From NCBI RefSeq assembly GCF_019048845.1, contig NZ_CP077426.1, forward strand, positions 1,163,501-1,227,500: DNA of 64,000 bases, given 5' to 3'. Below, piece after piece: positions 1 through 64,000 of this stretch. Source of the stretch: Vibrio mimicus (lineage in GTDB: Bacteria > Pseudomonadota > Gammaproteobacteria > Enterobacterales > Vibrionaceae). The notes beneath the pieces are model-generated. The model was not told where the DNA came from and searched no databases. It worked only from the letters and a program-made list of their open reading frames with translations. A program made the translations under genes and the position numbers. Every line of letters begins with the position of its first letter. The stretch's first letter is position 1.

Positions 1-202
1 AAATATCAAAAAAAATTGAGAGCAAGTCTAAAACTTGCCAATTACTTGTGTTAGCGCAGATTTTTTCTGCCAAATAACGTGCCACTAAGAGTAACTAACC
101 TCACCCTAGTCAGATGTTAGACATCATGGCGATAACAGATTCCTTCAGCACGAGAGTTCGGGCTGGATAATAATTATTCATCTTTATTTGAGGATTGTTG
201 TT

Positions 203-1492
203 GTGACACGAATTATTGTTGTAGGTGGTGGAGCTGGCGGTTTAGAGCTAGTCACCAAATTGGGTCGCACACTTGGGCGTAAAGGCCGAGCCAAGGTTAC
301 TTTGGTTGACCGTAATTCAAGCCATCTTTGGAAACCCTTGTTGCATGAAGTGGCAACGGGCTCTCTGGATGAAGGTGTCGATGCGCTGAGCTACCGTGCA
401 CATGCAAAAAATCACAGTTTTGATTTCCAGCTCGGCAGCTTGGAGTCGATTGATCGTGAAAACAAAAAAATCACGTTAAGCGAGCTAAAAGATGAGCACG
501 GTGAATTACTGATGCCAAAGCGTGATTTGGAATACGATATGTTGGTGTTGGCGATCGGTTCAACATCGAATGACTTCAATACACCAGGTGTGAAAGAACA
601 CTGTATTTTCCTTGATAGCCCAGAACAAGCAGATCGTTTCCGTACTGAAATGAATAATGAGTTCCTGAAGTTGCACGCGAAAAACGGGCAAGGAACGGTA
701 GACATTGCAATTGTAGGTGCGGGCGCAACGGGCGTTGAGCTCTCAGCAGAGTTGCACAACGCTGTTAAAGAGCTGCGTACTTATGGTTTTGGTGATCTCG
801 ACTCGAGTAAATTGAACGTGAACTTGATTGAAGCGGGAGAACGTATTTTACCTGCATTGCCACCGCGCATCTCGGCGGCGGCGCATCAAGAACTCACTAA
901 GCTAGGCGTGAATGTTCGTACCATGACCATGGTGACTAAAGCGGAAAAAGATGGCTTAACCACTAAAGATGGTGAGAAAATTTCCGCGCACATCATGGTT
1001 TGGGCAGCAGGCATTAAAGCGCCAGATTTTATGAAAGACATCGCCGGACTTGAGACAAACCGTATCAATCAATTGATCGTTAAAGGTACTTTACAAACGA
1101 CACGTGACGATGATGTTTTCGTGATTGGCGATTTGGCACAATGCACTCAAGCGGACGGAGCGTTTGTACCGCCACGAGCTCAGGCTGCACACCAAATGGC
1201 CTCTCTGGCGTTTCGTAATATCGTAGCCAAAATGTATGGTCGAGAGTTGAAATCTTACGTCTATAAAGATCATGGCTCGCTAGTGTCTCTGAGTCGCTTC
1301 TCCACCGTAGGTAGCCTAATGGGCAACTTAACTCGTGGCTCGATGATGGTTGAAGGACGTATCGCACGTGTGGTGTATATCTCTTTGTATCGAATGCACC
1401 AAATGGCGTTGCATGGCATGTTTAAAACAGGCTTGATGATGTTGGTAGGACGAATTAACCGTGTACTGCGCCCAAACCTGAAACTGCATTAA
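203..1492 (+). CDS. ndh: NADH:quinone oxidoreductase type II (NDH-2)
   Basis: A single-subunit, non-proton-pumping NADH dehydrogenase that passes electrons from NADH through FAD to quinone at the inner face of the cytoplasmic membrane. The FAD motif GGGAGG lies at about residues 8-13 and the NADH-binding GAGATG at about 171-176. The protein reads almost colinearly with E. coli Ndh, including the C-terminal stretch around [10 protein letters not shown] and a final LKLH, so it is complete at 429 residues. I chose the GTG at 203 because GAGG at 190-193 sits at normal Shine-Dalgarno distance; a TTG at 188 is in frame but has no such site. It is monocistronic with a strong terminator behind it. 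In E. coli FNR represses ndh, but I saw no FNR box in the 202 bases upstream. Confidence 0.96.
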
Positions 1493-1511
1493 TGTTATCG
1501 ATTTGATAAAA

Positions 1512-1543
1512 AATAAAGCGGCACAGAGTGCCGCTTTATTTTT
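1512..1543 (+). terminator. Rho-independent terminator after ndh
   Basis: A perfect 13-bp stem (1512-1524 with 1528-1540) closes a 3-base loop and runs into TTTTT. The A-rich left side means it can also stop leftward transcription of the acetyltransferase gene that ends at 1596. Confidence 0.9.
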
Positions 1544-1595
1544 GCGTGTGACCATTCTATTCATGGTCTGTAACGCCAAGTGCTTGGGGTATATG

Positions 1596-2132
1596 TTAGG
1601 GTATTAAAGAAAACACAATTCCAGCTTTGGGTTCCCCAGCATACAAAAATCGATTTAGGGCGAGCTGTTCCTGAACCGCGCCACACTTTAGGGCTAAAGC
1701 TTGGCTCGGTACATTCTCTGGGTCACAGACAATTTCTAACCGAGTGAGCTCTAATCGCTCAAAGCAAAACAGAATCAATGCTGTGAGTGCCTCCCTCCCG
1801 TAGCCACGTCTTTGGTGAGCATCGGCAATCCAGTATCCTAAACTAGCCATGTTGAAAGTGTGGTAAAACTCATTAATTGCCACCATGCCGACTAAAGTTT
1901 GGGTTTGTCGTTCAAAAACACCAAATCCATAGGCTTCAGCTTTCACCCAATTGAGACGTGTGGCTTGAATAAATAACTCCGCCTCTTGCTTGCTAAAGAG
2001 CGCATGACACCAATCTACCCACTGATGCAGTGCTTGAGACTGGCGAATACAATGCACTAAATCATCGACTTCATCGGCTGCGATCAGGCGAAGTTGCAAG
2101 CGTTGGGTCACTATTTGGAAATCGGGTGTCAT
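1596..2132 (-). CDS. GNAT-family N-acetyltransferase (RimJ/RimL-like)
   Basis: A 178-residue acetyltransferase of the RimJ/RimL type (Acetyltransf_3). After a start-proximal TQRLQLR strand come the acetyl-CoA pyrophosphate-binding loop QRRGYGREAL and the following helix, then the ENVPSQALALKCG motif seen where these enzymes close over CoA. The substrate cannot be read from sequence; relatives acetylate ribosomal protein N-termini or small molecules. The start at 2132 is chosen because AAAGGA precedes it at good spacing; an in-frame start 15 codons upstream has none. It is a single leftward gene between the ndh terminator and the bap1 terminator. Confidence 0.85.
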   Translation of the reverse strand: MTPDFQIVTQRLQLRLIAADEVDDLVHCIRQSQALHQWVDWCHALFSKQEAELFIQATRLNWVKAEAYGFGVFERQTQTLVGMVAINEFYHTFNMASLGYWIADAHQRRGYGREALTALILFCFERLELTRLEIVCDPENVPSQALALKCGAVQEQLALNRFLYAGEPKAGIVFSLIP

Positions 2133-2249
2133 GGTTATCCTTTTGGCGTTGTTATACAAACCGATGAGCTCTGCCATTGATTATAAGCAGCAATACAAGA
2201 TTTATCGAAAATCCAACATGTTGCCGGTGAAAGAAAGCTGAAATAAGAA

Positions 2250-2276
2250 TAAAAAAGCCGCTCCAATGGAGCGGCT
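2250..2276 (-). terminator. Rho-independent terminator after bap1
   Basis: A 10-bp inverted repeat (2256-2265 with 2267-2276) with a run of six A's on its left forms a hairpin plus U-tract when read leftward, 17 bases beyond the bap1 stop. Confidence 0.88.
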
Positions 2277-2292
2277 AGCGAGTAGAGAGGGG

Positions 2293-4371
2293 TTATTGCA
2301 GTGGTGCACGAATGGTTGCAGAGCGGAAGCTGTTGTGTGTTAACCAGCTAGGTTGCGCATCGGCAGGGACGGAGCCATTGAGCTTTATGTCCGAGAAGCT
2401 GAACGCGTACTGATTCCAACTGCGTGTTGCTTTTCTCCAAGGCTTACTGAGATCCGCAGACTCATAAACGTACACACCGTGGTTGAGATTACTTTCACGA
2501 TCGTAGTCATTAGCGACCATGATCAGCGCTGCATTATCATTACCTGCAAGGTCTACCACAATTGGGTACTCCCATAGTGTGCCTGACGAGTTAGCAATAA
2601 TACTCAGCACTTGGCCTGTCTTACCATCGAGAATACGCATTCTCAAACGCTCTTGAACTAACACTTCATCAATGCCATCGCCATTGAAGTCATAGGCAGA
2701 CACCCCAACTTTGCCGCTGTTGAGATCATCGTTTAGTACAGACCACACTTTATTACCTTTGGCATCGTACATATCAACGGCTTTGTAACCAGCATAGACA
2801 ATACCCATATGTGATTGATCAGCTTCTACTTTTCCGATCAGGAATTGCACCGCATTAACTTGCTGTTTGTTTTCAGGCTGGTGCTTTTCTTTATTCCACA
2901 CATTCATTCCAAGCAGTTGTGATCCTTGTGGAATGTCATAACGTACCGTATCTGATTTTGAAAGAGTGACAGGTGCTAAATAAGGAACTGTTTTTTGCTT
3001 CCATACTGGGGCAAGGTAAGAGACTTGTTTTGCATGCCAGCCAAAGAACCAGAAGTAAACGGTTTTTGTCCGCCATTCAAGACCAAGATAGCTGATCGTT
3101 TTGGTTTTCCATTCAAAGCCAAGATAAGTAAAGGCAGAACTTTTAGAACCTACGGTGATTTTTGACCCATTTTCGAGGGTGAAAACCATTTCAAGCACCC
3201 CATAGGTCCACCAATACTTGTTTTTGCCATAAGTTACGTCGATGGAACGGACTTTAGATGCATCAATATTACGAAGGGATCCACCGCTGCCACCTACCAT
3301 ATTTTGGCTGGTTGAGCCAATGGCATCTACGACCGCTCCAGAACGGATGGCGAATTGATGCTCATTACTCTCTAAAACACGTTGTCCATTCGCCCAGTCG
3401 GTATAGCCGTAAATGCTTGATTGCCCATCAATATTTGTGGAGCTACCTGCTTTCGCGCCCAAGAAACTAGAAACCGCCTGTACACTGCCCCCAGGGTTAT
3501 TGAGGTTGTTGACTCGCCATTTCACAGTTCCATCATGCTCTAGCACAGCAATTTCACTATTCTCAGGAGTAGCGAGTGACGCTGGGACAGAAACCACTAA
3601 TTCGGGTTGGTCATCGCCATCTAAATTGGCAACAGAGGAAAACCATGCGGTATCGTTGGTTTGATACTGCCATTGGTAAGCACCGTTATTTTTGTAAAGT
3701 GTACCGTTTGCAAATATTTCACGCTGCCCATCGCCATTACTATCAAATGCCACTGAACTTGGAGCCCAGTCATGACTAAATAACAAACCAGAGTCGTAAT
3801 TATAAACGCCATCGGCTGCGAGAATTTCTACTGAGCCATCACCATTAAGGTCGGCTAAAGCGATATCACCGACCGAACGCCAACCAGAGGCGTATTTCAG
3901 CAGTTGTTTTTTAATGTTGCCTTGGTTGTCTAAAATGTTGATATAAGGGGTTAAAGTGCTCGTAGAGACAATTTCGATTAAGCCATCGCCGTCTAGGTCT
4001 GCGGCTGCAGGAGCATAGCGTGCATCGGCAATAATGCCGCCGTTGCTGTAAGTCCAAAGTTCTGAACCATCAACACCGCTCAATGCTCGCAGATAACCAC
4101 CCTGAGAGTACTGATTCCCTTGGAAAGTCACCACAATTACGTCGGCAACATCGTTTGCATCGATTTTGCCATCGCCGTTATCATCGTTCAGTTGAGCGGT
4201 AATGGGGGCTGCCATTACTTGATTGGATTCTGGGTGAAATTGGCTGGTAGACCAAGCCCATTTCAATTTAGTTTGTATATCACTGCTGCTTGACGCGAAT
4301 GCATAGCTTGGAGCAACTAAATGGCTCAGCGCAAATACACTTATCGCGGTCAACGTTTTTTTATGTTTCAT
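2293..4371 (-). CDS. bap1: Biofilm matrix adhesin Bap1
   Basis: A secreted matrix protein that anchors Vibrio biofilms to surfaces. It has a signal peptide ending near SYAFA, then a beta-propeller built from FG-GAP/VCBS repeats with calcium-binding loops of the type DxDGDG or DxNGDG (for example DDNGDGKID, DLDGDGLIE, DLNGDGSVE, DFNGDGIDE). A beta-prism interrupts the propeller. Roughly residues 413-470 form an aromatic, basic loop made of about four 12-residue repeats with the pattern YL(x3)WxxKx(V/I). In V. cholerae this loop is known to mediate adhesion to abiotic and lipid surfaces. The start at 4371 gives 692 residues with a proper signal peptide; an extension to 4518 is unlikely. In V. 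cholerae bap1 is controlled by VpsR/VpsT and quorum sensing. It is monocistronic, with its promoter in the 379-base region to the right. Confidence 0.95.
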   Translation of the reverse strand: MKHKKTLTAISVFALSHLVAPSYAFASSSSDIQTKLKWAWSTSQFHPESNQVMAAPITAQLNDDNGDGKIDANDVADVIVVTFQGNQYSQGGYLRALSGVDGSELWTYSNGGIIADARYAPAAADLDGDGLIEIVSTSTLTPYINILDNQGNIKKQLLKYASGWRSVGDIALADLNGDGSVEILAADGVYNYDSGLLFSHDWAPSSVAFDSNGDGQREIFANGTLYKNNGAYQWQYQTNDTAWFSSVANLDGDDQPELVVSVPASLATPENSEIAVLEHDGTVKWRVNNLNNPGGSVQAVSSFLGAKAGSSTNIDGQSSIYGYTDWANGQRVLESNEHQFAIRSGAVVDAIGSTSQNMVGGSGGSLRNIDASKVRSIDVTYGKNKYWWTYGVLEMVFTLENGSKITVGSKSSAFTYLGFEWKTKTISYLGLEWRTKTVYFWFFGWHAKQVSYLAPVWKQKTVPYLAPVTLSKSDTVRYDIPQGSQLLGMNVWNKEKHQPENKQQVNAVQFLIGKVEADQSHMGIVYAGYKAVDMYDAKGNKVWSVLNDDLNSGKVGVSAYDFNGDGIDEVLVQERLRMRILDGKTGQVLSIIANSSGTLWEYPIVVDLAGNDNAALIMVANDYDRESNLNHGVYVYESADLSKPWRKATRSWNQYAFSFSDIKLNGSVPADAQPSWLTHNSFRSATIRAPLQ

Positions 4372-4543
4372 GGCTTGACCTTCATCTCTCTTAACAGTTC
4401 GAGTGGGTTGCATAATGAGTTTCCATACTCTCTCGTTAGATTGATGCGTAAATGAATAAAATCGATGGCACCAATAACAAAATGCTGAGAGCGATAGAAT
4501 TATCAATGGCAAATGCACAAGGGTTCAACCCAAGGAATGGTTT

Positions 4544-4559
4544 TAAGAGTGAGTTCTTA
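4544..4559 (-). promoter_or_regulatory. Inverted repeat in the bap1 upstream region
   Basis: TAAGA-N6-TCTTA forms a perfect 5-bp inverted repeat about 170 bases before the bap1 start. The position suits an operator, but I do not assign it to a named regulator. The rest of the gap 4372-4750 holds a possible 21-codon reading frame and a second inverted repeat, listed separately. Confidence 0.3.
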
Positions 4560-4606
4560 TTCAGCAGACAAATTGGCACATTAAATGTGAGAGAGGTGAA
4601 TCATAA

Positions 4607-4672
4607 ATGAAACAAAATGACATGGATGGCCGCACCCAGTGGGCGAAATTTTATGATGCTCAAATGGCTTAA
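4607..4672 (+). CDS. Possible 21-residue small ORF or gene remnant
   Basis: ATG at 4607 opens 21 codons ending in TAA, preceded by GAGAGG about ten bases upstream. The peptide begins MKQNDMDGR and is hydrophilic. It has no recognised family. It could be a real short peptide, the 5' relic of a lost gene between bap1 and csiV, or chance. A 9-bp inverted repeat follows at 4692-4732. Confidence 0.22.
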   Translation: MKQNDMDGRTQWAKFYDAQMA

Positions 4673-4691
4673 GGTAAGAGAGAGGGTGTTG

Positions 4692-4732
4692 GTGAGTTTG
4701 AACTCGCTAAAAGAAAGTGAATCCAAACTCAC
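4692..4732 (+). repeat. 9-bp inverted repeat between bap1 and csiV
   Basis: GTGAGTTTG at 4692-4700 is complementary to CAAACTCAC at 4724-4732, with 23 bases between. No U-tract follows, so it is at best a weak terminator. It lies immediately past the csiV stop when read leftward. Confidence 0.35.
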
Positions 4733-4750
4733 GCACAGGCAGGAGTTATG

Positions 4751-5521
4751 TTATTCGGCAACACGTCGAACTTGGATGATCATGCCCATCAGTGGGTGAT
4801 CAAGATAGTGGGTTTCACCACTGCGCATACGGCGTTTCTGATCCATTCGATAACTTTTTAAAAAGGTTTCTTCTTCAACGGTCGGAGATACCGCTTCTAG
4901 CAAGCCCGCCTGTACTGTCGCCCCTTGTTCTTCTGGTGTTGTGCTGAGCTGTAAAGTTGCATCTTGTAATGTCACTTCACGTACTGCAGGCTTTTTCAAA
5001 TCCAGTAGGGCTTCTGCAAATAGGAAGTGCTGAACGTAAATCTGTAATGTGCCGTCGAGCTCATACAATGGTTTGGCTATACTCATTTCGGTCACGCCAT
5101 CGACAGGCGCTGCCACGTTTTTGTTGCCGATCGGGGCGCCATCAGTTTGAAACTGTCCGGAGTAATCACGCCCAGCCTGAATGTGGAACACTGGAGCAGA
5201 TTGACGACCTTGATCACTTTGACGCCAAGCAGTATGCAGCAATACGTTGAAACCTGCATGGTTGCGTAATTTCTGAGCTTCGCTATTGAGCTGATACGCG
5301 GAAGAAGGTAACAAGGTTACTCCTTTGCTTTGGCGAAAACTGACGTCTGCGAAACTGCCAGCGCGGTCAAAATTGATAGCGGGCAAGCTGTTAGGCCAAG
5401 ATTCACTCACTTTTTCAGCATCTACTGCCCGTTTAAAAAAGATGACTTCAATATCAAACTGTCGGGCCGCCATGCTGGGCATTGCAATCAGCAATAGCAG
5501 CAGTGGGATCAATCTTTTCAT
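4751..5521 (-). CDS. csiV: CsiV-family periplasmic peptidoglycan-binding protein
   Basis: A 256-residue exported protein with an N-terminal signal peptide (MKRLIPLLLLLIAMPSMA, cleaved after the Ala). The mature start RQFDIEVIFFKR is typical of the CsiV family (PF10972), in which V. cholerae CsiV supports PBP1A/LpoA-dependent cell wall synthesis. The family assignment is from the start of the mature chain and the gene position after mfd. The ATG at 5521 is preceded by GGAG; an in-frame GTG at 5527 overlaps that site and is less likely. It sits 69 bases after mfd on the same strand and may be co-transcribed with it. Confidence 0.8.
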   Translation of the reverse strand: MKRLIPLLLLLIAMPSMAARQFDIEVIFFKRAVDAEKVSESWPNSLPAINFDRAGSFADVSFRQSKGVTLLPSSAYQLNSEAQKLRNHAGFNVLLHTAWRQSDQGRQSAPVFHIQAGRDYSGQFQTDGAPIGNKNVAAPVDGVTEMSIAKPLYELDGTLQIYVQHFLFAEALLDLKKPAVREVTLQDATLQLSTTPEEQGATVQAGLLEAVSPTVEEETFLKSYRMDQKRRMRSGETHYLDHPLMGMIIQVRRVAE

Positions 5522-5590
5522 TGTCACTCCGTTGTTCAGTGCTTCACACTGGGTTATTACTTTCTTGGGTTATTACTTCAGGCTAATGAC

Positions 5591-8500
5591 TTATATCGCC
5601 GATAACACATTTTGCTGGAAATTGTTCAAGATGTCAGCGACAAATTGAATGCGTGCACCGCGTTCAACCAAAGGTAAGGTAAATTTAAATTTGGTCGGTC
5701 CATCCATTGCAAACTGCTTAGGTTGCGACTGCAGCAGTTTAACCAAAAACAGTGGGTTAATGTCAGCATTGGGATAGAACTCTATGTATCCACCGCGCTC
5801 ATGGGCTTCAATTTTACGCACTTTGAGACGCATAGCACTCAGTTTCAGCTCAGCGATGGCGAGTAAGTTTAACGCGGCGTCAGGCAATTTACCAAAGCGA
5901 TCAATCAATTCGACTTTGAGCTCGGCTAATTCATCTTCACTGGCGACGCTAGCAATCTGTTTGTACATCGACAAACGGGTGTTTATGTCCGGAATATAAT
6001 CCTCCGGCAGCAAGGCAGGCAGACGCATTTCAATTTCGGTTTGCTCACGCAGCAAATCATCAAGCGCAGGTTCTTTACCGGACTTGAGTGCATCTACTGC
6101 TTGTTCGAGCATTTCCATATACAAAGTAAAACCGATAGATTGAATTTGGCCGCTCTGTTCTTCACCTAGCAGCTCACCCGCACCACGAATTTCCAAATCG
6201 TGCGTGGCGAGAGTAAAGCCAGCCCCCAAATCTTCTAAGGAAGCGATAGCCTCTAAACGTTTTACTGCATCTTTGGTAATCGCTTTTGGTGGCGGGGTTA
6301 ACAGGTAAGCGTAGGCTTGGTGATGCGAGCGACCGACACGGCCACGCAATTGATGTAACTGAGCCAAGCCTAAGCTGTCGGCACGATCCATAATAATGGT
6401 GTTAGCCGTTGGCACGTCGATACCGGTTTCGATGATCGTGGTACACACCAGTAAATTAAAACGCTGGTGGTAGAAATCGTTCATCACTTTTTCCAGTTCA
6501 CGCTCGCGCATCTGCCCGTGGGCAACAGTAATCCGCGCTTCAGGAACCAGTTTTTCTAAATCCGCAGCTACTTTGTCGATGGTTTCGACTTGATTGTGCA
6601 GGAAATACACCTGGCCACCACGCATAATTTCACGCAGCACCGCTTCACGGATTACGCTGTCCTCACTTTGGCGCACAAAGGTTTTGATCGCTAATCGACG
6701 CGCTGGCGGCGTCGCGATGATGGAGAGATCGCGCATGCCACTCATCGCCATATTCAGTGTGCGCGGAATCGGCGTTGCAGTGAGAGTGAGGATGTCGACA
6801 TCCGCACGCATCGCTTTGACTTTCTCTTTTTGACGCACCCCGAAACGGTGCTCTTCGTCAACAATCAGCAAGCCAAGATCAGCAAAACGAATTTCGCTAG
6901 AGAGTAGTTTATGGGTGCCGACCAGAATATCGACTTTACCGTCCGCCACATCTTGTAGGATGAGTTTCTGCTCTTTAGCGGATTTAAAGCGGGAGAGCAC
7001 TTCAACGCGGATCGGCAAGTTGGCAAATCGGTCGCGGAAATTCTCGAAATGTTGTTGCGCCAGTAGAGTCGTAGGGACTAATACTGCCACTTGTTTGCCA
7101 TTATCGGTCGCGACAAAAGCCGCGCGCATCGCCACCTCGGTTTTACCAAAGCCTACATCACCACACACCAAACGATCCATGGCTTTGGGTTGGCACATGT
7201 CCGACAGCACAGCGTTGATCGCCATCGCTTGGTCATCGGTTTCTTCAAACGGGAAGGTGGCTTTGAAGGTCGCGTATTGTTCGCGGTCGAGATGGAATTT
7301 AAAACCCGGTTTGATTTCGCGCTTAGCGTACACATCCAATAGCTCTGCCGCGACATCACGTACTTTTTCGGCGGCCTTACGGCGGGCTTTTACCCATGCT
7401 TCGCCACCCAGTTTATGTAATTGGGCTGCTTCTTCTGCACCGCCTGAATAACGACTGATCAGGTTGAGCGAGGAAACAGGCACATACAGCTTGGCTTCGT
7501 TTTGATACTCCAGCATGACGTATTCGCTGACCATGCCACCCGCTTCGAGAGTTTGTAGCCCTAAGTAGCGGCCAATCCCGTGATCGATATGTACAACGGG
7601 TTGCCCCGGTTTGAGCTCGGCAAGGTTGCGGATCACCGCATCACTGTTGGTGACAGTTTTGCGATCTTTCTTACGGCGACGTTGAATCACCCGATCGCCC
7701 AGTAAATCGCTTTCACAGATCAGGGCAATTTGGTTGTCACCATAAATAAATCCACGCTCTGCGGCACCCAGTACCAGTGAGAATTTCTCTGCTTGTTGGC
7801 AGGCAATGCTGAACTCACTTTGGCTTTGTGGGCGCAGTTTGATGCGTTGCAAAAGCTCAAGCAAGGCTTCACGGCGACCTTCAGACTCTACCGAGAAAAT
7901 GATTTTGCCGGCGAATTGCTCGCTAAACTGGCGCAGCGCTGCCAATGGCTCTTTGTTTTGATGCTCAACAGCTAATACTGGCAATGGCTGTACTTGGGCA
8001 TTCATTCGTCCTGCTCGTAGCTCGATAGGTGAGCTGGTCAGTTGGACTTGCGGCAGAGTTTTAAAGTGGGCAAACAGCTCATCTTTGCGCAGCCAAAGCT
8101 CATTCGGTGGCAGCAATGGGCGCAATGGGTCGATATTGCGTTGGTCGTAGCGATAATCCACATCCGCCAAAAACTGGTCGATGGACTTTTCCAATTCGCC
8201 AACCACTAAGAGCTGGCTGTTGGAGGGGAGATAGTCGAACAAGGTTTCGCTGTGATCAAAGAACAATGGCTGCCAGTATTCAATACCCGCAGGCCAAGTG
8301 CCTTTGGAGACTTGGCTATAAATGGATTCAGGCTCACGGCGCGCTTCAAAGCGCTGACGCCAGCGGTTACGAAACTCTTCAATCGCTGCCGCTGTGGTGG
8401 GGAATTCATGTGCGGGCAACAGACGAATTTCATCCATTTCAGCAATCGAACGTTGATTCTCCGGATCGAAAGTGCGAATGGTGTCGATTTCATCATCAAA

Positions 8501-9058
8501 AAAATCAATCCGGAACGGGTCGCTGCTGCCCATTGGGAAGAGATCGAGAATCGAACCGCGACTTGCGTATTCACCGGGACCAAAGACCTGATCAACATGG
8601 CGATAACCGCTATTTTCTAACTGTAGGCGTAGCTTATCGAGCGAGAAAAGGTCACCTCGCTTAACGATTAAGGTGTGCTGCAATAAGAAGTCACGCGGTG
8701 ATTGGCGTTGTAGCAAAGTGCTGACCGGGACAATCGTGATGCCACGAGTCAGGCTCGGTAATTGATACAAGCGCGAAATACGATCAGAAATGATGTCTTG
8801 ATGCGGAGAAAAATTATCGTACGGCAGAGTTTCCCAATCAGGGAAGAGTGCGACTTCGCTGTGGCTAAACTGTTCAACTTCGTGCAGCAGTTTGAGTGCC
8901 GTTTGCGGATCCGGAACTGCCAGCAAAGTATGGCTGGTATGGGCGTTAGCCAATTCAGCAATGGCTAAGGCAAGGCTTGAGCCGTGTAAGTTACCGATGG
9001 CTTTTTTGTCTCCGGCACCTTGCGCCGAAAACAGGGAGAGTAGAGAGTGTGTAGTCAT
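5591..9058 (-). CDS. mfd: Transcription-repair coupling factor Mfd
   Basis: A DNA translocase that removes RNA polymerase stalled at lesions and recruits UvrA. It has a UvrB-like N-terminal region, then a CarD-type RNA-polymerase-interacting domain around residue 480, then RecG-like helicase motifs: Walker A GDVGFGKTE at about 632, DEEHRFG at about 732, TATPIPRTL, and QLRGRVGRS. The C-terminal TRCF domain contains RLSMYKQIA. At 1155 residues the length is normal. ATG 9058 is used; a GTG at 9064 would give the 4-base overlap with the plzB stop that coupled genes often show, so either start is possible. It is the second gene of a plzB-mfd-csiV run. Confidence 0.97.
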   Translation of the reverse strand: MTTHSLLSLFSAQGAGDKKAIGNLHGSSLALAIAELANAHTSHTLLAVPDPQTALKLLHEVEQFSHSEVALFPDWETLPYDNFSPHQDIISDRISRLYQLPSLTRGITIVPVSTLLQRQSPRDFLLQHTLIVKRGDLFSLDKLRLQLENSGYRHVDQVFGPGEYASRGSILDLFPMGSSDPFRIDFFDDEIDTIRTFDPENQRSIAEMDEIRLLPAHEFPTTAAAIEEFRNRWRQRFEARREPESIYSQVSKGTWPAGIEYWQPLFFDHSETLFDYLPSNSQLLVVGELEKSIDQFLADVDYRYDQRNIDPLRPLLPPNELWLRKDELFAHFKTLPQVQLTSSPIELRAGRMNAQVQPLPVLAVEHQNKEPLAALRQFSEQFAGKIIFSVESEGRREALLELLQRIKLRPQSQSEFSIACQQAEKFSLVLGAAERGFIYGDNQIALICESDLLGDRVIQRRRKKDRKTVTNSDAVIRNLAELKPGQPVVHIDHGIGRYLGLQTLEAGGMVSEYVMLEYQNEAKLYVPVSSLNLISRYSGGAEEAAQLHKLGGEAWVKARRKAAEKVRDVAAELLDVYAKREIKPGFKFHLDREQYATFKATFPFEETDDQAMAINAVLSDMCQPKAMDRLVCGDVGFGKTEVAMRAAFVATDNGKQVAVLVPTTLLAQQHFENFRDRFANLPIRVEVLSRFKSAKEQKLILQDVADGKVDILVGTHKLLSSEIRFADLGLLIVDEEHRFGVRQKEKVKAMRADVDILTLTATPIPRTLNMAMSGMRDLSIIATPPARRLAIKTFVRQSEDSVIREAVLREIMRGGQVYFLHNQVETIDKVAADLEKLVPEARITVAHGQMRERELEKVMNDFYHQRFNLLVCTTIIETGIDVPTANTIIMDRADSLGLAQLHQLRGRVGRSHHQAYAYLLTPPPKAITKDAVKRLEAIASLEDLGAGFTLATHDLEIRGAGELLGEEQSGQIQSIGFTLYMEMLEQAVDALKSGKEPALDDLLREQTEIEMRLPALLPEDYIPDINTRLSMYKQIASVASEDELAELKVELIDRFGKLPDAALNLLAIAELKLSAMRLKVRKIEAHERGGYIEFYPNADINPLFLVKLLQSQPKQFAMDGPTKFKFTLPLVERGARIQFVADILNNFQQNVLSAI

Positions 9059-9060
9059 AG

Positions 9061-9636
9061 TCACGCTTGAGGTTTTTCTCGGTCTAGTGAGCGTTGACGC
9101 AGCAGGCGCTGCTGTTGATATAGGGCGGCTTTGATCAGTAAATCCTGATCCACATCGCGCAGCAGATCATACTTCAGTGTTACTAAGGTGTGTTCTGATT
9201 GTTGGCTACATTCGGTCACGCTAGCGTAGCAGTATATGGCTGCGGCTGGGTATTCTAAAAACAGCTTAACGCGAACTTTTTGCCCCAAAGCCAAGGGGGC
9301 TTTTGCCAAATAGGTGAGTTGACTGGCGCCAAAACGAGTGGTTGCACTGCGTGATTGCGGATCATCTTGCTGTGACAGCATAAAAGTCAGGAGCAGATTG
9401 AGTTTTGAGTTTTGCGCTTCAAGCAGTTGCAAGACACTTTTAAAATCACTGTTTTTCAACTCCATGCGTGCACTGTCGCTGAGTTGTTCCAATTGGCTGA
9501 ATTCACTTGCCACCACAAATGGGGCGGGGATTTCCGCTTCAAAAATCTCATGAGAAGGGAGAGTGAAATGGTCCGCCAACGGCTCCACATTGATGGTTAG
9601 CGCGTGGTGAACAGTAAAAAATTCTTGGTCATTCAT
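9061..9636 (-). CDS. plzB: PilZ-domain protein (PlzB by position)
   Basis: A 191-residue soluble protein with an N-terminal helical region (about 1-95) and a C-terminal PilZ-like beta-barrel (about 96-165, with FGASQLTYLAK, VRVKLFLEY and YASVTE). In V. cholerae the PilZ gene just upstream of mfd is plzB, reported to affect biofilm, motility and virulence. The usual c-di-GMP signature RxxxR followed by (D/N)xSxxG is not intact: only TTRFGAS and FGASQLTY stand in its place. Ligand binding is therefore uncertain. The gene opens the leftward run with mfd and is divergent from lolC. Confidence 0.78.
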   Translation of the reverse strand: MNDQEFFTVHHALTINVEPLADHFTLPSHEIFEAEIPAPFVVASEFSQLEQLSDSARMELKNSDFKSVLQLLEAQNSKLNLLLTFMLSQQDDPQSRSATTRFGASQLTYLAKAPLALGQKVRVKLFLEYPAAAIYCYASVTECSQQSEHTLVTLKYDLLRDVDQDLLIKAALYQQQRLLRQRSLDREKPQA

Positions 9637-9811
9637 AGAGGGGTCCTTCTCACATCTGTGTTGATTATCGTCATAAGCAGTAACTAATCAAGGTATGCCC
9701 TTGTTATCGGTGTGAAATAAATGTCCTCTTACACAGATTTGGCAAAGAAAAGCTACAACCTCGCAGGGATTCTCGTTACAGTAGCGCCATTCTATTCCTA
9801 TGGTTGGATTT

Positions 9812-11020
9812 ATGTTTCATCCGATTTCGGCTTTTATTGGTTTACGCTATTTGCGCGGTCGTTCTGGTGACCGTTTTAGCCGCTTTGTCTCTTATATGTC
9901 GACGGCGGGTATTACGATCGGTGTAATGTCGCTGGTGACGGTGTTATCGGTGATGAACGGTTTTGAAGCACAGCTTAAATCTCGCATTCTCGGTGTGTTA
10001 CCACAAGCCGTGGTAGCACAAGATACAGGTAAAACAGCACTCACCGCGGAGCCTCCTGCGTTTATTTCTGCTCTTTCTACTCAACGTACTCCTGAACCGC
10101 TGGTGCGCAGTGAAGCGGTAGTACAAAGTGCATCACAACTTGCGGCGGGTTTACTGATTGGCATTGAACCACTGCAAAATGACCCGATAGAACAGTATCT
10201 AATTGCTGGTCGTGTTTCTGCGTTGCAAGAGGGCGAATATCAGCTGTTCCTTGGCCACTTGTTGGCTCGCAGCCTTAATGTCACTGTCGGTGATAAAGTA
10301 CGTTTGATGGTGACAGAAGCCAGTCAGTTCACTCCTTTAGGTCGCTTACCCAGTCAGCGTAACTTTACAGTCGCGGGTATTTTTAATACGGGGTCGGATG
10401 TGGATGGTCAACTGATGGTGACGCATCTGCGTGATGCCGCTAAGTTGCTGCGCTATGACGCGCAAACCATTTCTGGTTGGCGGCTGTTTTTTGATGATCC
10501 GTTTGTGGTGAGCGATCTTGCTACTCAACCGTTACCCGAGGGTTGGCAGTGGAGTGACTGGCGTGAGCAGCGGGGAGAGCTTTTCCAAGCGGTACGCATG
10601 GAGAAGAACATGATGGGATTAATGCTCGGTCTTATCGTCGGGGTGGCAGCATTCAACATTATTTCAGCACTGATCATGGTGGTGATGGAGAAACAGGCTG
10701 AAGTGGCGATTTTGAAAACCCAAGGCATGCAGTCACAACAAGTTCTCGCCATTTTTATGGTGCAAGGTGCAAGCAGCGGCGTGATTGGCGCTGTAGTGGG
10801 TGGTGTGTTTGGCGTATTGTTAGCCGCTAACCTAAATAGCCTGATGGATGCTTTAGGCGTGGCACTTTTTGCTGTGGGTGGATCTTTGCCAGTGGTGATC
10901 GAGCCACTGCAAATTGCCCTCGTTATTGTTCTTGCGATTGTATTGAGCCTAGTGGCAACGCTGTTTCCAGCCTATCGCGCATCTTCTGTTCAACCCGCTG
11001 AGGCGTTACGTTATGAATAA
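9812..11020 (+). CDS. lolC: Lipoprotein-releasing ABC transporter permease LolC
   Basis: Inner-membrane subunit of LolCDE, which extracts outer-membrane lipoproteins from the inner membrane and hands them to LolA. The 402 residues show one N-terminal TM helix followed by the [14 protein letters not shown] motif, a large periplasmic domain, and three C-terminal TM helices ending in [19 protein letters not shown] at 9812 is preferred; an ATG four codons earlier is also in frame. First gene of lolCDE, overlapping lolD by 8 bases. In this family LolC contributes the hook that docks LolA. Confidence 0.95.
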
Positions 11021-11699
11021 CCTTTTACGTTGTCATCAGGTTTGCAAAACCTATCAAGAAGGCGATTTGCAAACTCAGGTTCTTAAAGGGGTAAGCTTTG
11101 AGCTAAAGCGAGGGGAGTTGGTCTCGATCATTGGATCTTCGGGGTCAGGAAAGAGCACTCTGCTGCATATTCTTGGTGCACTGGATGAGGCCAGCGAAGG
11201 GGCTGTGGAGTTTCTTGGTCAACCATTGCATGAATTGAGTTCAAATAAACAAGCTAAAATTCGTAATCAACACTTGGGGTTTGTGTATCAGTTTCATCAT
11301 CTGCTTGCGGATTTTTCGGCTTTGGAAAATGTGGCGATGCCGCTGTTGATTGGTGGCATGAATGTGGCGAAGGCGAAAGCACAAGCCCAAAGGCTGCTTG
11401 AGCGAGTTGGTCTAGGGCACCGTTTGGTGCATCGTCCATCGGAGCTTTCTGGTGGTGAGCGGCAGCGTGTGGCGATTGCGCGAGCGTTGGTGAATAAACC
11501 TGATTTGGTTTTGGCAGATGAGCCGACAGGCAACCTCGACCATAACACAGCACTGTCGATTTATGATTTGATGCGCGAGTTAAATCGAGAGTCGGGAACG
11601 GCTTTTTTAGTGGTCACCCATGATGGTGAATTAGCGGCCAAAATGGATCGTCATATGCACATGAAAGATGGTCTGCTAACAGATGTAACGGGGGCCTAA
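11013..11699 (+). CDS. lolD: Lipoprotein-releasing ABC transporter ATPase LolD
   Basis: ATPase of LolCDE. It has Walker [10 protein letters not shown], the Q-loop in FVYQFHHLL, the signature [15 protein letters not shown], Walker [13 protein letters not shown] and the switch His in VVTHD. The 228-residue length is typical of MacB/LolD-type ATPases. Its start overlaps the lolC end and its stop abuts the GTG of lolE, so translation of the three genes is tightly coupled. Confidence 0.96.
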
Positions 11700-12944
11700 G
11701 TGTTTTCCTCCCTAGCTTTGTTTATTGGTGGACGTTTTAGTCGCGCCAAGCAACGTAACAAGATGGTGTCGTTTATTTCACTTTCTTCCACGATTGGGAT
11801 TGCGGTGGGGGTGGCGGTCATCATCATCGGTCTTTCGGCCATGAATGGCTTTGAACGTGAATTGCAATCGCGGGTGCTGTCCGTGATTCCTCACGGAGAA
11901 TTTGAAGGCGTTCGGGGTCCGATTGAACGTTGGCCTGAAGTTATGGCGCAAGTGACTCGTCATCCGAAAATTGTTGCGGCAGCCCCTTATGTGAAAATGA
12001 CAGCGCTGGCGGAACATGGCACTCAACTTAAAGCGATTGAGGTGCGAGGTGTTGACCCACAACGTGAACAAGCGGTGTCTAGCCTGTCACAATTTATTAC
12101 CCCGCAAGCATGGCAACATTTTATCCCCGGTCAACAGCAGGTGATTTTAGGTCAAGGCGTTGCTGATAAGCTTGGTGTGCAACTTGGCGATTTCATTACC
12201 CTTATGATTCCTAGCGCCACCAGTGGCGAAAAAGTGCAGGCCCCGAAACGGGTACGAGTCAAAGTCAGTGGTTTATTGGCTTTGAATGGGCAAATTGATC
12301 ACAGCTTGGCACTGCTGCCACTTGAAGATGCACAAGCTTACGCTAATTTAGGCTCAGGCGTGACGGGCGTATCGGTGAAAGTAGCCAATGTGCTGCAAGC
12401 TACGGAGATTGTGCGAGAGGCGGGTAATAAACTCAACGTTTATGCCTATCTGCACAGTTGGCAGCAAAAGTACGGCTTCTTGTACCGTGATATCCAGATG
12501 GTGCGCAGTATCATGTATCTGGTGATGATCCTCGCCATTGGGGTGGCAAGCTTTAACATTGTCTCAACCTTGATGATGGCGGTGAAAGACCGTGCTGGTG
12601 AAATTGCGATTTTGCGCACCATGGGTGCAACAGATGGTTTAATCAAACGTATCTTTGTATGGCAAGGTGTGTTTTCTGGTGTGCTTGGCAGCGTGGTTGG
12701 TAGCCTATTGGGGGTGATCATTGCGTTTAACTTGACCTCGTTGATTAAAGGTTTAGAGCGGTTGATCGGCCATCAATTTTTGTCTGGAGATATCTACTTC
12801 GTTGATTTCTTGCCTTCACAAGTGCAGTGGTTTGATGTGCTGTTGGTGTCCGGCACTGCGATTACGTTGAGTTTACTTGCCACTTGGTATCCCGCACGGC
12901 GAGCGAGTCGGCTCAATCCCGCTCAAGTGTTGAGCAGCAAGTAG
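11700..12944 (+). CDS. lolE: Lipoprotein-releasing ABC transporter permease LolE
   Basis: Second permease of LolCDE, paralogous to LolC with the same one-plus-three TM layout and the MNGFERELQSRVLS motif after TM1. It ends in YPARRASRLNPAQVLSSK. The family's partner role is to bind the released lipoprotein. It starts with GTG directly on the lolD stop. A terminator follows, so lolCDE is a closed operon. Confidence 0.95.
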   Translation: MFSSLALFIGGRFSRAKQRNKMVSFISLSSTIGIAVGVAVIIIGLSAMNGFERELQSRVLSVIPHGEFEGVRGPIERWPEVMAQVTRHPKIVAAAPYVKMTALAEHGTQLKAIEVRGVDPQREQAVSSLSQFITPQAWQHFIPGQQQVILGQGVADKLGVQLGDFITLMIPSATSGEKVQAPKRVRVKVSGLLALNGQIDHSLALLPLEDAQAYANLGSGVTGVSVKVANVLQATEIVREAGNKLNVYAYLHSWQQKYGFLYRDIQMVRSIMYLVMILAIGVASFNIVSTLMMAVKDRAGEIAILRTMGATDGLIKRIFVWQGVFSGVLGSVVGSLLGVIIAFNLTSLIKGLERLIGHQFLSGDIYFVDFLPSQVQWFDVLLVSGTAITLSLLATWYPARRASRLNPAQVLSSK

Positions 12945-12990
12945 CGATATCGTATCGGATAGACAAACAGAGCATTTTTTGAGTTCAACA

Positions 12991-13015
12991 AAAAAGGACC
13001 CTTGGGTCCTTTTTC
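12991..13015 (+). terminator. Terminator after lolE
   Basis: An 11-bp inverted repeat, 12991-13001 with 13004-13014, has a GGACCC/GGGTCC core and A's and T's on its flanks. It works rightward for lolE and possibly leftward for the DUF2062 gene ending at 13097. Confidence 0.88.
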
Positions 13016-13096
13016 TCATCTTAAGTGAACATCGTTTGCAAAACGGCAGATGCTGCTGCTCGCAACTTCATTCAAACCCCGCGCTTGCACCGTGTG

Positions 13097-13627
13097 TTAA
13101 GGCTGATTCTCCGGCATCTTACTGGTACGGCGTTTTTGCCAACTGCGTACCACCGAATAACGCCATAAACCGCGAATACCGAAGTAACCAAGCAGTGAGG
13201 CTAGCACCGCACAAACAGCGCAACCCAGCAGAAAAGGGGGGCCAATGGTGCTCATTTGGTTGAACAGAAATTCCCATGTTAATTCAAAATGGAAACTGTG
13301 TGCTGGGGTGCCCATCAGCCATGCGCCAAGCTTGTACGTGAAATAAAAGATCACTGGCATAGTGATAGGGTTGGTGATCCACACTAATGCGATCGAGAGC
13401 GGTAAGTTAACGCCAAACATAATCGCTAGCCCTGCCGCCATGATCATTTGGCTTGGAAGTGGAACAAAGGCCATAAACAGGCCAACAGCAAACGCGCCAG
13501 CAGCAGAGCGACGGTTTAAACACCAGAGATTTGGGTTATACAGCACATTACCAAACACGCGCAGCGCTTTTTGGCGTTTGATCACATCGTGGTCAGGCAT
13601 AAACCGTTTAATAAATTTTCTTGGCAT
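13097..13627 (-). CDS. DUF2062 inner-membrane protein
   Basis: A 176-residue membrane protein of the DUF2062 family (PF09835), with about three hydrophobic segments (AGAFAVGLFMAFVPLPSQM, then IALVWITNPITMPVIFYF, then PPFLLGCAVCAVLASLLGYF). The family motif P-x-Q and the TNPITMP turn are present. Its function is not established. Its first base lies only 8 bases from the first base of comEC on the other strand, so any promoter for it lies inside comEC. Confidence 0.82.
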   Translation of the reverse strand: MPRKFIKRFMPDHDVIKRQKALRVFGNVLYNPNLWCLNRRSAAGAFAVGLFMAFVPLPSQMIMAAGLAIMFGVNLPLSIALVWITNPITMPVIFYFTYKLGAWLMGTPAHSFHFELTWEFLFNQMSTIGPPFLLGCAVCAVLASLLGYFGIRGLWRYSVVRSWQKRRTSKMPENQP

Positions 13628-13635
13628 ACGGGATT

Positions 13636-15879
13636 ATGACTCTCTTGTCGAATTACTGGTCGCTCATCTCTTTTTCGATCACCGTGCTGTCTGCTCCTTA
13701 TTGGCCATGGATGCCAACATGGGGCTGGGCTTGGTTATGCCTTTTTTTGACGGGTTTGCTCGGTTATTACCGTGCAAACCGCAAATTCCTTGGCTTCGCG
13801 TTGGCCATTTTCACTATCGTGCTACATGGCAACCTTATGCGAGATCAATCCAACATTCTCTATCAAGCAGGGCCGGATATTACCATAAAAGGTAAGGTTG
13901 ACAGCTTTTTTAAGCAAACTCGTTACGCATATGAGGGTTTAGTCTTGATTCATGAGGTGAATGGTCAAACCTTAAACAGATTCATGCAGCCTCACATACG
14001 TCTCGTTGCCCCGTTATTACTACAGCCCAATGATCAATTTGAGTTTTCAATCTCGCTTAAACCGATAGTGGGTCGACTCAATGAAACGGGCTTTGATTTA
14101 GAAGCGTATTACATGGCGCACTCTTTCGTGGCTAGAGCCAGTGTTAAACCCAACACGTCTTATCAAATTGTGCAAGAGAGTAGCCTAAGATCAAGGTTGT
14201 TTTTTCAACTGGAAGCGCTGACGCAGACGAGCCCGTTTCAAGCGCTGATTTTAGCTCTGACCTTTGGTGAACGAAGCAGTATTGATGAGCAGGAATGGCA
14301 AGCGCTGCGAAATAGTGGGTTGATTCATTTAGTCGCTATTTCTGGTTTGCACATCGGAATTGCTTTTAGCTTGGGGTACTTTCTGGGTGCAGGCTTAATG
14401 CGCTTTCATAATCAGCTTCTCTGGTCACCGTTCGTGTGCGGAGTTCTGCTTGCCATACTCTATGCGTGGCTTGCAGGTTTCACCATACCGACTCAGCGTG
14501 CACTGATCATGTGTTTGCTCAATGTGGCATTGGTGATTTTGGCTTTCCCTCTTTCCGCATTAAAACGGATTTTGCTTACTTTGTGTGCTGTTTTAGTTTG
14601 GTCGCCGTTTGCCTCGCTCTCTAACAGCTTTTGGATGTCCTTTTTAGCTGCCGCGATTGTGCTGTATCAGTTAGCCAGTCAGGGTAAACGTAAAGTGTGG
14701 TGGAAAACGCTGCTGCTCGCGCAAATTTCTCTCGTCTGTTTAATGGCTCCGGTAACGGCATACTTCTTTGGCGGCCTAAGCATTACCGCGGTTTTGTACA
14801 ATTTGGTGTTTATCCCGTGGTTCTCCCTAGTCATTGTTCCGGCTCTGTTTTTAGGGTTGGTCATAACCCTTATCGCACCAAGTTGGGCTGCCGTGTATTG
14901 GCCGTGGGTCGACTGGTCTTTTCTGCCGCTTGATTGGGCGCTGCAATTTGCGGACATGGGTTGGGTAGTCATACCCCAAAATATACAAGGTCTCATTGTT
15001 GCGTTCGTCGTGCTCAGTATGCTGTATCGAGTGATGAGCCTACGAGCCTGTGCCTTATCGTTAAGCATCGCTGGCTTATGGTGGTGGTTTCCTTCCATTA
15101 CACCGCTTTGGCGTATGGATGTGTTGGATGTGGGGCACGGTTTAGCGATAGTGATTGAGCAAAATGATCGTGCGATTGTCTACGATACAGGCAGCAGTTG
15201 GCCGGGGGGCAGCTATGTACAAAGTGTGATTGAGCCCATTTTACAGCAACGCGGTATTCATCGACTCGATGGGTTGATTTTGAGTCATCTCGATAACGAT
15301 CATGCGGGCGATTGGCAAAGTTTAGCCAAACGTTGGCACCCCAGTTGGATACGCACAAGCCAAGTTGGTGTGGAATTTGTTCCTTGTGTACGTGGTGAAA
15401 GTTGGCAATGGCAATCTCTACATTTCGATGTGTTATGGCCGCCGCAACTGGTCAGCCGAGCTTACAATCAACATTCGTGTGTGATCCGTATGACCGATGC
15501 TCAGTCCAAACATTCAGTGCTGCTTTCTGGGGATGTCACCGCAATGGGGGAGTGGTTGCTCGCACGCGATGGGGCATTACTGCAAAGTGATGTGATGATA
15601 GTGCCGCACCACGGCAGTAAAACCTCATCAACTGCTGAGTTCATTATGAAAGTCGAACCACGATTGGCGATTGCGTCACTGGCTAAAGATAACCGCTGGA
15701 ATTTGCCTAACACGCAAGTGGTGGAGCGTTATCAAAACCAGCAAGCTCAGTGGTTAGATACTGGACAATTGGGTCAAATCAGTCTGTTTTTCTATCCAGA
15801 ACAGATGGATTGGGTTGCTCAGCGTTCGCTTGGCTGGGAGCCTTGGTATAGGCATATGCTGCGTAAAGGAGTAGAATGA
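13636..15879 (+). CDS. comEC: DNA internalisation protein ComEC/Rec2
   Basis: Inner-membrane channel that carries single-stranded DNA into the cytoplasm during natural transformation. The 747 residues comprise an N-terminal domain of the DUF4131 type with TM helices, the Competence domain (about 200-480, with LVAISGLHIGIAFSLGY), and a C-terminal metallo-beta-lactamase-like domain with LDVGHGLA, YDTGSSWPGG, SHLDNDHAGD and HHGSKTS. The ATG at 13636 is used; an in-frame TTG at 13621 would overlap the divergent gene. Thirty bases separate its stop from msbA. In V. cholerae transformation is induced by chitin through TfoX and QstR. Confidence 0.94.
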   Translation: MTLLSNYWSLISFSITVLSAPYWPWMPTWGWAWLCLFLTGLLGYYRANRKFLGFALAIFTIVLHGNLMRDQSNILYQAGPDITIKGKVDSFFKQTRYAYEGLVLIHEVNGQTLNRFMQPHIRLVAPLLLQPNDQFEFSISLKPIVGRLNETGFDLEAYYMAHSFVARASVKPNTSYQIVQESSLRSRLFFQLEALTQTSPFQALILALTFGERSSIDEQEWQALRNSGLIHLVAISGLHIGIAFSLGYFLGAGLMRFHNQLLWSPFVCGVLLAILYAWLAGFTIPTQRALIMCLLNVALVILAFPLSALKRILLTLCAVLVWSPFASLSNSFWMSFLAAAIVLYQLASQGKRKVWWKTLLLAQISLVCLMAPVTAYFFGGLSITAVLYNLVFIPWFSLVIVPALFLGLVITLIAPSWAAVYWPWVDWSFLPLDWALQFADMGWVVIPQNIQGLIVAFVVLSMLYRVMSLRACALSLSIAGLWWWFPSITPLWRMDVLDVGHGLAIVIEQNDRAIVYDTGSSWPGGSYVQSVIEPILQQRGIHRLDGLILSHLDNDHAGDWQSLAKRWHPSWIRTSQVGVEFVPCVRGESWQWQSLHFDVLWPPQLVSRAYNQHSCVIRMTDAQSKHSVLLSGDVTAMGEWLLARDGALLQSDVMIVPHHGSKTSSTAEFIMKVEPRLAIASLAKDNRWNLPNTQVVERYQNQQAQWLDTGQLGQISLFFYPEQMDWVAQRSLGWEPWYRHMLRKGVE

Positions 15880-15909
15880 GCGCAATTTTGTAATCAGAAA
15901 AGCCTCTCT

Positions 15910-17658
15910 ATGTCACTTCACTCTGACGAAACTACTTGGCAGACCTTTAAACGTCTGTGGACTTATATCCGCTTATATAAAGCGGGTCTTGCTGTTGCGG
16001 TTGTCGCGCTGATTATCAATGCTGTCGCTGATACCTATATGATTTCTCTACTAAAGCCCTTATTGGATGAAGGCTTTGGTAATGCGGAATCCAACTTCCT
16101 GCGTATCCTGCCGTTCATGATTTTAGGCTTGATGTTTGTACGCGGTTTAAGTGGATTTGCTTCTTCCTACTGCTTGAGTTGGGTTTCTGGCAATGTGGTA
16201 ATGCTGATGCGTCGCCGTTTGTTTAACCATTTCATGCACATGCCAGTGCGCTTTTTTGACCAAGAATCGACAGGCGGACTGCTATCTCGCATCACTTACG
16301 ATTCTGAGCAAGTCGCAGGCGCAACCAGCCGCGCTTTAGTCAGCATTGTGCGTGAAGGGGCAAGCATTATCGGCTTGTTAACCCTGATGTTCTGGAACAG
16401 TTGGCAGCTTTCTTTGGTGTTGATCGTGGTCGCGCCTGTTGTTGCTTTCGCAATCAGTGTGGTTTCTAAGCGCTTTCGTAAGATTTCGCGCAACATGCAA
16501 ACCACCATGGGGCATGTCACTTCATCGGCTGAGCAGATGCTCAAAGGTCATAAAGTGGTGCTAAGTTACGGTGGTCAAGCCGTTGAGCGTAAACGCTTTG
16601 ACCAAGTGAGTAACGGCATGCGTCAACAAACGATGAAGCTGGTTTCCGCTCAATCTATTGCTGATCCTGTGATCCAGATGATTGCTTCACTAGCGCTGTT
16701 TGCCGTGTTGTTCTTGGCGAGTGTTGACTCCATTCGTGCAGATCTTACGCCGGGTACTTTCACTGTCGTGTTTTCTGCCATGTTTGGCTTGATGCGTCCG
16801 CTAAAAGCATTGACCAGTGTGACGTCTGAATTCCAACGCGGTATGGCCGCTTGTCAAACTCTGTTTGGTTTGATGGATCTAGAAACTGAGCGTGATAATG
16901 GCAAGTACGAAGTCAATCGCGTTAAAGGTGAGGTTGCCGTTAAAGACGTGACTTTCACTTATCAAGGAAAAGAAAAGCCAGCGTTAGCGAATGTCTCTTT
17001 TGATATTCCGCAAGGCAAAACCGTTGCGTTGGTTGGCCGCTCTGGTTCAGGTAAATCAACCATCGCTAATCTGTTTACCCGTTTTTATGATGTAGACAGT
17101 GGTTCAATCAGCCTTGATGGGCACGATGTGCGTGATTACAAACTGACTAATTTGCGTCGTCACTTCGCATTAGTTTCACAAAACGTACATCTGTTTAATG
17201 ACACCATTGCCAACAACATCGCTTATGCCGCCGAAGGTGAATATACCCGTGAGCAAATTGAGCAAGCGGCTCGCCAAGCGCATGCGATGGAGTTTATTGA
17301 AAATATGCCAGAAGGGTTGGATACCGTCATTGGTGAGAACGGTACGAGTTTGTCCGGTGGTCAACGCCAGCGTGTGGCGATTGCCCGTGCGTTGCTGCGT
17401 GATGCTCCTGTGCTCATTCTCGATGAAGCGACTTCAGCGCTAGATACTGAATCTGAGCGCGCGATCCAAGCGGCATTGAATGAGCTACAGAAAAACAAAA
17501 CCGTGCTGGTGATTGCGCACCGCTTGTCGACCATCGAACAAGCCGATGAGATCCTTGTGGTCGATGAAGGAGAAATCATTGAGCGCGGCCGCCATGCTGA
17601 TTTGTTGGCTCAAGATGGCGCGTATGCTCAGCTACACCGCATCCAGTTTGGTGAATAG
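15910..17658 (+). CDS. msbA: Lipid A export ABC transporter MsbA
   Basis: A homodimeric flippase moving lipid A-core across the inner membrane. The 582 residues have six N-terminal TM helices with coupling motif [15 protein letters not shown], then the nucleotide-binding domain: Walker [10 protein letters not shown] at about 376, signature [16 protein letters not shown], Walker [14 protein letters not shown]-loop IAHRLST. Its last base is shared with the lpxK start. The msbA-lpxK pairing is conserved and couples lipid A completion with export. Confidence 0.97.
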
Positions 17659-18668
17659 TGGTGATAGAAAAGATTTGGTTTCACCGCCATCCGTTGGGTT
17701 ATCTGTTATGGCCACTGTTGTGGCCATTCAGCTTGCTGTTTGGCGCAATTAGCCGCTCACGGCGTAAGGCTTATCAAGTGGGTGATAAACCGTCTTACCG
17801 TGCGCCATTGCCTATTGTCGTGGTGGGTAATATTACCGCAGGTGGCAATGGTAAAACGCCGGTTGTGGTTTGGCTGGTGGAAACATTGCAAAACCTTGGC
17901 TATCGTCCGGGGGTAGTATCTCGCGGTTATGGAGCCAAAGCGCCAAGTTATCCTTTGGTGGTCAGTGAACAAACGCCAGCGGAACATTGCGGTGATGAGC
18001 CAAAACTCATTTTTCAGCGCACCAAAGCCCCTGTAGCGGTTGATCCTATACGTAGCCAAGCCGTGAAAGCGCTGCTTGAGCAAGGAGTTAACATCGTCAT
18101 TACTGATGATGGTTTGCAGCATTATGCATTGCAGCGTGACATTGAAATCGCTGTGGTGGATGGTGCGCGCCGTTTTGGTAACCAACAGCTGATCCCGCTA
18201 GGCCCTCTGCGTGAGCCGATCAGTCGGTTAGATGAAGTCGATTTCATTATCACCAATGGTGGTGTGGCTAAGGCTAATGAAGTCGTGATGCATCTTCAAC
18301 CGGCTGATGCGATTAATCTGCAGACGGGTGAACGCTGTGCGGTGAGTAAGCTCACTCGCTTATGTGCGCTGGCTGGGATTGGTCATCCTTCCCGATTTTT
18401 TAATACCTTGCGTGAACTCAATGCCGATTTGGTTCACTGCCAAGGTTTTGCCGATCATCAAGCCTTTGATGCTGCCCAGTTGAATCAACTCGCGCAGCAG
18501 GGCGATCATCTGATCATGACAGAAAAAGACGCCGTAAAATGCGCTGAGTTTGCCCAGCCAAATTGGTGGTATTTGCCCGTTTCGGCTCAATTTGCTCCAG
18601 AAGCGGAGCAGCGTATTGTGGACAAAATTAAAGAGGTAATGGAACCGTATGGATCACCGTCTGCTTGA
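17658..18668 (+). CDS. lpxK: Tetraacyldisaccharide 4'-kinase LpxK
   Basis: Phosphorylates the 4' position of the tetraacyldisaccharide to give lipid IVA, the sixth step of the Raetz pathway, at the inner membrane. A short N-terminal hydrophobic helix is followed by the P-loop [12 protein letters not shown] at about residues 54-65 and the LpxK motifs [14 protein letters not shown] and ITDDGLQH. The GTG start overlaps msbA by one base; a second GTG follows at once. The last 20 bases overlap ycaR. Confidence 0.96.
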
Positions 18669-18828
18669 AATCGTCGCTTGCCCAGTGTGTAAAGGTAAGC
18701 TGACTTACGATAAAGATCGCCAAGAGCTAATTTGTAAATTGGATCGTTTGGCTTACCCAATTAAAGAAGGCATTCCAGTGCTTTTAGAGCCGGAAGCACG
18801 TAGCATGAGCATGGATGAGGGACGCTAA
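18649..18828 (+). CDS. ycaR: Trm112/YcaR-family small zinc-binding protein
   Basis: A 59-residue protein (UPF0434) beginning [18 protein letters not shown]. It has one CPVCK zinc-type knuckle and a later ICK cysteine, then the [18 protein letters not shown] segment typical of the family. Eukaryotic and bacterial Trm112 relatives activate methyltransferases, but the bacterial YcaR role is not settled. It overlaps lpxK by 20 bases and shares one base with kdsB in a TAATG junction, so it is translated within the lpxK-kdsB operon. Confidence 0.92.
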
Positions 18829-19583
18829 TGTCATTTACCGTTGTGATCCCTGCGCGTTACCAATCGACGCGTTTACCGGGTAAGCCTCTGGCGGACATCG
18901 GTGGTAAACCCATGATCCAATGGGTGTATGAACAGGCTATGCAGGCGGGTGCTGACCGCGTGATCATTGCAACCGATGATGAGCGTGTAGAGCAAGCGGT
19001 TCAAGCCTTTGGGGGTGTGGTGTGTATGACATCGCCTAACCATCAATCCGGCACAGAACGTTTGGCTGAAGTGGTGGAGAAAATGGCTATTCCGGCCGAT
19101 CACATCGTGGTGAATGTGCAAGGCGACGAGCCGTTGATTCCACCTGCAATTATTCGCCAAGTCGCGGATAACTTAGCCGCATGCAGTGCGCCGATGGCGA
19201 CCTTGGCGGTGGAAATTGAAGATGAAGCGGAAGTGTTTAACCCGAATGCGGTGAAAGTGATCACCGATAAAAACGGTTATGCACTGTACTTCAGCCGCGC
19301 CACGATTCCTTGGGATCGGGATAATTTCGCCAAGGCAGACAAATCCATCACTCAGCCGCTACTGCGTCATATCGGCATTTATGCCTATCGTGCAGGGTTC
19401 ATCAACACCTATCTGCATTGGCAGCCAAGCCCGCTTGAAAAGATTGAATGCTTAGAGCAGCTTCGTGTGTTGTGGCATGGTGAAAAAATTCATGTTGCGG
19501 TTGCGTTAGAAGCACCGCCAGCTGGGGTGGACACGCCAGATGATTTGGAAGTGGTGAGAAAGTTCGTCGCTCAACAACACTAA
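18828..19583 (+). CDS. kdsB: CMP-Kdo synthetase KdsB
   Basis: 3-deoxy-manno-octulosonate cytidylyltransferase, which activates Kdo with CTP for addition to lipid IVA. The 251 residues open with the nucleotidyltransferase motif [18 protein letters not shown], followed by VQGDEPLI with the metal-binding Asp, and later [11 protein letters not shown] and GIYAYR. It is the last gene of the comEC-msbA-lpxK-ycaR-kdsB run. Its stop codon lies in the left arm of the terminator. Confidence 0.97.
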
Positions 19584-19615
19584 ACAATAAAGCTCCCAAC
19601 GGGAGCTTTATTGTT
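19583..19615 (+). terminator. Bidirectional terminator after kdsB
   Basis: A perfect 15-bp stem (19583-19597 with 19601-19615) closes a 3-base loop, GC-rich at the top and AT-rich at the base. It begins on the last base of the kdsB stop and lies 26 bases from the end of the convergent carbonic anhydrase-like gene. Confidence 0.85.
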
Positions 19616-19640
19616 GAATACAGTATGGCGATGTCTGCTT

Positions 19641-20465
19641 TTATTGATGCCCTACAGATAAAAGTTCAGGATTGATCACCAAGTTTCGTACCCCGTGTGC
19701 GTGATTTTCTTTGAAATCATTGCCTTCAAGCCATTTAGCCACGGATGCAATACTCACTTTGGCGACATTAGGACGTACACTCCATGTTACTTGCAGTGGA
19801 GATCCTTGCTCGTTGTAACTGGGGCCCGTTGTCGAACCTGCGTATTGAATAGGCGTACCCGTGTCATTTGGAATGTTCAAGGCTTGATAATAGCCATTGC
19901 GTTGGCCATAGTCGGTGAGCACAGCAAAATCCAAAGCTTCATCATCATTAACCAGCACATAAACTTGCGCTTCAACTCTCAGTTGAGGGTTCTGTATTGA
20001 TTCAGAAAGGCAAGCACCTAACGTGGCTCCCGGCTTAACATTGGCGCTGCTATACACATAATGCACTTCGATGGTGTCTCCAGACTGAAGTTCTTTATGC
20101 TTGAAAGGTTGTAATTCTTCTTTCGTTAACTGGCCGTTGTACTGGTAACCCGTGTTATACCCTTTGCCATCACCATTGCCTGCAAATTGAGTAAACTCCC
20201 CACCTTTGTGTTCTGCGTTTTTGTGAAAATGGATATTGCACAGATTCATTTGTTCAAAGCCTGGTGCAATACCAAACGAACGGTCATTGTGTCCATCCAA
20301 GTTATCAATATCACGCGGTGATTGAGGGCCAAATCCTTTTTCTTTTGTATTCTCTGCGAGGTTTGCTCTTTGTTTGGCAATGACTTCATCACTGACAACG
20401 CCATCGGCTGCAAATGCCGTTGAGCTCACAAGTAACATGGTCATCACACACAACTTACTTTTCAT
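19641..20465 (-). CDS. Delta-class (CA_like) carbonic anhydrase, periplasmic
   Basis: A 274-residue exported protein with a signal peptide ending TAFA. The mature part has CNIHFHKNAEHKGGEF, a histidine cluster resembling the zinc site of the CA_like/delta carbonic anhydrase family (PF10563), and two further segments (VHYVYSSANV; QVTWSVRPNVAKV) in the beta-core. The Cys beside the His cluster and the Cys in GACLSES could form a disulfide. If correct it interconverts CO2 and bicarbonate in the periplasm. AAGGA precedes the ATG. It stands alone and is convergent with kdsB. The family call is by motif memory; enzymatic activity is inferred. Confidence 0.68.
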   Translation of the reverse strand: MKSKLCVMTMLLVSSTAFAADGVVSDEVIAKQRANLAENTKEKGFGPQSPRDIDNLDGHNDRSFGIAPGFEQMNLCNIHFHKNAEHKGGEFTQFAGNGDGKGYNTGYQYNGQLTKEELQPFKHKELQSGDTIEVHYVYSSANVKPGATLGACLSESIQNPQLRVEAQVYVLVNDDEALDFAVLTDYGQRNGYYQALNIPNDTGTPIQYAGSTTGPSYNEQGSPLQVTWSVRPNVAKVSIASVAKWLEGNDFKENHAHGVRNLVINPELLSVGHQ

Positions 20466-20631
20466 GAAGCGGTTCCTTTTTCGTGGCTTTTAGTCGCCGT
20501 GAGTATACTGAACCTTGAGTTGAAGAGTTTTATCAATTATGTATCCATTGGTTACGAATTTGATAAAAGAAAACAAGCTGAGAATAATGCAATGGTGTTG
20601 ACTGTGCTTGATGAATAGGTCTCCAGCAAAT

Positions 20632-21864
20632 TCAATTGCTTGAAGCGATGGCCCATATCCGTGTCATGACTTCTTCTTCACTGACCGTTGGGTTACGGAA
20701 AAAATGGAAAATTTCGTTGGTAATGGCTTGCTGAATCATGGGGTTAACCGCCATTGAATCGGTCATACTTGGCACGAGATTTCCCTCTTTGGCTGCATAC
20801 AAAAAGTCTTGGTGGGAACGCTGCTGGCATAGGTTGAATGTGTCTAAAGCAATATCCTGACGGACGGGAATCGACCCTTTATAGCGATTAAAGTTGGCTT
20901 GAAATTGCTTATCGGCGAGCAGTGTCGCCAGTTGATTGGCTTCTGTGTAGCTGAATTCTTTGCTCGCCATGAAAACGAAACTGTCCATGTTGTAGAGATA
21001 ACTGTTGTGTGAGCCAGGGGCTGGGGCACAAGAGATTGCCTCTGGCACTTTCACGTTTTTAGCTAAGAGCTCACCCAATATCCAATCACCACCGAGTTGG
21101 AACAAAGTCTCACCATTGATGAGCGCTTGTGTAGCGCTATCCCATCGCTCATCATTTTTGGTAAAGCTGACCCATTGGCTCACCTCGCGTAAGGCTTGCA
21201 AAGCTTGATGCATGGGCGGGGTTCGAATGTGTTCAGGACTCAGTTCGACCAATGACTGACGATAAAAATCAATGCCCCCATACGCGATAACAAAGCTTTC
21301 GAATATCTGCGCAATTTGCCAAGGTTGCTCCCCAATGGCTAAGGGCGATATGCCATGCTGATGAGCGGTTTTGAGTGCTTGTAAGAACTCGGTTTGGGTT
21401 GTAGGCAATTCCAGATTCAATTGCTTCAATAGCCAGTTGTTGACCCAAAGCATGTTCATTCGATGCAGAGTTAAAGGGAGCGCAACATAGCCTTGCCCGG
21501 TTTTGTTCACATGGATGACAGCAGGGTAAAGCTGTTCATCCCAGTGTTCTGCAGCAGCCACGGGGTTTAAGTTGTGGAGTATGCCAATCGCATCCCAGTC
21601 ACGAATGCTGGGGCCTTCAATTTGGGCGAGTTGTGGCGGATTGCCTGCCAAGGCTCGGGCTTGCAAGACCGTCATCGCATTGTCGCCACCACCCCCCAAA
21701 ATTGGGTTAATTTCGATTTCAATCTGATGCTGTTTTAAGTGTTGTTCCAGAGTTTGCAAGGCGCGTTGTTCGCCAGCGGAAGTCCACCAATGCATGATTT
21801 CGACAGCCGCGCTGAAAGACGAATAGCCAAAGAAGAATAAACATAACAATGTTCGCAGTAACAT
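20632..21864 (-). CDS. Periplasmic sugar-binding protein (family 1, glucose-type)
   Basis: A 410-residue extracellular solute-binding protein with a signal peptide (MLLRTLLCLFFFGYSSFSA) and no lipobox. The mature start IMHWWTSAGEQRALQ, then GGGGDNAMTVLQARALAGNPP, then GPSIRDWDAIG, and later PLTLHRMNMLWVN and FESFVIAYGGIDFY, follow the GtsA-type glucose/mannose-binding proteins of Pseudomonas-like ABC importers. No ABC permease or ATPase gene is nearby. Its ATG shares a base with the kinase stop (TAATG), making it the third gene of a regulator-kinase-binding protein operon. I infer it presents a bound sugar to the kinase rather than feeding an importer. Confidence 0.8.
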   Translation of the reverse strand: MLLRTLLCLFFFGYSSFSAAVEIMHWWTSAGEQRALQTLEQHLKQHQIEIEINPILGGGGDNAMTVLQARALAGNPPQLAQIEGPSIRDWDAIGILHNLNPVAAAEHWDEQLYPAVIHVNKTGQGYVALPLTLHRMNMLWVNNWLLKQLNLELPTTQTEFLQALKTAHQHGISPLAIGEQPWQIAQIFESFVIAYGGIDFYRQSLVELSPEHIRTPPMHQALQALREVSQWVSFTKNDERWDSATQALINGETLFQLGGDWILGELLAKNVKVPEAISCAPAPGSHNSYLYNMDSFVFMASKEFSYTEANQLATLLADKQFQANFNRYKGSIPVRQDIALDTFNLCQQRSHQDFLYAAKEGNLVPSMTDSMAVNPMIQQAITNEIFHFFRNPTVSEEEVMTRIWAIASSN

Positions 21865-23297
21865 TATGAATCCTTGGGGAGTGAAAGTGTGGCCATTAAT
21901 CCACCTTGAGCGGTTAAGCTGAGTTCAAGTTTTCCGCCATGCGCTTTAGCAATGCTTTGGGAGATGGTTAAGCCAAGCCCATTACCTTCGTGATGCAGTG
22001 CTTGTGGGGCTCGGTAGTAAGGCGCGCAGAGTTTTTCAATTAAGCTTGGATCAAGAGACTGACCTTCATCACTGATGGCGATGGTGATCGCGCTTTCAGC
22101 CTCGTGAAAATGAATATGGGCTCGATGGCCATATTTGATCGCATTGTCCACCAAGTTTTGGATGCAACGTTTCAACGCGAGAGGTTTGCCAATCAGCGGA
22201 CTAATGACTTGCCCCTGAATTGAGGTTTTATCGCTTTCGTAACGCATCGTGATATGTTCCACCAACAAGTTTAAGTCGATAGGCTCAATCTCTTCATGGA
22301 TGTCGGTTTCACGAATGCATTGCAAAGCACCTTTCACCATGAGTTCTAAGTCGTTGACGATTCGGGTAAAGCGTTCGCGTTCCCGATCATCATCCAGCAT
22401 TTCTGTGCGCAATTTGAGACAGGCAATGGGCGTTTTTAAGTCATGTGAAATGGCGCTGAACAGCATTTCTCGTTCTTTCATATGGCTATCAATACGCTGA
22501 TGCATTTTATTAAATGCGCGAATCGCGGCTTTGAGCTCGTTACTGCCTTGTTCTTTGACTAATGGCACTTTCAAGCGGCTGGACATCAGCGTTGCGGCTT
22601 TTGCCAAATGACGAATCGGTGTGATTTCACGTTGCATGATAATGCCCATGCATACCAGTAAAAGCAGGGCGGATAGCACCAAGGTAAACCACTCACGCCT
22701 TTCAAAATAGGTTGTTTCTAAATCCACATAAGGGGCGGGAAGAACGGCGGCAAGATAGAACCACTCACCGGCTGACACTTTGACTTGCAGAACCAGAATC
22801 GGGGGATTGAGTTCGCCATAACTGAGTGAATAGTGCGCCCATAACAAGGGAAGTTCATCAATAAGCAGCTCGTTATTAAACACTTTAAGTTGATCACGGC
22901 GAGTAAACTCAACAAGGATTTCCGGCTGCCCTTGTAGCTGCTGCTTCAGCACTTTCTGCACCTCCTCAATGACCAAGGTTTTACGCTGGCTTTCCGGAAG
23001 AGCATCAATGGCGATATCGTGATCATTCAGTGAAACGAAAAAGCGTGTTCCGCCCATATTGCGCAGTTGATTGAGCACTAAATGACGATACTGAGCGGGT
23101 AGGGTTTGGAAAAATGAGATGGTGGATGCAGCACTTAAGGCCAAACTGCGTACCGTGGTGACAAGTCCTTCAGTATCTCGTTTGTGGCTATGTTGATACC
23201 AAATGGCGCTCGCGAGCCATTGCGAGGCGACGACCACGATCACCAAAAACAGGCTGGTTCGTACTGCAAGCGAATTAAACCGCTGTTTAATGTTCAT
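21864..23297 (-). CDS. Sensor histidine kinase partner of the binding protein
   Basis: A 477-residue membrane kinase. TM1 lies at about residues 13-33, a periplasmic domain of about 160 residues follows, TM2 lies at about 200-220 and a HAMP-like linker comes next. The phosphoacceptor is His285 in ISHDLKTP. The ATPase domain has an N-box LVDNAIKYG, DEGQSLD and a G-box GNGLGLTIS. All catalytic motifs are intact. The large periplasmic domain could contact the neighbouring sugar-binding protein. It overlaps the regulator gene by 11 bases and the binding-protein gene by one, so all three should be made together. Confidence 0.9.
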   Translation of the reverse strand: MNIKQRFNSLAVRTSLFLVIVVVASQWLASAIWYQHSHKRDTEGLVTTVRSLALSAASTISFFQTLPAQYRHLVLNQLRNMGGTRFFVSLNDHDIAIDALPESQRKTLVIEEVQKVLKQQLQGQPEILVEFTRRDQLKVFNNELLIDELPLLWAHYSLSYGELNPPILVLQVKVSAGEWFYLAAVLPAPYVDLETTYFERREWFTLVLSALLLLVCMGIIMQREITPIRHLAKAATLMSSRLKVPLVKEQGSNELKAAIRAFNKMHQRIDSHMKEREMLFSAISHDLKTPIACLKLRTEMLDDDRERERFTRIVNDLELMVKGALQCIRETDIHEEIEPIDLNLLVEHITMRYESDKTSIQGQVISPLIGKPLALKRCIQNLVDNAIKYGHRAHIHFHEAESAITIAISDEGQSLDPSLIEKLCAPYYRAPQALHHEGNGLGLTISQSIAKAHGGKLELSLTAQGGLMATLSLPKDS

Positions 23298-23997
23298 AAC
23301 GAATGCCTGACGTGAGCATGTAACCTTTATTGCGCACGGTGAGAATTAAAGTGCGATCTTTATCTTCTAAGTGAGTGCGGAGTCGGCTGATTTGAACATC
23401 AATACCTCTTTCAAACGGATCCGCATCGCGTCCCCATATTTCTCGGGCAATGTCATCACGGGTCAGGATCTTCTCTGCGTGATTGATAAAAAGCCCGAGT
23501 AAGGATAAATCCGCACCGCTGAGCTGTTTTATCGCATGTGTTTCAAGGTGTTTTAGTTGTCGCGTAATCGTATCCAACTGCCAGCCCGCAAAGGTGACTT
23601 TTCTTGCCACAGAAAGGGAGTCTGAAAGTTGGCTGCGGCGAAGAATGGCTTTGATGCGAGCTAACAGCTCTCTTGGGCTGAAGGATTTAGTGATGTAATC
23701 ATCCGCTCCCAGTTCTAAACCCGTGACGCGATCGGTCTCTTCCGTCACGGCGGTTAACATGATGATGGGGACACTGGAGTGCTTGCGTAATTTTTGACAA
23801 AGCGTAAAGCCATCATCCCCCGGCATCATGATGTCTAGAATAATCAGGTCGGGATAATGATTTTCCAGAAGTTTCCACATTACCGCACCATTTTCGGCGC
23901 AAATAACCTCAAATCCTGCTTTACCCAGATAGTCTTTGATCGCCTCTCGAAGCTCCTGATTATCATCAACCACCAGGATCTGTTTGTTCTCCAACAT
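23287..23997 (-). CDS. OmpR/PhoB-family response regulator
   Basis: A 236-residue regulator with receiver residues Asp11/Asp12 and the phosphoacceptor Asp55 in LIILDIMMPG, the conserved Lys in DDYITKSFSPRELLARIK, and a C-terminal winged-helix DNA-binding domain (about 130-230, with EKILTRDDIAREIWGRD and DVQISRLRTHLE). It is the first gene of the three-gene leftward operon and faces the PtsG-like gene across a 231-base region. That region has four inverted heptamers which are its likely targets. Confidence 0.93.
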   Translation of the reverse strand: MLENKQILVVDDNQELREAIKDYLGKAGFEVICAENGAVMWKLLENHYPDLIILDIMMPGDDGFTLCQKLRKHSSVPIIMLTAVTEETDRVTGLELGADDYITKSFSPRELLARIKAILRRSQLSDSLSVARKVTFAGWQLDTITRQLKHLETHAIKQLSGADLSLLGLFINHAEKILTRDDIAREIWGRDADPFERGIDVQISRLRTHLEDKDRTLILTVRNKGYMLTSGIRYEH

Positions 23998-24057
23998 GCG
24001 GTTTTTCCTTCTTGTTCTCTGTGGTGAAAGCTCGGTTATTTCACAAGTAATTGACTG

Positions 24058-24112
24058 CTTACAAAAGACTTTTTTTGTAAGTGTTCGCTTACAAACTCGT
24101 TGCGCTTTGTAA
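24058..24112. promoter_or_regulatory. Cluster of four inverted heptamers, probable operator
   Basis: The heptamer TTACAAA or its complement TTTGTAA occurs four times in alternating orientation: CTTACAAA at 24058-24065, TTTGTAAG at 24074-24081, CTTACAAA at 24088-24095 and TTTGTAAC at 24106-24113. The middle pair makes a perfect 8-bp palindrome with a 6-base centre. The cluster lies 61 bases before the regulator start and about 115 before the EIICB start, so one set of sites could serve both divergent promoters. Confidence 0.6.
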
Positions 24113-24228
24113 CCTTCACTGGGTTGGGGATTGATAACATGATGGCGGATTTATTTTATCCATACACGTGAAAGCGATAGGCCATGCGGCCTATATCACC
24201 TGATAAAAACTCCAACAAGGAGGGAGAC

Positions 24229-25671
24229 ATGCTGAAAAATTTGTTTGGCCAGCTACAGATGATCGGACGGTCACTCATGCTGCCCGTTGCGGTATTACCC
24301 GTTGCCGGGTTGATGTTTGGTATAGGGAATGCGGGATTACCTTTCATCCCTGCTGAACTCAGTAAAGTCATGCTTGCTGCCGGTGAAGGCATATTTGGCA
24401 ACATGCAGTTGATGTTTGCAGTGGGGGTTGCGTTAGGCCTATCCAAAGGTAACGATGGCGCTGCTGGTTTAGCAGGACTGGTTGGCCTGATCATGATGAA
24501 TGCGGCACTCGGGATAGTCACTGGGTTGCGCGGGTTAGAAACCGATGCCACCATCATGGGCGTTGCAACACTGCAAACCGGTGTTTTTGGCGGCATTATT
24601 ATCGGTGCCGTCGCGGCGATGATGTACAACCGTTTCTATGCGATTCGATTACCCGAGTACTTAGGCTTCTTTGCGGGTAAACGCTTTGTACCGATTGTGA
24701 CAGGGTTAGTGTCAATCGTGATTGGTGCGGTATTGGCTTTCGCTTGGCCGCCTATCGGTAATCTCTTAGACATCTTCTCTCACTGGGCGGCTTATCAAAA
24801 CCCTGTGCTTGCTTGGGGTATCTATGGCGCGGGTGAGCGTTCTCTGCTGCCTGTCGGTTTACACCATATTTGGAATGCGCCGTTCTTCTTTGAAGTAGGT
24901 AGCTACACAGATCCACAAACGGGCAAAGTGTTCACGGGTGAGCTCACGCGCTTCTTCGCGGGAGATAAAACAGCAGGCTATCTGTCTGGTGGTTTTATGT
25001 ATTCAATGTGGGCGCTGCCTGCCGCGGCTCTCGCTATTTATCACTGTGCTAGCCCAGAGCGGAAAAAGATTGTTGGTGGCTTAATGATGTCTGCAGCGCT
25101 GACATCATGGCTGACAGGTATTACGGAGCCGATTGAATTCACCTTCTTGTTTGTTGCTCCTGTTTTGTACGTCATCCATATCTTCCTGACAGGTATTGCG
25201 TTTGCGATCACCGCGTTTTTAGAGATTAAACACAGTACCGACTTTGCTCACGGCGCTATCCAGTTCTTCTTGTATTATCCAATGTCGAGCAATGCGTGGA
25301 TGTTCTTTATCATCGGGCCGATTTGGGCGCTGCTTTACTATGGTCTGTTCCGCTTTCTGATTGTGAAGTTAAACCTGAAAACGCCGGGTCGAGAAACAGA
25401 GGTAACGACAGTCACTTTAGCGGGCAAACCGAATGAAATTGCGGTGGATGTGGTGGCAGCGCTCGGCGGTAAAAGTAACATCAAAACCGTAGACGCTTGT
25501 ATCACCCGACTTCGTGTTAGCGTGAGAGACATTAAACATGTCGATGTGGCTAAGCTGAAACAGCTCGGTGCGAGAGAAGTCATTGTGATTGGCGACAATT
25601 TACAAGCCATCTTTGGTACGCAATCCGACACGATAAAAAGTGAAATTCATGGCGTTCTTGCTTCAGCTTAG
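24229..25671 (+). CDS. PTS EIICB, glucose family (second PtsG-like permease)
   Basis: A phosphotransferase permease of 480 residues that imports and phosphorylates a hexose, most likely glucose. It reads colinearly with E. coli PtsG: LQMIGRSLMLPVAVLPVAGL at the N-terminus, LPEYLGFFAGKRFVPI, WAAYQNPV, GLHHIWN, the sugar-binding GITEPIEF motif, a linker at LKTPGRE, then the EIIB domain with the phosphorylated Cys424 in ACITRLRVSV. No EIIA is fused or adjacent, so it should use the cell's Crr. ATG 24229 is fixed by AAGGAGG at 24218-24224. It is divergent from the response-regulator operon and probably its target. An alternative substrate in the glucose/glucosamine/maltose group cannot be excluded. 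Confidence 0.9.
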   Translation: MLKNLFGQLQMIGRSLMLPVAVLPVAGLMFGIGNAGLPFIPAELSKVMLAAGEGIFGNMQLMFAVGVALGLSKGNDGAAGLAGLVGLIMMNAALGIVTGLRGLETDATIMGVATLQTGVFGGIIIGAVAAMMYNRFYAIRLPEYLGFFAGKRFVPIVTGLVSIVIGAVLAFAWPPIGNLLDIFSHWAAYQNPVLAWGIYGAGERSLLPVGLHHIWNAPFFFEVGSYTDPQTGKVFTGELTRFFAGDKTAGYLSGGFMYSMWALPAAALAIYHCASPERKKIVGGLMMSAALTSWLTGITEPIEFTFLFVAPVLYVIHIFLTGIAFAITAFLEIKHSTDFAHGAIQFFLYYPMSSNAWMFFIIGPIWALLYYGLFRFLIVKLNLKTPGRETEVTTVTLAGKPNEIAVDVVAALGGKSNIKTVDACITRLRVSVRDIKHVDVAKLKQLGAREVIVIGDNLQAIFGTQSDTIKSEIHGVLASA

Positions 25672-25698
25672 TAAGAAAGCGTAGTTCACTGAAAAGAA

Positions 25699-25732
25699 GA
25701 AAAAGCCCACAACGAACGAAGTTGTGGGCTTT
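25699..25732 (-). terminator. Terminator between the EIICB gene and spoVR
   Basis: A 12-bp stem, 25702-25713 with 25721-25732, carries a GCCCACAAC/GTTGTGGGC core. The A-run on its left gives a U-tract for leftward spoVR transcription. It may also stop the rightward EIICB transcript, though its right flank is poorer in T. Confidence 0.85.
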
Positions 25733-25768
25733 GGTTATGTTAGGAATGTTGTATTGCAGCCCCAGAGA

Positions 25769-27319
25769 TTAGATTCGACTTTCTAAGTCGTTCTTTTTAG
25801 GGCAGGTTGCGAGGATATCTCTTCTTCCTGTGTCTTTGACCTCCTCCAGTTTGACTTCAAAACCCCATAGACGGTGCAAGTGTTTCAGCACCTCCTCGTA
25901 GCTTGGATCTAACGGAATGCGATCGTGTGGAACGTACTGCAACGTCAATGAGCGATCGCCTCGAACATCGACGTTATACACTTGAATGTTGGGTTCAAGG
26001 TTACTGAGGTTGTATTGTGCCGCGAGTTTTTCGCGGATTTGTTGATAACCGAGGTCATCGTGAATAGCACTGATTTCGATGTGATTTTTTCTATCATCAT
26101 CGCAAATGGCAAACAGCTTAAAATCGCGAATGAGCTTGGGAGATAAGTACTGGCTGATAAAACTTTCATCTTTAAAGTTACGCATCGCAAAATGAAGGGC
26201 ATCCAACCAGTTAGATCCCGCTAACTCTGGAAACCACTCTTTATCTTCCTCAGTCGGTTCTTCACAGATCCGTTTAATATCACGGAACATGGCAAACCCA
26301 AGCGCATAAGGGTTGATGCCACTGAAATAACGGCTGTTGTAGGGCGGTTGCGCCACTACGCTGGTGTGGCTGTGCAGAAACTCCAGCATGAATTTGTCGC
26401 TGACTAACCCCTCATCATAAAGATGATTGAGAATGGTGTAGTGCCAGAAGGTTGCCCATCCTTCGTTCATGACTTGGGTCTGTTTCTGCGGATAAAAATA
26501 CTGGCTGATTTTACGTACGATGCGAACGATTTCGCGCTGCCAAGGTTCCAGCAAGGGAGCGTGTTTCTCAATAAAGTAGAGGATGTTCTCTTGCGGTTCG
26601 CTCGGGAAACGGCGATGTTTTTCCTGCTCAACCGCTTTTTTCGGCACAGTACGCCATAAGGCATTCACTTGTGATTGCAGATAAGCTTCGCGCTCTTCTT
26701 GGCGCGCTTTCTCTTCGGCAATTGAGATCTTTTCTGGCCGTTTATAACGGTCAACCCCGTAATTCATTAAGGCATGGCAGGAGTCGAGTAGCTTTTCCAC
26801 TTCGTTCACGCCAAATTTCTGCTCACATTCGGCAATGTAGTTTTTGGCAAACAACAGGTAATCGATGATCGAGCTGGCATCCGTCCAAGTTTGGAACAGA
26901 TAGTTGCCTTTGAAGAAGGAGTTGTGGCCGTAACACGCATGCGCCATCACGAGGGCTTGCATGGTTACGGTATTTTCTTCCATCAAATAGGCGATACAAG
27001 GATCGGAGTTAATGACGATCTCGTACGCTAACCCCATCTGGCCGTGTTTGTAGGTTTGCTCGGTTTGGATGAATTTTTTGCCAAATGACCAATGGTTGTA
27101 GTTGATGGGCATGCCGATGCTGGAATAGGCATCCATCATCTGCTCTGAGGTGATGATTTCAATCTGGTTTGGGTAAGTATCCAAACGATAAAACTCAGCG
27201 ACGCGGCGAATTTCTTGGTGATAGCGTTCAATCAGCTCAAATGTCCAATCTGGGCCATCGGGTAGTCGCTTGTTTTGGGCTGCTTTACGCTTGGGTGCGG
27301 CTTTGGCTTTGGTTGTCAT
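25769..27319 (-). CDS. spoVR: SpoVR-family protein (YcgB)
   Basis: A 516-residue cytosolic protein of the SpoVR family, matching E. coli YcgB in length and in motifs such as PNQIEIITSEQMMDAYSSIGMP, YEIVINSDPC and MAHACYGHNSFFKGN. The biochemical role is unknown. It forms a conserved trio with yeaG and yeaH, expressed in stationary phase and starvation in enterobacteria. It begins 12 bases after the yeaH stop and ends at a terminator. Confidence 0.95.
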   Translation of the reverse strand: MTTKAKAAPKRKAAQNKRLPDGPDWTFELIERYHQEIRRVAEFYRLDTYPNQIEIITSEQMMDAYSSIGMPINYNHWSFGKKFIQTEQTYKHGQMGLAYEIVINSDPCIAYLMEENTVTMQALVMAHACYGHNSFFKGNYLFQTWTDASSIIDYLLFAKNYIAECEQKFGVNEVEKLLDSCHALMNYGVDRYKRPEKISIAEEKARQEEREAYLQSQVNALWRTVPKKAVEQEKHRRFPSEPQENILYFIEKHAPLLEPWQREIVRIVRKISQYFYPQKQTQVMNEGWATFWHYTILNHLYDEGLVSDKFMLEFLHSHTSVVAQPPYNSRYFSGINPYALGFAMFRDIKRICEEPTEEDKEWFPELAGSNWLDALHFAMRNFKDESFISQYLSPKLIRDFKLFAICDDDRKNHIEISAIHDDLGYQQIREKLAAQYNLSNLEPNIQVYNVDVRGDRSLTLQYVPHDRIPLDPSYEEVLKHLHRLWGFEVKLEEVKDTGRRDILATCPKKNDLESRI

Positions 27320-27331
27320 CTCTCAGTCTCC

Positions 27332-28603
27332 CTACGCATTTTCCTTTTGGAACAGCTCCCTAAACACAGGGAAAATGTCTTCGACACTGCGAATGTTCTT
27401 CATTGCAAAGTTATCGAAAGATGCCTGTAATTTTTCATATTCGTGCCACAAAGTTTGGTGTGAGCGACGCGTGATCTCGATATAGGCATAGTATTGGCAA
27501 TAGGGCAGCAGCTTGTTGGAGAGTAACTCTTTGCAACGCGGTGAATCGTCTGCCCAGTTATCTCCATCAGAAGCTTGCGCGCCATAAATGTTCCATTCAC
27601 CCAGTGGGAAACGCGCTTCAATGATTTCATGCATCAGCTTGAGCGCACTGGACACTATGGTGCCCCCAGTTTCTTGGGAGTAGAAGAAGTCGTGTTCATT
27701 CACCTCTTTGGCTTGCGTATGATGGCGGATAAACACCACTTCCACGTTTTCATAGGTGCGAGTGAGGAATAGGTAAAGCAGAACATAAAAGCGTTTCGCA
27801 ATATCCTTGGTCGCCTGATCCATAGAGCCTGACACGTCCATCAGACAGAACATCACCGCCTGACTGGATGGAATAGGGCGCTTTTCGTAGTTTTTGAAGC
27901 GCAAATCAAAGGTGTCGATAAAAGGCACGCTATCGATTTTATTGCGTAGTTCTTCAATCTCTTGCTTGATGCGCATCTCTTCCATGATTTGTGGTGGTTC
28001 GCTGCGTTGAATACGTTCGAGTTCTTCTTCCAACTCACTCATTAAACGGCGTTTACCTGCCGTCATTGCGGTGCGGCGTGCTAAGGATTGTTGTAGTGAA
28101 CGCACCACAGAAATGTTGGAGGGCACCCCCGAGGTTTGGAAACCTGCGCGATGGGTTTTCCATTCGGTGATTTTGTTAACTTGGTTTTTCTTGAGATTCG
28201 GCAGTGCTAAATCTTCAAACAGAATATCGAGGTATTCATCTTTGGAAATTTGGAATACGAAATCATCGCTGCCTTCACCATCGGCACTGGCCTCGCCTTC
28301 ACCTGAGCCGCCGCTGCCTTGACCCCCTTTAGGGCGATCGATTTTATCGCCACGAATAAATTGGTCATTGCCCGGATGCACACGTTCGCGCACGCCACCT
28401 TTGCCTTGATGAAACATCGGCTCTTTAATGTCGCGAGTCGGAATCGAAACATCTTCTCCGGATTCCGTATTAGTGATTGAGCGGCGGTTAACGGCATCCG
28501 CAACCGACTCTTTAATCTGCTCTTTGTAACGGCGTAAAAAGCGTTGTCGGTTGACGGTGCTTTTATTTTTGCCGTTTAGCCTTCTGTCGATAAATTGCGC
28601 CAT
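27332..28603 (-). CDS. yeaH: YeaH family protein (VWA-like, UPF0229)
   Basis: A 423-residue cytosolic protein of UPF0229. The N-terminal 90 residues are basic and contain [11 protein letters not shown], followed by a Gly/Ser/Glu-rich linker (about 90-110). The C-terminal half is a von Willebrand A-like domain with the MIDAS motif DVSGSMD (about 248-254). Members of this family accompany the PrkA-type kinase YeaG and probably act as its partner. It sits between prkA and spoVR in the same orientation. Confidence 0.94.
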
Positions 28604-28705
28604 GAGCCTCTCCCTAATGACATCACCTCAAACTCAATCTCGAGTTTGTTGAGGGGGTGACCTACAGCCCAACAGCGATTCTGTGGGGTAGGTAACACCG
28701 TTGGT

Positions 28706-28726
28706 GGCGGTAGTTGCACTACCGCC
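28706..28726 (-). repeat. Hairpin between prkA and yeaH
   Basis: A perfect 9-bp GC-rich stem, GGCGGTAGT with ACTACCGCC, has a 3-base loop and no T-run on either side. It lies in the 144-base prkA-yeaH spacer. It fits an mRNA-processing or stabilising hairpin rather than a terminator. Confidence 0.5.
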
Positions 28727-28747
28727 GACCATTACACGGCATACACA

Positions 28748-30682
28748 CTATGAGGATTTACGTACTCGCAAGTACCACTCAGACAGCAAGCGGACTTGTT
28801 TTTCGGTGTACCCTTTTTCCATCATACGAGCGACGAAGTCATCGTGTTTCTTCTGATCGTCGGATGAGGTCTTAGCGTTGAAGGAGATGACTGGAAGCAG
28901 ATCTTCAGTATTGGAGAACATCTTTTTCTCAATCACAGTGCGCAATTTCTCGTAGCTGGTCCACACTGGGTTTTGGCCGTTGTTGTTGGCACGGGCACGC
29001 AGTACGAAATTAACGATTTCATTACGGAAATCTTTTGGATTACTGATCCCCGCGGTTTTCTCAATTTTCTCCAGTTCACTGTTGAGTGCAGAGCGGTCAA
29101 ACAGTTGGCCTGTCTCTGGGTCGCGATACTCTTGATCTTGAATCCAGAAGTCGGCGTAGGTGACGTAGCGGTCAAAAATATTCTGACCATACTCAGAGTA
29201 AGACTCTAAGTAAGCGGTTTGGATCTCTTTGCCAATGAATTCGACATAGCGCGGGATTAAGTAGCCTTTGAGGAACTCATTGTAGCGATCCGCGGTTTCT
29301 TGTGGGAACTGCTCCCGCTCGACTTGCTGTTCGATAACGTAGAACAGATGTACTGGGTTCGCGGCGACTTCTGAGTGATCGAAGTTAAACACGCGAGAGA
29401 GGATTTTGAACGCGAAGCGGGTGGAAAGCCCAGACATGCCTTCATCAACCCCAGCGTAATCACGGTATTCCTGATAGCTTTTGGCTTTCGGATCGGTATC
29501 TTTCAGCGTTTCACCATCATAGACGCGCATCTTTGAGAACAAGGAAGAGTTTTCTAGCACTTTTAGGCGAGACAGTACGCTAAATTGTGCCAGTAGTTCG
29601 AGTGTGCTTGGAGCACAAGGTGCTTTGGATAGCTCACTGTGATCCAACAGTTTTTGGTAGATTTTGACTTCACCAGAAACACGCAGACAGTAAGGCACTT
29701 TGACAATATAAACCCGGTCTAGGAACGCTTCATTGTTCTTGTTGTTACGGAAAGTCTGCCACTCGGATTCGTTGGAGTGAGCGAGGATCATGCCATCAAA
29801 CGGTAATGCAGAAAGCCCTTCAGTACCGTTATAGTTACCCTCTTGGGTGGCCGTTAACAGTGGGTGTAGCACTTTAATCGGTGCTTTGAACATTTCCACG
29901 AATTCCATCAAACCTTGGTTGGCACGGCATAGCGCACCGGAGTAGCTGTAGGCATCTGGGTCATCTTGTGAAAAGTGTTCCAGTTTACGGATATCAACTT
30001 TACCCACCAGAGAGGAAATATCTTGGTTGTTCTCATCGCCCGGTTCGGTTTTGGCTACCGCGATTTGATCCAGAATGGATGGGCGCACTTTCACCACTTT
30101 GAACTTGGTAATATCACCACCAAATTCATGCAGGCGTTTAGCTGCCCAAGGTGACATGATGGAGCGCAAGTAACGACGATCAATGCCGTATTCTTGTTTG
30201 AGTAGTTCACCATCTTCATTCACATCGAATAGACAGAAGGGGTGATCGTTAACCGGGCTGCGTTGACCATTGGCCGACAACACATAAATCGGCATTTGTT
30301 GCATCAAAGCTTTGAGCTTTTCCGCCAGTGATGATTTGCCGCCGCCCACAGGGCCGAGTAAATAGAGAATCTGTTTGCGCTCTTCCAAGCCTTGCGCTGC
30401 ATGCTTGAGGTAAGCGACGATCTGTTCTATGGCCTCTTCCATGCCATAAAAATCTTCGAAAGTTTTATAACGAGCAATCACTCGGTTGGAAAAAATTCGG
30501 CTAAGGCGCGAGTGTTTGGATGTATCAATCATCTCGGGTTCGCCGATAGCCATCAATAAGCGCTCCGCGGCATTGGCATAAGCACTTTTGTTTTCTTTAC
30601 ACAGAGCTAGAAAGTCCTGAATGGACAGCTCTTCATCCTTGGCGGCTTCATAGCGTGCCTGAAAGTGTTCAAAAATACTCAT
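28748..30682 (-). CDS. prkA: PrkA-family serine protein kinase (YeaG)
   Basis: A 644-residue AAA+/kinase protein, the same length as E. coli YeaG. An N-terminal AAA+ region has Walker A LGPVGGGKSSLAEKL (about 108-122) and DPETGQLFD-type C-terminal motifs. Family members have been described as Ser/Thr kinases or as AAA+ proteases in Bacillus, so the activity is disputed. The ATG at 30682 has AAGGGG upstream; an in-frame extension to 30733 is rejected. It leads the prkA-yeaH-spoVR operon. The region 30683-30870 shows no sigma-54 site that I could recognise. Confidence 0.94.
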   Translation of the reverse strand: MSIFEHFQARYEAAKDEELSIQDFLALCKENKSAYANAAERLLMAIGEPEMIDTSKHSRLSRIFSNRVIARYKTFEDFYGMEEAIEQIVAYLKHAAQGLEERKQILYLLGPVGGGKSSLAEKLKALMQQMPIYVLSANGQRSPVNDHPFCLFDVNEDGELLKQEYGIDRRYLRSIMSPWAAKRLHEFGGDITKFKVVKVRPSILDQIAVAKTEPGDENNQDISSLVGKVDIRKLEHFSQDDPDAYSYSGALCRANQGLMEFVEMFKAPIKVLHPLLTATQEGNYNGTEGLSALPFDGMILAHSNESEWQTFRNNKNNEAFLDRVYIVKVPYCLRVSGEVKIYQKLLDHSELSKAPCAPSTLELLAQFSVLSRLKVLENSSLFSKMRVYDGETLKDTDPKAKSYQEYRDYAGVDEGMSGLSTRFAFKILSRVFNFDHSEVAANPVHLFYVIEQQVEREQFPQETADRYNEFLKGYLIPRYVEFIGKEIQTAYLESYSEYGQNIFDRYVTYADFWIQDQEYRDPETGQLFDRSALNSELEKIEKTAGISNPKDFRNEIVNFVLRARANNNGQNPVWTSYEKLRTVIEKKMFSNTEDLLPVISFNAKTSSDDQKKHDDFVARMMEKGYTEKQVRLLSEWYLRVRKSS

Positions 30683-30870
30683 AGTTGTTTCCCCTTTGAA
30701 AATGTCATGATGACATACAACCGCTGTATACAAATTCCTAACAATTTAAGCCTAGTCTGTAATCCACTCTTTTGCTTAAGAATTATGGTTTTATTTCAAA
30801 ATCGTGATTTCGAGTGAGTCGGATAAGTGGGATGGCGAAGAGCAGTCTGTGTGGTGGGAAAATCGCAAAA

Positions 30871-30896
30871 TAAAAAGCTGGCAATAAAGCCAGCTT
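30871..30896 (-). terminator. Terminator after yfbU
   Basis: An 8-bp stem, AAGCTGGC with GCCAGCTT, has a 6-base loop and an A-run at its left that gives a U-tract leftward, 28 bases past the yfbU stop. Confidence 0.82.
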
Positions 30897-30924
30897 AAGA
30901 GAATAGAAGGGACAAAAAAGTGAA

Positions 30925-31425
30925 TTAAGCGTTCATGATTTGGCGCAATTCATTCGCTGACAGATGATACTGACGCGGGCAATTGCGCCAAGTGGTCAGC
31001 ATACGGCGGTACTTCGCCAACATTGGCATCTGGCTGTTGAAATGGTGCTCGCCCTTATCAAATTGTGGGTATAGACCTTCAGAATCCACTAAGAAGCGCA
31101 CATAGTTCACCAATGGTGCTTCGGTGGCCATATCAAAACCAAGGAAAGTCAAACGGCGTTGGTCAACGTCTTTGCGTGCTGAGTCATCCAACATGCGGTT
31201 GGACTCTTGCATCGCGTGGTACATCTCCATAATGTCGATGATTTCGCGGCATTCCGTTTCAGGTAGGCAGCCAAACTCGCGGTTCAGTTCACGCATTTGT
31301 AGCTCATAACCACGTTCAACAATCGTTTGTAAACGCTTGTATTTGTTTGCGTTGTTTGGGTCAAGTTGCGACATAAGGAAATATTGGTTCGATAAGATCA
31401 AACGCTGAGCGTTGGTCATTTCCAT
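30925..31425 (-). CDS. yfbU: YfbU family protein (UPF0304)
   Basis: A 166-residue cytosolic protein almost colinear with E. coli Yfb[16 protein letters not shown] at the start, [38 protein letters not shown], and [18 protein letters not shown] at the end. E. coli YfbU has been linked to cell death but its molecular role is unclear. The ATG at 31425 matches the family start; a start four codons earlier is unnecessary. It is a single leftward gene. Confidence 0.95.
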
Positions 31426-31545
31426 GTAAAGCCTCACTTCAAATCAGAGTTATTATTTTGCTGATTTAAGGTTAACAGCATTGGTACAGAGTGAAACATG
31501 ATCTCAACACGGTTTTAATAGTGAAAGCACAAAAAAACAGCATGA

Positions 31546-32211
31546 TTAATGACGGTGATAGTGGTTATACAGATAATCGCGATCGGAAAACACGCGCAGC
31601 CACTCAGGGCGGAATACGGCCAAAATGGCGAGTGCCATGCCATTCAGCAGGCCTTCGGGGAAGGCGAGTAGCGGAACAAAAATCAAATAGTTGTCGGTGA
31701 TTGTGATCCAGTCATAAGCGCCTAACTGCCAGATATAAAGGGAGTTAAGCAACAGATGCAAACTGCCGGTAACGCCGGCATTAAAAAAGCCAGCCACAAA
31801 AATAAACACGAAGATGTTTCTCGGTAGGTAGTGATAGCTCAAGGCAAAAATCGAGTAACTGATCAAGATTGGCAGCAAACTCGACAGCAGTAGATATTCT
31901 GGTAAAGCGGCAAAACTTATTTTGCCAAACAGTGCGAGGGTGGCGCTGACCGGCAGGGTGAGAATAAAAGCACTGCGCCAACCATACATCATCGTCAATG
32001 TGGTTAAGGCGAGAAAATGAATGTTGAGACCTTCTTTAACACTGGCTTGTGCTGACCAGAGTAGAAACAGGCCAAACATCACAAAATAAGTGAGGTGTTG
32101 GAAGGATTTATCATTACGAAATTTCGGCCATAATGCGTGTTGGCTATCTTTTTTCACCAAGAGTAAAACGGCCAAAATAATAATGGTTGAAGCGAGCTGT
32201 GCTAATTCCAA
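31546..32211 (-). CDS. Orphan CbiM-like ECF membrane protein
   Basis: A 221-residue protein with about six TM helices, resembling the CbiM/PF01891 S-component family (LNIHFLALTTLTMMYGW; AFPEGLLNGMALAILAVFRPEWL). Canonical CbiM binds Ni or Co through an N-terminal Met-His; this protein begins MELAQ and lacks it. It does carry a His-rich tail, NHYHRH. No cbiN, cbiQ or cbiO gene is adjacent, so any transporter function needs partners encoded elsewhere. A TTG start at 32211 is forced by an in-frame TAG 12 bases upstream. It lies immediately downstream of the pflA terminator. Confidence 0.72.
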   Translation of the reverse strand: MELAQLASTIIILAVLLLVKKDSQHALWPKFRNDKSFQHLTYFVMFGLFLLWSAQASVKEGLNIHFLALTTLTMMYGWRSAFILTLPVSATLALFGKISFAALPEYLLLSSLLPILISYSIFALSYHYLPRNIFVFIFVAGFFNAGVTGSLHLLLNSLYIWQLGAYDWITITDNYLIFVPLLAFPEGLLNGMALAILAVFRPEWLRVFSDRDYLYNHYHRH

Positions 32212-32222
32212 TCGAGTTACCT

Positions 32223-32256
32223 AAAAAAATACCAACCGAAGTGGTTGGTATTTTTT
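32223..32256 (-). terminator. Terminator after pflA, directly before the CbiM-like gene
   Basis: A 14-bp stem (32224-32237 with 32243-32256) with a 5-base loop ends in a 7-T tract when read leftward. It is strong in both directions. Only 11 bases separate the U-tract from the next start codon. Confidence 0.92.
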
Positions 32257-32278
32257 ACGATAACGCCGCGAGGTTGAA

Positions 32279-33019
32279 TCAGTATTTTACGTTTGAGTGA
32301 TACTGCTCAAGGATTGCTACGATTTTATCCATGGTTTCTTTGCTTGGTGGATTCACACCTTCCAATGGGTATTCTTCGCCCATGGCTTCCCATTTATGAG
32401 CACCAAGTTTGTGATAAGGCAGCAGTTCGATCTTCTCGATGTTTTCCATGTCTTTGATGAACTCACCTAACTGATGCGCTGAGGCTTCATCATCGGTATA
32501 ACCCGGAACAACCACATAACGTAGCCAAGTTTTTTGGCCAATTTGATGCAGGTAACGTGCAAAATCGAGAGTGCGCTTGTTGGAGACGCCGATCAGATCT
32601 TGGTGGATCTCATCATCCATCTGTTTGATATCGAGCATAACCAGATCGGTCACTTCCAGCACTTCATCGATTACAGGCGTGAACTTACGGATGTAGCCAT
32701 TAGTATCTAAACAGGTGTGAATACCTTCGGCTTTCGCTGAGCGGAACAAATCACGCACAAATTCGGGTTGCAGCATGGCTTCGCCACCGGAACAAGTGAT
32801 ACCTCCGCCCGAAGCATTCATGAAATGGCGGTAGGATTTTGCTTCTTTGATGATTTCTTCAACCGTCACTTCACGACCCGTATGGGTATCCCAAGTATCT
32901 CGGTTATGACAATACTTACAGCGGAACAGGCACCCTTGTAGGAATACAATAAAGCGGATTCCGGGGCCATCAACAGTGCCACAAGATTCGAAAGAGTGGA
33001 TTCGACCAATGGTAGACAT
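32279..33019 (-). CDS. pflA: Pyruvate formate-lyase activating enzyme
   Basis: A radical-SAM enzyme that abstracts a hydrogen from the glycyl residue of PflB under anaerobic conditions. The [4Fe-4S] motif is Cys30-x3-Cys34-x2-Cys37 ([13 protein letters not shown]), followed by [14 protein letters not shown] for SAM binding. At 246 residues it has the length of E. coli PflA. Here it is separated from pflB by the chemoreceptor and LpxR-like genes, and transcribed in the same direction. Confidence 0.96.
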
Positions 33020-33306
33020 GAGCGCTTCTCAGTTATGTAATTTGGGCGTTATTTTATTACAAATAGCAGGGATTAAATAGGTTTATCTCCCGGATAATTT
33101 GCCGTGCCGCTAGAGATAGCAAGGGTTAGCGCCTTGCGGATTTATAGTATTTTGGGACGTTTATTCTCTCTCGTTTAGTTAAAAATGAGTAAGTCATACA
33201 CCGCGGGTCTACACTTTCCTTAACAAGAATGAAGAGTATCCACTATCAGCAGGCTAGCTGAGTGGGCGAGATTGTGCCGCGGTATATCAGCATAGGAAGT
33301 GAAATC

Positions 33307-35187
33307 ATGGATGTAACACAACTTTCACAGAAGCAAAAAATCACCTTATTTATCGTTGTTCTTTGCTTAGGCTTTATCGGGTTATCGCTATTTACCACAC
33401 AAAGCCTGTCCAAAATGAATCTACAGTATCAACAAAGCGGTCGGGTTACGGCTGGCTCTGCATCGTTATTTTCCACACAAGCTACGTTGTTTGAATTAGC
33501 CTCCAAGCGAGATCATCTCTCCTCAAGTAAAGTGATCGACATGAAAGCTCAGTTGACTCAACTAATGCAAAAAGTCGAGGTAGATAAAAGCTTTTTGCAG
33601 GATAAGGGTTTTGCAGGAGAAGGGGATGCTTTGCAGCAAGCGGTGAAGGCTTTCATAGATGATATGCAGCCTTGGTTGGAGATTAAAGGTGAGCTGGGTT
33701 TTAATGTTGATGACGGCAAATTAGCAGAGTTGAAAATACTGGCGACTACCATCGAAAAGAAAATTGATGAAACGGGTATGGTGACGATCAATTCTGATTT
33801 CCAAGCCATGATCAAAGCGCAACAGAATTATCTGTTACAGCCGAATGAGCAGAATCTAAAGCTGTTTAACCGAGCATTGGCCGGATTTATCAACATGTCC
33901 CAGTCTTATGCGATGTTGGATCTGTATAAAACGGAGGTTGAGCAGTTCAAAGCTACTTTTTTGCGGGTGAGTGATTTATCACGGCAGGTCAGAGAGATTG
34001 AGCAAAAGTTATTAAGCAGTGAAGCCTTGGCGCAGAATGTGATTGAGTCGACCTCACAGCGCTTAGAAAGTGTCAGTGAGCACTACCAAACCCAAGCTCA
34101 GCAAGCGGGTGATCACACTTTACTCTCTATCTTGGTGGCATGCGTGACGCTCGCTGTATTGACTATTGTGCTGTTTATGATGGTTAGTATGTCGTTGTCC
34201 AAAGCCTTAAGCCAGATTAGCCGAGTGTTAGACAAGCTCTCATCAGGCGATTTGTCTCAGCGATTGAAACTATCATCCAATATGAAAGATGAATTTAACC
34301 TGTTGGCATCTGCGGTGAATAAAAGCTGTGAAAATCTCGGTGGTCTAGTGCATGTGGTGCAAGACCGCAGTGTGGCATTGTCAGGAGATGCAGTTGCGTT
34401 GGATCATGCGATTGATAATTTGGTTCGCAGTCAGTCAGAAGTGATGGAACAAACCCAGAGGTTGACGTTAGCCACTGAAGAGGTGAGCTTAAGCACACAA
34501 CAAGTGTCTAGTGCACTTGAAGTGGTCACCCAAGTCAGCAAAGCTTCCACGTTAGCGGCTGAAGAAGGGGGTGCCATCATTGGTGCCGCTATTGGTTCAT
34601 TACGTGAAGTCGGGGCGATCTTGCAATCAGCGGCAGGGCATATTCAACAGCTAGAGCAAGCTTCCGCTAAAGTTGACTCTGTAATGGACATCATTAATGG
34701 GATTGCGGAACAAACCAATCTGTTGGCACTCAATGCAGCAATTGAGGCGGCTCGTGCAGGGGAACAAGGCCGTGGATTTGCAGTGGTTGCAGATGAAGTG
34801 CGCAGCCTTGCCGTCAGAACAGTTAATGCGGTGGGTGAAATTGCAGGCACGATTGAAACCATGAAAAAAGAGAGCGCTGAGGTGATTCAATTTATTAGCC
34901 AGTCAGAACAAACCATGGAGGAAGGTCAACGTAAAGGCAATGAAGCGATGGAGGCCTTAACCAAAATCACACTAGGAGCGGAGCAAGCCGCATCACAAAC
35001 CGATGTGATTTTCTCTTCTATCAGAGAATTAGCGTCAACAAGTCATTCCATGGCGGACAATATGACGTTGATTGCCAACGCCATGAAAGAGTTAGAAACC
35101 TACAATAATCAGCTACGCACTACGAGCCAGGGGGTTGAGTCACGAGCCGACAGCCTGAATTCAGACTGCCGACGTTTTACGATCTAA
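33307..35187 (+). CDS. Methyl-accepting chemotaxis protein
   Basis: A 626-residue chemoreceptor. TM1 lies at about 12-32, a helical periplasmic ligand domain at about 33-275, TM2 at about 278-303 ([19 protein letters not shown]), HAMP next, then the signalling domain with the invariant hairpin tip [25 protein letters not shown]. There is no CheR-tethering pentapeptide at the C-terminus. The ligand is unknown. The ATG at 33307 has AGGAAG upstream and places TM1 normally; an in-frame upstream ATG is rejected. It is a lone gene divergent from pflA across 287 bases in which I see no clear operator. Confidence 0.93.
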
Positions 35188-35202
35188 AGTCTCACCAAGT
35201 GA

Positions 35203-36189
35203 TTAAAAGAAGGCATAGAGGGAGAGACTGCCAGTACTACTGTATGGCTCTTTATCTTCTTTAAACTCGTTGCTATTGGCGGTAAGAGTGAAACTTGCAC
35301 CCACATGGCGGCTATACATGGCAAACCCAAGGACAGCCGTGGCTTGCCAGTTTTCTACATTCACTTGGTAATATTCAGCTGGGTGTTCTAAGCCTTCCAG
35401 TGGGCGGTCTCCTTCAATGGTGACATCGTTAAAGCGATAACGCCCTTCGATACCTGAGAAGAAGAACCAACCACGATCTGAAGCACCGATCATGCCCGCT
35501 GAGAACGGATTTTCCGCGGAGATATTGGCAGATCCAAAGCTTCCTGCGAGATCAGATCCCCAACGCCACATTACACCGGTAGAAATATCGCTACGGAAGT
35601 TGCCCACATTGATTTCGGATACGTTAGAAAGCTCCCACTCCGTATTAAACAGTGCCCCGTAACGCCACCAGTTAAAGTGAGAGCGGTAACCTATGCTGCC
35701 TACAAATTGGTCTTCAACTTGATAAGCCCAACCATTCGGGTCATCTGATTTAGTAATGCCGTGGACTATTTTTTGAGCCTCTTCGGAGAGGGCACTGTCC
35801 CCCGTCATACCGAGAGTTAGGTTAAAGCGCTGAGATTGCTGAGGATTAAGGCTGATGTAGTTAAATTCGGTGTGCAAATAACCGGCATAGGGACGCTCAT
35901 TCGGTTGTGGTGTGGTTAACTCGATATCAGATGGAGTCCACATTTTATGGCCGAGAGTAAACTCCCACTTATCTAGGCTAGGTGCCCCCCAAATCGATAA
36001 GCTCAATGGTTGAGTAAGCCAATTAGGTGCTATCGCCCCTGAGGTGTAGCTCAGGAATAACCCGTTGGTGTAGTTTTGATCAACCCCAAATACACCGTCA
36101 TTATCAATACTGAGAATGAAAGTGGGTGTTTGAGCTGCAATGGCTGCACTGCTGAACAACCATAAAGGAATAACACGGATAAATTTCAT
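35203..36189 (-). CDS. lpxR: LpxR-family lipid A 3'-O-deacylase
   Basis: A 328-residue outer-membrane beta-barrel of the LpxR family (PF09982) with a signal peptide ending AIAA. The first strand SIDNDGVFGVDQNYTNG carries the Asn-Asp and Thr positions used by Salmonella LpxR, and the LGHKMWTPSDI...ERPYAGYLH segment carries the conserved His and the RPYAG motif. The enzyme would remove the 3' acyl chains from lipid A at the cell surface, calcium-dependent in Salmonella. The ATG at 36189 is used because the upstream alternative is a TTG. It is convergent with the chemoreceptor gene, 15 bases apart. Confidence 0.82.
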   Translation of the reverse strand: MKFIRVIPLWLFSSAAIAAQTPTFILSIDNDGVFGVDQNYTNGLFLSYTSGAIAPNWLTQPLSLSIWGAPSLDKWEFTLGHKMWTPSDIELTTPQPNERPYAGYLHTEFNYISLNPQQSQRFNLTLGMTGDSALSEEAQKIVHGITKSDDPNGWAYQVEDQFVGSIGYRSHFNWWRYGALFNTEWELSNVSEINVGNFRSDISTGVMWRWGSDLAGSFGSANISAENPFSAGMIGASDRGWFFFSGIEGRYRFNDVTIEGDRPLEGLEHPAEYYQVNVENWQATAVLGFAMYSRHVGASFTLTANSNEFKEDKEPYSSTGSLSLYAFF

Positions 36190-36324
36190 AGGAATAAGTA
36201 ACTTTATGTACTTCAAAAGTTAAATTGCGGCACCTATGTTGACGTATTCTGATTAATAAAACTAGCTAAGAACAGAATAAGTGTGCGTTTAGAGACAGTA
36301 ATTTATTTTAAAAATACGGGAATG

Positions 36325-36360
36325 AAAAAAAGAAAGCCCTGTCGCATGCGGCAGGGCTTT
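36325..36360 (-). terminator. Terminator after pflB
   Basis: The stem AAAGCCCTG with CAGGGCTTT (36334-36342 with 36352-36360) and a left A-run give a hairpin and U-tract for the leftward pflB transcript. Confidence 0.9.
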
Positions 36361-36379
36361 CATCAGAACTTACTCAATC

Positions 36380-38656
36380 TTATAGAGATTCAGTGAAAGT
36401 ACGAGCGATAACGTCTTGTTGCTGTTCAGCAGTCAGAGAGTTAAAGCGAACTGCATAACCTGATACACGGATAGTCAGTTGTGGGTACTTCTCTGGATGC
36501 TTAACCGCATCAAGCAGAGTGTCACGGTTCAGAACGTTAACGTTCAGGTGTTGGCCACCTTCAATACCAGATTCGTGGTGGAAATAACCATCCATCAGAC
36601 CAGCAAGGTTAGCACGTTGAGAGTTCTCATCTTTACCCAGTGCATTTGGCACGATAGAGAAGGTATAAGAGATACCATCTTTTGCGTGAGCAAATGGCAG
36701 TTTGCCTACTGAAGTCAGAGAAGCTACCGCACCTTTCTCATCACGACCGTGCATTGGGTTTGCACCTGGTGCGAATGGAGCACCTGCACGACGGCCGTCT
36801 GGTGTGTTACCTGTCTTCTTACCGTATACCACGTTTGAAGTGATAGTCAGGATAGACTGAGTAGGAATTGCATCACGGTAAGTTTTCAGTGAACGGATCT
36901 TGTTCATGAAACGCTCAACCAGTTCGCAAGCGATGTCGTCAACGCGTGCATCGTTGTTACCGAATTTAGGGTAGTCGCCTTCGATAGTGAAATCGACTGC
37001 TACACCGTCTTCGTCACGAACAGGTTTTACTTTCGCGTACTTGATTGCAGATAGAGAGTCCGCGGCAACAGACAGACCTGCGATACCACACGCCATAGTA
37101 CGACGTACGTCACGGTCATGCAGAGCCATCAGAGCTGCTTCGTAGCTGTACTTGTCATGCATGAAGTGGATGCTGTTCAGTGCAGTGACGTATTGTTTTG
37201 CCAGCCAATCCATGAAGTGATCCAGCTTGCCCCATACATCGTCGAAGTCCAGAACTTCGTCCATGATCTTAGGCATTTTTGGACCTACTTGGATTTTCAG
37301 TTTCTCATCCACACCGCCGTTGATTACGTACAGCAGAGTTTTTGCAAGGTTTGCACGAGCACCGAAGAACTGCATGTGTTTACCAATTACCATTGGTGAT
37401 ACACAACATGCGATGGCGTAGTCATCAGATTCGAAGTCTGGACGCATCAGGTCATCATTTTCGTACTGGATAGACGAGGTATCGATAGACACTTTCGCAC
37501 AGAACTTCTTGAAGCCTTCAGGCAGTTGCTCTGACCACAGGACAGTGATGTTTGGCTCTGGAGATGGACCCATGGTGTACAGTGAATTCAGGAAGCGGAA
37601 GTTAGTACGTGTTACCAGCGTACGACCGTCCAGACCCATACCACCCATAGATTCGGTTGCCCAAATTGGGTCACCAGAGAACAGCTCATCGTACTCAGGA
37701 GTACGTAGGAAACGAACCATACGCAGCTTCATCACGAAGTGGTCGATCATTTCTTGAGCTTCTTCTTCAGTAATCTTGCCTGCTTTCATGTCGCGCTCAA
37801 TGTACACGTCCAAGAAAGTAGAGGTACGGCCAAGAGACATTGCAGCACCGTTTTGAGATTTCACTGCCGCTAGGTAGCCGAAGTAAGTCCATTGGATTGC
37901 TTCTTGTGCCGTTTCAGCTGGGCGAGAAATATCGTAACCGTATTTCGCAGCCATCTGTTTCATTTGGCCAAGCGCACGGTGTTGTTCTGCAATTTCTTCA
38001 CGCAGTTGCATGGTCATTTGCAGATCTTCGCCGTTTTCAAATTTTTCCTGCAGAGACTTGAACTGAGCCAGTTTGTCTTTCATCAGGAAGTCGATACCGT
38101 ACAGAGCTACACGACGGTAGTCACCGATGATACGACCACGGCCGTAAGCATCTGGAAGACCAGTCAGAACGCCAGATTTACGACAAGCCAGAATTTCTGG
38201 AGTGTAGATGTCGAATACACCTGCGTTGTGCGTTTTGCGGTATTCAGAGTAGATTTTTGAAACTTGTGGATCCAGTTCACGACCGTATGCTTTGCATGAA
38301 CCTTCCACCATACGGATACCACCGTTAGGGATGATTGCACGTTTCAGTGGAGCATCGGTTTGTAGACCAACGATCTTTTCAAGATCTTTGTTGATGTAGC
38401 CAGCGTCGTGAGCTGTGATGGTAGAGATAAGAGAAGTGTCGAAGTCAACAGGAGCGTGAGTTGAGTTTTCCTGTCTGATGCCTTCCATTACTTTGTCCCA
38501 AAGCTTGTTGGTCGCTTCAGTACCTTCAGAAACTAGGAAAGATTCGTCGCCTTCGTACGGTGTGTAGTTCTTTTGAATAAAATCACGAACGTTAACTTCG
38601 TTTTGCCAGTCACCTGCCGCAAAACCTTCCCAAGCTTTAGCAAATTGCTCTGCCAT
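36380..38656 (-). CDS. pflB: Formate C-acetyltransferase (pyruvate formate-lyase)
   Basis: Converts pyruvate and CoA to acetyl-CoA and formate during anaerobic growth. The 758 residues contain the catalytic pair Cys417-Cys418 in IACCVSPM and the radical Gly733 in [12 protein letters not shown] 38656 starts [12 protein letters not shown] as in other PflB proteins and follows AGGTAGGT; the open frame to 38743 is upstream sequence. It is activated by the nearby PflA. The 264 bases upstream contain an inverted repeat and a partial FNR match. The gene just upstream encodes a DUF3360 membrane protein rather than FocA. Confidence 0.97.
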
Positions 38657-38748
38657 GACATACCTACCTTTATGAGTAGAAAAAACACGTACTGTCTTCG
38701 CCGTTGAGCCAGCTATCCCGTTAGGGAGCAGTACACTCTTCAATAACG

Positions 38749-38781
38749 ATATTCAAATGCAATCAGATACTGTTTGAATAT
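38749..38781 (-). promoter_or_regulatory. Inverted repeat upstream of pflB
   Basis: ATATTCAAA at 38749-38757 is the exact complement of TTTGAATAT at 38773-38781, with a 15-base centre, 93 bases before the pflB start. The symmetry suggests a protein-binding site; I do not know the regulator. Confidence 0.4.
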
Positions 38782-38840
38782 GGATATCGCTATTAGTTCC
38801 TTTTATGTAGCCACTCTACGCTAAAAATTTTTCGTAAACC

Positions 38841-38854
38841 TTAAACTAAATCAA
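38841..38854 (-). promoter_or_regulatory. Partial FNR-like site upstream of pflB
   Basis: TTAAA-CTAA-ATCAA has one perfect FNR half (ATCAA) and a poor second half, about 185 bases before pflB. It is plausible for an anaerobically induced gene but weak in sequence. Confidence 0.3.
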
Positions 38855-38878
38855 TAAAAGTTAAAAAATTAAAATAAA

Positions 38879-38910
38879 GTTTGGGTAGCGCGGTCAGCGC
38901 TACCCAAAAA
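38879..38910 (-). terminator. Terminator after the DUF3360 gene
   Basis: An 11-bp stem (38881-38891 with 38897-38907) with a 5-base loop is followed leftward by a U-rich but interrupted tract. It separates the DUF3360 gene from pflB. Confidence 0.75.
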
Positions 38911-38920
38911 AGAGTGGTAA

Positions 38921-40462
38921 TTACAACCAAGCTTGCAGACCGTATTGGCTTTCCAACATGCCTACCGCAAGCATAGCAATCAAACAGATGATTAGCACAC
39001 CGCCAGGGATCACAACTTTATCCATGAATGACAATTTTGCTGCGCGCTCTTTGTCGCCAATCAGACCGTTGTTGTCCAGTAGCATGGTTAAAGCCCAAGC
39101 CAGTACAGGGTTTACTACCGCTGAACCAAAAATACAGATACCTGCTGCTTGTGAATCTTTGGTGTTTTTGATCATTTGCATGCCAGCTTCAAGCAGTGGT
39201 AGGAATACACCCACTAACAGAGCACAACGCATTACAGGTGGCCATACCGCCGCATCCATTGGGAAGCCAAGAATCGCAATGGTCATGACCAAACAGCCAA
39301 GGATGATCGCACCACCTGGAATTGGGCGCTTCGCAATCGCAGCTGGGATCATGTACGTACCCCAAGATGATGTGATGTTACCACCACCCAGTGCAGTACC
39401 TACCATTTGGCGGATAGAACACATTGTCATTGTGTCATCCACATCCATCAGTACTTTTTCAGTACGTTTTGGATAGTTCAGTTCTTGGAAGATACGGTGA
39501 CCAAGGAAGTCTGGTGACCACATCGCAACCGCAAGAATGGCAAATGGTAGTGAAGCGATGAAGTGTTGTAGTGTTGGCATGCCCAACATCCAACCCTGTT
39601 CAGTGCTGCCCCACCAGTAAACTGGGTTCAGGTTAGGTAAGCCCATTTGAGTTTCAAATTTCAAGTCGAAACCTGCACCCAATGCGAGAGCAATAACTAG
39701 ACCTGTAAAGGCACACACAGGAATGGCCAGCCAACGCAGGTTAAATTTGGCCAGTAGCGCGTAAATCACAATGTTTACACCCAGTACCACTAAACCAATG
39801 TAACCCATGCTGCCTGCTGCAATATCCGCGGATTGAAGGCCTACCGCCCACTCTTGTATCGAAGTGATTTGGCTCATGGTTCCGGTAAAACCGAGGAAGA
39901 TAAGCAAACCACCGGCCGTACCTTCAGAGGTGAGGTTAACCAGTTTGGATCCCCCTTTGAAGTAGCTGAGCAGAAGACCGAATACGCCAAGAAGAATAGC
40001 AAGAGCAAGAGGGTGAGCGCCGGCCAGAGCAATAGAGCCGATCAAAGGAATCATCGGACCGTGGTTACCCGCAAGGTTAGCTCTAGGGTTGAGGAAACCA
40101 GAAGCAATCACACAGAAGAAAAGAGCGGGGAAAAGCATTTCTACACGAGCAACTTCGATAGCAAATTCTTTACCCAAGTTAATGTGATCCCACGCTTGAG
40201 TCAGGCCGTCAGCCCAAGACATCATTACCGCGGAGTACATTGAGATAATGCCGATAGTACCAGCCAGAGCAGGAACTAAATCCTCCAGCTCAAAGCGGAA
40301 ATCTCGACCAGGTAAGTTGAGACCAAAACGGCGTGGCTTCATGATTTGCAGTTCATGATCCAGATATTCTGAGCGAGTCGCAAACTCAGACGCAGGACGG
40401 TGAAGCTCCTGATAGCTTTTCGTCTCAATGTCTGAGCGCTCGTTGTTCATAACGTCTGACAT
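38921..40462 (-). CDS. DUF3360 multi-spanning membrane protein
   Basis: A 513-residue protein with a hydrophilic N-terminus of about 60 residues, then about 12 TM helices. It matches my memory of the DUF3360 family (PF11840), found mainly in Vibrio, and its core (FELEDLVPALAGTIGIISMYSAVMM; a region around GTALGGGNITSS) recalls the SulP/NCS2 transporter fold. The substrate is unknown. Its place directly upstream of pflB, where enterobacteria carry the formate channel focA, and the FNR-like box at 40641, suggest a role in anaerobic metabolism; this is inference. ATG 40462 has AGGA at good distance. Confidence 0.75.
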   Translation of the reverse strand: MSDVMNNERSDIETKSYQELHRPASEFATRSEYLDHELQIMKPRRFGLNLPGRDFRFELEDLVPALAGTIGIISMYSAVMMSWADGLTQAWDHINLGKEFAIEVARVEMLFPALFFCVIASGFLNPRANLAGNHGPMIPLIGSIALAGAHPLALAILLGVFGLLLSYFKGGSKLVNLTSEGTAGGLLIFLGFTGTMSQITSIQEWAVGLQSADIAAGSMGYIGLVVLGVNIVIYALLAKFNLRWLAIPVCAFTGLVIALALGAGFDLKFETQMGLPNLNPVYWWGSTEQGWMLGMPTLQHFIASLPFAILAVAMWSPDFLGHRIFQELNYPKRTEKVLMDVDDTMTMCSIRQMVGTALGGGNITSSWGTYMIPAAIAKRPIPGGAIILGCLVMTIAILGFPMDAAVWPPVMRCALLVGVFLPLLEAGMQMIKNTKDSQAAGICIFGSAVVNPVLAWALTMLLDNNGLIGDKERAAKLSFMDKVVIPGGVLIICLIAMLAVGMLESQYGLQAWL

Positions 40463-40623
40463 ATGATTCCTCATATTTGTAAAAGTAAGTAATTCAGTTG
40501 TGAATACTGTTTAATTGCATGAATGAAAAGGTGTTAAATCCTTGCTGGCACAAGCCTAATGAGCACTACTAACACAAATACTGATCATTTTTATGACCTT
40601 ATATTTGCGGCGAGTTTATCGTG

Positions 40624-40635
40624 CTTACTAGTAAG
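40624..40635 (-). promoter_or_regulatory. 12-bp palindrome beside the FNR-like box
   Basis: CTTACTAGTAAG is a perfect palindrome five bases left of the FNR-like site, within the 588-base region (40463-41050) between the DUF3360 and ABC transporter genes. The right half of that region is AT-rich and holds nothing else I can name. Confidence 0.3.
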
Positions 40636-40640
40636 GACGA

Positions 40641-40654
40641 TTGATCTTGATCAC
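40641..40654 (-). promoter_or_regulatory. Predicted FNR box upstream of the DUF3360 gene
   Basis: TTGAT-CTTG-ATCAC matches the FNR consensus TTGAT-N4-ATCAA at 9 of 10 positions. It lies about 180 bases before the DUF3360 start. Confidence 0.6.
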
Positions 40655-41050
40655 TTTACGAAAAGATATGAAAGAAAACTACATATGCCCCGTGATATCA
40701 GGCACATAGGGCGCTTTCGATTTGAAATATTTTTTCATCTTGCGAGTTTTATTACGTTTTGGAGCGCGATCGAAGGTAGAAAATAGCGGGGGGTATGAAG
40801 TAGTAACAGTGAAAGGAAACATGAATGGCATTTTTGTTAAAAAATTATTAACGGCATTTTGTTGTCGAAATGACTGATTATTTCGTTTTTCAAGATTTAT
40901 TCACTTAATGTTGCATTTTTGTGCAAATTAAATAGCTATTCAATCAGATTTCATGGGTTAATAATTTGTTGCGCTTGTCTGGGTTGAATGTTAGCTTGTT
41001 GCAAAAGTGAACAGAGACGTTCATCGACAGTGAACAGGGAGCGTTAGCGC

Positions 41051-41821
41051 ATGACGGATGTACCCGCGCTTGAGATTAAAAATCTACATAAAACTTTTGG
41101 TCAGAATGAAGTGCTAAAAGGTATCTCACTTCAGGCTAGTAAAGGCGATGTCATTTCCATCATTGGCTCGTCAGGCTCTGGCAAAAGCACCTTTCTTCGT
41201 TGTATCAATTTATTAGAGACGCCAACCTCTGGCGAAATCTGGGTTAAAGGTGAATTGATCCAGATGAAAACCTCACGCCAAGGCGTAGCCCAACCCGCTA
41301 AAGAAAAACAAGTTCAGCGCATCCGTTCGCGTCTAGCTATGGTGTTTCAAAGCTTCAACCTGTGGTCACACATGACGGTGCTCCAAAACGTCATTGAAGC
41401 TCCTGTGCACGTTTTGGGTATCCCGAAAGCTCAAGCGATTGAACAGGCTGAACACCTGCTAAAAAAAGTAGGGCTTTACGAGCGTAAAGATTATTACCCA
41501 GGCCATCTTTCTGGTGGTCAGCAGCAACGAGCTGCGATCGCAAGGGCTCTTGCCGTAGAGCCTGAAGTCATGCTGTTTGATGAGCCGACCTCTGCTTTAG
41601 ATCCTGAGTTGGTAGGAGAAGTCTTGGGTGTCATGCGTGACTTAGCGGAGGAAGGGCGCACCATGCTCGTGGTGACACATGAAATGGCCTTTGCTCGCGA
41701 TGTCTCAAATCATGTGATGTTTTTGCATCAAGGTAAGGTTGAGGAGCAGGGTAAACCGGAAAAATTGTTCAAAAATCCTGATTCAGAGCGGTTAAAGCAG
41801 TTTATTTCGTCTATTTATTAA
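41051..41821 (+). CDS. Basic amino acid ABC transporter ATPase (HisP-like)
   Basis: A 256-residue importer ATPase: Walker [11 protein letters not shown]-loop MVFQSFNLW, signature LSGGQQQRAAIARAL, Walker B VMLFDEPTSALDPE, switch VVTHE. The insert after the Walker A region (about residues 70-95) makes it HisP-sized rather than ArtP-sized. It energises the two permeases encoded downstream. First of four same-strand genes, with 153 bases before the binding-protein gene. Confidence 0.93.
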   Translation: MTDVPALEIKNLHKTFGQNEVLKGISLQASKGDVISIIGSSGSGKSTFLRCINLLETPTSGEIWVKGELIQMKTSRQGVAQPAKEKQVQRIRSRLAMVFQSFNLWSHMTVLQNVIEAPVHVLGIPKAQAIEQAEHLLKKVGLYERKDYYPGHLSGGQQQRAAIARALAVEPEVMLFDEPTSALDPELVGEVLGVMRDLAEEGRTMLVVTHEMAFARDVSNHVMFLHQGKVEEQGKPEKLFKNPDSERLKQFISSIY

Positions 41822-41974
41822 ATATAAAAGCCGTTTGCTAGTGGGATGCTTGGGAAGCCAAAGGTCACTGCTGTTTGATGTAAATCCATTAGAAAAAGAA
41901 ACATCACTCGCTAGTATCTACGCGTTATCAAATACAACAGTAAACACAACATAAAGAGAAACAATCACAGGAGT

Positions 41975-42757
41975 ATGGATATGAAGAAGTGGTTAGTTGC
42001 GACTGCTTTAATTGCAGCAACGGTGAGTGGAGTCACGCAAGCCAAAGAATGGAAAACGGTACGCTTTGGTATTGAAGGTGCCTATCCTCCATTTAGTTGG
42101 ACTGAAGCGGATGGTTCACTGAAAGGATTTGATGTGGACATGGCAAATGCACTGTGTACCGAGATGAAAGTTGAGTGCAAAATTGTGCCGCAAGATTGGG
42201 ATGGCATCATTCCATCATTGTTAGCGCGTAAATATGACGCGATTATTGCCGCAATGTCGATCACCGAAGAGCGTAAGATGAAAGTCGATTTCACCGGCAA
42301 GTATGCTCTGATCCCGAATAAATTTATTGCTAAAAAAGGTGCTAACCTCACTTTCACGAAAGAGGGTTTGAAGGGGGTAAAAATCGGTGTGCAGCGTGCG
42401 ACAACACATGATAAGTACCTGTCCGACAATTATGGTGACGCCGTGGATATCGTCCGTTATGGCTCGTTTGATGAAGCGTACTTAGATCTAGCGAATGGCC
42501 GTATTGCTGCAGTATTGGGTGATGCCTCAGCGCTGGAAGAAGGTGTGTTGAACAAAGCTGGTGGTGATGGCTATGAATTTGTTGGTCCATCATTGACGGA
42601 TCCTAAATGGTTTGGTGAGGGTATGGGCATCGCTGTTCGTAAGCAGGATAAAGACTTGACCGAAAAGCTGAATGCGGCCATTGCAGCGCTACGTGAGAAA
42701 GGTATTTATCAGCAAATTGAAGCCAAATACTTTAAATATGATGTATACGGCGAGTAA
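41975..42757 (+). CDS. Basic amino acid-binding periplasmic protein (HisJ/ArgT-like)
   Basis: A 260-residue family 3 solute-binding protein with signal peptide ending TQA. The order GIEGAYPPFSW, GFDVDMANALC, DGIIPSLLARKYDAI, SITEERKMKVDFT and a C-terminal KYFKYDVYG follows HisJ/ArgT. The expected ligand is arginine, lysine, ornithine or histidine; the exact one is not readable. GGAG precedes the ATG at a usable distance. A hairpin after the gene may protect its mRNA, giving the usual excess of binding protein. Confidence 0.93.
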   Translation: MDMKKWLVATALIAATVSGVTQAKEWKTVRFGIEGAYPPFSWTEADGSLKGFDVDMANALCTEMKVECKIVPQDWDGIIPSLLARKYDAIIAAMSITEERKMKVDFTGKYALIPNKFIAKKGANLTFTKEGLKGVKIGVQRATTHDKYLSDNYGDAVDIVRYGSFDEAYLDLANGRIAAVLGDASALEEGVLNKAGGDGYEFVGPSLTDPKWFGEGMGIAVRKQDKDLTEKLNAAIAALREKGIYQQIEAKYFKYDVYGE

Positions 42758-42802
42758 TTCTTAAAGCCGTCATATTCAAGGATAGCTTTTAAATTCCTGC
42801 AT

Positions 42803-42844
42803 CCGGGTTGTTGGCACTCGTTCCTGATGTTACCAACAATCCGG
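42803..42844 (+). repeat. Intercistronic hairpin between binding-protein and permease genes
   Basis: CCGG-G-TTGTTGG (42803-42814) pairs with CCAACAA-T-CCGG (42833-42844) through a G-U pair, giving a 12-bp stem with an 18-base loop and no proper U-tract. Such hairpins in ABC operons stabilise upstream mRNA or attenuate permease expression. Confidence 0.65.
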
Positions 42845-42866
42845 TCTTTACCCACAGGGAACGAGT

Positions 42867-43607
42867 ATGTTGGATTTGCAAGGTTATGAGGCCTCTATAG
42901 CGAAAGGGGCACTCGTTACGATCGAGGTTGCACTGCTTTCACTGTTGTTAGCTGTTGCGCTCGGCATGTTAGGTGCATTAGCGAAAATGGCACCGTATCG
43001 TTGGGCTCGATGGGTTGCAACGCTCTATACCACCATCATTCGTGGTATTCCTGATCTCGTGCTGATGATGTTGATTTTCTTTGGTGGCCAGATCTTTCTC
43101 AACAACGGACTCAGTAGCTTCAACGAGTTTCTCAATCAATGGTTCATTGAGCGCGATCCAAACCATGAATGGGTATCTTATGTACCGGACTATATCGATT
43201 TAAGCCCATTTATCGCAGGGGTACTGACCATTGGTTTTATTTTTGGCGCCTATATGGCTGAAACCTTTCGTGGTGCGATTCTTGCCGTGGATAAAGGTGA
43301 ACTGGAAGCCGCAAAAGCATATGGCATGAGCTCTGCGATGAGCTTTCGGCGGATTTTATTACCACAGATGATCCGCCACGCGATACCAGGTTTTGGCAAT
43401 AACTGGTTAGTGCTGCTGAAAACCACAGCGCTAGTCTCGATTATTGGCTTGGAGGATATGGTTCGGATCAGTTCGTTAGCTGCAGGCTCAACCAAAATGC
43501 CATTCACCTTTTATATGGCGGTTGCCATTATCTTTCTATTTTTTACCAGTGTGTCTACCGGTTTACTCAAACTCATAGAACGCAAATTCAGTATTCATAC
43601 GAGGTAA
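42867..43607 (+). CDS. Basic amino acid ABC transporter permease (HisQ/ArtQ-like)
   Basis: A 246-residue inner-membrane permease with about five TM helices, the polar amino acid (HEQRo) permease pattern GALVTIEVALLSLLLAV near the N-terminus, and the ATPase-docking EAA loop KGELEAAKAYGMSSAMSFRRILLPQ. It pairs with the next gene product. A GGGAACGAG ribosome-binding region precedes the ATG. Confidence 0.92.
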   Translation: MLDLQGYEASIAKGALVTIEVALLSLLLAVALGMLGALAKMAPYRWARWVATLYTTIIRGIPDLVLMMLIFFGGQIFLNNGLSSFNEFLNQWFIERDPNHEWVSYVPDYIDLSPFIAGVLTIGFIFGAYMAETFRGAILAVDKGELEAAKAYGMSSAMSFRRILLPQMIRHAIPGFGNNWLVLLKTTALVSIIGLEDMVRISSLAAGSTKMPFTFYMAVAIIFLFFTSVSTGLLKLIERKFSIHTR

Positions 43608-43609
43608 AT

Positions 43610-44287
43610 ATGGATTTTTCTCTGATTATTGACAGTTTTCCCGTCTATCTAGGGGGGCTATGGACCACCGTATGGTTAGTCTCCTTCTCTTTGGTTGTTG
43701 GTTTACTGTGGGCTATCCCGATGGCCATTGCCAGAAATAGCAAACAAAAATGGCTCAGCCTTCCGGCATGGGGATACATCTATTTTCTACGCGGAACGCC
43801 ACTTTTAGTGCAGCTCTATTTGATTTATTACGGGATGGACCAATTTTTTCCGGTGAAAGGAACCTTATGGGAGCACGCATGGTTCTGTGCTCTCGTTGCT
43901 TTTATTTTAAATACGTCGGCCTACACAGCAGAAATTATCCGCGGTGCGATCAATGGCTTACCAAAAGGGGAAGTGGAGGCCGCAAAAGCCTATGGAATGG
44001 GGCGTTGGCAAACTTATCAGCGGATCATACTGCCAAGTGCGCTGCGTCGGGCTTTGCCAGCTTATAGTAATGAAGTGATTTTTATGCTGCATGGAAGTGC
44101 TGTTGCAGGAATAGTCACCATTATGGACTTAACCGGAGCCGCACGTTTAGTCAACTCACGTTATTATGCGCCATTTGAAGCCTTCTTAACGGCTGGGCTA
44201 TTTTATATGTCACTCACATTCATCATTTTGTGGTGTTTTAAGCAGGCGGAAAACCGCTTTCTTGCCTACTTAAAACCTCGTAGCTAA
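43610..44287 (+). CDS. Basic amino acid ABC transporter permease (HisM/ArtM-like)
   Basis: A 225-residue permease and heterodimer partner of the preceding one, with the same architecture: GLWTTVWLVSFSLVVGLL at the start and the EAA loop KGEVEAAKAYGMGRWQTYQRIILPS. It starts two bases after the previous stop, so the two are translationally coupled. Last gene of the operon. Confidence 0.92.
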   Translation: MDFSLIIDSFPVYLGGLWTTVWLVSFSLVVGLLWAIPMAIARNSKQKWLSLPAWGYIYFLRGTPLLVQLYLIYYGMDQFFPVKGTLWEHAWFCALVAFILNTSAYTAEIIRGAINGLPKGEVEAAKAYGMGRWQTYQRIILPSALRRALPAYSNEVIFMLHGSAVAGIVTIMDLTGAARLVNSRYYAPFEAFLTAGLFYMSLTFIILWCFKQAENRFLAYLKPRS

Positions 44288-44294
44288 ATGAAAC

Positions 44295-44325
44295 ATCCCC
44301 ATCGATAAAAGATGGGGATACTTTT
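44295..44325 (+). terminator. Bidirectional terminator between the ABC operon and xthA
   Basis: A 9-bp stem ATCCCCATC with GATGGGGAT and a 7-base loop is followed by CTTTTG rightward and by a T-rich stretch leftward. Confidence 0.8.
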
Positions 44326-44348
44326 GAGTAAGTCGTCAAATGCCTCGA

Positions 44349-45155
44349 TTACTTGAACGTAGCCCAGATAGGGGCGTGATCAGACGGTTTGTCGATACCC
44401 CGTAGTTCATAATCGATCCCCGCTTCTTGGCAGGTTTCAGCTAGCGTAGCTGTAGCCAAAATCACATCAATACGCAGACCGCGATTATCATCAAACCCAC
44501 GTGAGCGGTAATCAAACCACGAGAATTGATCACTAACTTCTGGATGGAGTTGACGGAAAGTGTCAACCAATCCCCAATCGAGTAGCGTTTGTAACCACTC
44601 ACGCTCTTCAGGTTGGAATGAGCACTTTCCGGTTTGTAACCAGCGTTTTCGGTTGGCTTCGCCGATACCGATATCCAAGTCGAGCGGACTAATATTGATG
44701 TCGCCCATCACGACTAAACGCTCTGTATTACTTCGATGCTCACTTAGATAGGTCATCAAATCACGGTAAAATTGGCGCTTATATGGAAACTTGGTTTCGT
44801 GTTCTACATTGTCACCTTGTGGAAAATAACCGTTCAGAATTGTGGTTTTGTTGCCATTTTGATCGACAAATGTCGCCATGATCATGCGCTTTTGGTGCTC
44901 TTCGCTATCGGTTGGAAAACCTTTGAACACTTCAACGGGGGTCTGTTTACACAAAATAGCCACACCATAGTGAGCTTTTTGGCCATGGAAATAGACCTGA
45001 TAACCCATGGCTTCGACTTCTTGACGAGGAAAGGCGTCATCATGAACTTTTATTTCTTGTAAACCAATCACATCAGGTTGGTGCTTGTCGATCAGGGCTT
45101 GCAATTGGTGCAATCTGGCTCTGAGTCCATTTATGTTGAAACTGATGACTTTCAT
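44349..45155 (-). CDS. xthA: Exodeoxyribonuclease III
   Basis: A 268-residue AP endonuclease and 3'-5' exonuclease for base excision repair. It starts [15 protein letters not shown] and contains the catalytic GLQEIK Glu, VMGDINISP, and the SDHAPI Asp-His pair near the C-terminus. AGAAGGAA precedes the ATG. A single leftward gene. The 236 bases to its right (45156-45391) hold only a 9-bp inverted repeat, at 45307-45315 and 45355-45363. Confidence 0.97.
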
Positions 45156-45391
45156 TGTGATTCCTTCTGGTTGACTTAGTGGCTGATGTTATCACCTGAG
45201 CATGGGATCACAAGCCCGAAGCATTGCTAGTTCAATAGAGAGGGGATTAAGTAAAGGGTTAAAAATGGGAATTCAATGAAATCAAATAGCAATAACTATT
45301 CGTGCCATCCATGAACTAAGACCGCAATCGCTGAGATATTGGAGAGCAATTCACTTCATGGATAGTGAAATAATGGCGTTGTCCCCTTAGT

Positions 45392-45607
45392 TTAAAGCGG
45401 ATTGACGTTGCTAGACTGATGATCTTCTCGTGCAGTAGTGATCGATGCATCATCAGCCAATCTGTGTTCTAAATCACGTTTAACAATCTCAATTGCAGCA
45501 AGTGCGAGCTGTGGCTCGATGGCGTGAGATTCTAACAAGTAGATGAGATCAACCGCGAGCTTGATCTCATCAGAAGCTTCATTGAGTGGGATCGATGGGT
45601 TCGACAT
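45392..45607 (-). CDS. ybaM: YbaM family protein (DUF2496)
   Basis: A 71-residue protein with the DUF2496 core DEIKLAVDLIYLLESHAIEPQLALAAIEIVKRDLE, close to E. coli YbaM. It has an extra hydrophilic tail of about 20 residues. Function unknown. It starts on the base after the priC stop, the same priC-ybaM pairing as in E. coli. Confidence 0.9.
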   Translation of the reverse strand: MSNPSIPLNEASDEIKLAVDLIYLLESHAIEPQLALAAIEIVKRDLEHRLADDASITTAREDHQSSNVNPL

Positions 45608-46156
45608 TTACGCTTTTCTCTCCTGAGTGGTGATCCGCTTTTCGATTTTGATTTTTGCTTCTCGACAACGGTTTAGCCGCTGTTCGGCTTGTAACAAAGC
45701 TTGTTGGGCGGCGGTTTTTTCTGTGACTGAGGCTTGCTCCAGCAGCATGGCCTTATCACGTACTAAATCCATTAAGCGCCGTTCCCAGTCTTGATGTTGG
45801 GCTAACTCTTGATAAAGCTCATTAATCGGTTTTTTAAAATAGGCTTGTGGTTTAGGCTCTTTGCGGCGAATCGTTTGCGTTGAAAGTTCTCTTGTCAGCG
45901 CTGCAATTTGCGCAAGTAGTCGTTCAGAAAGGTATTCTGCTCGTAAGGCAGTTAAACGCCCACTTTCATTCTCTCGAATTAAGGCCAGCAGTGTTGAATT
46001 TGCCTCTTCAACGCAAGGCGTCAGCAACTTGCCATGACAGTGAAACAGAACTTCATCAAATAAAGGTCTGTGGTGTTCACCACGTTGACGATCAACCTGA
46101 GTAGCTGAATATTTTAATTCGGTGAGAATGGTATGGAATTTCTCGTAACTCTTCAT
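45608..46156 (-). CDS. priC: Primosomal replication protein PriC
   Basis: A 182-residue helical protein of the PriC family (PF07445), which reloads DnaB at stalled forks. The C-terminal region INELYQELAQHQDWERRLMDLV followed by a basic coiled coil ending at ITTQERKA is the family signature. The ATG at 46156 overlaps the yfcA stop as ATGA; an in-frame start at 46171 would overlap more and is less likely. Confidence 0.87.
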   Translation of the reverse strand: MKSYEKFHTILTELKYSATQVDRQRGEHHRPLFDEVLFHCHGKLLTPCVEEANSTLLALIRENESGRLTALRAEYLSERLLAQIAALTRELSTQTIRRKEPKPQAYFKKPINELYQELAQHQDWERRLMDLVRDKAMLLEQASVTEKTAAQQALLQAEQRLNRCREAKIKIEKRITTQERKA

Positions 46157-46932
46157 GACCCAATCCACCACGCATCATAGGCCAATTTAGTGGCTAGTAG
46201 AGTGACCACCAAAATAAACAGCGGTCGAATAAAAGGAGCGCCAAAGCGAATTGCAGAGTGAGCACCAACAAAAGCTCCTGCCATTAGGCAAACACCCATC
46301 GTTAAACCGAGCAACCAATCGATGTGACCAAGTATGGCAAAAGTCACCAAAGAAGTCAGATTGCTTGTCAAATTCATGGCTTTAGCTAGACCTGAGGCGA
46401 GTAAAATATTGAATCGATAAAGTGCCATTGAGCTTACCGTCCAAAAGGCTCCCGTTCCTGGGCCTGCTAAGCCATCGTAAAAACCCAGCCCCGCACCTTG
46501 TAAAATCTGTTTTCGGTGCAGTTTAGGGCAAGGTTTAGGACTTGCATTTTGCTGATTCTGAATCGGTTTGTGCCAAACAGTGTAGAGTGCCGCAGCAAGA
46601 ATGATTAGGGGAAGGGCTTTACCCAACCATTCAGTGCTGATCGCATCAACGGCTAACGTACCAAGTACAGCACCAACGAATGTAGCGATAAAAGCACGTT
46701 TCCAGCAGGCTGGATCAAACAGTTTTTCTCGGTAATAGGTCCAAGCCGCGGTTGAAGATGCAAAAGTAGCCGCTAATTTGTTGGTACCTAGCGCTAAATG
46801 AGGTGGCAAACCTAAAGAAAGTAGGGCAGGTACCGTTAGCATTCCACCTCCTCCTGCAACTGCATCAATAAATCCAGCAATAAACGCAACAAGAGCCAGC
46901 ACCATTATCGTGGTGGGTTCTATCCATTCCAT
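46153..46932 (-). CDS. yfcA: TSUP-family membrane transporter (YfcA-like)
   Basis: A 259-residue TauE/SafE-type permease with about eight TM helices. The family motif GGGGMLTVPALLSLGLPPHLALGTNK is near the N-terminus, repeated in weaker form as FYDGLAGPGTGAFW in the second half. Family members move sulfite or organosulfur anions; the substrate here is unknown. It sits between dinG and priC. The ATG at 46932 is used, since the codon before it is TTG. Confidence 0.88.
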   Translation of the reverse strand: MEWIEPTTIMVLALVAFIAGFIDAVAGGGGMLTVPALLSLGLPPHLALGTNKLAATFASSTAAWTYYREKLFDPACWKRAFIATFVGAVLGTLAVDAISTEWLGKALPLIILAAALYTVWHKPIQNQQNASPKPCPKLHRKQILQGAGLGFYDGLAGPGTGAFWTVSSMALYRFNILLASGLAKAMNLTSNLTSLVTFAILGHIDWLLGLTMGVCLMAGAFVGAHSAIRFGAPFIRPLFILVVTLLATKLAYDAWWIGS

Positions 46933-46972
46933 CAAAAGCGCAATCCTAATCGTAGTGGGTAAGTCATTATTA

Positions 46973-49048
46973 TCAGTATTCTATGGTGCGCTTAAACGGC
47001 GGTAAGGCATCCAGCAACGCTTTTCCATAGCGTTTAGATACCACTCGCCGATCAAGGATGACCACTCTACCAGAGTCCCGCTCTTTACGCAGTAAGCGCC
47101 CAACAGACTGAATGAGTTTTTTACTGGCTTCAGGAACCGTAATTTGCATAAAAGGATTACCACCAAGCTCTTGAATATACTCGGCATGCGCCTGTTCAAC
47201 GGGAGAGGTAGGAACAGCGAAGGGGATTTTGGTGATGATTAAGTTTTCTAGGAGATCTCCGGGTAGGTCAAGACCTTCCGAGAAACTCCCAGTGCCAAAT
47301 AAAATACTGGTCTTTTGTTTTTCAACGAGTTTTTTATGTTTATTTAGGATTTCTGAGCGAGATTTTTCACCTTGAATTTGCAGGGCCCACCCGCGTTTAG
47401 TGAACTCTTTTTTCAACAATTCAGAGACTTCGCGCATCTGCCAGTAGGAGGCAAACAGCACCAAATTGGCTCTATCGGCTTGCAAATAACCAAGCACTTT
47501 TTGTGCTAAGTAGGCGGTATAGCCATCGGCTTGTGGCTCTATCTCCATCTTAGGAATAAGCAGCTCACCTTGAGTGGCGTAGTTAAACGGTGAAGCTAGT
47601 GCTAAGAATTGAACACCATCCTCTGCTTTATCACTAATTCCAGCTTGGCGGCAGAAAAAACTGAATGAATTTAAAGCGCGCAAAGTAGCAGAAACCAAGA
47701 CTGCTCCGACACAACGACTCCAAATTTGTTGGTCGAGTTGCCAACCAATTTCTAATGGGGACACACTAACTAAGTAATCGCCTTCGCGTTCAGGGCTAAT
47801 TTCTAGCCAGCGCGCCAATGGAGCACCTTTGTCCTTATTAGGTTTGGCCATCAGTTGCCAAACTTGAGTGAGATTCTCTAAACGTTGAATATAAAAGCTC
47901 AGTTCACCTAGCGCTGGTTCTGCAATCCGAGCGGCCAACTCACCCTCTTTGATTTTTTCTGCTATGAGATCCGCTATTTTACTCACAGATTGCATCACCT
48001 TTTGGGATGATTTGTTGAGGCTCTGTGACTCTTCTGCTAGCCACTGGGGGAGTTCTCCGTGCTCAAAACGATAAATACCATCGATAAATTGCTCGGCCAC
48101 AAATTGCTTAGGTAGTTGTCCCAACGTTGGGATCAAATATTGTATGGCTGTGCGAGCTTCCTCTGCGAAACGTTCTGAACGTTTTTCATCCCCCAACGCA
48201 GCAAATTTTGAGATTGACTGGTTGAGTTTTTCTAGCCAACTAGCCGCCCCTTTTAACGTGGCAGCGGCCGAGGAGTGGTCACGAGCGACTGTTGGGAGGT
48301 GGTGGGCTTCATCAAAGACGTAAATCGTTTCCTCTGGAGCTGGTAGAATGACACCTCCGCCAAGATCGGCATCCGCCATCACTAAGCTGTGGTTTGCAAT
48401 GATCACATCGACTTTATCAAGCTCAGAGCGTGCTTTTTGAAATGGACAGTGGCGATGTGCACTAAAACTGCCATTACAACTGTGCTTATCACTCACGATG
48501 AGAGACCAAAGCTCATCGTTAATAGGGGCTGGCCAAGCATCACGGTCACCATCCCATTTCCCTTGACTCAGAGCAGCATAAAGCTCTGTTAGTAATTCGG
48601 TATCTTGCGGCTTAGGTTTGGTTTCAAACAGAGCAATTTGTGAATCATCTGCTCCGCAGGCCATCGCTAGGCGCTCGCAGCAACAATAGCGTTGTCTGCC
48701 TTTAGCAAGGATAAATGAAAAACCTTGTTCACTGATCCGTCGAAAAAGGGGTAAATCCTTGTTGATGAGCTGTTCTTGAAGAGCCACTGTCGCCGTTGAA
48801 ATCACCACTTTTCGTCTATTTGCCACCGCAACGGGGATCACAGCCATTAAATAAGAGAGAGATTTACCTATGCCTGTTCCAGCTTCCGCTACCAACATAC
48901 GGGTTGATTGGTGATAAGTCCCACAAAGTGTTTTGGCTATTTCAGCGACTAGGTAATTTTGCGCCCGACGAGGAATGAAGCTTTCTAAATGGGTCTGCAG
49001 GTTTTGATAACTAGAGCGAATGGAATCTTGGATATTTTTAGTCAGCAT
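46973..49048 (-). CDS. dinG: ATP-dependent DNA helicase DinG
   Basis: A 691-residue XPD-like 5'-3' helicase acting on R-loops and forked DNA. Walker A AEAGTGIGKSLSYL is at about 53-66. Four cysteines for the iron-sulfur cluster lie in RYCCCERLAMACG and further in HSCNG/RHCPF. The DEAH box is VFDEAHH, and the C-terminal motif VGRLLRKERDSGRV is present. The ATG at 49048 gives the family's usual N-terminus. It heads the leftward dinG-yfcA-priC-ybaM series. I saw no obvious LexA box upstream. Confidence 0.95.
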   Translation of the reverse strand: MLTKNIQDSIRSSYQNLQTHLESFIPRRAQNYLVAEIAKTLCGTYHQSTRMLVAEAGTGIGKSLSYLMAVIPVAVANRRKVVISTATVALQEQLINKDLPLFRRISEQGFSFILAKGRQRYCCCERLAMACGADDSQIALFETKPKPQDTELLTELYAALSQGKWDGDRDAWPAPINDELWSLIVSDKHSCNGSFSAHRHCPFQKARSELDKVDVIIANHSLVMADADLGGGVILPAPEETIYVFDEAHHLPTVARDHSSAAATLKGAASWLEKLNQSISKFAALGDEKRSERFAEEARTAIQYLIPTLGQLPKQFVAEQFIDGIYRFEHGELPQWLAEESQSLNKSSQKVMQSVSKIADLIAEKIKEGELAARIAEPALGELSFYIQRLENLTQVWQLMAKPNKDKGAPLARWLEISPEREGDYLVSVSPLEIGWQLDQQIWSRCVGAVLVSATLRALNSFSFFCRQAGISDKAEDGVQFLALASPFNYATQGELLIPKMEIEPQADGYTAYLAQKVLGYLQADRANLVLFASYWQMREVSELLKKEFTKRGWALQIQGEKSRSEILNKHKKLVEKQKTSILFGTGSFSEGLDLPGDLLENLIITKIPFAVPTSPVEQAHAEYIQELGGNPFMQITVPEASKKLIQSVGRLLRKERDSGRVVILDRRVVSKRYGKALLDALPPFKRTIEY

Positions 49049-49558
49049 AGATATGTCCAAAGTGCAATGGCGCGATGGTAGCACAGATCACTGAGTGATA
49101 CCTACTTCACGAAATCGCATGCTTTTAATAGAAATCTAGATCTTGTTCACAAATAAAAACTGAACCATCAGGAACTTAAATTTATTTTGTTTTATAAAAA
49201 ATATAAAACTCCAAATGTTAGGTTTGCTTTTTATAAAAAACCACACATGGACATTGTTTTGTTAATTTTTGGCATTTAGCTCTGCCTTTTTGTTTTATTT
49301 CAAGTTGGTGGTTTTTACTTTTCTTGTTAAGAAGCAAGCCGAAAAAATCGATGAAAACAGTGTAAAGTGCTGATTTTAATGTATTTATATTTTTTTTCTT
49401 TGTTTTTTTTTATGGTATTTGACATGCAGAATATTCTTTTGCAATCTTAACAGCGAAAGTGATGGCGATGGTGACTAACCGAAGAGTTGGAAAACCATCA
49501 TCAAAAAACAGGGAACCGGACAAGGAATTCCCAAATTAAGAAAAGGCAGTGGATTAAC
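49049..49558 (+). promoter_or_regulatory. Long AT-rich upstream region of ompT
   Basis: This 510-base region between the divergent dinG and ompT genes is rich in A/T tracts. The element TTTATAAAAAA occurs twice at 49191-49201 and 49230-49240, 39 bases apart, and long T-tracts run from about 49380 to 49412. In V. cholerae ompT is repressed by ToxR and activated by CRP from far upstream, and AT tracts suit ToxR and H-NS binding. I found no convincing full CRP palindrome. Confidence 0.45.
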
Positions 49559-50566
49559 ATGAAAAAAACTCTATTAGCACTCGCAGTGCTTGCAGCAGCA
49601 GGCTCTGTAAACGCAGCTGAAATTCTAAAGTCAGATGCAGGCACCGTTGATTTCTACGGTCAGCTACGTACTGAATTGAAATTCCTAGAAGACAAAGACG
49701 CAACTCTTGGTTCTGGTTCTTCTCGTGCTGGTGTTGACGCAAACTACACCGTAAACGACAGCCTAGCTCTTCAAGGTAAAGTAGAATTTGCTCTGAAAGA
49801 CAGCGGCGACATGTATGTTCGTAACCACATTCTTGGCGTAAAAACTAACTTCGGTAAGTTCAGCTTTGGTAAGCAATGGACTACATCTGATGACGTTTAC
49901 GGCGCTGACTACTCTTATTTCTTCGGTGGTACAGGTCTTCGTTACGGCACTCTGTCAGATGCGCTGCATGATTCACAAATCAAGTATGCTCTAGAAGTTG
50001 AAAATTTCTGGGTTAAAGCTGGCTACGGCTTGACCGAAGATGATTCTAACCAAGAGTTAGCTGAACTGTTCGTAGGTGCAACTTTCGGTGACCTAGCGGT
50101 TCACGCTGGTGGTGGTCAGAATACTGACAAGAAATTTGCTGCAGGAACCACCACAGTTGACGTAACTAACACTTATTTTGAAGTGACGGGTGAATACACC
50201 ATCGGTGATGCACTGCTTGGCGTGACTTACTACAACGCTGAGTTGGATGTTAACAATAATCCTCTAGTGATTGACGAAGATGCTATCTCTGTTGCTGGTA
50301 CTTACAAAGTAGCGGACAAAACTACAATGTACGCTGGCTACGAGTACGTAATGCAAGAAGCGAACACTGGTGTAGACGAAAATGGTACTCTGGTTTACCT
50401 AGGCGTTGAATACAAGTTTGCAAGCTGGGCACGCGTATATGCTGAATACGGCTACGGTGACGGCACAACTCTGGGTTACACCAATAAAGGCTCTGACGCT
50501 GATATCAGTGCAAAAACCGTTGACAGTTCTAATAACTTCGGTATCGGTGCTCGTATCTACTGGTAA
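49559..50566 (+). CDS. ompT: Outer-membrane porin OmpT (Vibrio type)
   Basis: A 335-residue trimeric general porin, not the E. coli protease of the same name. The signal peptide ends AGSVNA and the mature chain begins AEILKSDAGTVDFYGQLRTELKF. It contains the porin motif FGKFSFGKQWTTSDDVYG with acidic loop residues near YFFGGTGLR. It closes with a terminal strand ending IGARIYW, Trp instead of the more common Phe. In V. cholerae OmpT is the porin made when ToxR is inactive and it admits bile more readily than OmpU. The ATG at 49559 is set by the signal peptide. Confidence 0.93.
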   Translation: MKKTLLALAVLAAAGSVNAAEILKSDAGTVDFYGQLRTELKFLEDKDATLGSGSSRAGVDANYTVNDSLALQGKVEFALKDSGDMYVRNHILGVKTNFGKFSFGKQWTTSDDVYGADYSYFFGGTGLRYGTLSDALHDSQIKYALEVENFWVKAGYGLTEDDSNQELAELFVGATFGDLAVHAGGGQNTDKKFAAGTTTVDVTNTYFEVTGEYTIGDALLGVTYYNAELDVNNNPLVIDEDAISVAGTYKVADKTTMYAGYEYVMQEANTGVDENGTLVYLGVEYKFASWARVYAEYGYGDGTTLGYTNKGSDADISAKTVDSSNNFGIGARIYW

Positions 50567-50586
50567 GATCCTGACCACGTTTATCG

Positions 50587-50615
50587 AAAAAGCCCAGCAC
50601 CTGCTGGGCTTTTTT
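50587..50615 (+). terminator. Terminator after ompT
   Basis: A 13-bp stem with core GCCCAGCA/TGCTGGGC (50587-50599 with 50602-50614) ends in six T's. Confidence 0.93.
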
Positions 50616-50684
50616 ATTGTACTAGGCAAAAGAACTGATTATTGTTGTTGTGCTGATTTTTATACAAAACAAGGTAGTTAAATA

Positions 50685-51359
50685 ATGAAACTCAACCCAT
50701 TGATTGTAGGACTAATGTTGTCATTCTCGGCTAGCTATGCACTAGCTGATGTCACACTGAAAGTGCCGGAAAATATTGATTTACTCTCTGTGAATATGCA
50801 AAAACCGAAAACAGAGGGTGGTTTATTTGGCGATAAAACAGTCACATTAAAGGATGGTATAAATCAGATTGTCTTTCGCTACATCCCTACTTTTGATGTT
50901 GGTGACGATGTTAAAAAAGTACATAGTGATGCGATCATTGCAAAGTTTGAGAGTCAGAATGAAGAGCTGAGCTTCCAGCTACCTAACTATCGAACAATGA
51001 AAGAAGCGAACGAAAAAATCTCCGGTCTGGAATGGCAGTTGATCAGGCAAGATGGGCAGAGTATCACTGTTGTGGAAGATAAGTTGCTTAACCCAGGGGT
51101 ACAGTGGGGGCGTAACTATAGCCAAGAAGCGACGGAATACAACCAAAATGGCGGTATCGCAGCCATTGGTTATCTTAATGTTGTTGTTGCCAATAATGCA
51201 CAATTAGCGGCCACTAAACCGCAAACTATTGCGACTGATGTTTCAGCAGCGGGAAATGCTGAAGCATCAAATAACCTTGTTCAATTACAGTTATGGTATA
51301 GCAAAGCCTCTAAAGAAGAGCGCAAAGCGTTCAAAAAATGGATGGTTGACCAAGAATAA
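50685..51359 (+). CDS. yccT: YccT/CsgI-family DUF2057 protein (UPF0319)
   Basis: A 224-residue exported protein with a signal peptide ending ALA. The start of the mature chain, DVTLKVPENIDLLSVN, and the INQIVFRY strand are typical of DUF2057. E. coli YccT (CsgI) restrains curli assembly; the Vibrio role is unknown as no curli genes are nearby. The C-terminal LQLWYSKASKEERKAFKKWM is conserved in the family. It lies 118 bases after ompT behind a terminator, so it probably has its own promoter. Confidence 0.85.
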   Translation: MKLNPLIVGLMLSFSASYALADVTLKVPENIDLLSVNMQKPKTEGGLFGDKTVTLKDGINQIVFRYIPTFDVGDDVKKVHSDAIIAKFESQNEELSFQLPNYRTMKEANEKISGLEWQLIRQDGQSITVVEDKLLNPGVQWGRNYSQEATEYNQNGGIAAIGYLNVVVANNAQLAATKPQTIATDVSAAGNAEASNNLVQLQLWYSKASKEERKAFKKWMVDQE

Positions 51360-51362
51360 GCT

Positions 51363-51392
51363 AAAGCCTGCAAATGCAGGCTTTACTCTTTT
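51363..51392 (+). terminator. Bidirectional terminator between yccT and ychJ
   Basis: A 10-bp stem AAAGCCTGCA with TGCAGGCTTT and a 2-base spacing is followed by ACTCTTTT. It lies between the two convergent stop codons. Confidence 0.8.
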
Positions 51393-51846
51393 ATCCACAA
51401 CACTTTTTGAATTTTTTACCACTACCGCAGGCACAAGGATCGTTCCTTCCTTGTTTGATCTTGTTGGGAAATTCACCATCGATATAAAACCAGATGTCTT
51501 GTTCTTTCACAAAGCGAGAGCGTTCTTCCAGGCAGTATTCTTGGCCATTTTGTTTTAGAAAAGCACGAAAGTGTACATATCCTTCTAAGTCTGACTCTCC
51601 CATCTGGCTTGAAACCACTTCGAGGCGTACCCAGTCGCTATATACAGATTCACGGATTGCTTCTCGATCATTTTCGGCTAGGCAAGAAGAGTGATAAGTG
51701 TTGATGACAAAATCTACATTTTTTAAAACGTGCGCACTAAATCGAGCCCGCATCAATTGCTCAGGAGACTGCGCGTGCTGCACATTTAGATGGACTGGCT
51801 CACAACACGTTGAGTAAGTAAGGGGGCTTCCGCAATAACAGGACAT
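51391..51846 (-). CDS. ychJ: YchJ family SEC-C motif protein (UPF0225)
   Basis: A 151-residue protein with an N-terminal Cys motif CYCGSPLTYSTCC, a central NTF2-like domain (MRARFSAHVLKNVDFVINTYH; YVHFRAFLK), and a C-terminal SEC-C zinc motif, NDPCACGSGKKFKKCCG. Function unknown. It is a lone leftward gene. Confidence 0.92.
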   Translation of the reverse strand: MSCYCGSPLTYSTCCEPVHLNVQHAQSPEQLMRARFSAHVLKNVDFVINTYHSSCLAENDREAIRESVYSDWVRLEVVSSQMGESDLEGYVHFRAFLKQNGQEYCLEERSRFVKEQDIWFYIDGEFPNKIKQGRNDPCACGSGKKFKKCCG

Positions 51847-51908
51847 AAAAAATTAAATCAAACAAGAAATGGCGGTTAGTTTAACGATCAGTGTACAAAA
51901 ATACCAGT

Positions 51909-53123
51909 TTAGGTCTGTACACCCAGTAGGTCAGCGGTCCATTTTACGGCCTCGATGTAGCACTCTGTCGGAGCATCGTTAGGTAAATTGAGTTCTTGTG
52001 CGAGGGTCGTGACTAGGCCCCAATCTGCCATTTCATACGCTTTGTTGAGCGCGAGGATTTGCCCCAGAGTGCCGCTTCCTAGTGTTAAAGCCATCTTGAC
52101 TTCTTCTTCAATAGGCATCTCTTCAACGATGGAGTCTAAGGGCTGATCAAGCAAACTATCGAGAACGGAGAACATACCTGTCAGGAATCCTGTTCCTGGA
52201 GCAATCTTGGCTGAAACTCGTTCACTGAGCATTTCACAAAATTGAGCCCGTAGGATAGCGAGGTTGTAAAGGTAGTCAGGTTTTGAATCTTGAGTTGAAG
52301 CAATTGCGACCAAGGAGATGAATTTTCTTAGCTTTTGTTGTCCTAAGTAAACTAATGCTTGCCTAAACGACTGAATTTTAGAACTGACAGTGGCTGATGA
52401 ATTGACAAAGGTCAGCAGCTTATAAGATAGAGAAATATCTTGGGCAACTATCGACTCAATTGCGGCAAAGTCGACTTCTGGTTTTGCCACTTCTTTCAAC
52501 AAACTTACGATGGTAAGAAAAGAAGGCTGTAAGGCCTTGCGTTGAATTATTTCTGGCTTACTGAAGAAATACCCTTGGAAGTAGTGGAAGCCCGCTTGCT
52601 TGGCAAGTTCAAATTCTTCATAGGTTTCGACCTTTTCGGCCAAAAACTCAATTTTTGTTGAGCGCAATCTATCGATGAAAAGTTTTGCCTTTGGAATGGG
52701 AAATAAGCGAATATCAAACTTGATGATTGAGATATAAGGCAGAAAAGCTTTCCACTCATTACTGGGAATAAAATCATCCAATGCCATCTTATAACCAAGC
52801 TGCGCCATCTTTTTCACGGCATTCAATAGGTCTTCGGTTGGAGGGCAATCTTCAAGGATCTCTACGACTAAGCTTTTGACAGGAAAGAGTGTCGGTACCA
52901 TATTCAGTAGGCTTTGATATGGGAAATTAACAAACCCAAGATTGTTGCCTAGAGTGCTGTAATGGGCAGTTAAAAAATGGTCAGAAAGCAGTCGGCTTGT
53001 GGCTTCCTCGGGGTCGATATCAGGGAACGTGTTTTTAGGCCCATCACGAAATAGCAGCTCATATCCAATAGTGCTTTTGTCACGGTCCAGAATGGGTTGT
53101 CTAGCTACGTATGAGTACTTCAA
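51909..53123 (-). CDS. EAL-HDOD signalling protein (YuxH family), EAL degenerate
   Basis: A 404-residue cytosolic protein. The N-terminal EAL-like domain (about 1-195) retains VEILED, ALDDF, KFDI and the YFQGYFFSKP end, but the loop following DDF is IPSNEW instead of GxGxSS, so c-di-GMP hydrolysis is doubtful. The C-terminal HDOD domain (about 200-400) has QDISLSYKLLTFVNSS and QALVYLGQQKLRKFISLVA. Relatives act as signalling scaffolds. I prefer the TTG at 53123, which has AAGGAT nine bases upstream; a GTG at 53150 in frame has no ribosome-binding site. Confidence 0.85.
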   Translation of the reverse strand: MKYSYVARQPILDRDKSTIGYELLFRDGPKNTFPDIDPEEATSRLLSDHFLTAHYSTLGNNLGFVNFPYQSLLNMVPTLFPVKSLVVEILEDCPPTEDLLNAVKKMAQLGYKMALDDFIPSNEWKAFLPYISIIKFDIRLFPIPKAKLFIDRLRSTKIEFLAEKVETYEEFELAKQAGFHYFQGYFFSKPEIIQRKALQPSFLTIVSLLKEVAKPEVDFAAIESIVAQDISLSYKLLTFVNSSATVSSKIQSFRQALVYLGQQKLRKFISLVAIASTQDSKPDYLYNLAILRAQFCEMLSERVSAKIAPGTGFLTGMFSVLDSLLDQPLDSIVEEMPIEEEVKMALTLGSGTLGQILALNKAYEMADWGLVTTLAQELNLPNDAPTECYIEAVKWTADLLGVQT

Positions 53124-53212
53124 AGTCTGCCGATCCTTGTTAGTTAACACTTATATTAATACTGGGGCATTATACTTTGAAGTTGATTGATAAGAACGAC
53201 TTTGCTACTAGA

Positions 53213-53956
53213 TTAATTGTTACTACTTTTTATTGGTTCAGAAGTTAATGCATAGCCAGCTACTTTAGAATAGACCAAGACGGAACTTTGGTTGTACCAA
53301 TCACCTAAAACAATTCGAATTTTGTTGTGTTGAGGGGGGATAGGAATTTGATGTATAGCGGGTCGATGGGTATGTCCGTGGATCATTAAATCAACTTGGT
53401 GACGTAGCATCACATCCAACACTTCACTTGGTGTTACATCCATGATCATCATTGATTTGTGTTGTTTGTCCTCTCGGATGTCCGATTGAATTTTTCGCAC
53501 GATTTTGCGGCGTAGAAAAAATGGCAGCATTGCAAACAGACGCTGCAACCAAGGTTGATGAACCTTCTCTCGGAAAGCAAGGTAGCGAGTATCTTGGGTG
53601 CAAAGTGTGTCCCCATGTAGCACTACGGCTTTTTGACCATACAGATCGATGACGGCTTCATCAGGTAAAAGTTGTATACCTGTTTCTTGAGCGAAACGTG
53701 TTCCGACCAGAAAATCACGATTACCCTTGATGAAATAGCATGGGATCCCTTGTTCCGTGAGCTGTTTAAACTCCATTTTGATCTGCTTGGCAAACGGGGT
53801 GGGGTCATCATCACCAATCCAAAAATCAAACAAGTCACCAAGCACGTAAAGAGCATCGGATCGTGCTGCTTCTTCACGCATAAAATGGATAAAGCAGTCG
53901 GTAATATCTGGTCGATTAGGTGACAGATGGAGATCTGAAATAAATAGTGTATGCAT
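53213..53956 (-). CDS. lpxH: UDP-2,3-diacylglucosamine diphosphatase LpxH
   Basis: Hydrolyses UDP-2,3-diacylglucosamine to lipid X, the fourth step of lipid A synthesis, at the inner membrane. The 247 residues hold the metallophosphoesterase set Asp8/His10 in SDLHL, GDLFDFWIGDD, KGNRDFLVG, VLHGD and HGHTHRP. It follows ppiB after 41 bases. That spacer contains a GC-rich hairpin, and no Shine-Dalgarno is visible just before the ATG. Confidence 0.96.
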   Translation of the reverse strand: MHTLFISDLHLSPNRPDITDCFIHFMREEAARSDALYVLGDLFDFWIGDDDPTPFAKQIKMEFKQLTEQGIPCYFIKGNRDFLVGTRFAQETGIQLLPDEAVIDLYGQKAVVLHGDTLCTQDTRYLAFREKVHQPWLQRLFAMLPFFLRRKIVRKIQSDIREDKQHKSMMIMDVTPSEVLDVMLRHQVDLMIHGHTHRPAIHQIPIPPQHNKIRIVLGDWYNQSSVLVYSKVAGYALTSEPIKSSNN

Positions 53957-53969
53957 TATGGGCAGTGAA

Positions 53970-53990
53970 AGGAGCGCCTGAAGCGCTCCT
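53970..53990 (-). repeat. GC-rich hairpin in the ppiB-lpxH spacer
   Basis: AGGAGCGC pairs with GCGCTCCT through a 5-base loop. It lies just after ppiB and 13 bases before the lpxH ATG. Only TTT follows it leftward, so it is at most a partial terminator. Confidence 0.65.
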
Positions 53991-53997
53991 AATTAGG

Positions 53998-54492
53998 TTA
54001 AGCTTCGATAGTTGTGCTAGTGATCATCATTTCGTCTAGCGGCACGTCTTGATGCATGCCGTAAGAACCAGTGCTAACACCTTTGATTTTGTTCACAATA
54101 TCCATACCTTCAACAACTTCACCAAACACACAGTAACCCCAACCGTCACGGCTCTCAGAACGGAAGTCGAGGAAAGTGTTGTTATTCACGTTAATGAAGA
54201 ATTGCGAACTGGCTGAATGTGGGTCCATAGTACGCGCCATTGCAATGGTACCGACTTTATTGCTCAGACCGTTGTTCGCTTCATTACGGATTGGATCGCG
54301 AGTTTCTTTCTCACGCAGTCCCGAAGTCATACCGCCACCTTGAATCATGAAACCGTCAATGACACGGTGGAAAAGAGTGTTGTCGTAGAAACCTTCACGA
54401 CAGTATTGCTCAAAATTTGCGCTAGTTGCAGGCGCTTTTTCAAAGTTGAGCTGGATTTTGATGTCACCAAAATTGGTATGCAGGGTGATCAT
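53998..54492 (-). CDS. ppiB: Peptidyl-prolyl cis-trans isomerase B (cyclophilin)
   Basis: A 164-residue cytoplasmic cyclophilin starting [15 protein letters not shown], with the active-site segments [15 protein letters not shown] and ASSQFFIN. There is no signal peptide, which separates it from PpiA. ATG 54492 matches family starts; the open frame extends further right but is upstream sequence. It is divergent from cysS and followed by lpxH, the same neighbour order as in E. coli. Confidence 0.95.
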
Positions 54493-54637
54493 GAGTTTTA
54501 CCTTCGCATTTATCAATGGAGAGCAAGAGTTTAGCCTAACTTTTTCTGCATTCAAAACATCAAATGGATGACCTGACAATCTTTGAGTTGTTATACTGTC
54601 CACCGTTTATAATTTTGATGGTAATCAGATAGAGATC

Positions 54638-56017
54638 ATGTTGAAGATTTATAACTCACTCACAAGACAGAAAGAGGAATTTAAGCCAATCGTTGCCGGC
54701 AAAGTGGGCATGTATGTGTGTGGAGTCACCATTTATGATCTCTGTCATATCGGGCATGGACGGACATTTGTTTCTTTTGATGTCGTAGCACGTTATCTTC
54801 GCTACCTCGGTTATGATTTAACCTTTGTTCGTAACATCACCGACATCGATGACAAGATCATCAAACGTGCTGCAGAAAATGCAGAGACTTGTGAATCATT
54901 GACCGAACGTTTGATTCAGGAAATGTATGCCGATTTTGATGCACTAAACATCAAAAGACCGGATGTTGAACCGCGTGCAACCGCCTACATCGAAGAGATC
55001 ATTGCTCTCGTTGAGCGCTTGATTGAGCGTGGATTTGCGTATGTTGCTGACAATGGCGATGTGATGTTTGAGGTTGGCAAATATGATGAATATGGAAAAC
55101 TTTCAAAGCAAGATCTTGACCAGCTGCAAGCGGGTGCGCGTGTTGATGTAGAAGCGGCTAAGCGCAGTCCATTGGACTTCGTGTTGTGGAAAATGTCTAA
55201 GCCGGGCGAACCTACATGGGAATCGCCTTGGGGACCTGGTCGCCCAGGCTGGCATATCGAGTGCTCCGCGATGAACTCGTCCATTCTGGGGAATCATTTC
55301 GACATCCACGGTGGAGGTTCAGACTTGCAATTTCCGCATCATGAAAACGAAATCGCACAATCTTGCTGCGCTCATGGCACCCAATACGTCAACACATGGA
55401 TGCACAGTGGCATGGTGATGGTAGACAAAGAGAAAATGTCTAAATCATTAGGCAATTTCTTTACCATTCGTGATGTTCTTGGTCATTATGATGCGGAAAC
55501 GATTCGCTATTTCTTGATGTCAGGCCATTACAGAAGCCAATTGAACTACAGTGAAGAGAATCTCAACCAAGCACGCGCTTCGTTAGAGCGTCTTTACAAT
55601 GCATTGCGTGGGTTAGATCAAACTGTGCCTGCCGCTGGTGGAGAAGAATATCTAACTCGTTTCACAGCTGCGATGAATGATGATTTCAATACTCCTGAAG
55701 CTTACTCAGTGCTGTTTGATATGGCGCGTGAAATTAACCGACTCAAAAGCGAAGATTTAACCAATGCCAGTGCTTTGGGCAGCTTGATGCGTGAGTTGGC
55801 TGACGTTATTGGTATACTTCACCAAGAACCAGAGGCATTCTTTCAAGGCGGCGCGGAAGATGAAGAGTCGGAGCAAATAGAAGCATTAATCAAGTTACGC
55901 AATGATTCTCGTGCCGCGAAAGATTGGGCTAATGCAGATATGGCGCGTGATAAGTTGAACGAGATGGGCATTGTTCTCGAAGATGGCCCTAACGGCACAA
56001 CGTGGCGTCGTAAATAA
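54638..56017 (+). CDS. cysS: Cysteinyl-tRNA synthetase
   Basis: Class I synthetase charging tRNA-Cys; 459 residues. It has the zinc-binding Cys in CGVTIYD, HIGH signature CHIGHGRTF, the zinc ligands near WHIECSAM and HHENEIAQS, and the KMSKS loop EKMSKSLGN. The C-terminal anticodon-binding part ends NGTTWRRK. The divergent 145-base region to ppiB contains TTATACT near 54590, a possible -10. Single gene with its own terminator. Confidence 0.97.
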
Positions 56018-56035
56018 CGAGTAATCAATCAAAGG

Positions 56036-56060
56036 GTGGGCGAAAGCCCACTCTCTTTTT
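56036..56060 (+). terminator. Terminator after cysS
   Basis: GTGGGC with GCCCAC closing a GAAA tetraloop is followed by TCTCTTTTT. Confidence 0.9.
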
Positions 56061-56108
56061 CAGACGCGCTTTCTTGGCGTAAAGAGCAAATTAACAAGGC
56101 AAGATAGT

Positions 56109-56630
56109 ATGTCTGTCATTTTAGGGATAGATCCCGGCTCTCGAGTGACTGGGTATGGTGTGATTCGTCAACAAGGGCGACATCTTATCTATCTGGGGAG
56201 TGGCTGTATTCGAACTTCGGAACAAGATCTACCGCTTCGTTTAAAACAAATTTACGCGGGAGTGAGTGAAATCATCACCCAATTCCAACCTGATGCATTT
56301 GCCATTGAACAGGTGTTTATGGCAAAGAATGCCGATTCAGCATTAAAACTTGGTCAAGCCCGCGGCAGTGCGATTGTGGCGGCGGTGAACGCAGAACTTC
56401 CTGTTTATGAATATGCTGCCAGACTGATTAAACAAGCGGTCGTTGGTACGGGAGCAGCTGATAAAAGCCAAGTTCAACATATGGTGCAGCAGATGCTCAA
56501 ACTGCCCGGTAAGCCCCAAGCCGATGCAGCAGATGCTTTAGGTGTTGCTATTTGTCATGCTAATACCAACAAAACTCTAATTGCATTGGCAGGGCAGGCA
56601 ACGAGTGCGCGTAGAGGTCGTTATCGTTAA
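56109..56630 (+). CDS. ruvC: Holliday junction resolvase RuvC
   Basis: A 173-residue endonuclease cutting Holliday junctions with RuvAB. Catalytic acids are visible as Asp7 in LGIDPG, the Glu in AIEQVF and the two Asps in [11 protein letters not shown]. Ninety-six bases separate it from ruvA. Confidence 0.97.
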
Positions 56631-56726
56631 ATGTAGCTTGATGCTACGAGCATTTTACTGGCTATCCATCCAGTTATTGATTATCATCCAGAGCATCTTT
56701 CCTCCCTCTATTATAAGGAAACACAA

Positions 56727-57341
56727 GTGATTGGACGTCTTCGCGGTACGCTGATTGAAAAGTTACCTCCTCAAATTTTGATTGAGGTCGGTGGTATTGG
56801 CTATGAAGTGCAAATGCCGATGAGCTGTATTTATGAACTGCCGAATATTGGGGAAGAAGCCATCATTTATACCCACTTTGTAGTTCGAGAAGATGCACAG
56901 CTACTTTATGGCTTTAATACCGTTAGCGAACGCGCTCTGTTTCGTGAAGTAATCAAAGCCAATGGCGTAGGGCCGAAAATGGGGCTTGCGATCCTCTCTG
57001 GCATGACTGCCAATCAGTTTGTCAGTTGTGTTGAAAAAGAAGACATATCTACACTGATCAAACTACCGGGTGTTGGCAAGAAAACAGCAGAACGCTTGGT
57101 TGTAGAAATGAAAGACCGTCTAAAAGGATGGGGGGCTGGTGATCTCTTTACGCCAGCTACGGATGCGGCACCTATCGATTCCGTTCCTGCGCTTGCCCAA
57201 AATGCTCAAGAAGAAGCAATCAGTGCGCTTCTTGCATTGGGTTATAAACCGCCTCAAGCATCTAAAGCCGTGTCACAAATTGCGAAAGCGGGCATGAGCT
57301 GCGAAGAGTTGATCCGTGAAGCACTCAAATCTATGGTGTAA
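56727..57341 (+). CDS. ruvA: Holliday junction DNA helicase subunit RuvA
   Basis: A 204-residue junction-binding protein with a GTG start preceded by AAGGA. Two helix-hairpin-helix motifs are visible ([17 protein letters not shown] and [23 protein letters not shown]) and a flexible linker leads to the C-terminal RuvB-binding domain ([17 protein letters not shown]). It forms an operon with ruvB, 56 bases apart. Confidence 0.97.
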
Positions 57342-57397
57342 GTAGCGGCGTGTATTCAAAACGCTAGACACATGCTCACTCAGTTTATAGAGAAAAT

Positions 57398-58402
57398 ATG
57401 ATAGAAGCCGATCGTTTAATTGCCCCTGTTAACCACACCTTCAAAGATGAAGAAGTGATTGATAGGGCGATTCGTCCTAAAAAGCTTGCCGATTATCAAG
57501 GCCAAGACCATGTGCGAGATCAGATGGAAATATTCATCAAGGCCGCACAACAGCGTGAAGAGGCGTTAGATCATTTGCTGATTTTTGGACCTCCAGGACT
57601 TGGGAAAACGACTTTAGCGAACATTGTGGCCAATGAGATGGGGGTGAATATCCGTACCACTTCTGGTCCAGTGTTAGAAAAAGCGGGGGATTTAGCTGCT
57701 CTGTTGACGAACCTTGAAGAAAATGATGTCTTGTTTATTGATGAAATTCATCGTCTTAGCCCAATGGTAGAAGAAGTGCTTTATCCGGCAATGGAAGACT
57801 ACCAATTGGACATCATGATAGGTGAAGGCCCTGCTGCACGTTCAATCAAAATCGATCTCCCGCCATTTACCTTGATTGGCGCAACAACCCGTGCTGGTTC
57901 GTTAACCTCACCATTACGTGATCGTTTCGGAATCGTGCAGCGTTTGGAGTATTACAATGTTGCTGACTTGCAGAACATTGTCCAACGCAGCGCTCACTGT
58001 CTTGGGCTTTCTATGGACAGTGAAGGTGCGCTTGAAGTGGCTCGCCGTGCTCGCGGTACGCCGCGAATTGCTAACCGCTTGTTACGTCGTGTCCGAGATT
58101 ACGCGGAAGTCAAAGGCGATGGACACATTTGTGCGCAAACCGCAGATAAGGCACTCAACATGCTCGATGTTGATCACCAAGGGTTTGACTATATGGATAG
58201 AAAACTTTTGCTGGCGATTATGGAAAAGTTTTCTGGAGGTCCAGTTGGGTTAGATAACCTTGCCGCCGCGATTGGTGAAGAGAAAGATACGATAGAAGAT
58301 GTTCTAGAGCCATTTCTCATTCAGCAAGGCTATTTACAACGAACTCCACGTGGTCGTATAGCCACAGATCGAGCATATCTGCACTTCGGCCTTGAAAAAT
58401 AA
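57398..58402 (+). CDS. ruvB: Holliday junction branch-migration ATPase RuvB
   Basis: A 334-residue hexameric AAA+ motor with Walker [12 protein letters not shown], Walker [11 protein letters not shown], sensor-1 LIGATTRAG, and arginine finger region SPLRDRFG. The C-terminal winged helix has [11 protein letters not shown]. In many bacteria ruvA-ruvB is SOS-induced; I did not find an obvious LexA box before ruvA. Confidence 0.98.
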
Positions 58403-58412
58403 TGTTACAACT

Positions 58413-58446
58413 CTCGCCCGGCATACCGGGTGAGCCTTTCTTTTTT
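58413..58446 (+). terminator. Terminator after ruvB
   Basis: A 9-bp stem with one G-U pair (58413-58421 with 58426-58434) and a CATA loop is followed by CCTTTCTTTTTT. Confidence 0.88.
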
Positions 58447-58634
58447 GATAAAGATCTCATTTCTTACATTTCTTTCCTCTTGGTAATTGTTGGCTTTTAC
58501 TGACGTTATGTTAACTCATTGGTTGTTTTTATTCGCGTCAGGTTGGTTTGTTTACGAGCCGGTAACACAAATTGCCGCTATCCTTTGATTTGGATCATTT
58601 CGTTTGTTTATTGACCAGTTATCGGGTTTAAATC

Positions 58635-58648
58635 TTGATTTAGATCAA
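58635..58648 (+). promoter_or_regulatory. Perfect FNR box upstream of cydA
   Basis: TTGAT-TTAG-ATCAA matches the FNR consensus at all ten positions, 212 bases before the cydA start. The rest of the 458-base region (58403-58860) is AT-rich, with TATATT at about 58711 as a possible -10, and I see no gene in it. In E. coli cydAB is controlled by FNR and ArcA. Confidence 0.8.
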
Positions 58649-58860
58649 GGCGTAATTCTCCCATAAACCTTTTGAAACAAGCAGGTTTTGGGATTAATAT
58701 TAGCCCTAGCTATATTAGCTACAACTTAACAATTAACTAACCATAGTGGTACATAGTTGCAACAATAAATGCTTTTTGTGGTAATGTTTTATAGATTTTT
58801 TAACATTGCTTGTGTTGCCCTATGTCGAACGTGTCATTCAGCCGACACAAAGGAGTTACC

Positions 58861-60447
58861 ATGATCGATGTTGTTGATTTATCGCGGTTGCAGTTTGCTC
58901 TGACTGCGATGTATCACTTCCTGTTTGTTCCCCTCACTCTAGGGATGGCGTTTTTACTCGCTATCATGGAGTCACTCTATGTCATGACTGACAAACAGAT
59001 TTACAAGGACATGACCAAATTCTGGGGTAAGTTGTTCGGGATTAACTTTGCTCTTGGTGTGGCGACAGGCCTTACCATGGAGTTCCAGTTTGGTACGAAC
59101 TGGTCCTACTATTCTCATTATGTAGGTGACATTTTTGGTGCTCCGCTAGCTATCGAAGCCCTAGTCGCATTCTTCCTTGAATCTACATTTGTTGGTTTAT
59201 TCTTCTTCGGATGGGACAGACTCACCAAACAGCAGCACTTAGTGGTGACTTGGCTGGTGGCGTTAGGCTCAAATTTCTCTGCACTGTGGATTCTGGTCGC
59301 AAATGGATGGATGCAAAACCCTGTTGGCTCAGAGTTCAACTTTGAAACCATGCGTATGGAAATGGTAAGTTTTGCCGAAGTGGTACTTAACCCAGTGGCA
59401 CAGGTGAAATTTGTTCACACTGTGGCGGCAGGCTACACAACTGGTGCCATGTTCATACTTGGTATCAGTGCTTACTACTTATTGAAAGGCCGTGATGTTG
59501 CGTTTGCGCGTCGTTCTTTCGCGATTGCTGCGTCTTTTGGTATGGCTTCAATCCTGTCTGTTATCGTATTAGGTGATGAATCAGGTTATGAGCTTGGTGA
59601 AGTTCAGCGCGTTAAATTAGCGGCGATTGAATCGGAATGGCATACACAGCCAGCTCCAGCGTCATTCACCTTGTTTGGTATTCCAAATCAAGAAGAGATG
59701 CACACCGATTACGCGATTAAGATCCCATACGCTTTAGGTATCATTGCTACACGTTCTTTGGACGAACAAGTGATTGGTTTGCGTGATCTAAGAGATGAGC
59801 ACGTAGAGCGTATCCGTAGTGGTATGTACGCTTATGAGTTACTTGAAAAACTCCGTGCTGGTGAAAAAACACCGGAAAACATTGATGCGTTCGATGAAGT
59901 GAAGCAAGACCTTGGTTATGGTCTGTTGCTGAAGCGCTACACCGATAAAGTGACAGACGCGACCGAAGAACAAATTCAAGCCGCAGCAGATGATTCTATC
60001 CCAACGGTTTGGCCTCTATTCTGGTCGTTCCGCATCATGGTAGCTTGTGGTTTCATCATGCTGTTCGTATTTGGTGCTGCGTTCTTACAAACATGTCGTC
60101 AAAAAATTGAACAGAAGAAATGGGTACTTAAAGCAGCGCTTTTCAGTATTCCATTACCTTGGATTGCTGTTGAAACCGGTTGGTTTGTTGCTGAATACGG
60201 CCGTCAACCATGGGCTGTTGGTGAAATTCTTCCAGTGCACGTTGCGGCTTCTGCCTTAAGTGCAGGAGAAATCATCACCTCAATGCTAGCTATTCTTGCT
60301 CTATATACGATTTTCCTGATTGCTGAAGTGTACTTAATGGTTAAATTCGCCCGTAAAGGCCCTAGCAGCCTAAAAACTGGACGTTACCATTTTGAACAAG
60401 GCGAAGAGTCTGTTCAGGATCAAGTCAACCGCCAAGTTGAAGCATAA
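58861..60447 (+). CDS. cydA: Cytochrome bd ubiquinol oxidase subunit I
   Basis: Quinol-oxidising subunit of the high-affinity terminal oxidase in the inner membrane. At 528 residues it carries the heme ligand His19 in [12 protein letters not shown], the GRQPW motif, and the Q-loop region between about 250 and 380 in the long form. ATG 58861 follows AAGGAG; the open frame extends upstream but lacks a better start. First gene of cydABX-ybgE. Confidence 0.97.
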
Positions 60448-60464
60448 GGCAAGGAGAGACAAAT

Positions 60465-61601
60465 ATGTTTGATTACGAGATCTTACGACTCATTTGGTGG
60501 GTGCTCATCGGCGTGCTGCTAGTGGGTTTTGCCATCACAGATGGCTTTGATATGGGCGTCGGCGCGCTAGTCCCCGTGATTGGTAAAACGGATAATGAAC
60601 GCCGAGTGATGATTAACTCTATTGCCCCACACTGGGATGGTAACCAAGTTTGGTTAATCACGGCTGGTGGTGCGCTGTTTGCCGCTTGGCCATTGGTGTA
60701 CGCGACTTCATTTTCTGGATTCTATCTAGCAATGATTGTCACGCTTGCCGCATTATGGCTACGTCCACTTGGCTTGGATTATCGCTCTAAGATTGAAAGC
60801 ACGAAATGGCGCAATAACTGGGATTTGGCGATTTCAGCTTCAGGCTTTGTTCCGCCAATCATCTTTGGTGTAGCGTTTGGTAACCTACTGCAAGGTGTAC
60901 CATTCCAATTGAGTGATTTCTTGATGCCAACCTATCATGGTTCATTCTTTGGTTTGCTCAACCCATTTGCTCTGCTGTGTGGTTTAGTTAGCCTATTTAT
61001 GATCTTGTTACAAGGTTCAACATGGCTACAAATGAAAACCACAGCAGATGTACATCGACGTGCACGTAATGTCTCTCAGTTGACTGGCTTGCTGACTGTT
61101 GTGTGCTTTGTTGCTGCTGGTTTCTGGATTCAACATATTGACGGCTACATGGTCGTTGGTGTGATTGATGGTAACGCTGCTTCTAACCCACTCAATAAAG
61201 AAGTGGTGCGTGAGGCGGGTGCGTGGTTGAATAACTTCGAAGCGATGCCTGTACTGTGGTTGGCTCCTGCATTGGGTGTATTTATGCCCCTATTCGCGGT
61301 GCTGGCAACTCGATTTGATAAAGGTGGCTTGGCATTCCTAGCTTCAAGTTTAGGTAACGCAGGGGTTATCTTTACTGCGGGCTTTGCAATGTTCCCATTC
61401 GTGATGCCATCAAGTTTGAATCCAGTACATAGTTTGACTATGTGGGATGCCACATCAAGTAAATTGACACTTGAGCTGATGACAGTGGTTGCGGTTGTCA
61501 TGGTTCCAATTATTTTGGGTTACACCATCTGGAGTTACTACAAAATGTTTGGTCGCCTTGATGATAAATTCATCGAAGATAACAAGAATTCACTGTACTA
61601 A
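60465..61601 (+). CDS. cydB: Cytochrome bd ubiquinol oxidase subunit II
   Basis: Second oxidase subunit, 378 residues, about nine TM helices. The conserved start MFDYEILRLIWW, the GFAITDGFDMG motif and WDGNQVWLI are all present. AAGGAGAG precedes the ATG, 17 bases after cydA. Confidence 0.97.
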   Translation: MFDYEILRLIWWVLIGVLLVGFAITDGFDMGVGALVPVIGKTDNERRVMINSIAPHWDGNQVWLITAGGALFAAWPLVYATSFSGFYLAMIVTLAALWLRPLGLDYRSKIESTKWRNNWDLAISASGFVPPIIFGVAFGNLLQGVPFQLSDFLMPTYHGSFFGLLNPFALLCGLVSLFMILLQGSTWLQMKTTADVHRRARNVSQLTGLLTVVCFVAAGFWIQHIDGYMVVGVIDGNAASNPLNKEVVREAGAWLNNFEAMPVLWLAPALGVFMPLFAVLATRFDKGGLAFLASSLGNAGVIFTAGFAMFPFVMPSSLNPVHSLTMWDATSSKLTLELMTVVAVVMVPIILGYTIWSYYKMFGRLDDKFIEDNKNSLY

Positions 61602-61613
61602 GGAGTTGATATT

Positions 61614-61721
61614 ATGTGGTATTTTGCATGGATTCTTGGCGTATTGCTCGCCTGTGCATTCGGTATCATCAATGCTCTTTGGTTAGAGCATACAGAAATG
61701 ATGGATAAAGATAGTGAGTAA
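61614..61721 (+). CDS. cydX: Cytochrome bd small subunit CydX
   Basis: A 35-residue single-TM protein beginning MWYFAWILGVLLACAFGIIN, which stabilises the heme environment of CydAB. AAGGAG lies seven to twelve bases before the ATG. Conserved Trp6 and the ALWLE turn are visible. It overlaps ybgE by 8 bases. It is short enough to be missed by automatic gene calling. Confidence 0.95.
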   Translation: MWYFAWILGVLLACAFGIINALWLEHTEMMDKDSE

Positions 61722-62019
61722 TCGATCTGCAAAGATCGCTTTCTATCACCAAGTTATCGATAAGGCCTTATTTAAGGCCTTATCTTTACTGTTGGGGTTC
61801 TACAATGCTGTGATGGTGATGTGGGATCCTAATAGCTATGCTGAGAGAATTGGCGGTTTCAATGCACTCATTGCCCTATTAATGATCTGGGGTATATGTT
61901 CAAGTATGGTATTTGGGCTTAGTTTTAAACCTCGTTACTGGCTATGGCAGATTATTTTCAGCCCTTATATATCCCTACCAATCTTAAGTTATCTCACAAT
62001 AGTTCAGTTTTTGAACTGA
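61714..62019 (+). CDS. ybgE: Cyd operon protein YbgE
   Basis: A 101-residue membrane protein (PF09600) with about three TM helices (KALSLLLGFYNAVMVMWDP; ALIALLMIWGICSSMVFGL; IIFSPYISLPILSYLTIV). A GTG start overlaps the end of cydX. It accompanies cydABX in gammaproteobacteria but its role is unknown. It closes the operon. Confidence 0.9.
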   Translation: MSNRSAKIAFYHQVIDKALFKALSLLLGFYNAVMVMWDPNSYAERIGGFNALIALLMIWGICSSMVFGLSFKPRYWLWQIIFSPYISLPILSYLTIVQFLN

Positions 62020-62039
62020 TGTGCGGTAAATTTAATCAT

Positions 62040-62075
62040 ATTGGCGCTGGCTCTTTGAGGCAGCGCCAATTTTTT
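62040..62075 (+). terminator. Terminator after the cyd operon
   Basis: A 10-bp stem ATTGGCGCTG with CAGCGCCAAT and an 11-base loop is followed by TTTTT, separating cyd from the tol genes. Confidence 0.92.
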
Positions 62076-62108
62076 ATCATTAGGTAAGAAAACTTTACAC
62101 GCGCTTGT

Positions 62109-62135
62109 ACTATCGTCTGATAGTTGCGCTATAGT
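62109..62135 (+). promoter_or_regulatory. Putative ybgC-tol promoter region
   Basis: A 6-bp inverted repeat ACTATC-GTCT-GATAGT at 62109-62124 lies directly before TATAGT at 62130-62135, a reasonable -10 hexamer 40 bases before ybgC. No clear -35 stands at ideal spacing. Confidence 0.35.
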
Positions 62136-62174
62136 AGCAGCCATTCCTCGGTATATGAGATTTTTATCAAAACC

Positions 62175-62582
62175 ATGAACACTTTTCGTTGGCCAGTCAC
62201 GGTGTATTACGAAGATACTGACGCTGGTGGAGTGGTTTATCACGCAAACTATCTAAAATTCTTTGAAAGAGCTCGTACTGAAATGCTCCGCGCTGTTGGT
62301 GTTAATCAACAAGTTCTGTTGGAACAAGGTACGGGTTTTGTGGTCAGACACATGGAGACCGATTTTCTTAAAGGGGCTAGGTTAGATGACCACCTTGAAG
62401 TAATCACCACCGTGTCCGAATTAAGAAAAGCTTCTTTAACTTTCTGTCAGGAACTCGTTAATCCTGAGGGAGTGTTGTTGTCTAAAGCAACGGTTAAGGT
62501 AGCATGTATTGACAATGAGAATATGAGGCCCAAGGCGTTGCCTCAACTAATCAGTTTGGAGTTTAACTGCAGTGACTGCTGA
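62175..62582 (+). CDS. ybgC: Acyl-CoA thioesterase YbgC
   Basis: A 135-residue hotdog-fold (4HBT) thioesterase with the active-site motif [26 protein letters not shown]. It heads the tol-pal cluster; the E. coli homologue interacts with ACP and phospholipid enzymes. The ATG at 62175 gives the family start MNTFRWPV. It overlaps tolQ by 11 bases. Confidence 0.95.
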
Positions 62583-63255
62583 TATTTCTTTTCTTGACCT
62601 TTTTTTACAAGCTAGCTTTCTCGTAAAAATGGTAATGCTAACCCTCTTGGGTATGTCTGTTGCTTCCTGGGCAGCAATTATCAAACGTAGCAAAGTGATT
62701 TCCGCAGCTGAGCGTGAAGCCGATACTTTTGAAGACCGTTTTTGGTCTGGGATTGATCTCGGAGCCCTATACCAAGATGTCAAAAAACGTAAAGATGACA
62801 TCTATGGAATTGAGGAAATTTTTTATGCTGGCTTCACTGAATTTGCTCGCCTACGTAAAACTAACCCAAGTGCCCCAGACTTTGTAATGGAAGGTACAGG
62901 GCGTGCGATGCGTGTAGCAGTAGCTCGTGAAGTGGACTCGCTTGAAACCAGTTTGCCATTTCTCGCAACAGTCGGGTCTATCAGCCCTTATATCGGTCTA
63001 TTTGGTACGGTATGGGGTATCATGCATTCTTTCATCGCTCTCGGCGAAGTCAAACAAGCAACGTTGGCGATGGTAGCACCGGGTATTGCAGAAGCATTGA
63101 TTGCAACGGCTATCGGTTTGTTTGCCGCGATTCCGGCTGTAATGGCCTACAACCGTTTGAGCAATAAGGTGAGTAAGCTTGAACACAATTACGCTACTTT
63201 TTCTGAAGAGTTCCATACAATTCTACATCGTCAAGCAATGGCTGGTCGGGAATAA
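62572..63255 (+). CDS. tolQ: Tol-Pal system protein TolQ
   Basis: A 227-residue proton-channel subunit (ExbB/MotA family) with three TM helices: about 12-34, about 130-150 ([19 protein letters not shown]) and about 165-190 ([20 protein letters not shown]). With TolR it energises TolA for outer-membrane constriction at division. GTG start inside ybgC. Confidence 0.97.
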
Positions 63256-63258
63256 CTT

Positions 63259-63699
63259 ATGGCAGGGTATCAACCGAAAAAGCGTGAGATGACCGCCGAG
63301 ATTAACGTTGTGCCTTATATCGACGTTATGTTGGTGTTGCTCATCATCTTCATGGTGACATCGCCTTTTGTCACTCAAGGCGTGGACGTTGAATTGCCCA
63401 AAACGCATTCAGCAAAATCAGCCCAAGAAATGGCAGGTGAGAGTGATTCTAGCTTTATCATTGTTGAGATTGATAAAGAGGGTAACCTTGGTTTAAGCGT
63501 CAATGATGAAGAAGTTCAACGCGGCTTATCACTCGAAGATGTGATTGTTCGTGTAAAAGCAGAGCTGTCAATAAAACCTAATTCGCCAGTTGCGGTTGGT
63601 GGTGATGCTGCCACCCCTTACGCGGAGGTTGTGTTGGTATTGGACGAATTGAATCGAGCTGGTATTCCTAAAGTAGGGCTACTCACGGATCTTAAGTAA
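63259..63699 (+). CDS. tolR: Tol-Pal system protein TolR
   Basis: A 146-residue ExbD-family protein. One TM helix (about 18-38) holds the proton-carrying Asp in PYIDVMLVLLIIFMV. A periplasmic domain with FIIVEIDKEG and VAVGGDAATPYAEV follows. It starts three bases after tolQ. Confidence 0.97.
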   Translation: MAGYQPKKREMTAEINVVPYIDVMLVLLIIFMVTSPFVTQGVDVELPKTHSAKSAQEMAGESDSSFIIVEIDKEGNLGLSVNDEEVQRGLSLEDVIVRVKAELSIKPNSPVAVGGDAATPYAEVVLVLDELNRAGIPKVGLLTDLK

Positions 63700-63716
63700 T
63701 AGGCCGAACACTGAGC

Positions 63717-64000
63717 ATGAAAGAGAATAAGTCCAGAAAGAGTAATGATGCTAAATCGATAACTATTTCGCTGGCGTTGCATGGAACTTTAGTGGCTATT
63801 TTGCTTTGGGGCGCTGATTTTTCTATGTCTGATCCAGAACCAACAGGACAGATGATAGAGGCGGTTGTGATTGATCCTCAGCTTGTTCGTCAGCAAGCTC
63901 AACAAATTCGCAGCCAACGTGAAGAGGCAGCGAAGAAAGAACAAGAGCGGCTTGATAAATTGCGCCGTGAAAGTGAGCAACTCGAGAAAAATCGACAAGC
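63717..64000 (+). CDS. tolA: Tol-Pal system protein TolA (N-terminal part)
   Basis: The first 94 codons of TolA before the window ends. A short cytoplasmic basic stretch is followed by a TM helix (about 15-33, ISLALHGTLVAILLWG, with the SxxxH motif that contacts TolQ/TolR), then the beginning of the long charged helix (QQAQQIRSQREEAAKKE). The rest lies outside the window. Confidence 0.93.
   Translation, partial: MKENKSRKSNDAKSITISLALHGTLVAILLWGADFSMSDPEPTGQMIEAVVIDPQLVRQQAQQIRSQREEAAKKEQERLDKLRRESEQLEKNRQ

What the first reader, a model, noticed from the sequence alone, without database searches (positions are those of the whole stretch)
20632..25671. Candidate glucose-sensing three-component system paired with a second PtsG-like permease
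Seen: a response regulator, histidine kinase and periplasmic sugar-binding protein are translationally overlapped in one operon, and an EIICB of the PtsG type lies divergently. There is no ABC permease or ATPase for the binding protein. Known: ABC-type binding proteins can act as sensory co-receptors (ChvE with VirA in Agrobacterium, chitin-oligosaccharide-binding protein with ChiS in Vibrio), and the binding protein resembles GtsA-type glucose binders. Inference: the binding protein loaded with glucose (or a related hexose) signals through the kinase to switch the PTS gene, giving external-glucose control on top of Mlc/CRP-type control. From unverified memory, the V. cholerae reference has the carbonic anhydrase gene next to spoVR, so this block may be variable between strains.
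Basis: partly seen in the sequence, partly recalled or inferred. Interest (0 to 1): 0.78.

Follow-up and report, generated by a model that had tools for sequence, protein, structure and literature searches.

The report
Sugar sensor rewired to PTS permease
Vibrio bacteria appear to have kept the sensing half of a known bacterial glucose-uptake system, lost its original transporter, and wired the sensor to a different sugar pump, with matching changes in the sugar pockets of sensor and pump.

Summary
Confirmed: an overlapping regulator-kinase-binding-protein operon lies divergent to a second PtsG-like EIICB, with no ABC permease. The kinase is sister to GtrS and the binding protein to GltB/GtsA of Pseudomonas, where glucose-loaded GltB is published to activate GtrS-GltR. 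Here gtsBCD is missing and the likely target is a PTS permease. (1) Of 227 Vibrio genomes, EIICB orthologues (>=84%) occur in 26, all among the 46 with this binding-protein clade; the other 20 all carry another permease lineage, EIIb. (2) The promoter has four TTACAAA boxes, the core of the published P. aeruginosa GltR motif; all 25 distinct EIICB promoters have at least two. At EIIb, 34/34 promoters in genomes with the system have a box (14 of them unlinked), against 2/8 without it, both single. (3) The binding pocket differs from glucose binders at two of twelve contacts (K92E, H379D), the permease at two of ten (K257S, S338A), so the ligand may be altered near C2; glucosamine is my preferred alternative. 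Ligand, kinase activation and DNA binding are untested. Verdict: a new variant of the GltB-GtrS-GltR three-component system, coupled to PTS instead of ABC uptake.

The parts
20632..21864 (-). periplasmic sugar-binding protein (GltB/GtsA relative) without its ABC transporter; E83 and D369 stand where ppGBP has K92 and H379
21864..23297 (-). GtrS-type sensor histidine kinase (phospho-acceptor H285)
23287..23997 (-). GltR-type OmpR-family response regulator
24229..25671 (+). second PtsG-like PTS permease EIICB (longest ORF from 24184); S259 and A340 stand where E. coli IICB-Glc has K257 and S338
24059..24112 (.). four-box array TTACAAA (24059-24065 +), TTTGTAA (24074-24080), TTACAAA (24089-24095), TTTGTAA (24106-24112); starts 15, 15 and 17 nt apart; predicted regulator binding sites between the divergent genes
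25702..25732 (.). terminator-like hairpin between EIICB and spoVR (pattern match only)
19557..25736 (.). about 6.2 kb absent between kdsB and spoVR in three cholerae-clade genomes; holds the four genes plus the carbonic anhydrase gene

Best explanation
A three-component sugar switch derived from, or sister to, the GltB-GtrS-GltR system, in which the binding protein has become a dedicated sensor. Inferred steps: the sugar-loaded binding protein docks on the periplasmic domain of the GtrS-type kinase; the kinase phosphorylates the OmpR-type regulator; the regulator binds the TTACAAA box array between the divergent operons and switches on the EIICB gene, probably also its own operon; EIICB then imports the sensed sugar by the PTS. 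Shown here: gene identities, lack of an adjacent ABC transporter, presence pattern across genomes, conserved boxes that follow the regulator and not the location of the permease gene, paired changes in the two sugar pockets. Ligand not settled: a glucose-like hexose, quite possibly altered near C2 (glucosamine favoured), or glucose with tuned affinity.
For: Homology: kinase sensor region (residues 1-225) matches a Pseudomonas putida kinase at 2.1e-50 and a Marinobacter protein named GtrS at 3.9e-54; binding protein matches P. aeruginosa GltB (P0213, 39%) and ppGBP; model of the binding protein TM 0.93 to galactose-bound ppGBP. Mechanism published for the Pseudomonas relatives (PMC7927077). Presence: EIICB orthologues (>=84%) in 26 of 227 Vibrio genomes, all within the 46 with the binding-protein clade; 20 of 20 others of the 46 and 11 of 11 class-B genomes carry EIIb; chance overlap 1e-43 if genomes were independent, which they are not. 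Boxes: 25 of 25 distinct EIICB promoters have >=2 boxes, 24 have >=3, against 59 of 875 other upstream regions with >=1 and 6 with >=2; box columns 99.8% conserved against 65% around them; EIIb promoters 34/34 in genomes with the system, 14/14 unlinked, against 2/8 without it (Fisher 0.0004 for 14/14 vs 2/8). In this genome the only exact hits of the two paired-box patterns are here. Regulator promoters of unlinked class-A loci also carry boxes.
Against: No binding, phosphorylation or expression was measured. Only one of the four window boxes (GTTACAAA) fits the P. aeruginosa ChIP motif GTNACAAA exactly; the other three begin with C. Another paper (PMC4081096, passages) gives a different GltR site, calls GltR a repressor, and reports direct binding of 2-ketogluconate by GtrS, so sign and signal are disputed even in Pseudomonas. 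EIIb promoters in several genomes with the system have a single box (10 of 34), and outgroup L117 has none. 35 of 46 class-A genomes have further binding-protein hits, many with canonical gtsABCD, so cross-use of a transporter is not excluded there. Genomes are related, so counts are not independent. Two EIICB copies carry an internal TAG (G033, G189).
Confidence: 0.8

Rival explanations
1. Same switch, but the ligand is still D-glucose, as in Pseudomonas; the two pocket changes tune affinity for a sensor role.
For: Ten of twelve pocket residues are unchanged. In T. thermophilus glucose-binding protein, mutations at H66 and H348 are described as affinity modulation (PMC12609159, passages); H66 aligns with K92. 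EIICB scores above the glucose-PTS model cut-off. Some related loci lie near glucose-6-phosphate or glyceraldehyde-phosphate dehydrogenase genes.
Against: The permease also lost two glucose contacts, K257 and S338, which PMC11393339 links to OH-2/OH-3 and OH-2; 69 of the 120 best-listed relatives keep both and 51 have neither.
Confidence: 0.35
2. The kinase senses a small molecule directly (for example 2-ketogluconate or 6-phosphogluconate), and the binding protein is accessory.
For: PMC4081096 (passages) reports 2-ketogluconate binding to the GtrS sensor domain.
Against: PMC7927077 found GltB essential and those metabolites of little effect; the binding-protein gene stays in the operon although the transporter is gone.
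Confidence: 0.1
3. The regulator represses EIICB and the sugar relieves repression.
For: PMC4081096 describes GltR as a repressor; box positions alone do not tell the sign.
Against: PMC7927077 finds activation of the transport operon.
Confidence: 0.2
4. The binding protein serves an ABC transporter encoded elsewhere, and its place beside the kinase is a relic.
For: Canonical gtsABCD coexists in many Vibrio genomes.
Against: This genome and ten others with one binding-protein hit have no close GtsB (no full-length hit above 27%), while three of three controls have 96-100% (GtsB only was tested).
Confidence: 0.05

Closest known systems
GltB-GtrS-GltR of Pseudomonas aeruginosa (glucose-binding protein, kinase, regulator; PMC7927077)
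   Same: Homologous binding protein, kinase sensor domain and OmpR-type regulator; operator core ACAAA/TTACAAA shared; binding protein next to kinase
   Different: gtsBCD absent; PTS permease as likely target; two of twelve sugar contacts changed; separate kinase clade
Canonical gltR-gtrS-gtsABCD loci of Vibrio (class C here)
   Same: Same gene order for regulator, kinase, binding protein
   Different: They keep the ABC genes and the K/H pocket: 16 of 17 loci K92 and H379, one V/H
ChvE/VirA, chitin-oligosaccharide-binding protein/ChiS, XylFII-LytS (recalled, not tested, apart from a reference title for the last seen)
   Same: Periplasmic binding protein acts as co-receptor of a sensor kinase
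   Different: Not examined here; kinase families and targets differ as recalled
PtsG (E. coli IICB-Glc)
   Same: EIICB aligns over residues 1-474 with eight of ten glucose contacts
   Different: K257S and S338A; divergent from a dedicated three-component system

Membership tests
GltB-GtrS-GltR glucose system | Kinase sensor domain homologous to GtrS | tested here: met
   (residues 1-225 only); sister clade in the tree
GltB-GtrS-GltR glucose system | Binding protein homologous to GltB/GtsA | tested here: met
GltB-GtrS-GltR glucose system | Twelve glucose contacts of ppGBP conserved | tested here: not met
   ten of twelve; K92E and H379D
GltB-GtrS-GltR glucose system | Target operon gtsBCD (gltFGK) present with the binding protein | tested here: not met
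GltB-GtrS-GltR glucose system | Regulator site GTNACAAA at the target promoter | tested here: inconclusive
   TTACAAA core four times, one exact GTTACAAA; binding not measured
GltB-GtrS-GltR glucose system | Binding protein docks on kinase and activates it | not testable with these tools
   no complex prediction or assay was run
PtsG glucose permease | Scores over glucose-PTS family cut-off | tested here: inconclusive
   TIGR02002 748 (cut-off 592) met, PRK11089 639 (cut-off 647) just missed
PtsG glucose permease | Ten glucose contacts of IICB-Glc conserved | tested here: not met
   eight of ten; K257S, S338A

The most novel reading that the evidence does not exclude
A glucosamine-type (C2-altered hexose) sensing three-component system: loss of the ABC genes was followed by a coordinated change of specificity, two acidic residues replacing K92 and H379 in the sensor, and loss of K257 and S338 in the paired permease, with two unrelated permease lineages serving as interchangeable outputs of one sensor. 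In some class-B loci a secreted PIG-L-type de-N-acetylase carries the same boxes and may belong to the regulon.
Probability: 0.35. Interest if true: 0.75.

Novelty: new variant of a known kind. Interest (0 to 1): 0.62.

Why it matters
If true, it is a natural case in which a transport-linked sensor outlived its transporter and was rewired to another transport class, with the operator boxes recording the rewiring at linked and unlinked permease genes. It separates the sensing role of a binding protein from its transport role, makes the disputed GtrS signal testable in a background without gtsBCD, and gives a paired set of sensor and permease pocket changes from which sugar specificity can be tested directly. 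It would also add external-sugar control to PTS genes, usually discussed in terms of internal regulators.

Tried and rejected
ABC transporter elsewhere: tested with GtsB only and judged unlikely. Pfam/NCBIfam alone do not identify the system. The kinase model (pLDDT 83, pTM 0.51) matched PDB entries over the kinase core in the rows shown; it gave no relative for the sensor domain. Genome-wide regulon search: with up to two mismatches the paired-box patterns hit no more often than reversed controls (30 vs 30, 21 vs 34), so no further targets are claimed. Window frequency of TTACAAA alone is weak (19 against 13.3 expected, 5 of 100 shuffles as high); the clustering and conservation carry the argument. 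Promoter scan found no sigma-70-like site in the intergenic region. Genomes G002 and G208 first looked like exceptions (boxes without binding protein); they carry regulator, kinase and a frameshifted binding-protein gene. The permease evidence is not uniform: EIIb has Y or M at 257 also in the eight control genomes without the system, so that change is not tied to the sensor. Outside the main clade the pocket pair is looser: S/D in L117, Q/D in L118, K/D in L122, E/H in L131, E/N in L063. Neighbours pointing to glucose metabolism speak against the amino-sugar reading. Seven of 100 fetched loci (L058, L109, L119, L120, L121, L129, L130) had no kinase of 400 aa or more by ORF calling and were left out of the kinase tree; the tree is a quick LG+G4 search with long branches. 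L034 (broken EIICB) and L156 (short upstream) were left out of the promoter count (38 of 40 usable, 25 distinct). Papers: no report of this system in Vibrio appeared in searches (open-access library; listings only, apart from passages read as cited); that is not proof of absence.

Full report
What is there. A regulator, kinase and binding protein are read leftwards with 11-nt and 1-nt overlaps; EIICB is read rightwards, probably from ATG 24229. Pfam and NCBIfam place them as an OmpR-type regulator, a HAMP/HisKA kinase, an SBP_bac_1 protein and a glucose-family EIICB. The window lies in a 4.35-Mb, three-contig Vibrio genome of the V. cholerae/V. mimicus group; its species was not determined.

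Nearest relatives. The binding protein is closest in PDB to P. putida glucose-binding protein (3.8e-82), and its AlphaFold2 model (pLDDT 93) superposes on galactose-bound ppGBP with TM 0.93. The kinase sensor region alone finds a P. putida kinase (2.1e-50) and a Marinobacter protein named GtrS (3.9e-54). In P. aeruginosa, GltB (the GtsA homologue) binds glucose (KD 1.37 uM) and the GtrS sensor domain (KD 0.1 uM), is essential for glucose activation of GtrS-GltR, and needs its glucose pocket for it (PMC7927077; abstract, results parts 1 and 2 of 3, and discussion read). PMC4081096 (passages) instead describes GltR as a repressor and 2-ketogluconate as a GtrS ligand.

Comparative anatomy. In 227 Vibrio genomes the binding protein finds a match in 166. 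From these I fetched 80 loci, and 20 more from other genera and families of the order. Most canonical loci read regulator-kinase-GtsA-GtsB-GtsC-GtsD. In the window's clade the ABC genes are missing. 46 genomes have a binding protein of the window clade (43% identity or more), 11 a more distant 'class B' (36-39%), and two further class-B genomes (G002, G208) have a frameshifted copy. Named carriers of the window-type locus include V. mimicus, V. diabolicus, V. nereis, V. hepatarius, V. tubiashii, V. tapetis and Photobacterium frigidiphilum.

Permease partners. EIICB orthologues (84% or more) occur in 26 of 227 genomes, all 26 among the 46; below that the next listed hit is at 56% or less. The remaining 20 of the 46, and all 11 class-B genomes, carry EIIb, a separate permease lineage (38-44% to EIICB); EIIb occurs in 42 of 227, and only G190 has both. 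So 57 of 57 genomes have one of two permeases that together occur in 67 of 227 (hypergeometric 1e-43, ignoring relatedness). In the kinase tree (100 rows, quick method) the PTS-linked kinases and the GtrS/ABC-linked kinases fall on opposite sides with 99% SH-aLRT support, and the EIICB/EIIb label changes at least three times on starred branches.

Operator boxes. The 231-nt intergenic region has four TTACAAA/TTTGTAA boxes with starts 15, 15 and 17 nt apart. P. aeruginosa GltR ChIP-seq gave GTNACAAA (PMC7927077); one of the four boxes fits it exactly, three start with C. Of 40 EIICB promoters fetched 38 were usable and 25 distinct: 25 have two or more boxes and 24 three or more, with spacings 15/17 in 12, 15/15/17 in 10 and others in 3. 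Of 875 other upstream regions from the same loci, 59 have at least one box and 6 at least two; box columns are 99.8% conserved, the rest of the aligned stretch 65%. At EIIb the boxes follow the regulator: 34 of 34 promoters in genomes with the system have at least one (24 at least two), including 14 of 14 that lie elsewhere in the genome, against 2 of 8, both single, in genomes without it. Those eight genomes have either no related binding protein (three) or canonical K/H ones (five). In the window's genome the only exact hits to either paired-box pattern are here. EIId, a PtsG-type permease beside GtrS-type kinases of the ABC clade (class D), lacks the array: 2 of 9 promoters have one distal box. 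Outgroup loci L114-L116 and L118 have a box pair, L112 and L113 one box, L117 none.

Sugar pockets. Of the twelve glucose contacts of ppGBP listed in PMC7927077, the window protein keeps ten; K92 is E83 and H379 is D369. Of 55 fetched class-A and class-B loci, 54 are E/D and one E/N; of 17 GtsBCD-linked Vibrio loci, 16 are K/H and one V/H. In the T. thermophilus protein the aligned H66, and H348, are affinity-tuning positions (PMC12609159, passages); H348 lines up with H379 only if a short gap is allowed. In the permease, E. coli IICB-Glc contacts glucose through E202, R203, H211, H212, N215, K257, T297, E298, F337 and, in simulation, S338 (PMC11393339, passages). EIICB keeps eight and has S259 and A340 for K257 and S338. 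Among the 120 best-listed relatives of 7998, 48 plus the window have S/A, two T/A, one A/A, and 69 keep K/S. The genome's own PtsG and all nine EIId proteins keep K/S; NagE has M at 257. K257 is reported to contact OH-2/OH-3 and S338 OH-2, so both proteins changed where a sugar altered near C2 would matter, and the sensor gained two acids. Glucosamine would fit; affinity tuning for glucose, mannose or another hexose is not excluded. Three class-B loci encode a secreted PIG-L-type de-N-acetylase (two of three over the Pfam cut-off) whose upstream regions all carry TTACAAA repeats 11 nt apart; in L085 that region is shared with the regulator gene. Against an amino sugar: other related loci sit near glucose-6-phosphate dehydrogenase, 6-phosphogluconate dehydrogenase, glyceraldehyde-phosphate dehydrogenase and a GH13/CBM48 protein.

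Transporter loss. A Vibrio GtsB finds no full-length hit above 27% identity in 11 of 11 class-A genomes that have a single binding-protein hit, but 96-100% in 3 of 3 controls. The other 35 class-A genomes have further binding-protein hits, so a shared transporter is not excluded there.

Mobility. In three cholerae-clade genomes kdsB and spoVR are neighbours and the 6.2 kb (window 19557-25736) is absent; V. mimicus CAIM 602 has the four-gene block without the carbonic anhydrase gene.

Conclusion. It works like the GltB-GtrS-GltR system and is sister to it, but fails two of its defining features (gtsBCD, full glucose pocket), so I file it as a PTS-coupled variant and not as a member. Confidence 0.8 for the sensor-to-PTS wiring, about 0.35 each for glucosamine-type ligand and for glucose.

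Noticed in passing
window 19641-20465: Delta-class carbonic anhydrase gene (PF10563) inside the insertion; absent there in V. mimicus CAIM 602 and in three other cholerae-clade genomes.
   Followed up: partly
window 20631-26000: The block is 95-98% identical per kb to V. mimicus, while other window kilobases range from 73 to 96%; possible recent exchange between species.
   Followed up: partly
L100, L101, L110, L158-L160: Independent PTS pairing (class D): GtrS-type kinase of the ABC clade, binding protein with K92 and A or Q at 379, divergent PtsG-type EIId; L100 lies beside lacZ and galactose genes; L159 has two EIId copies.
   Followed up: partly
L088, L089, L090, L105, L109: GtsA-type binding protein without adjacent GtsBCD (regulator and kinase also found in the first four), some beside a clpX/lon-like neighbourhood; further possible transporter losses.
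   Followed up: no
L076, L077, L085: Secreted PIG-L-type de-N-acetylase with TTACAAA repeats 11 nt apart upstream.
   Followed up: partly
G033, G189; L024/L058; L146, L152: Broken members: EIICB with internal TAG, kinase in pieces, binding protein frameshifted.
   Followed up: no
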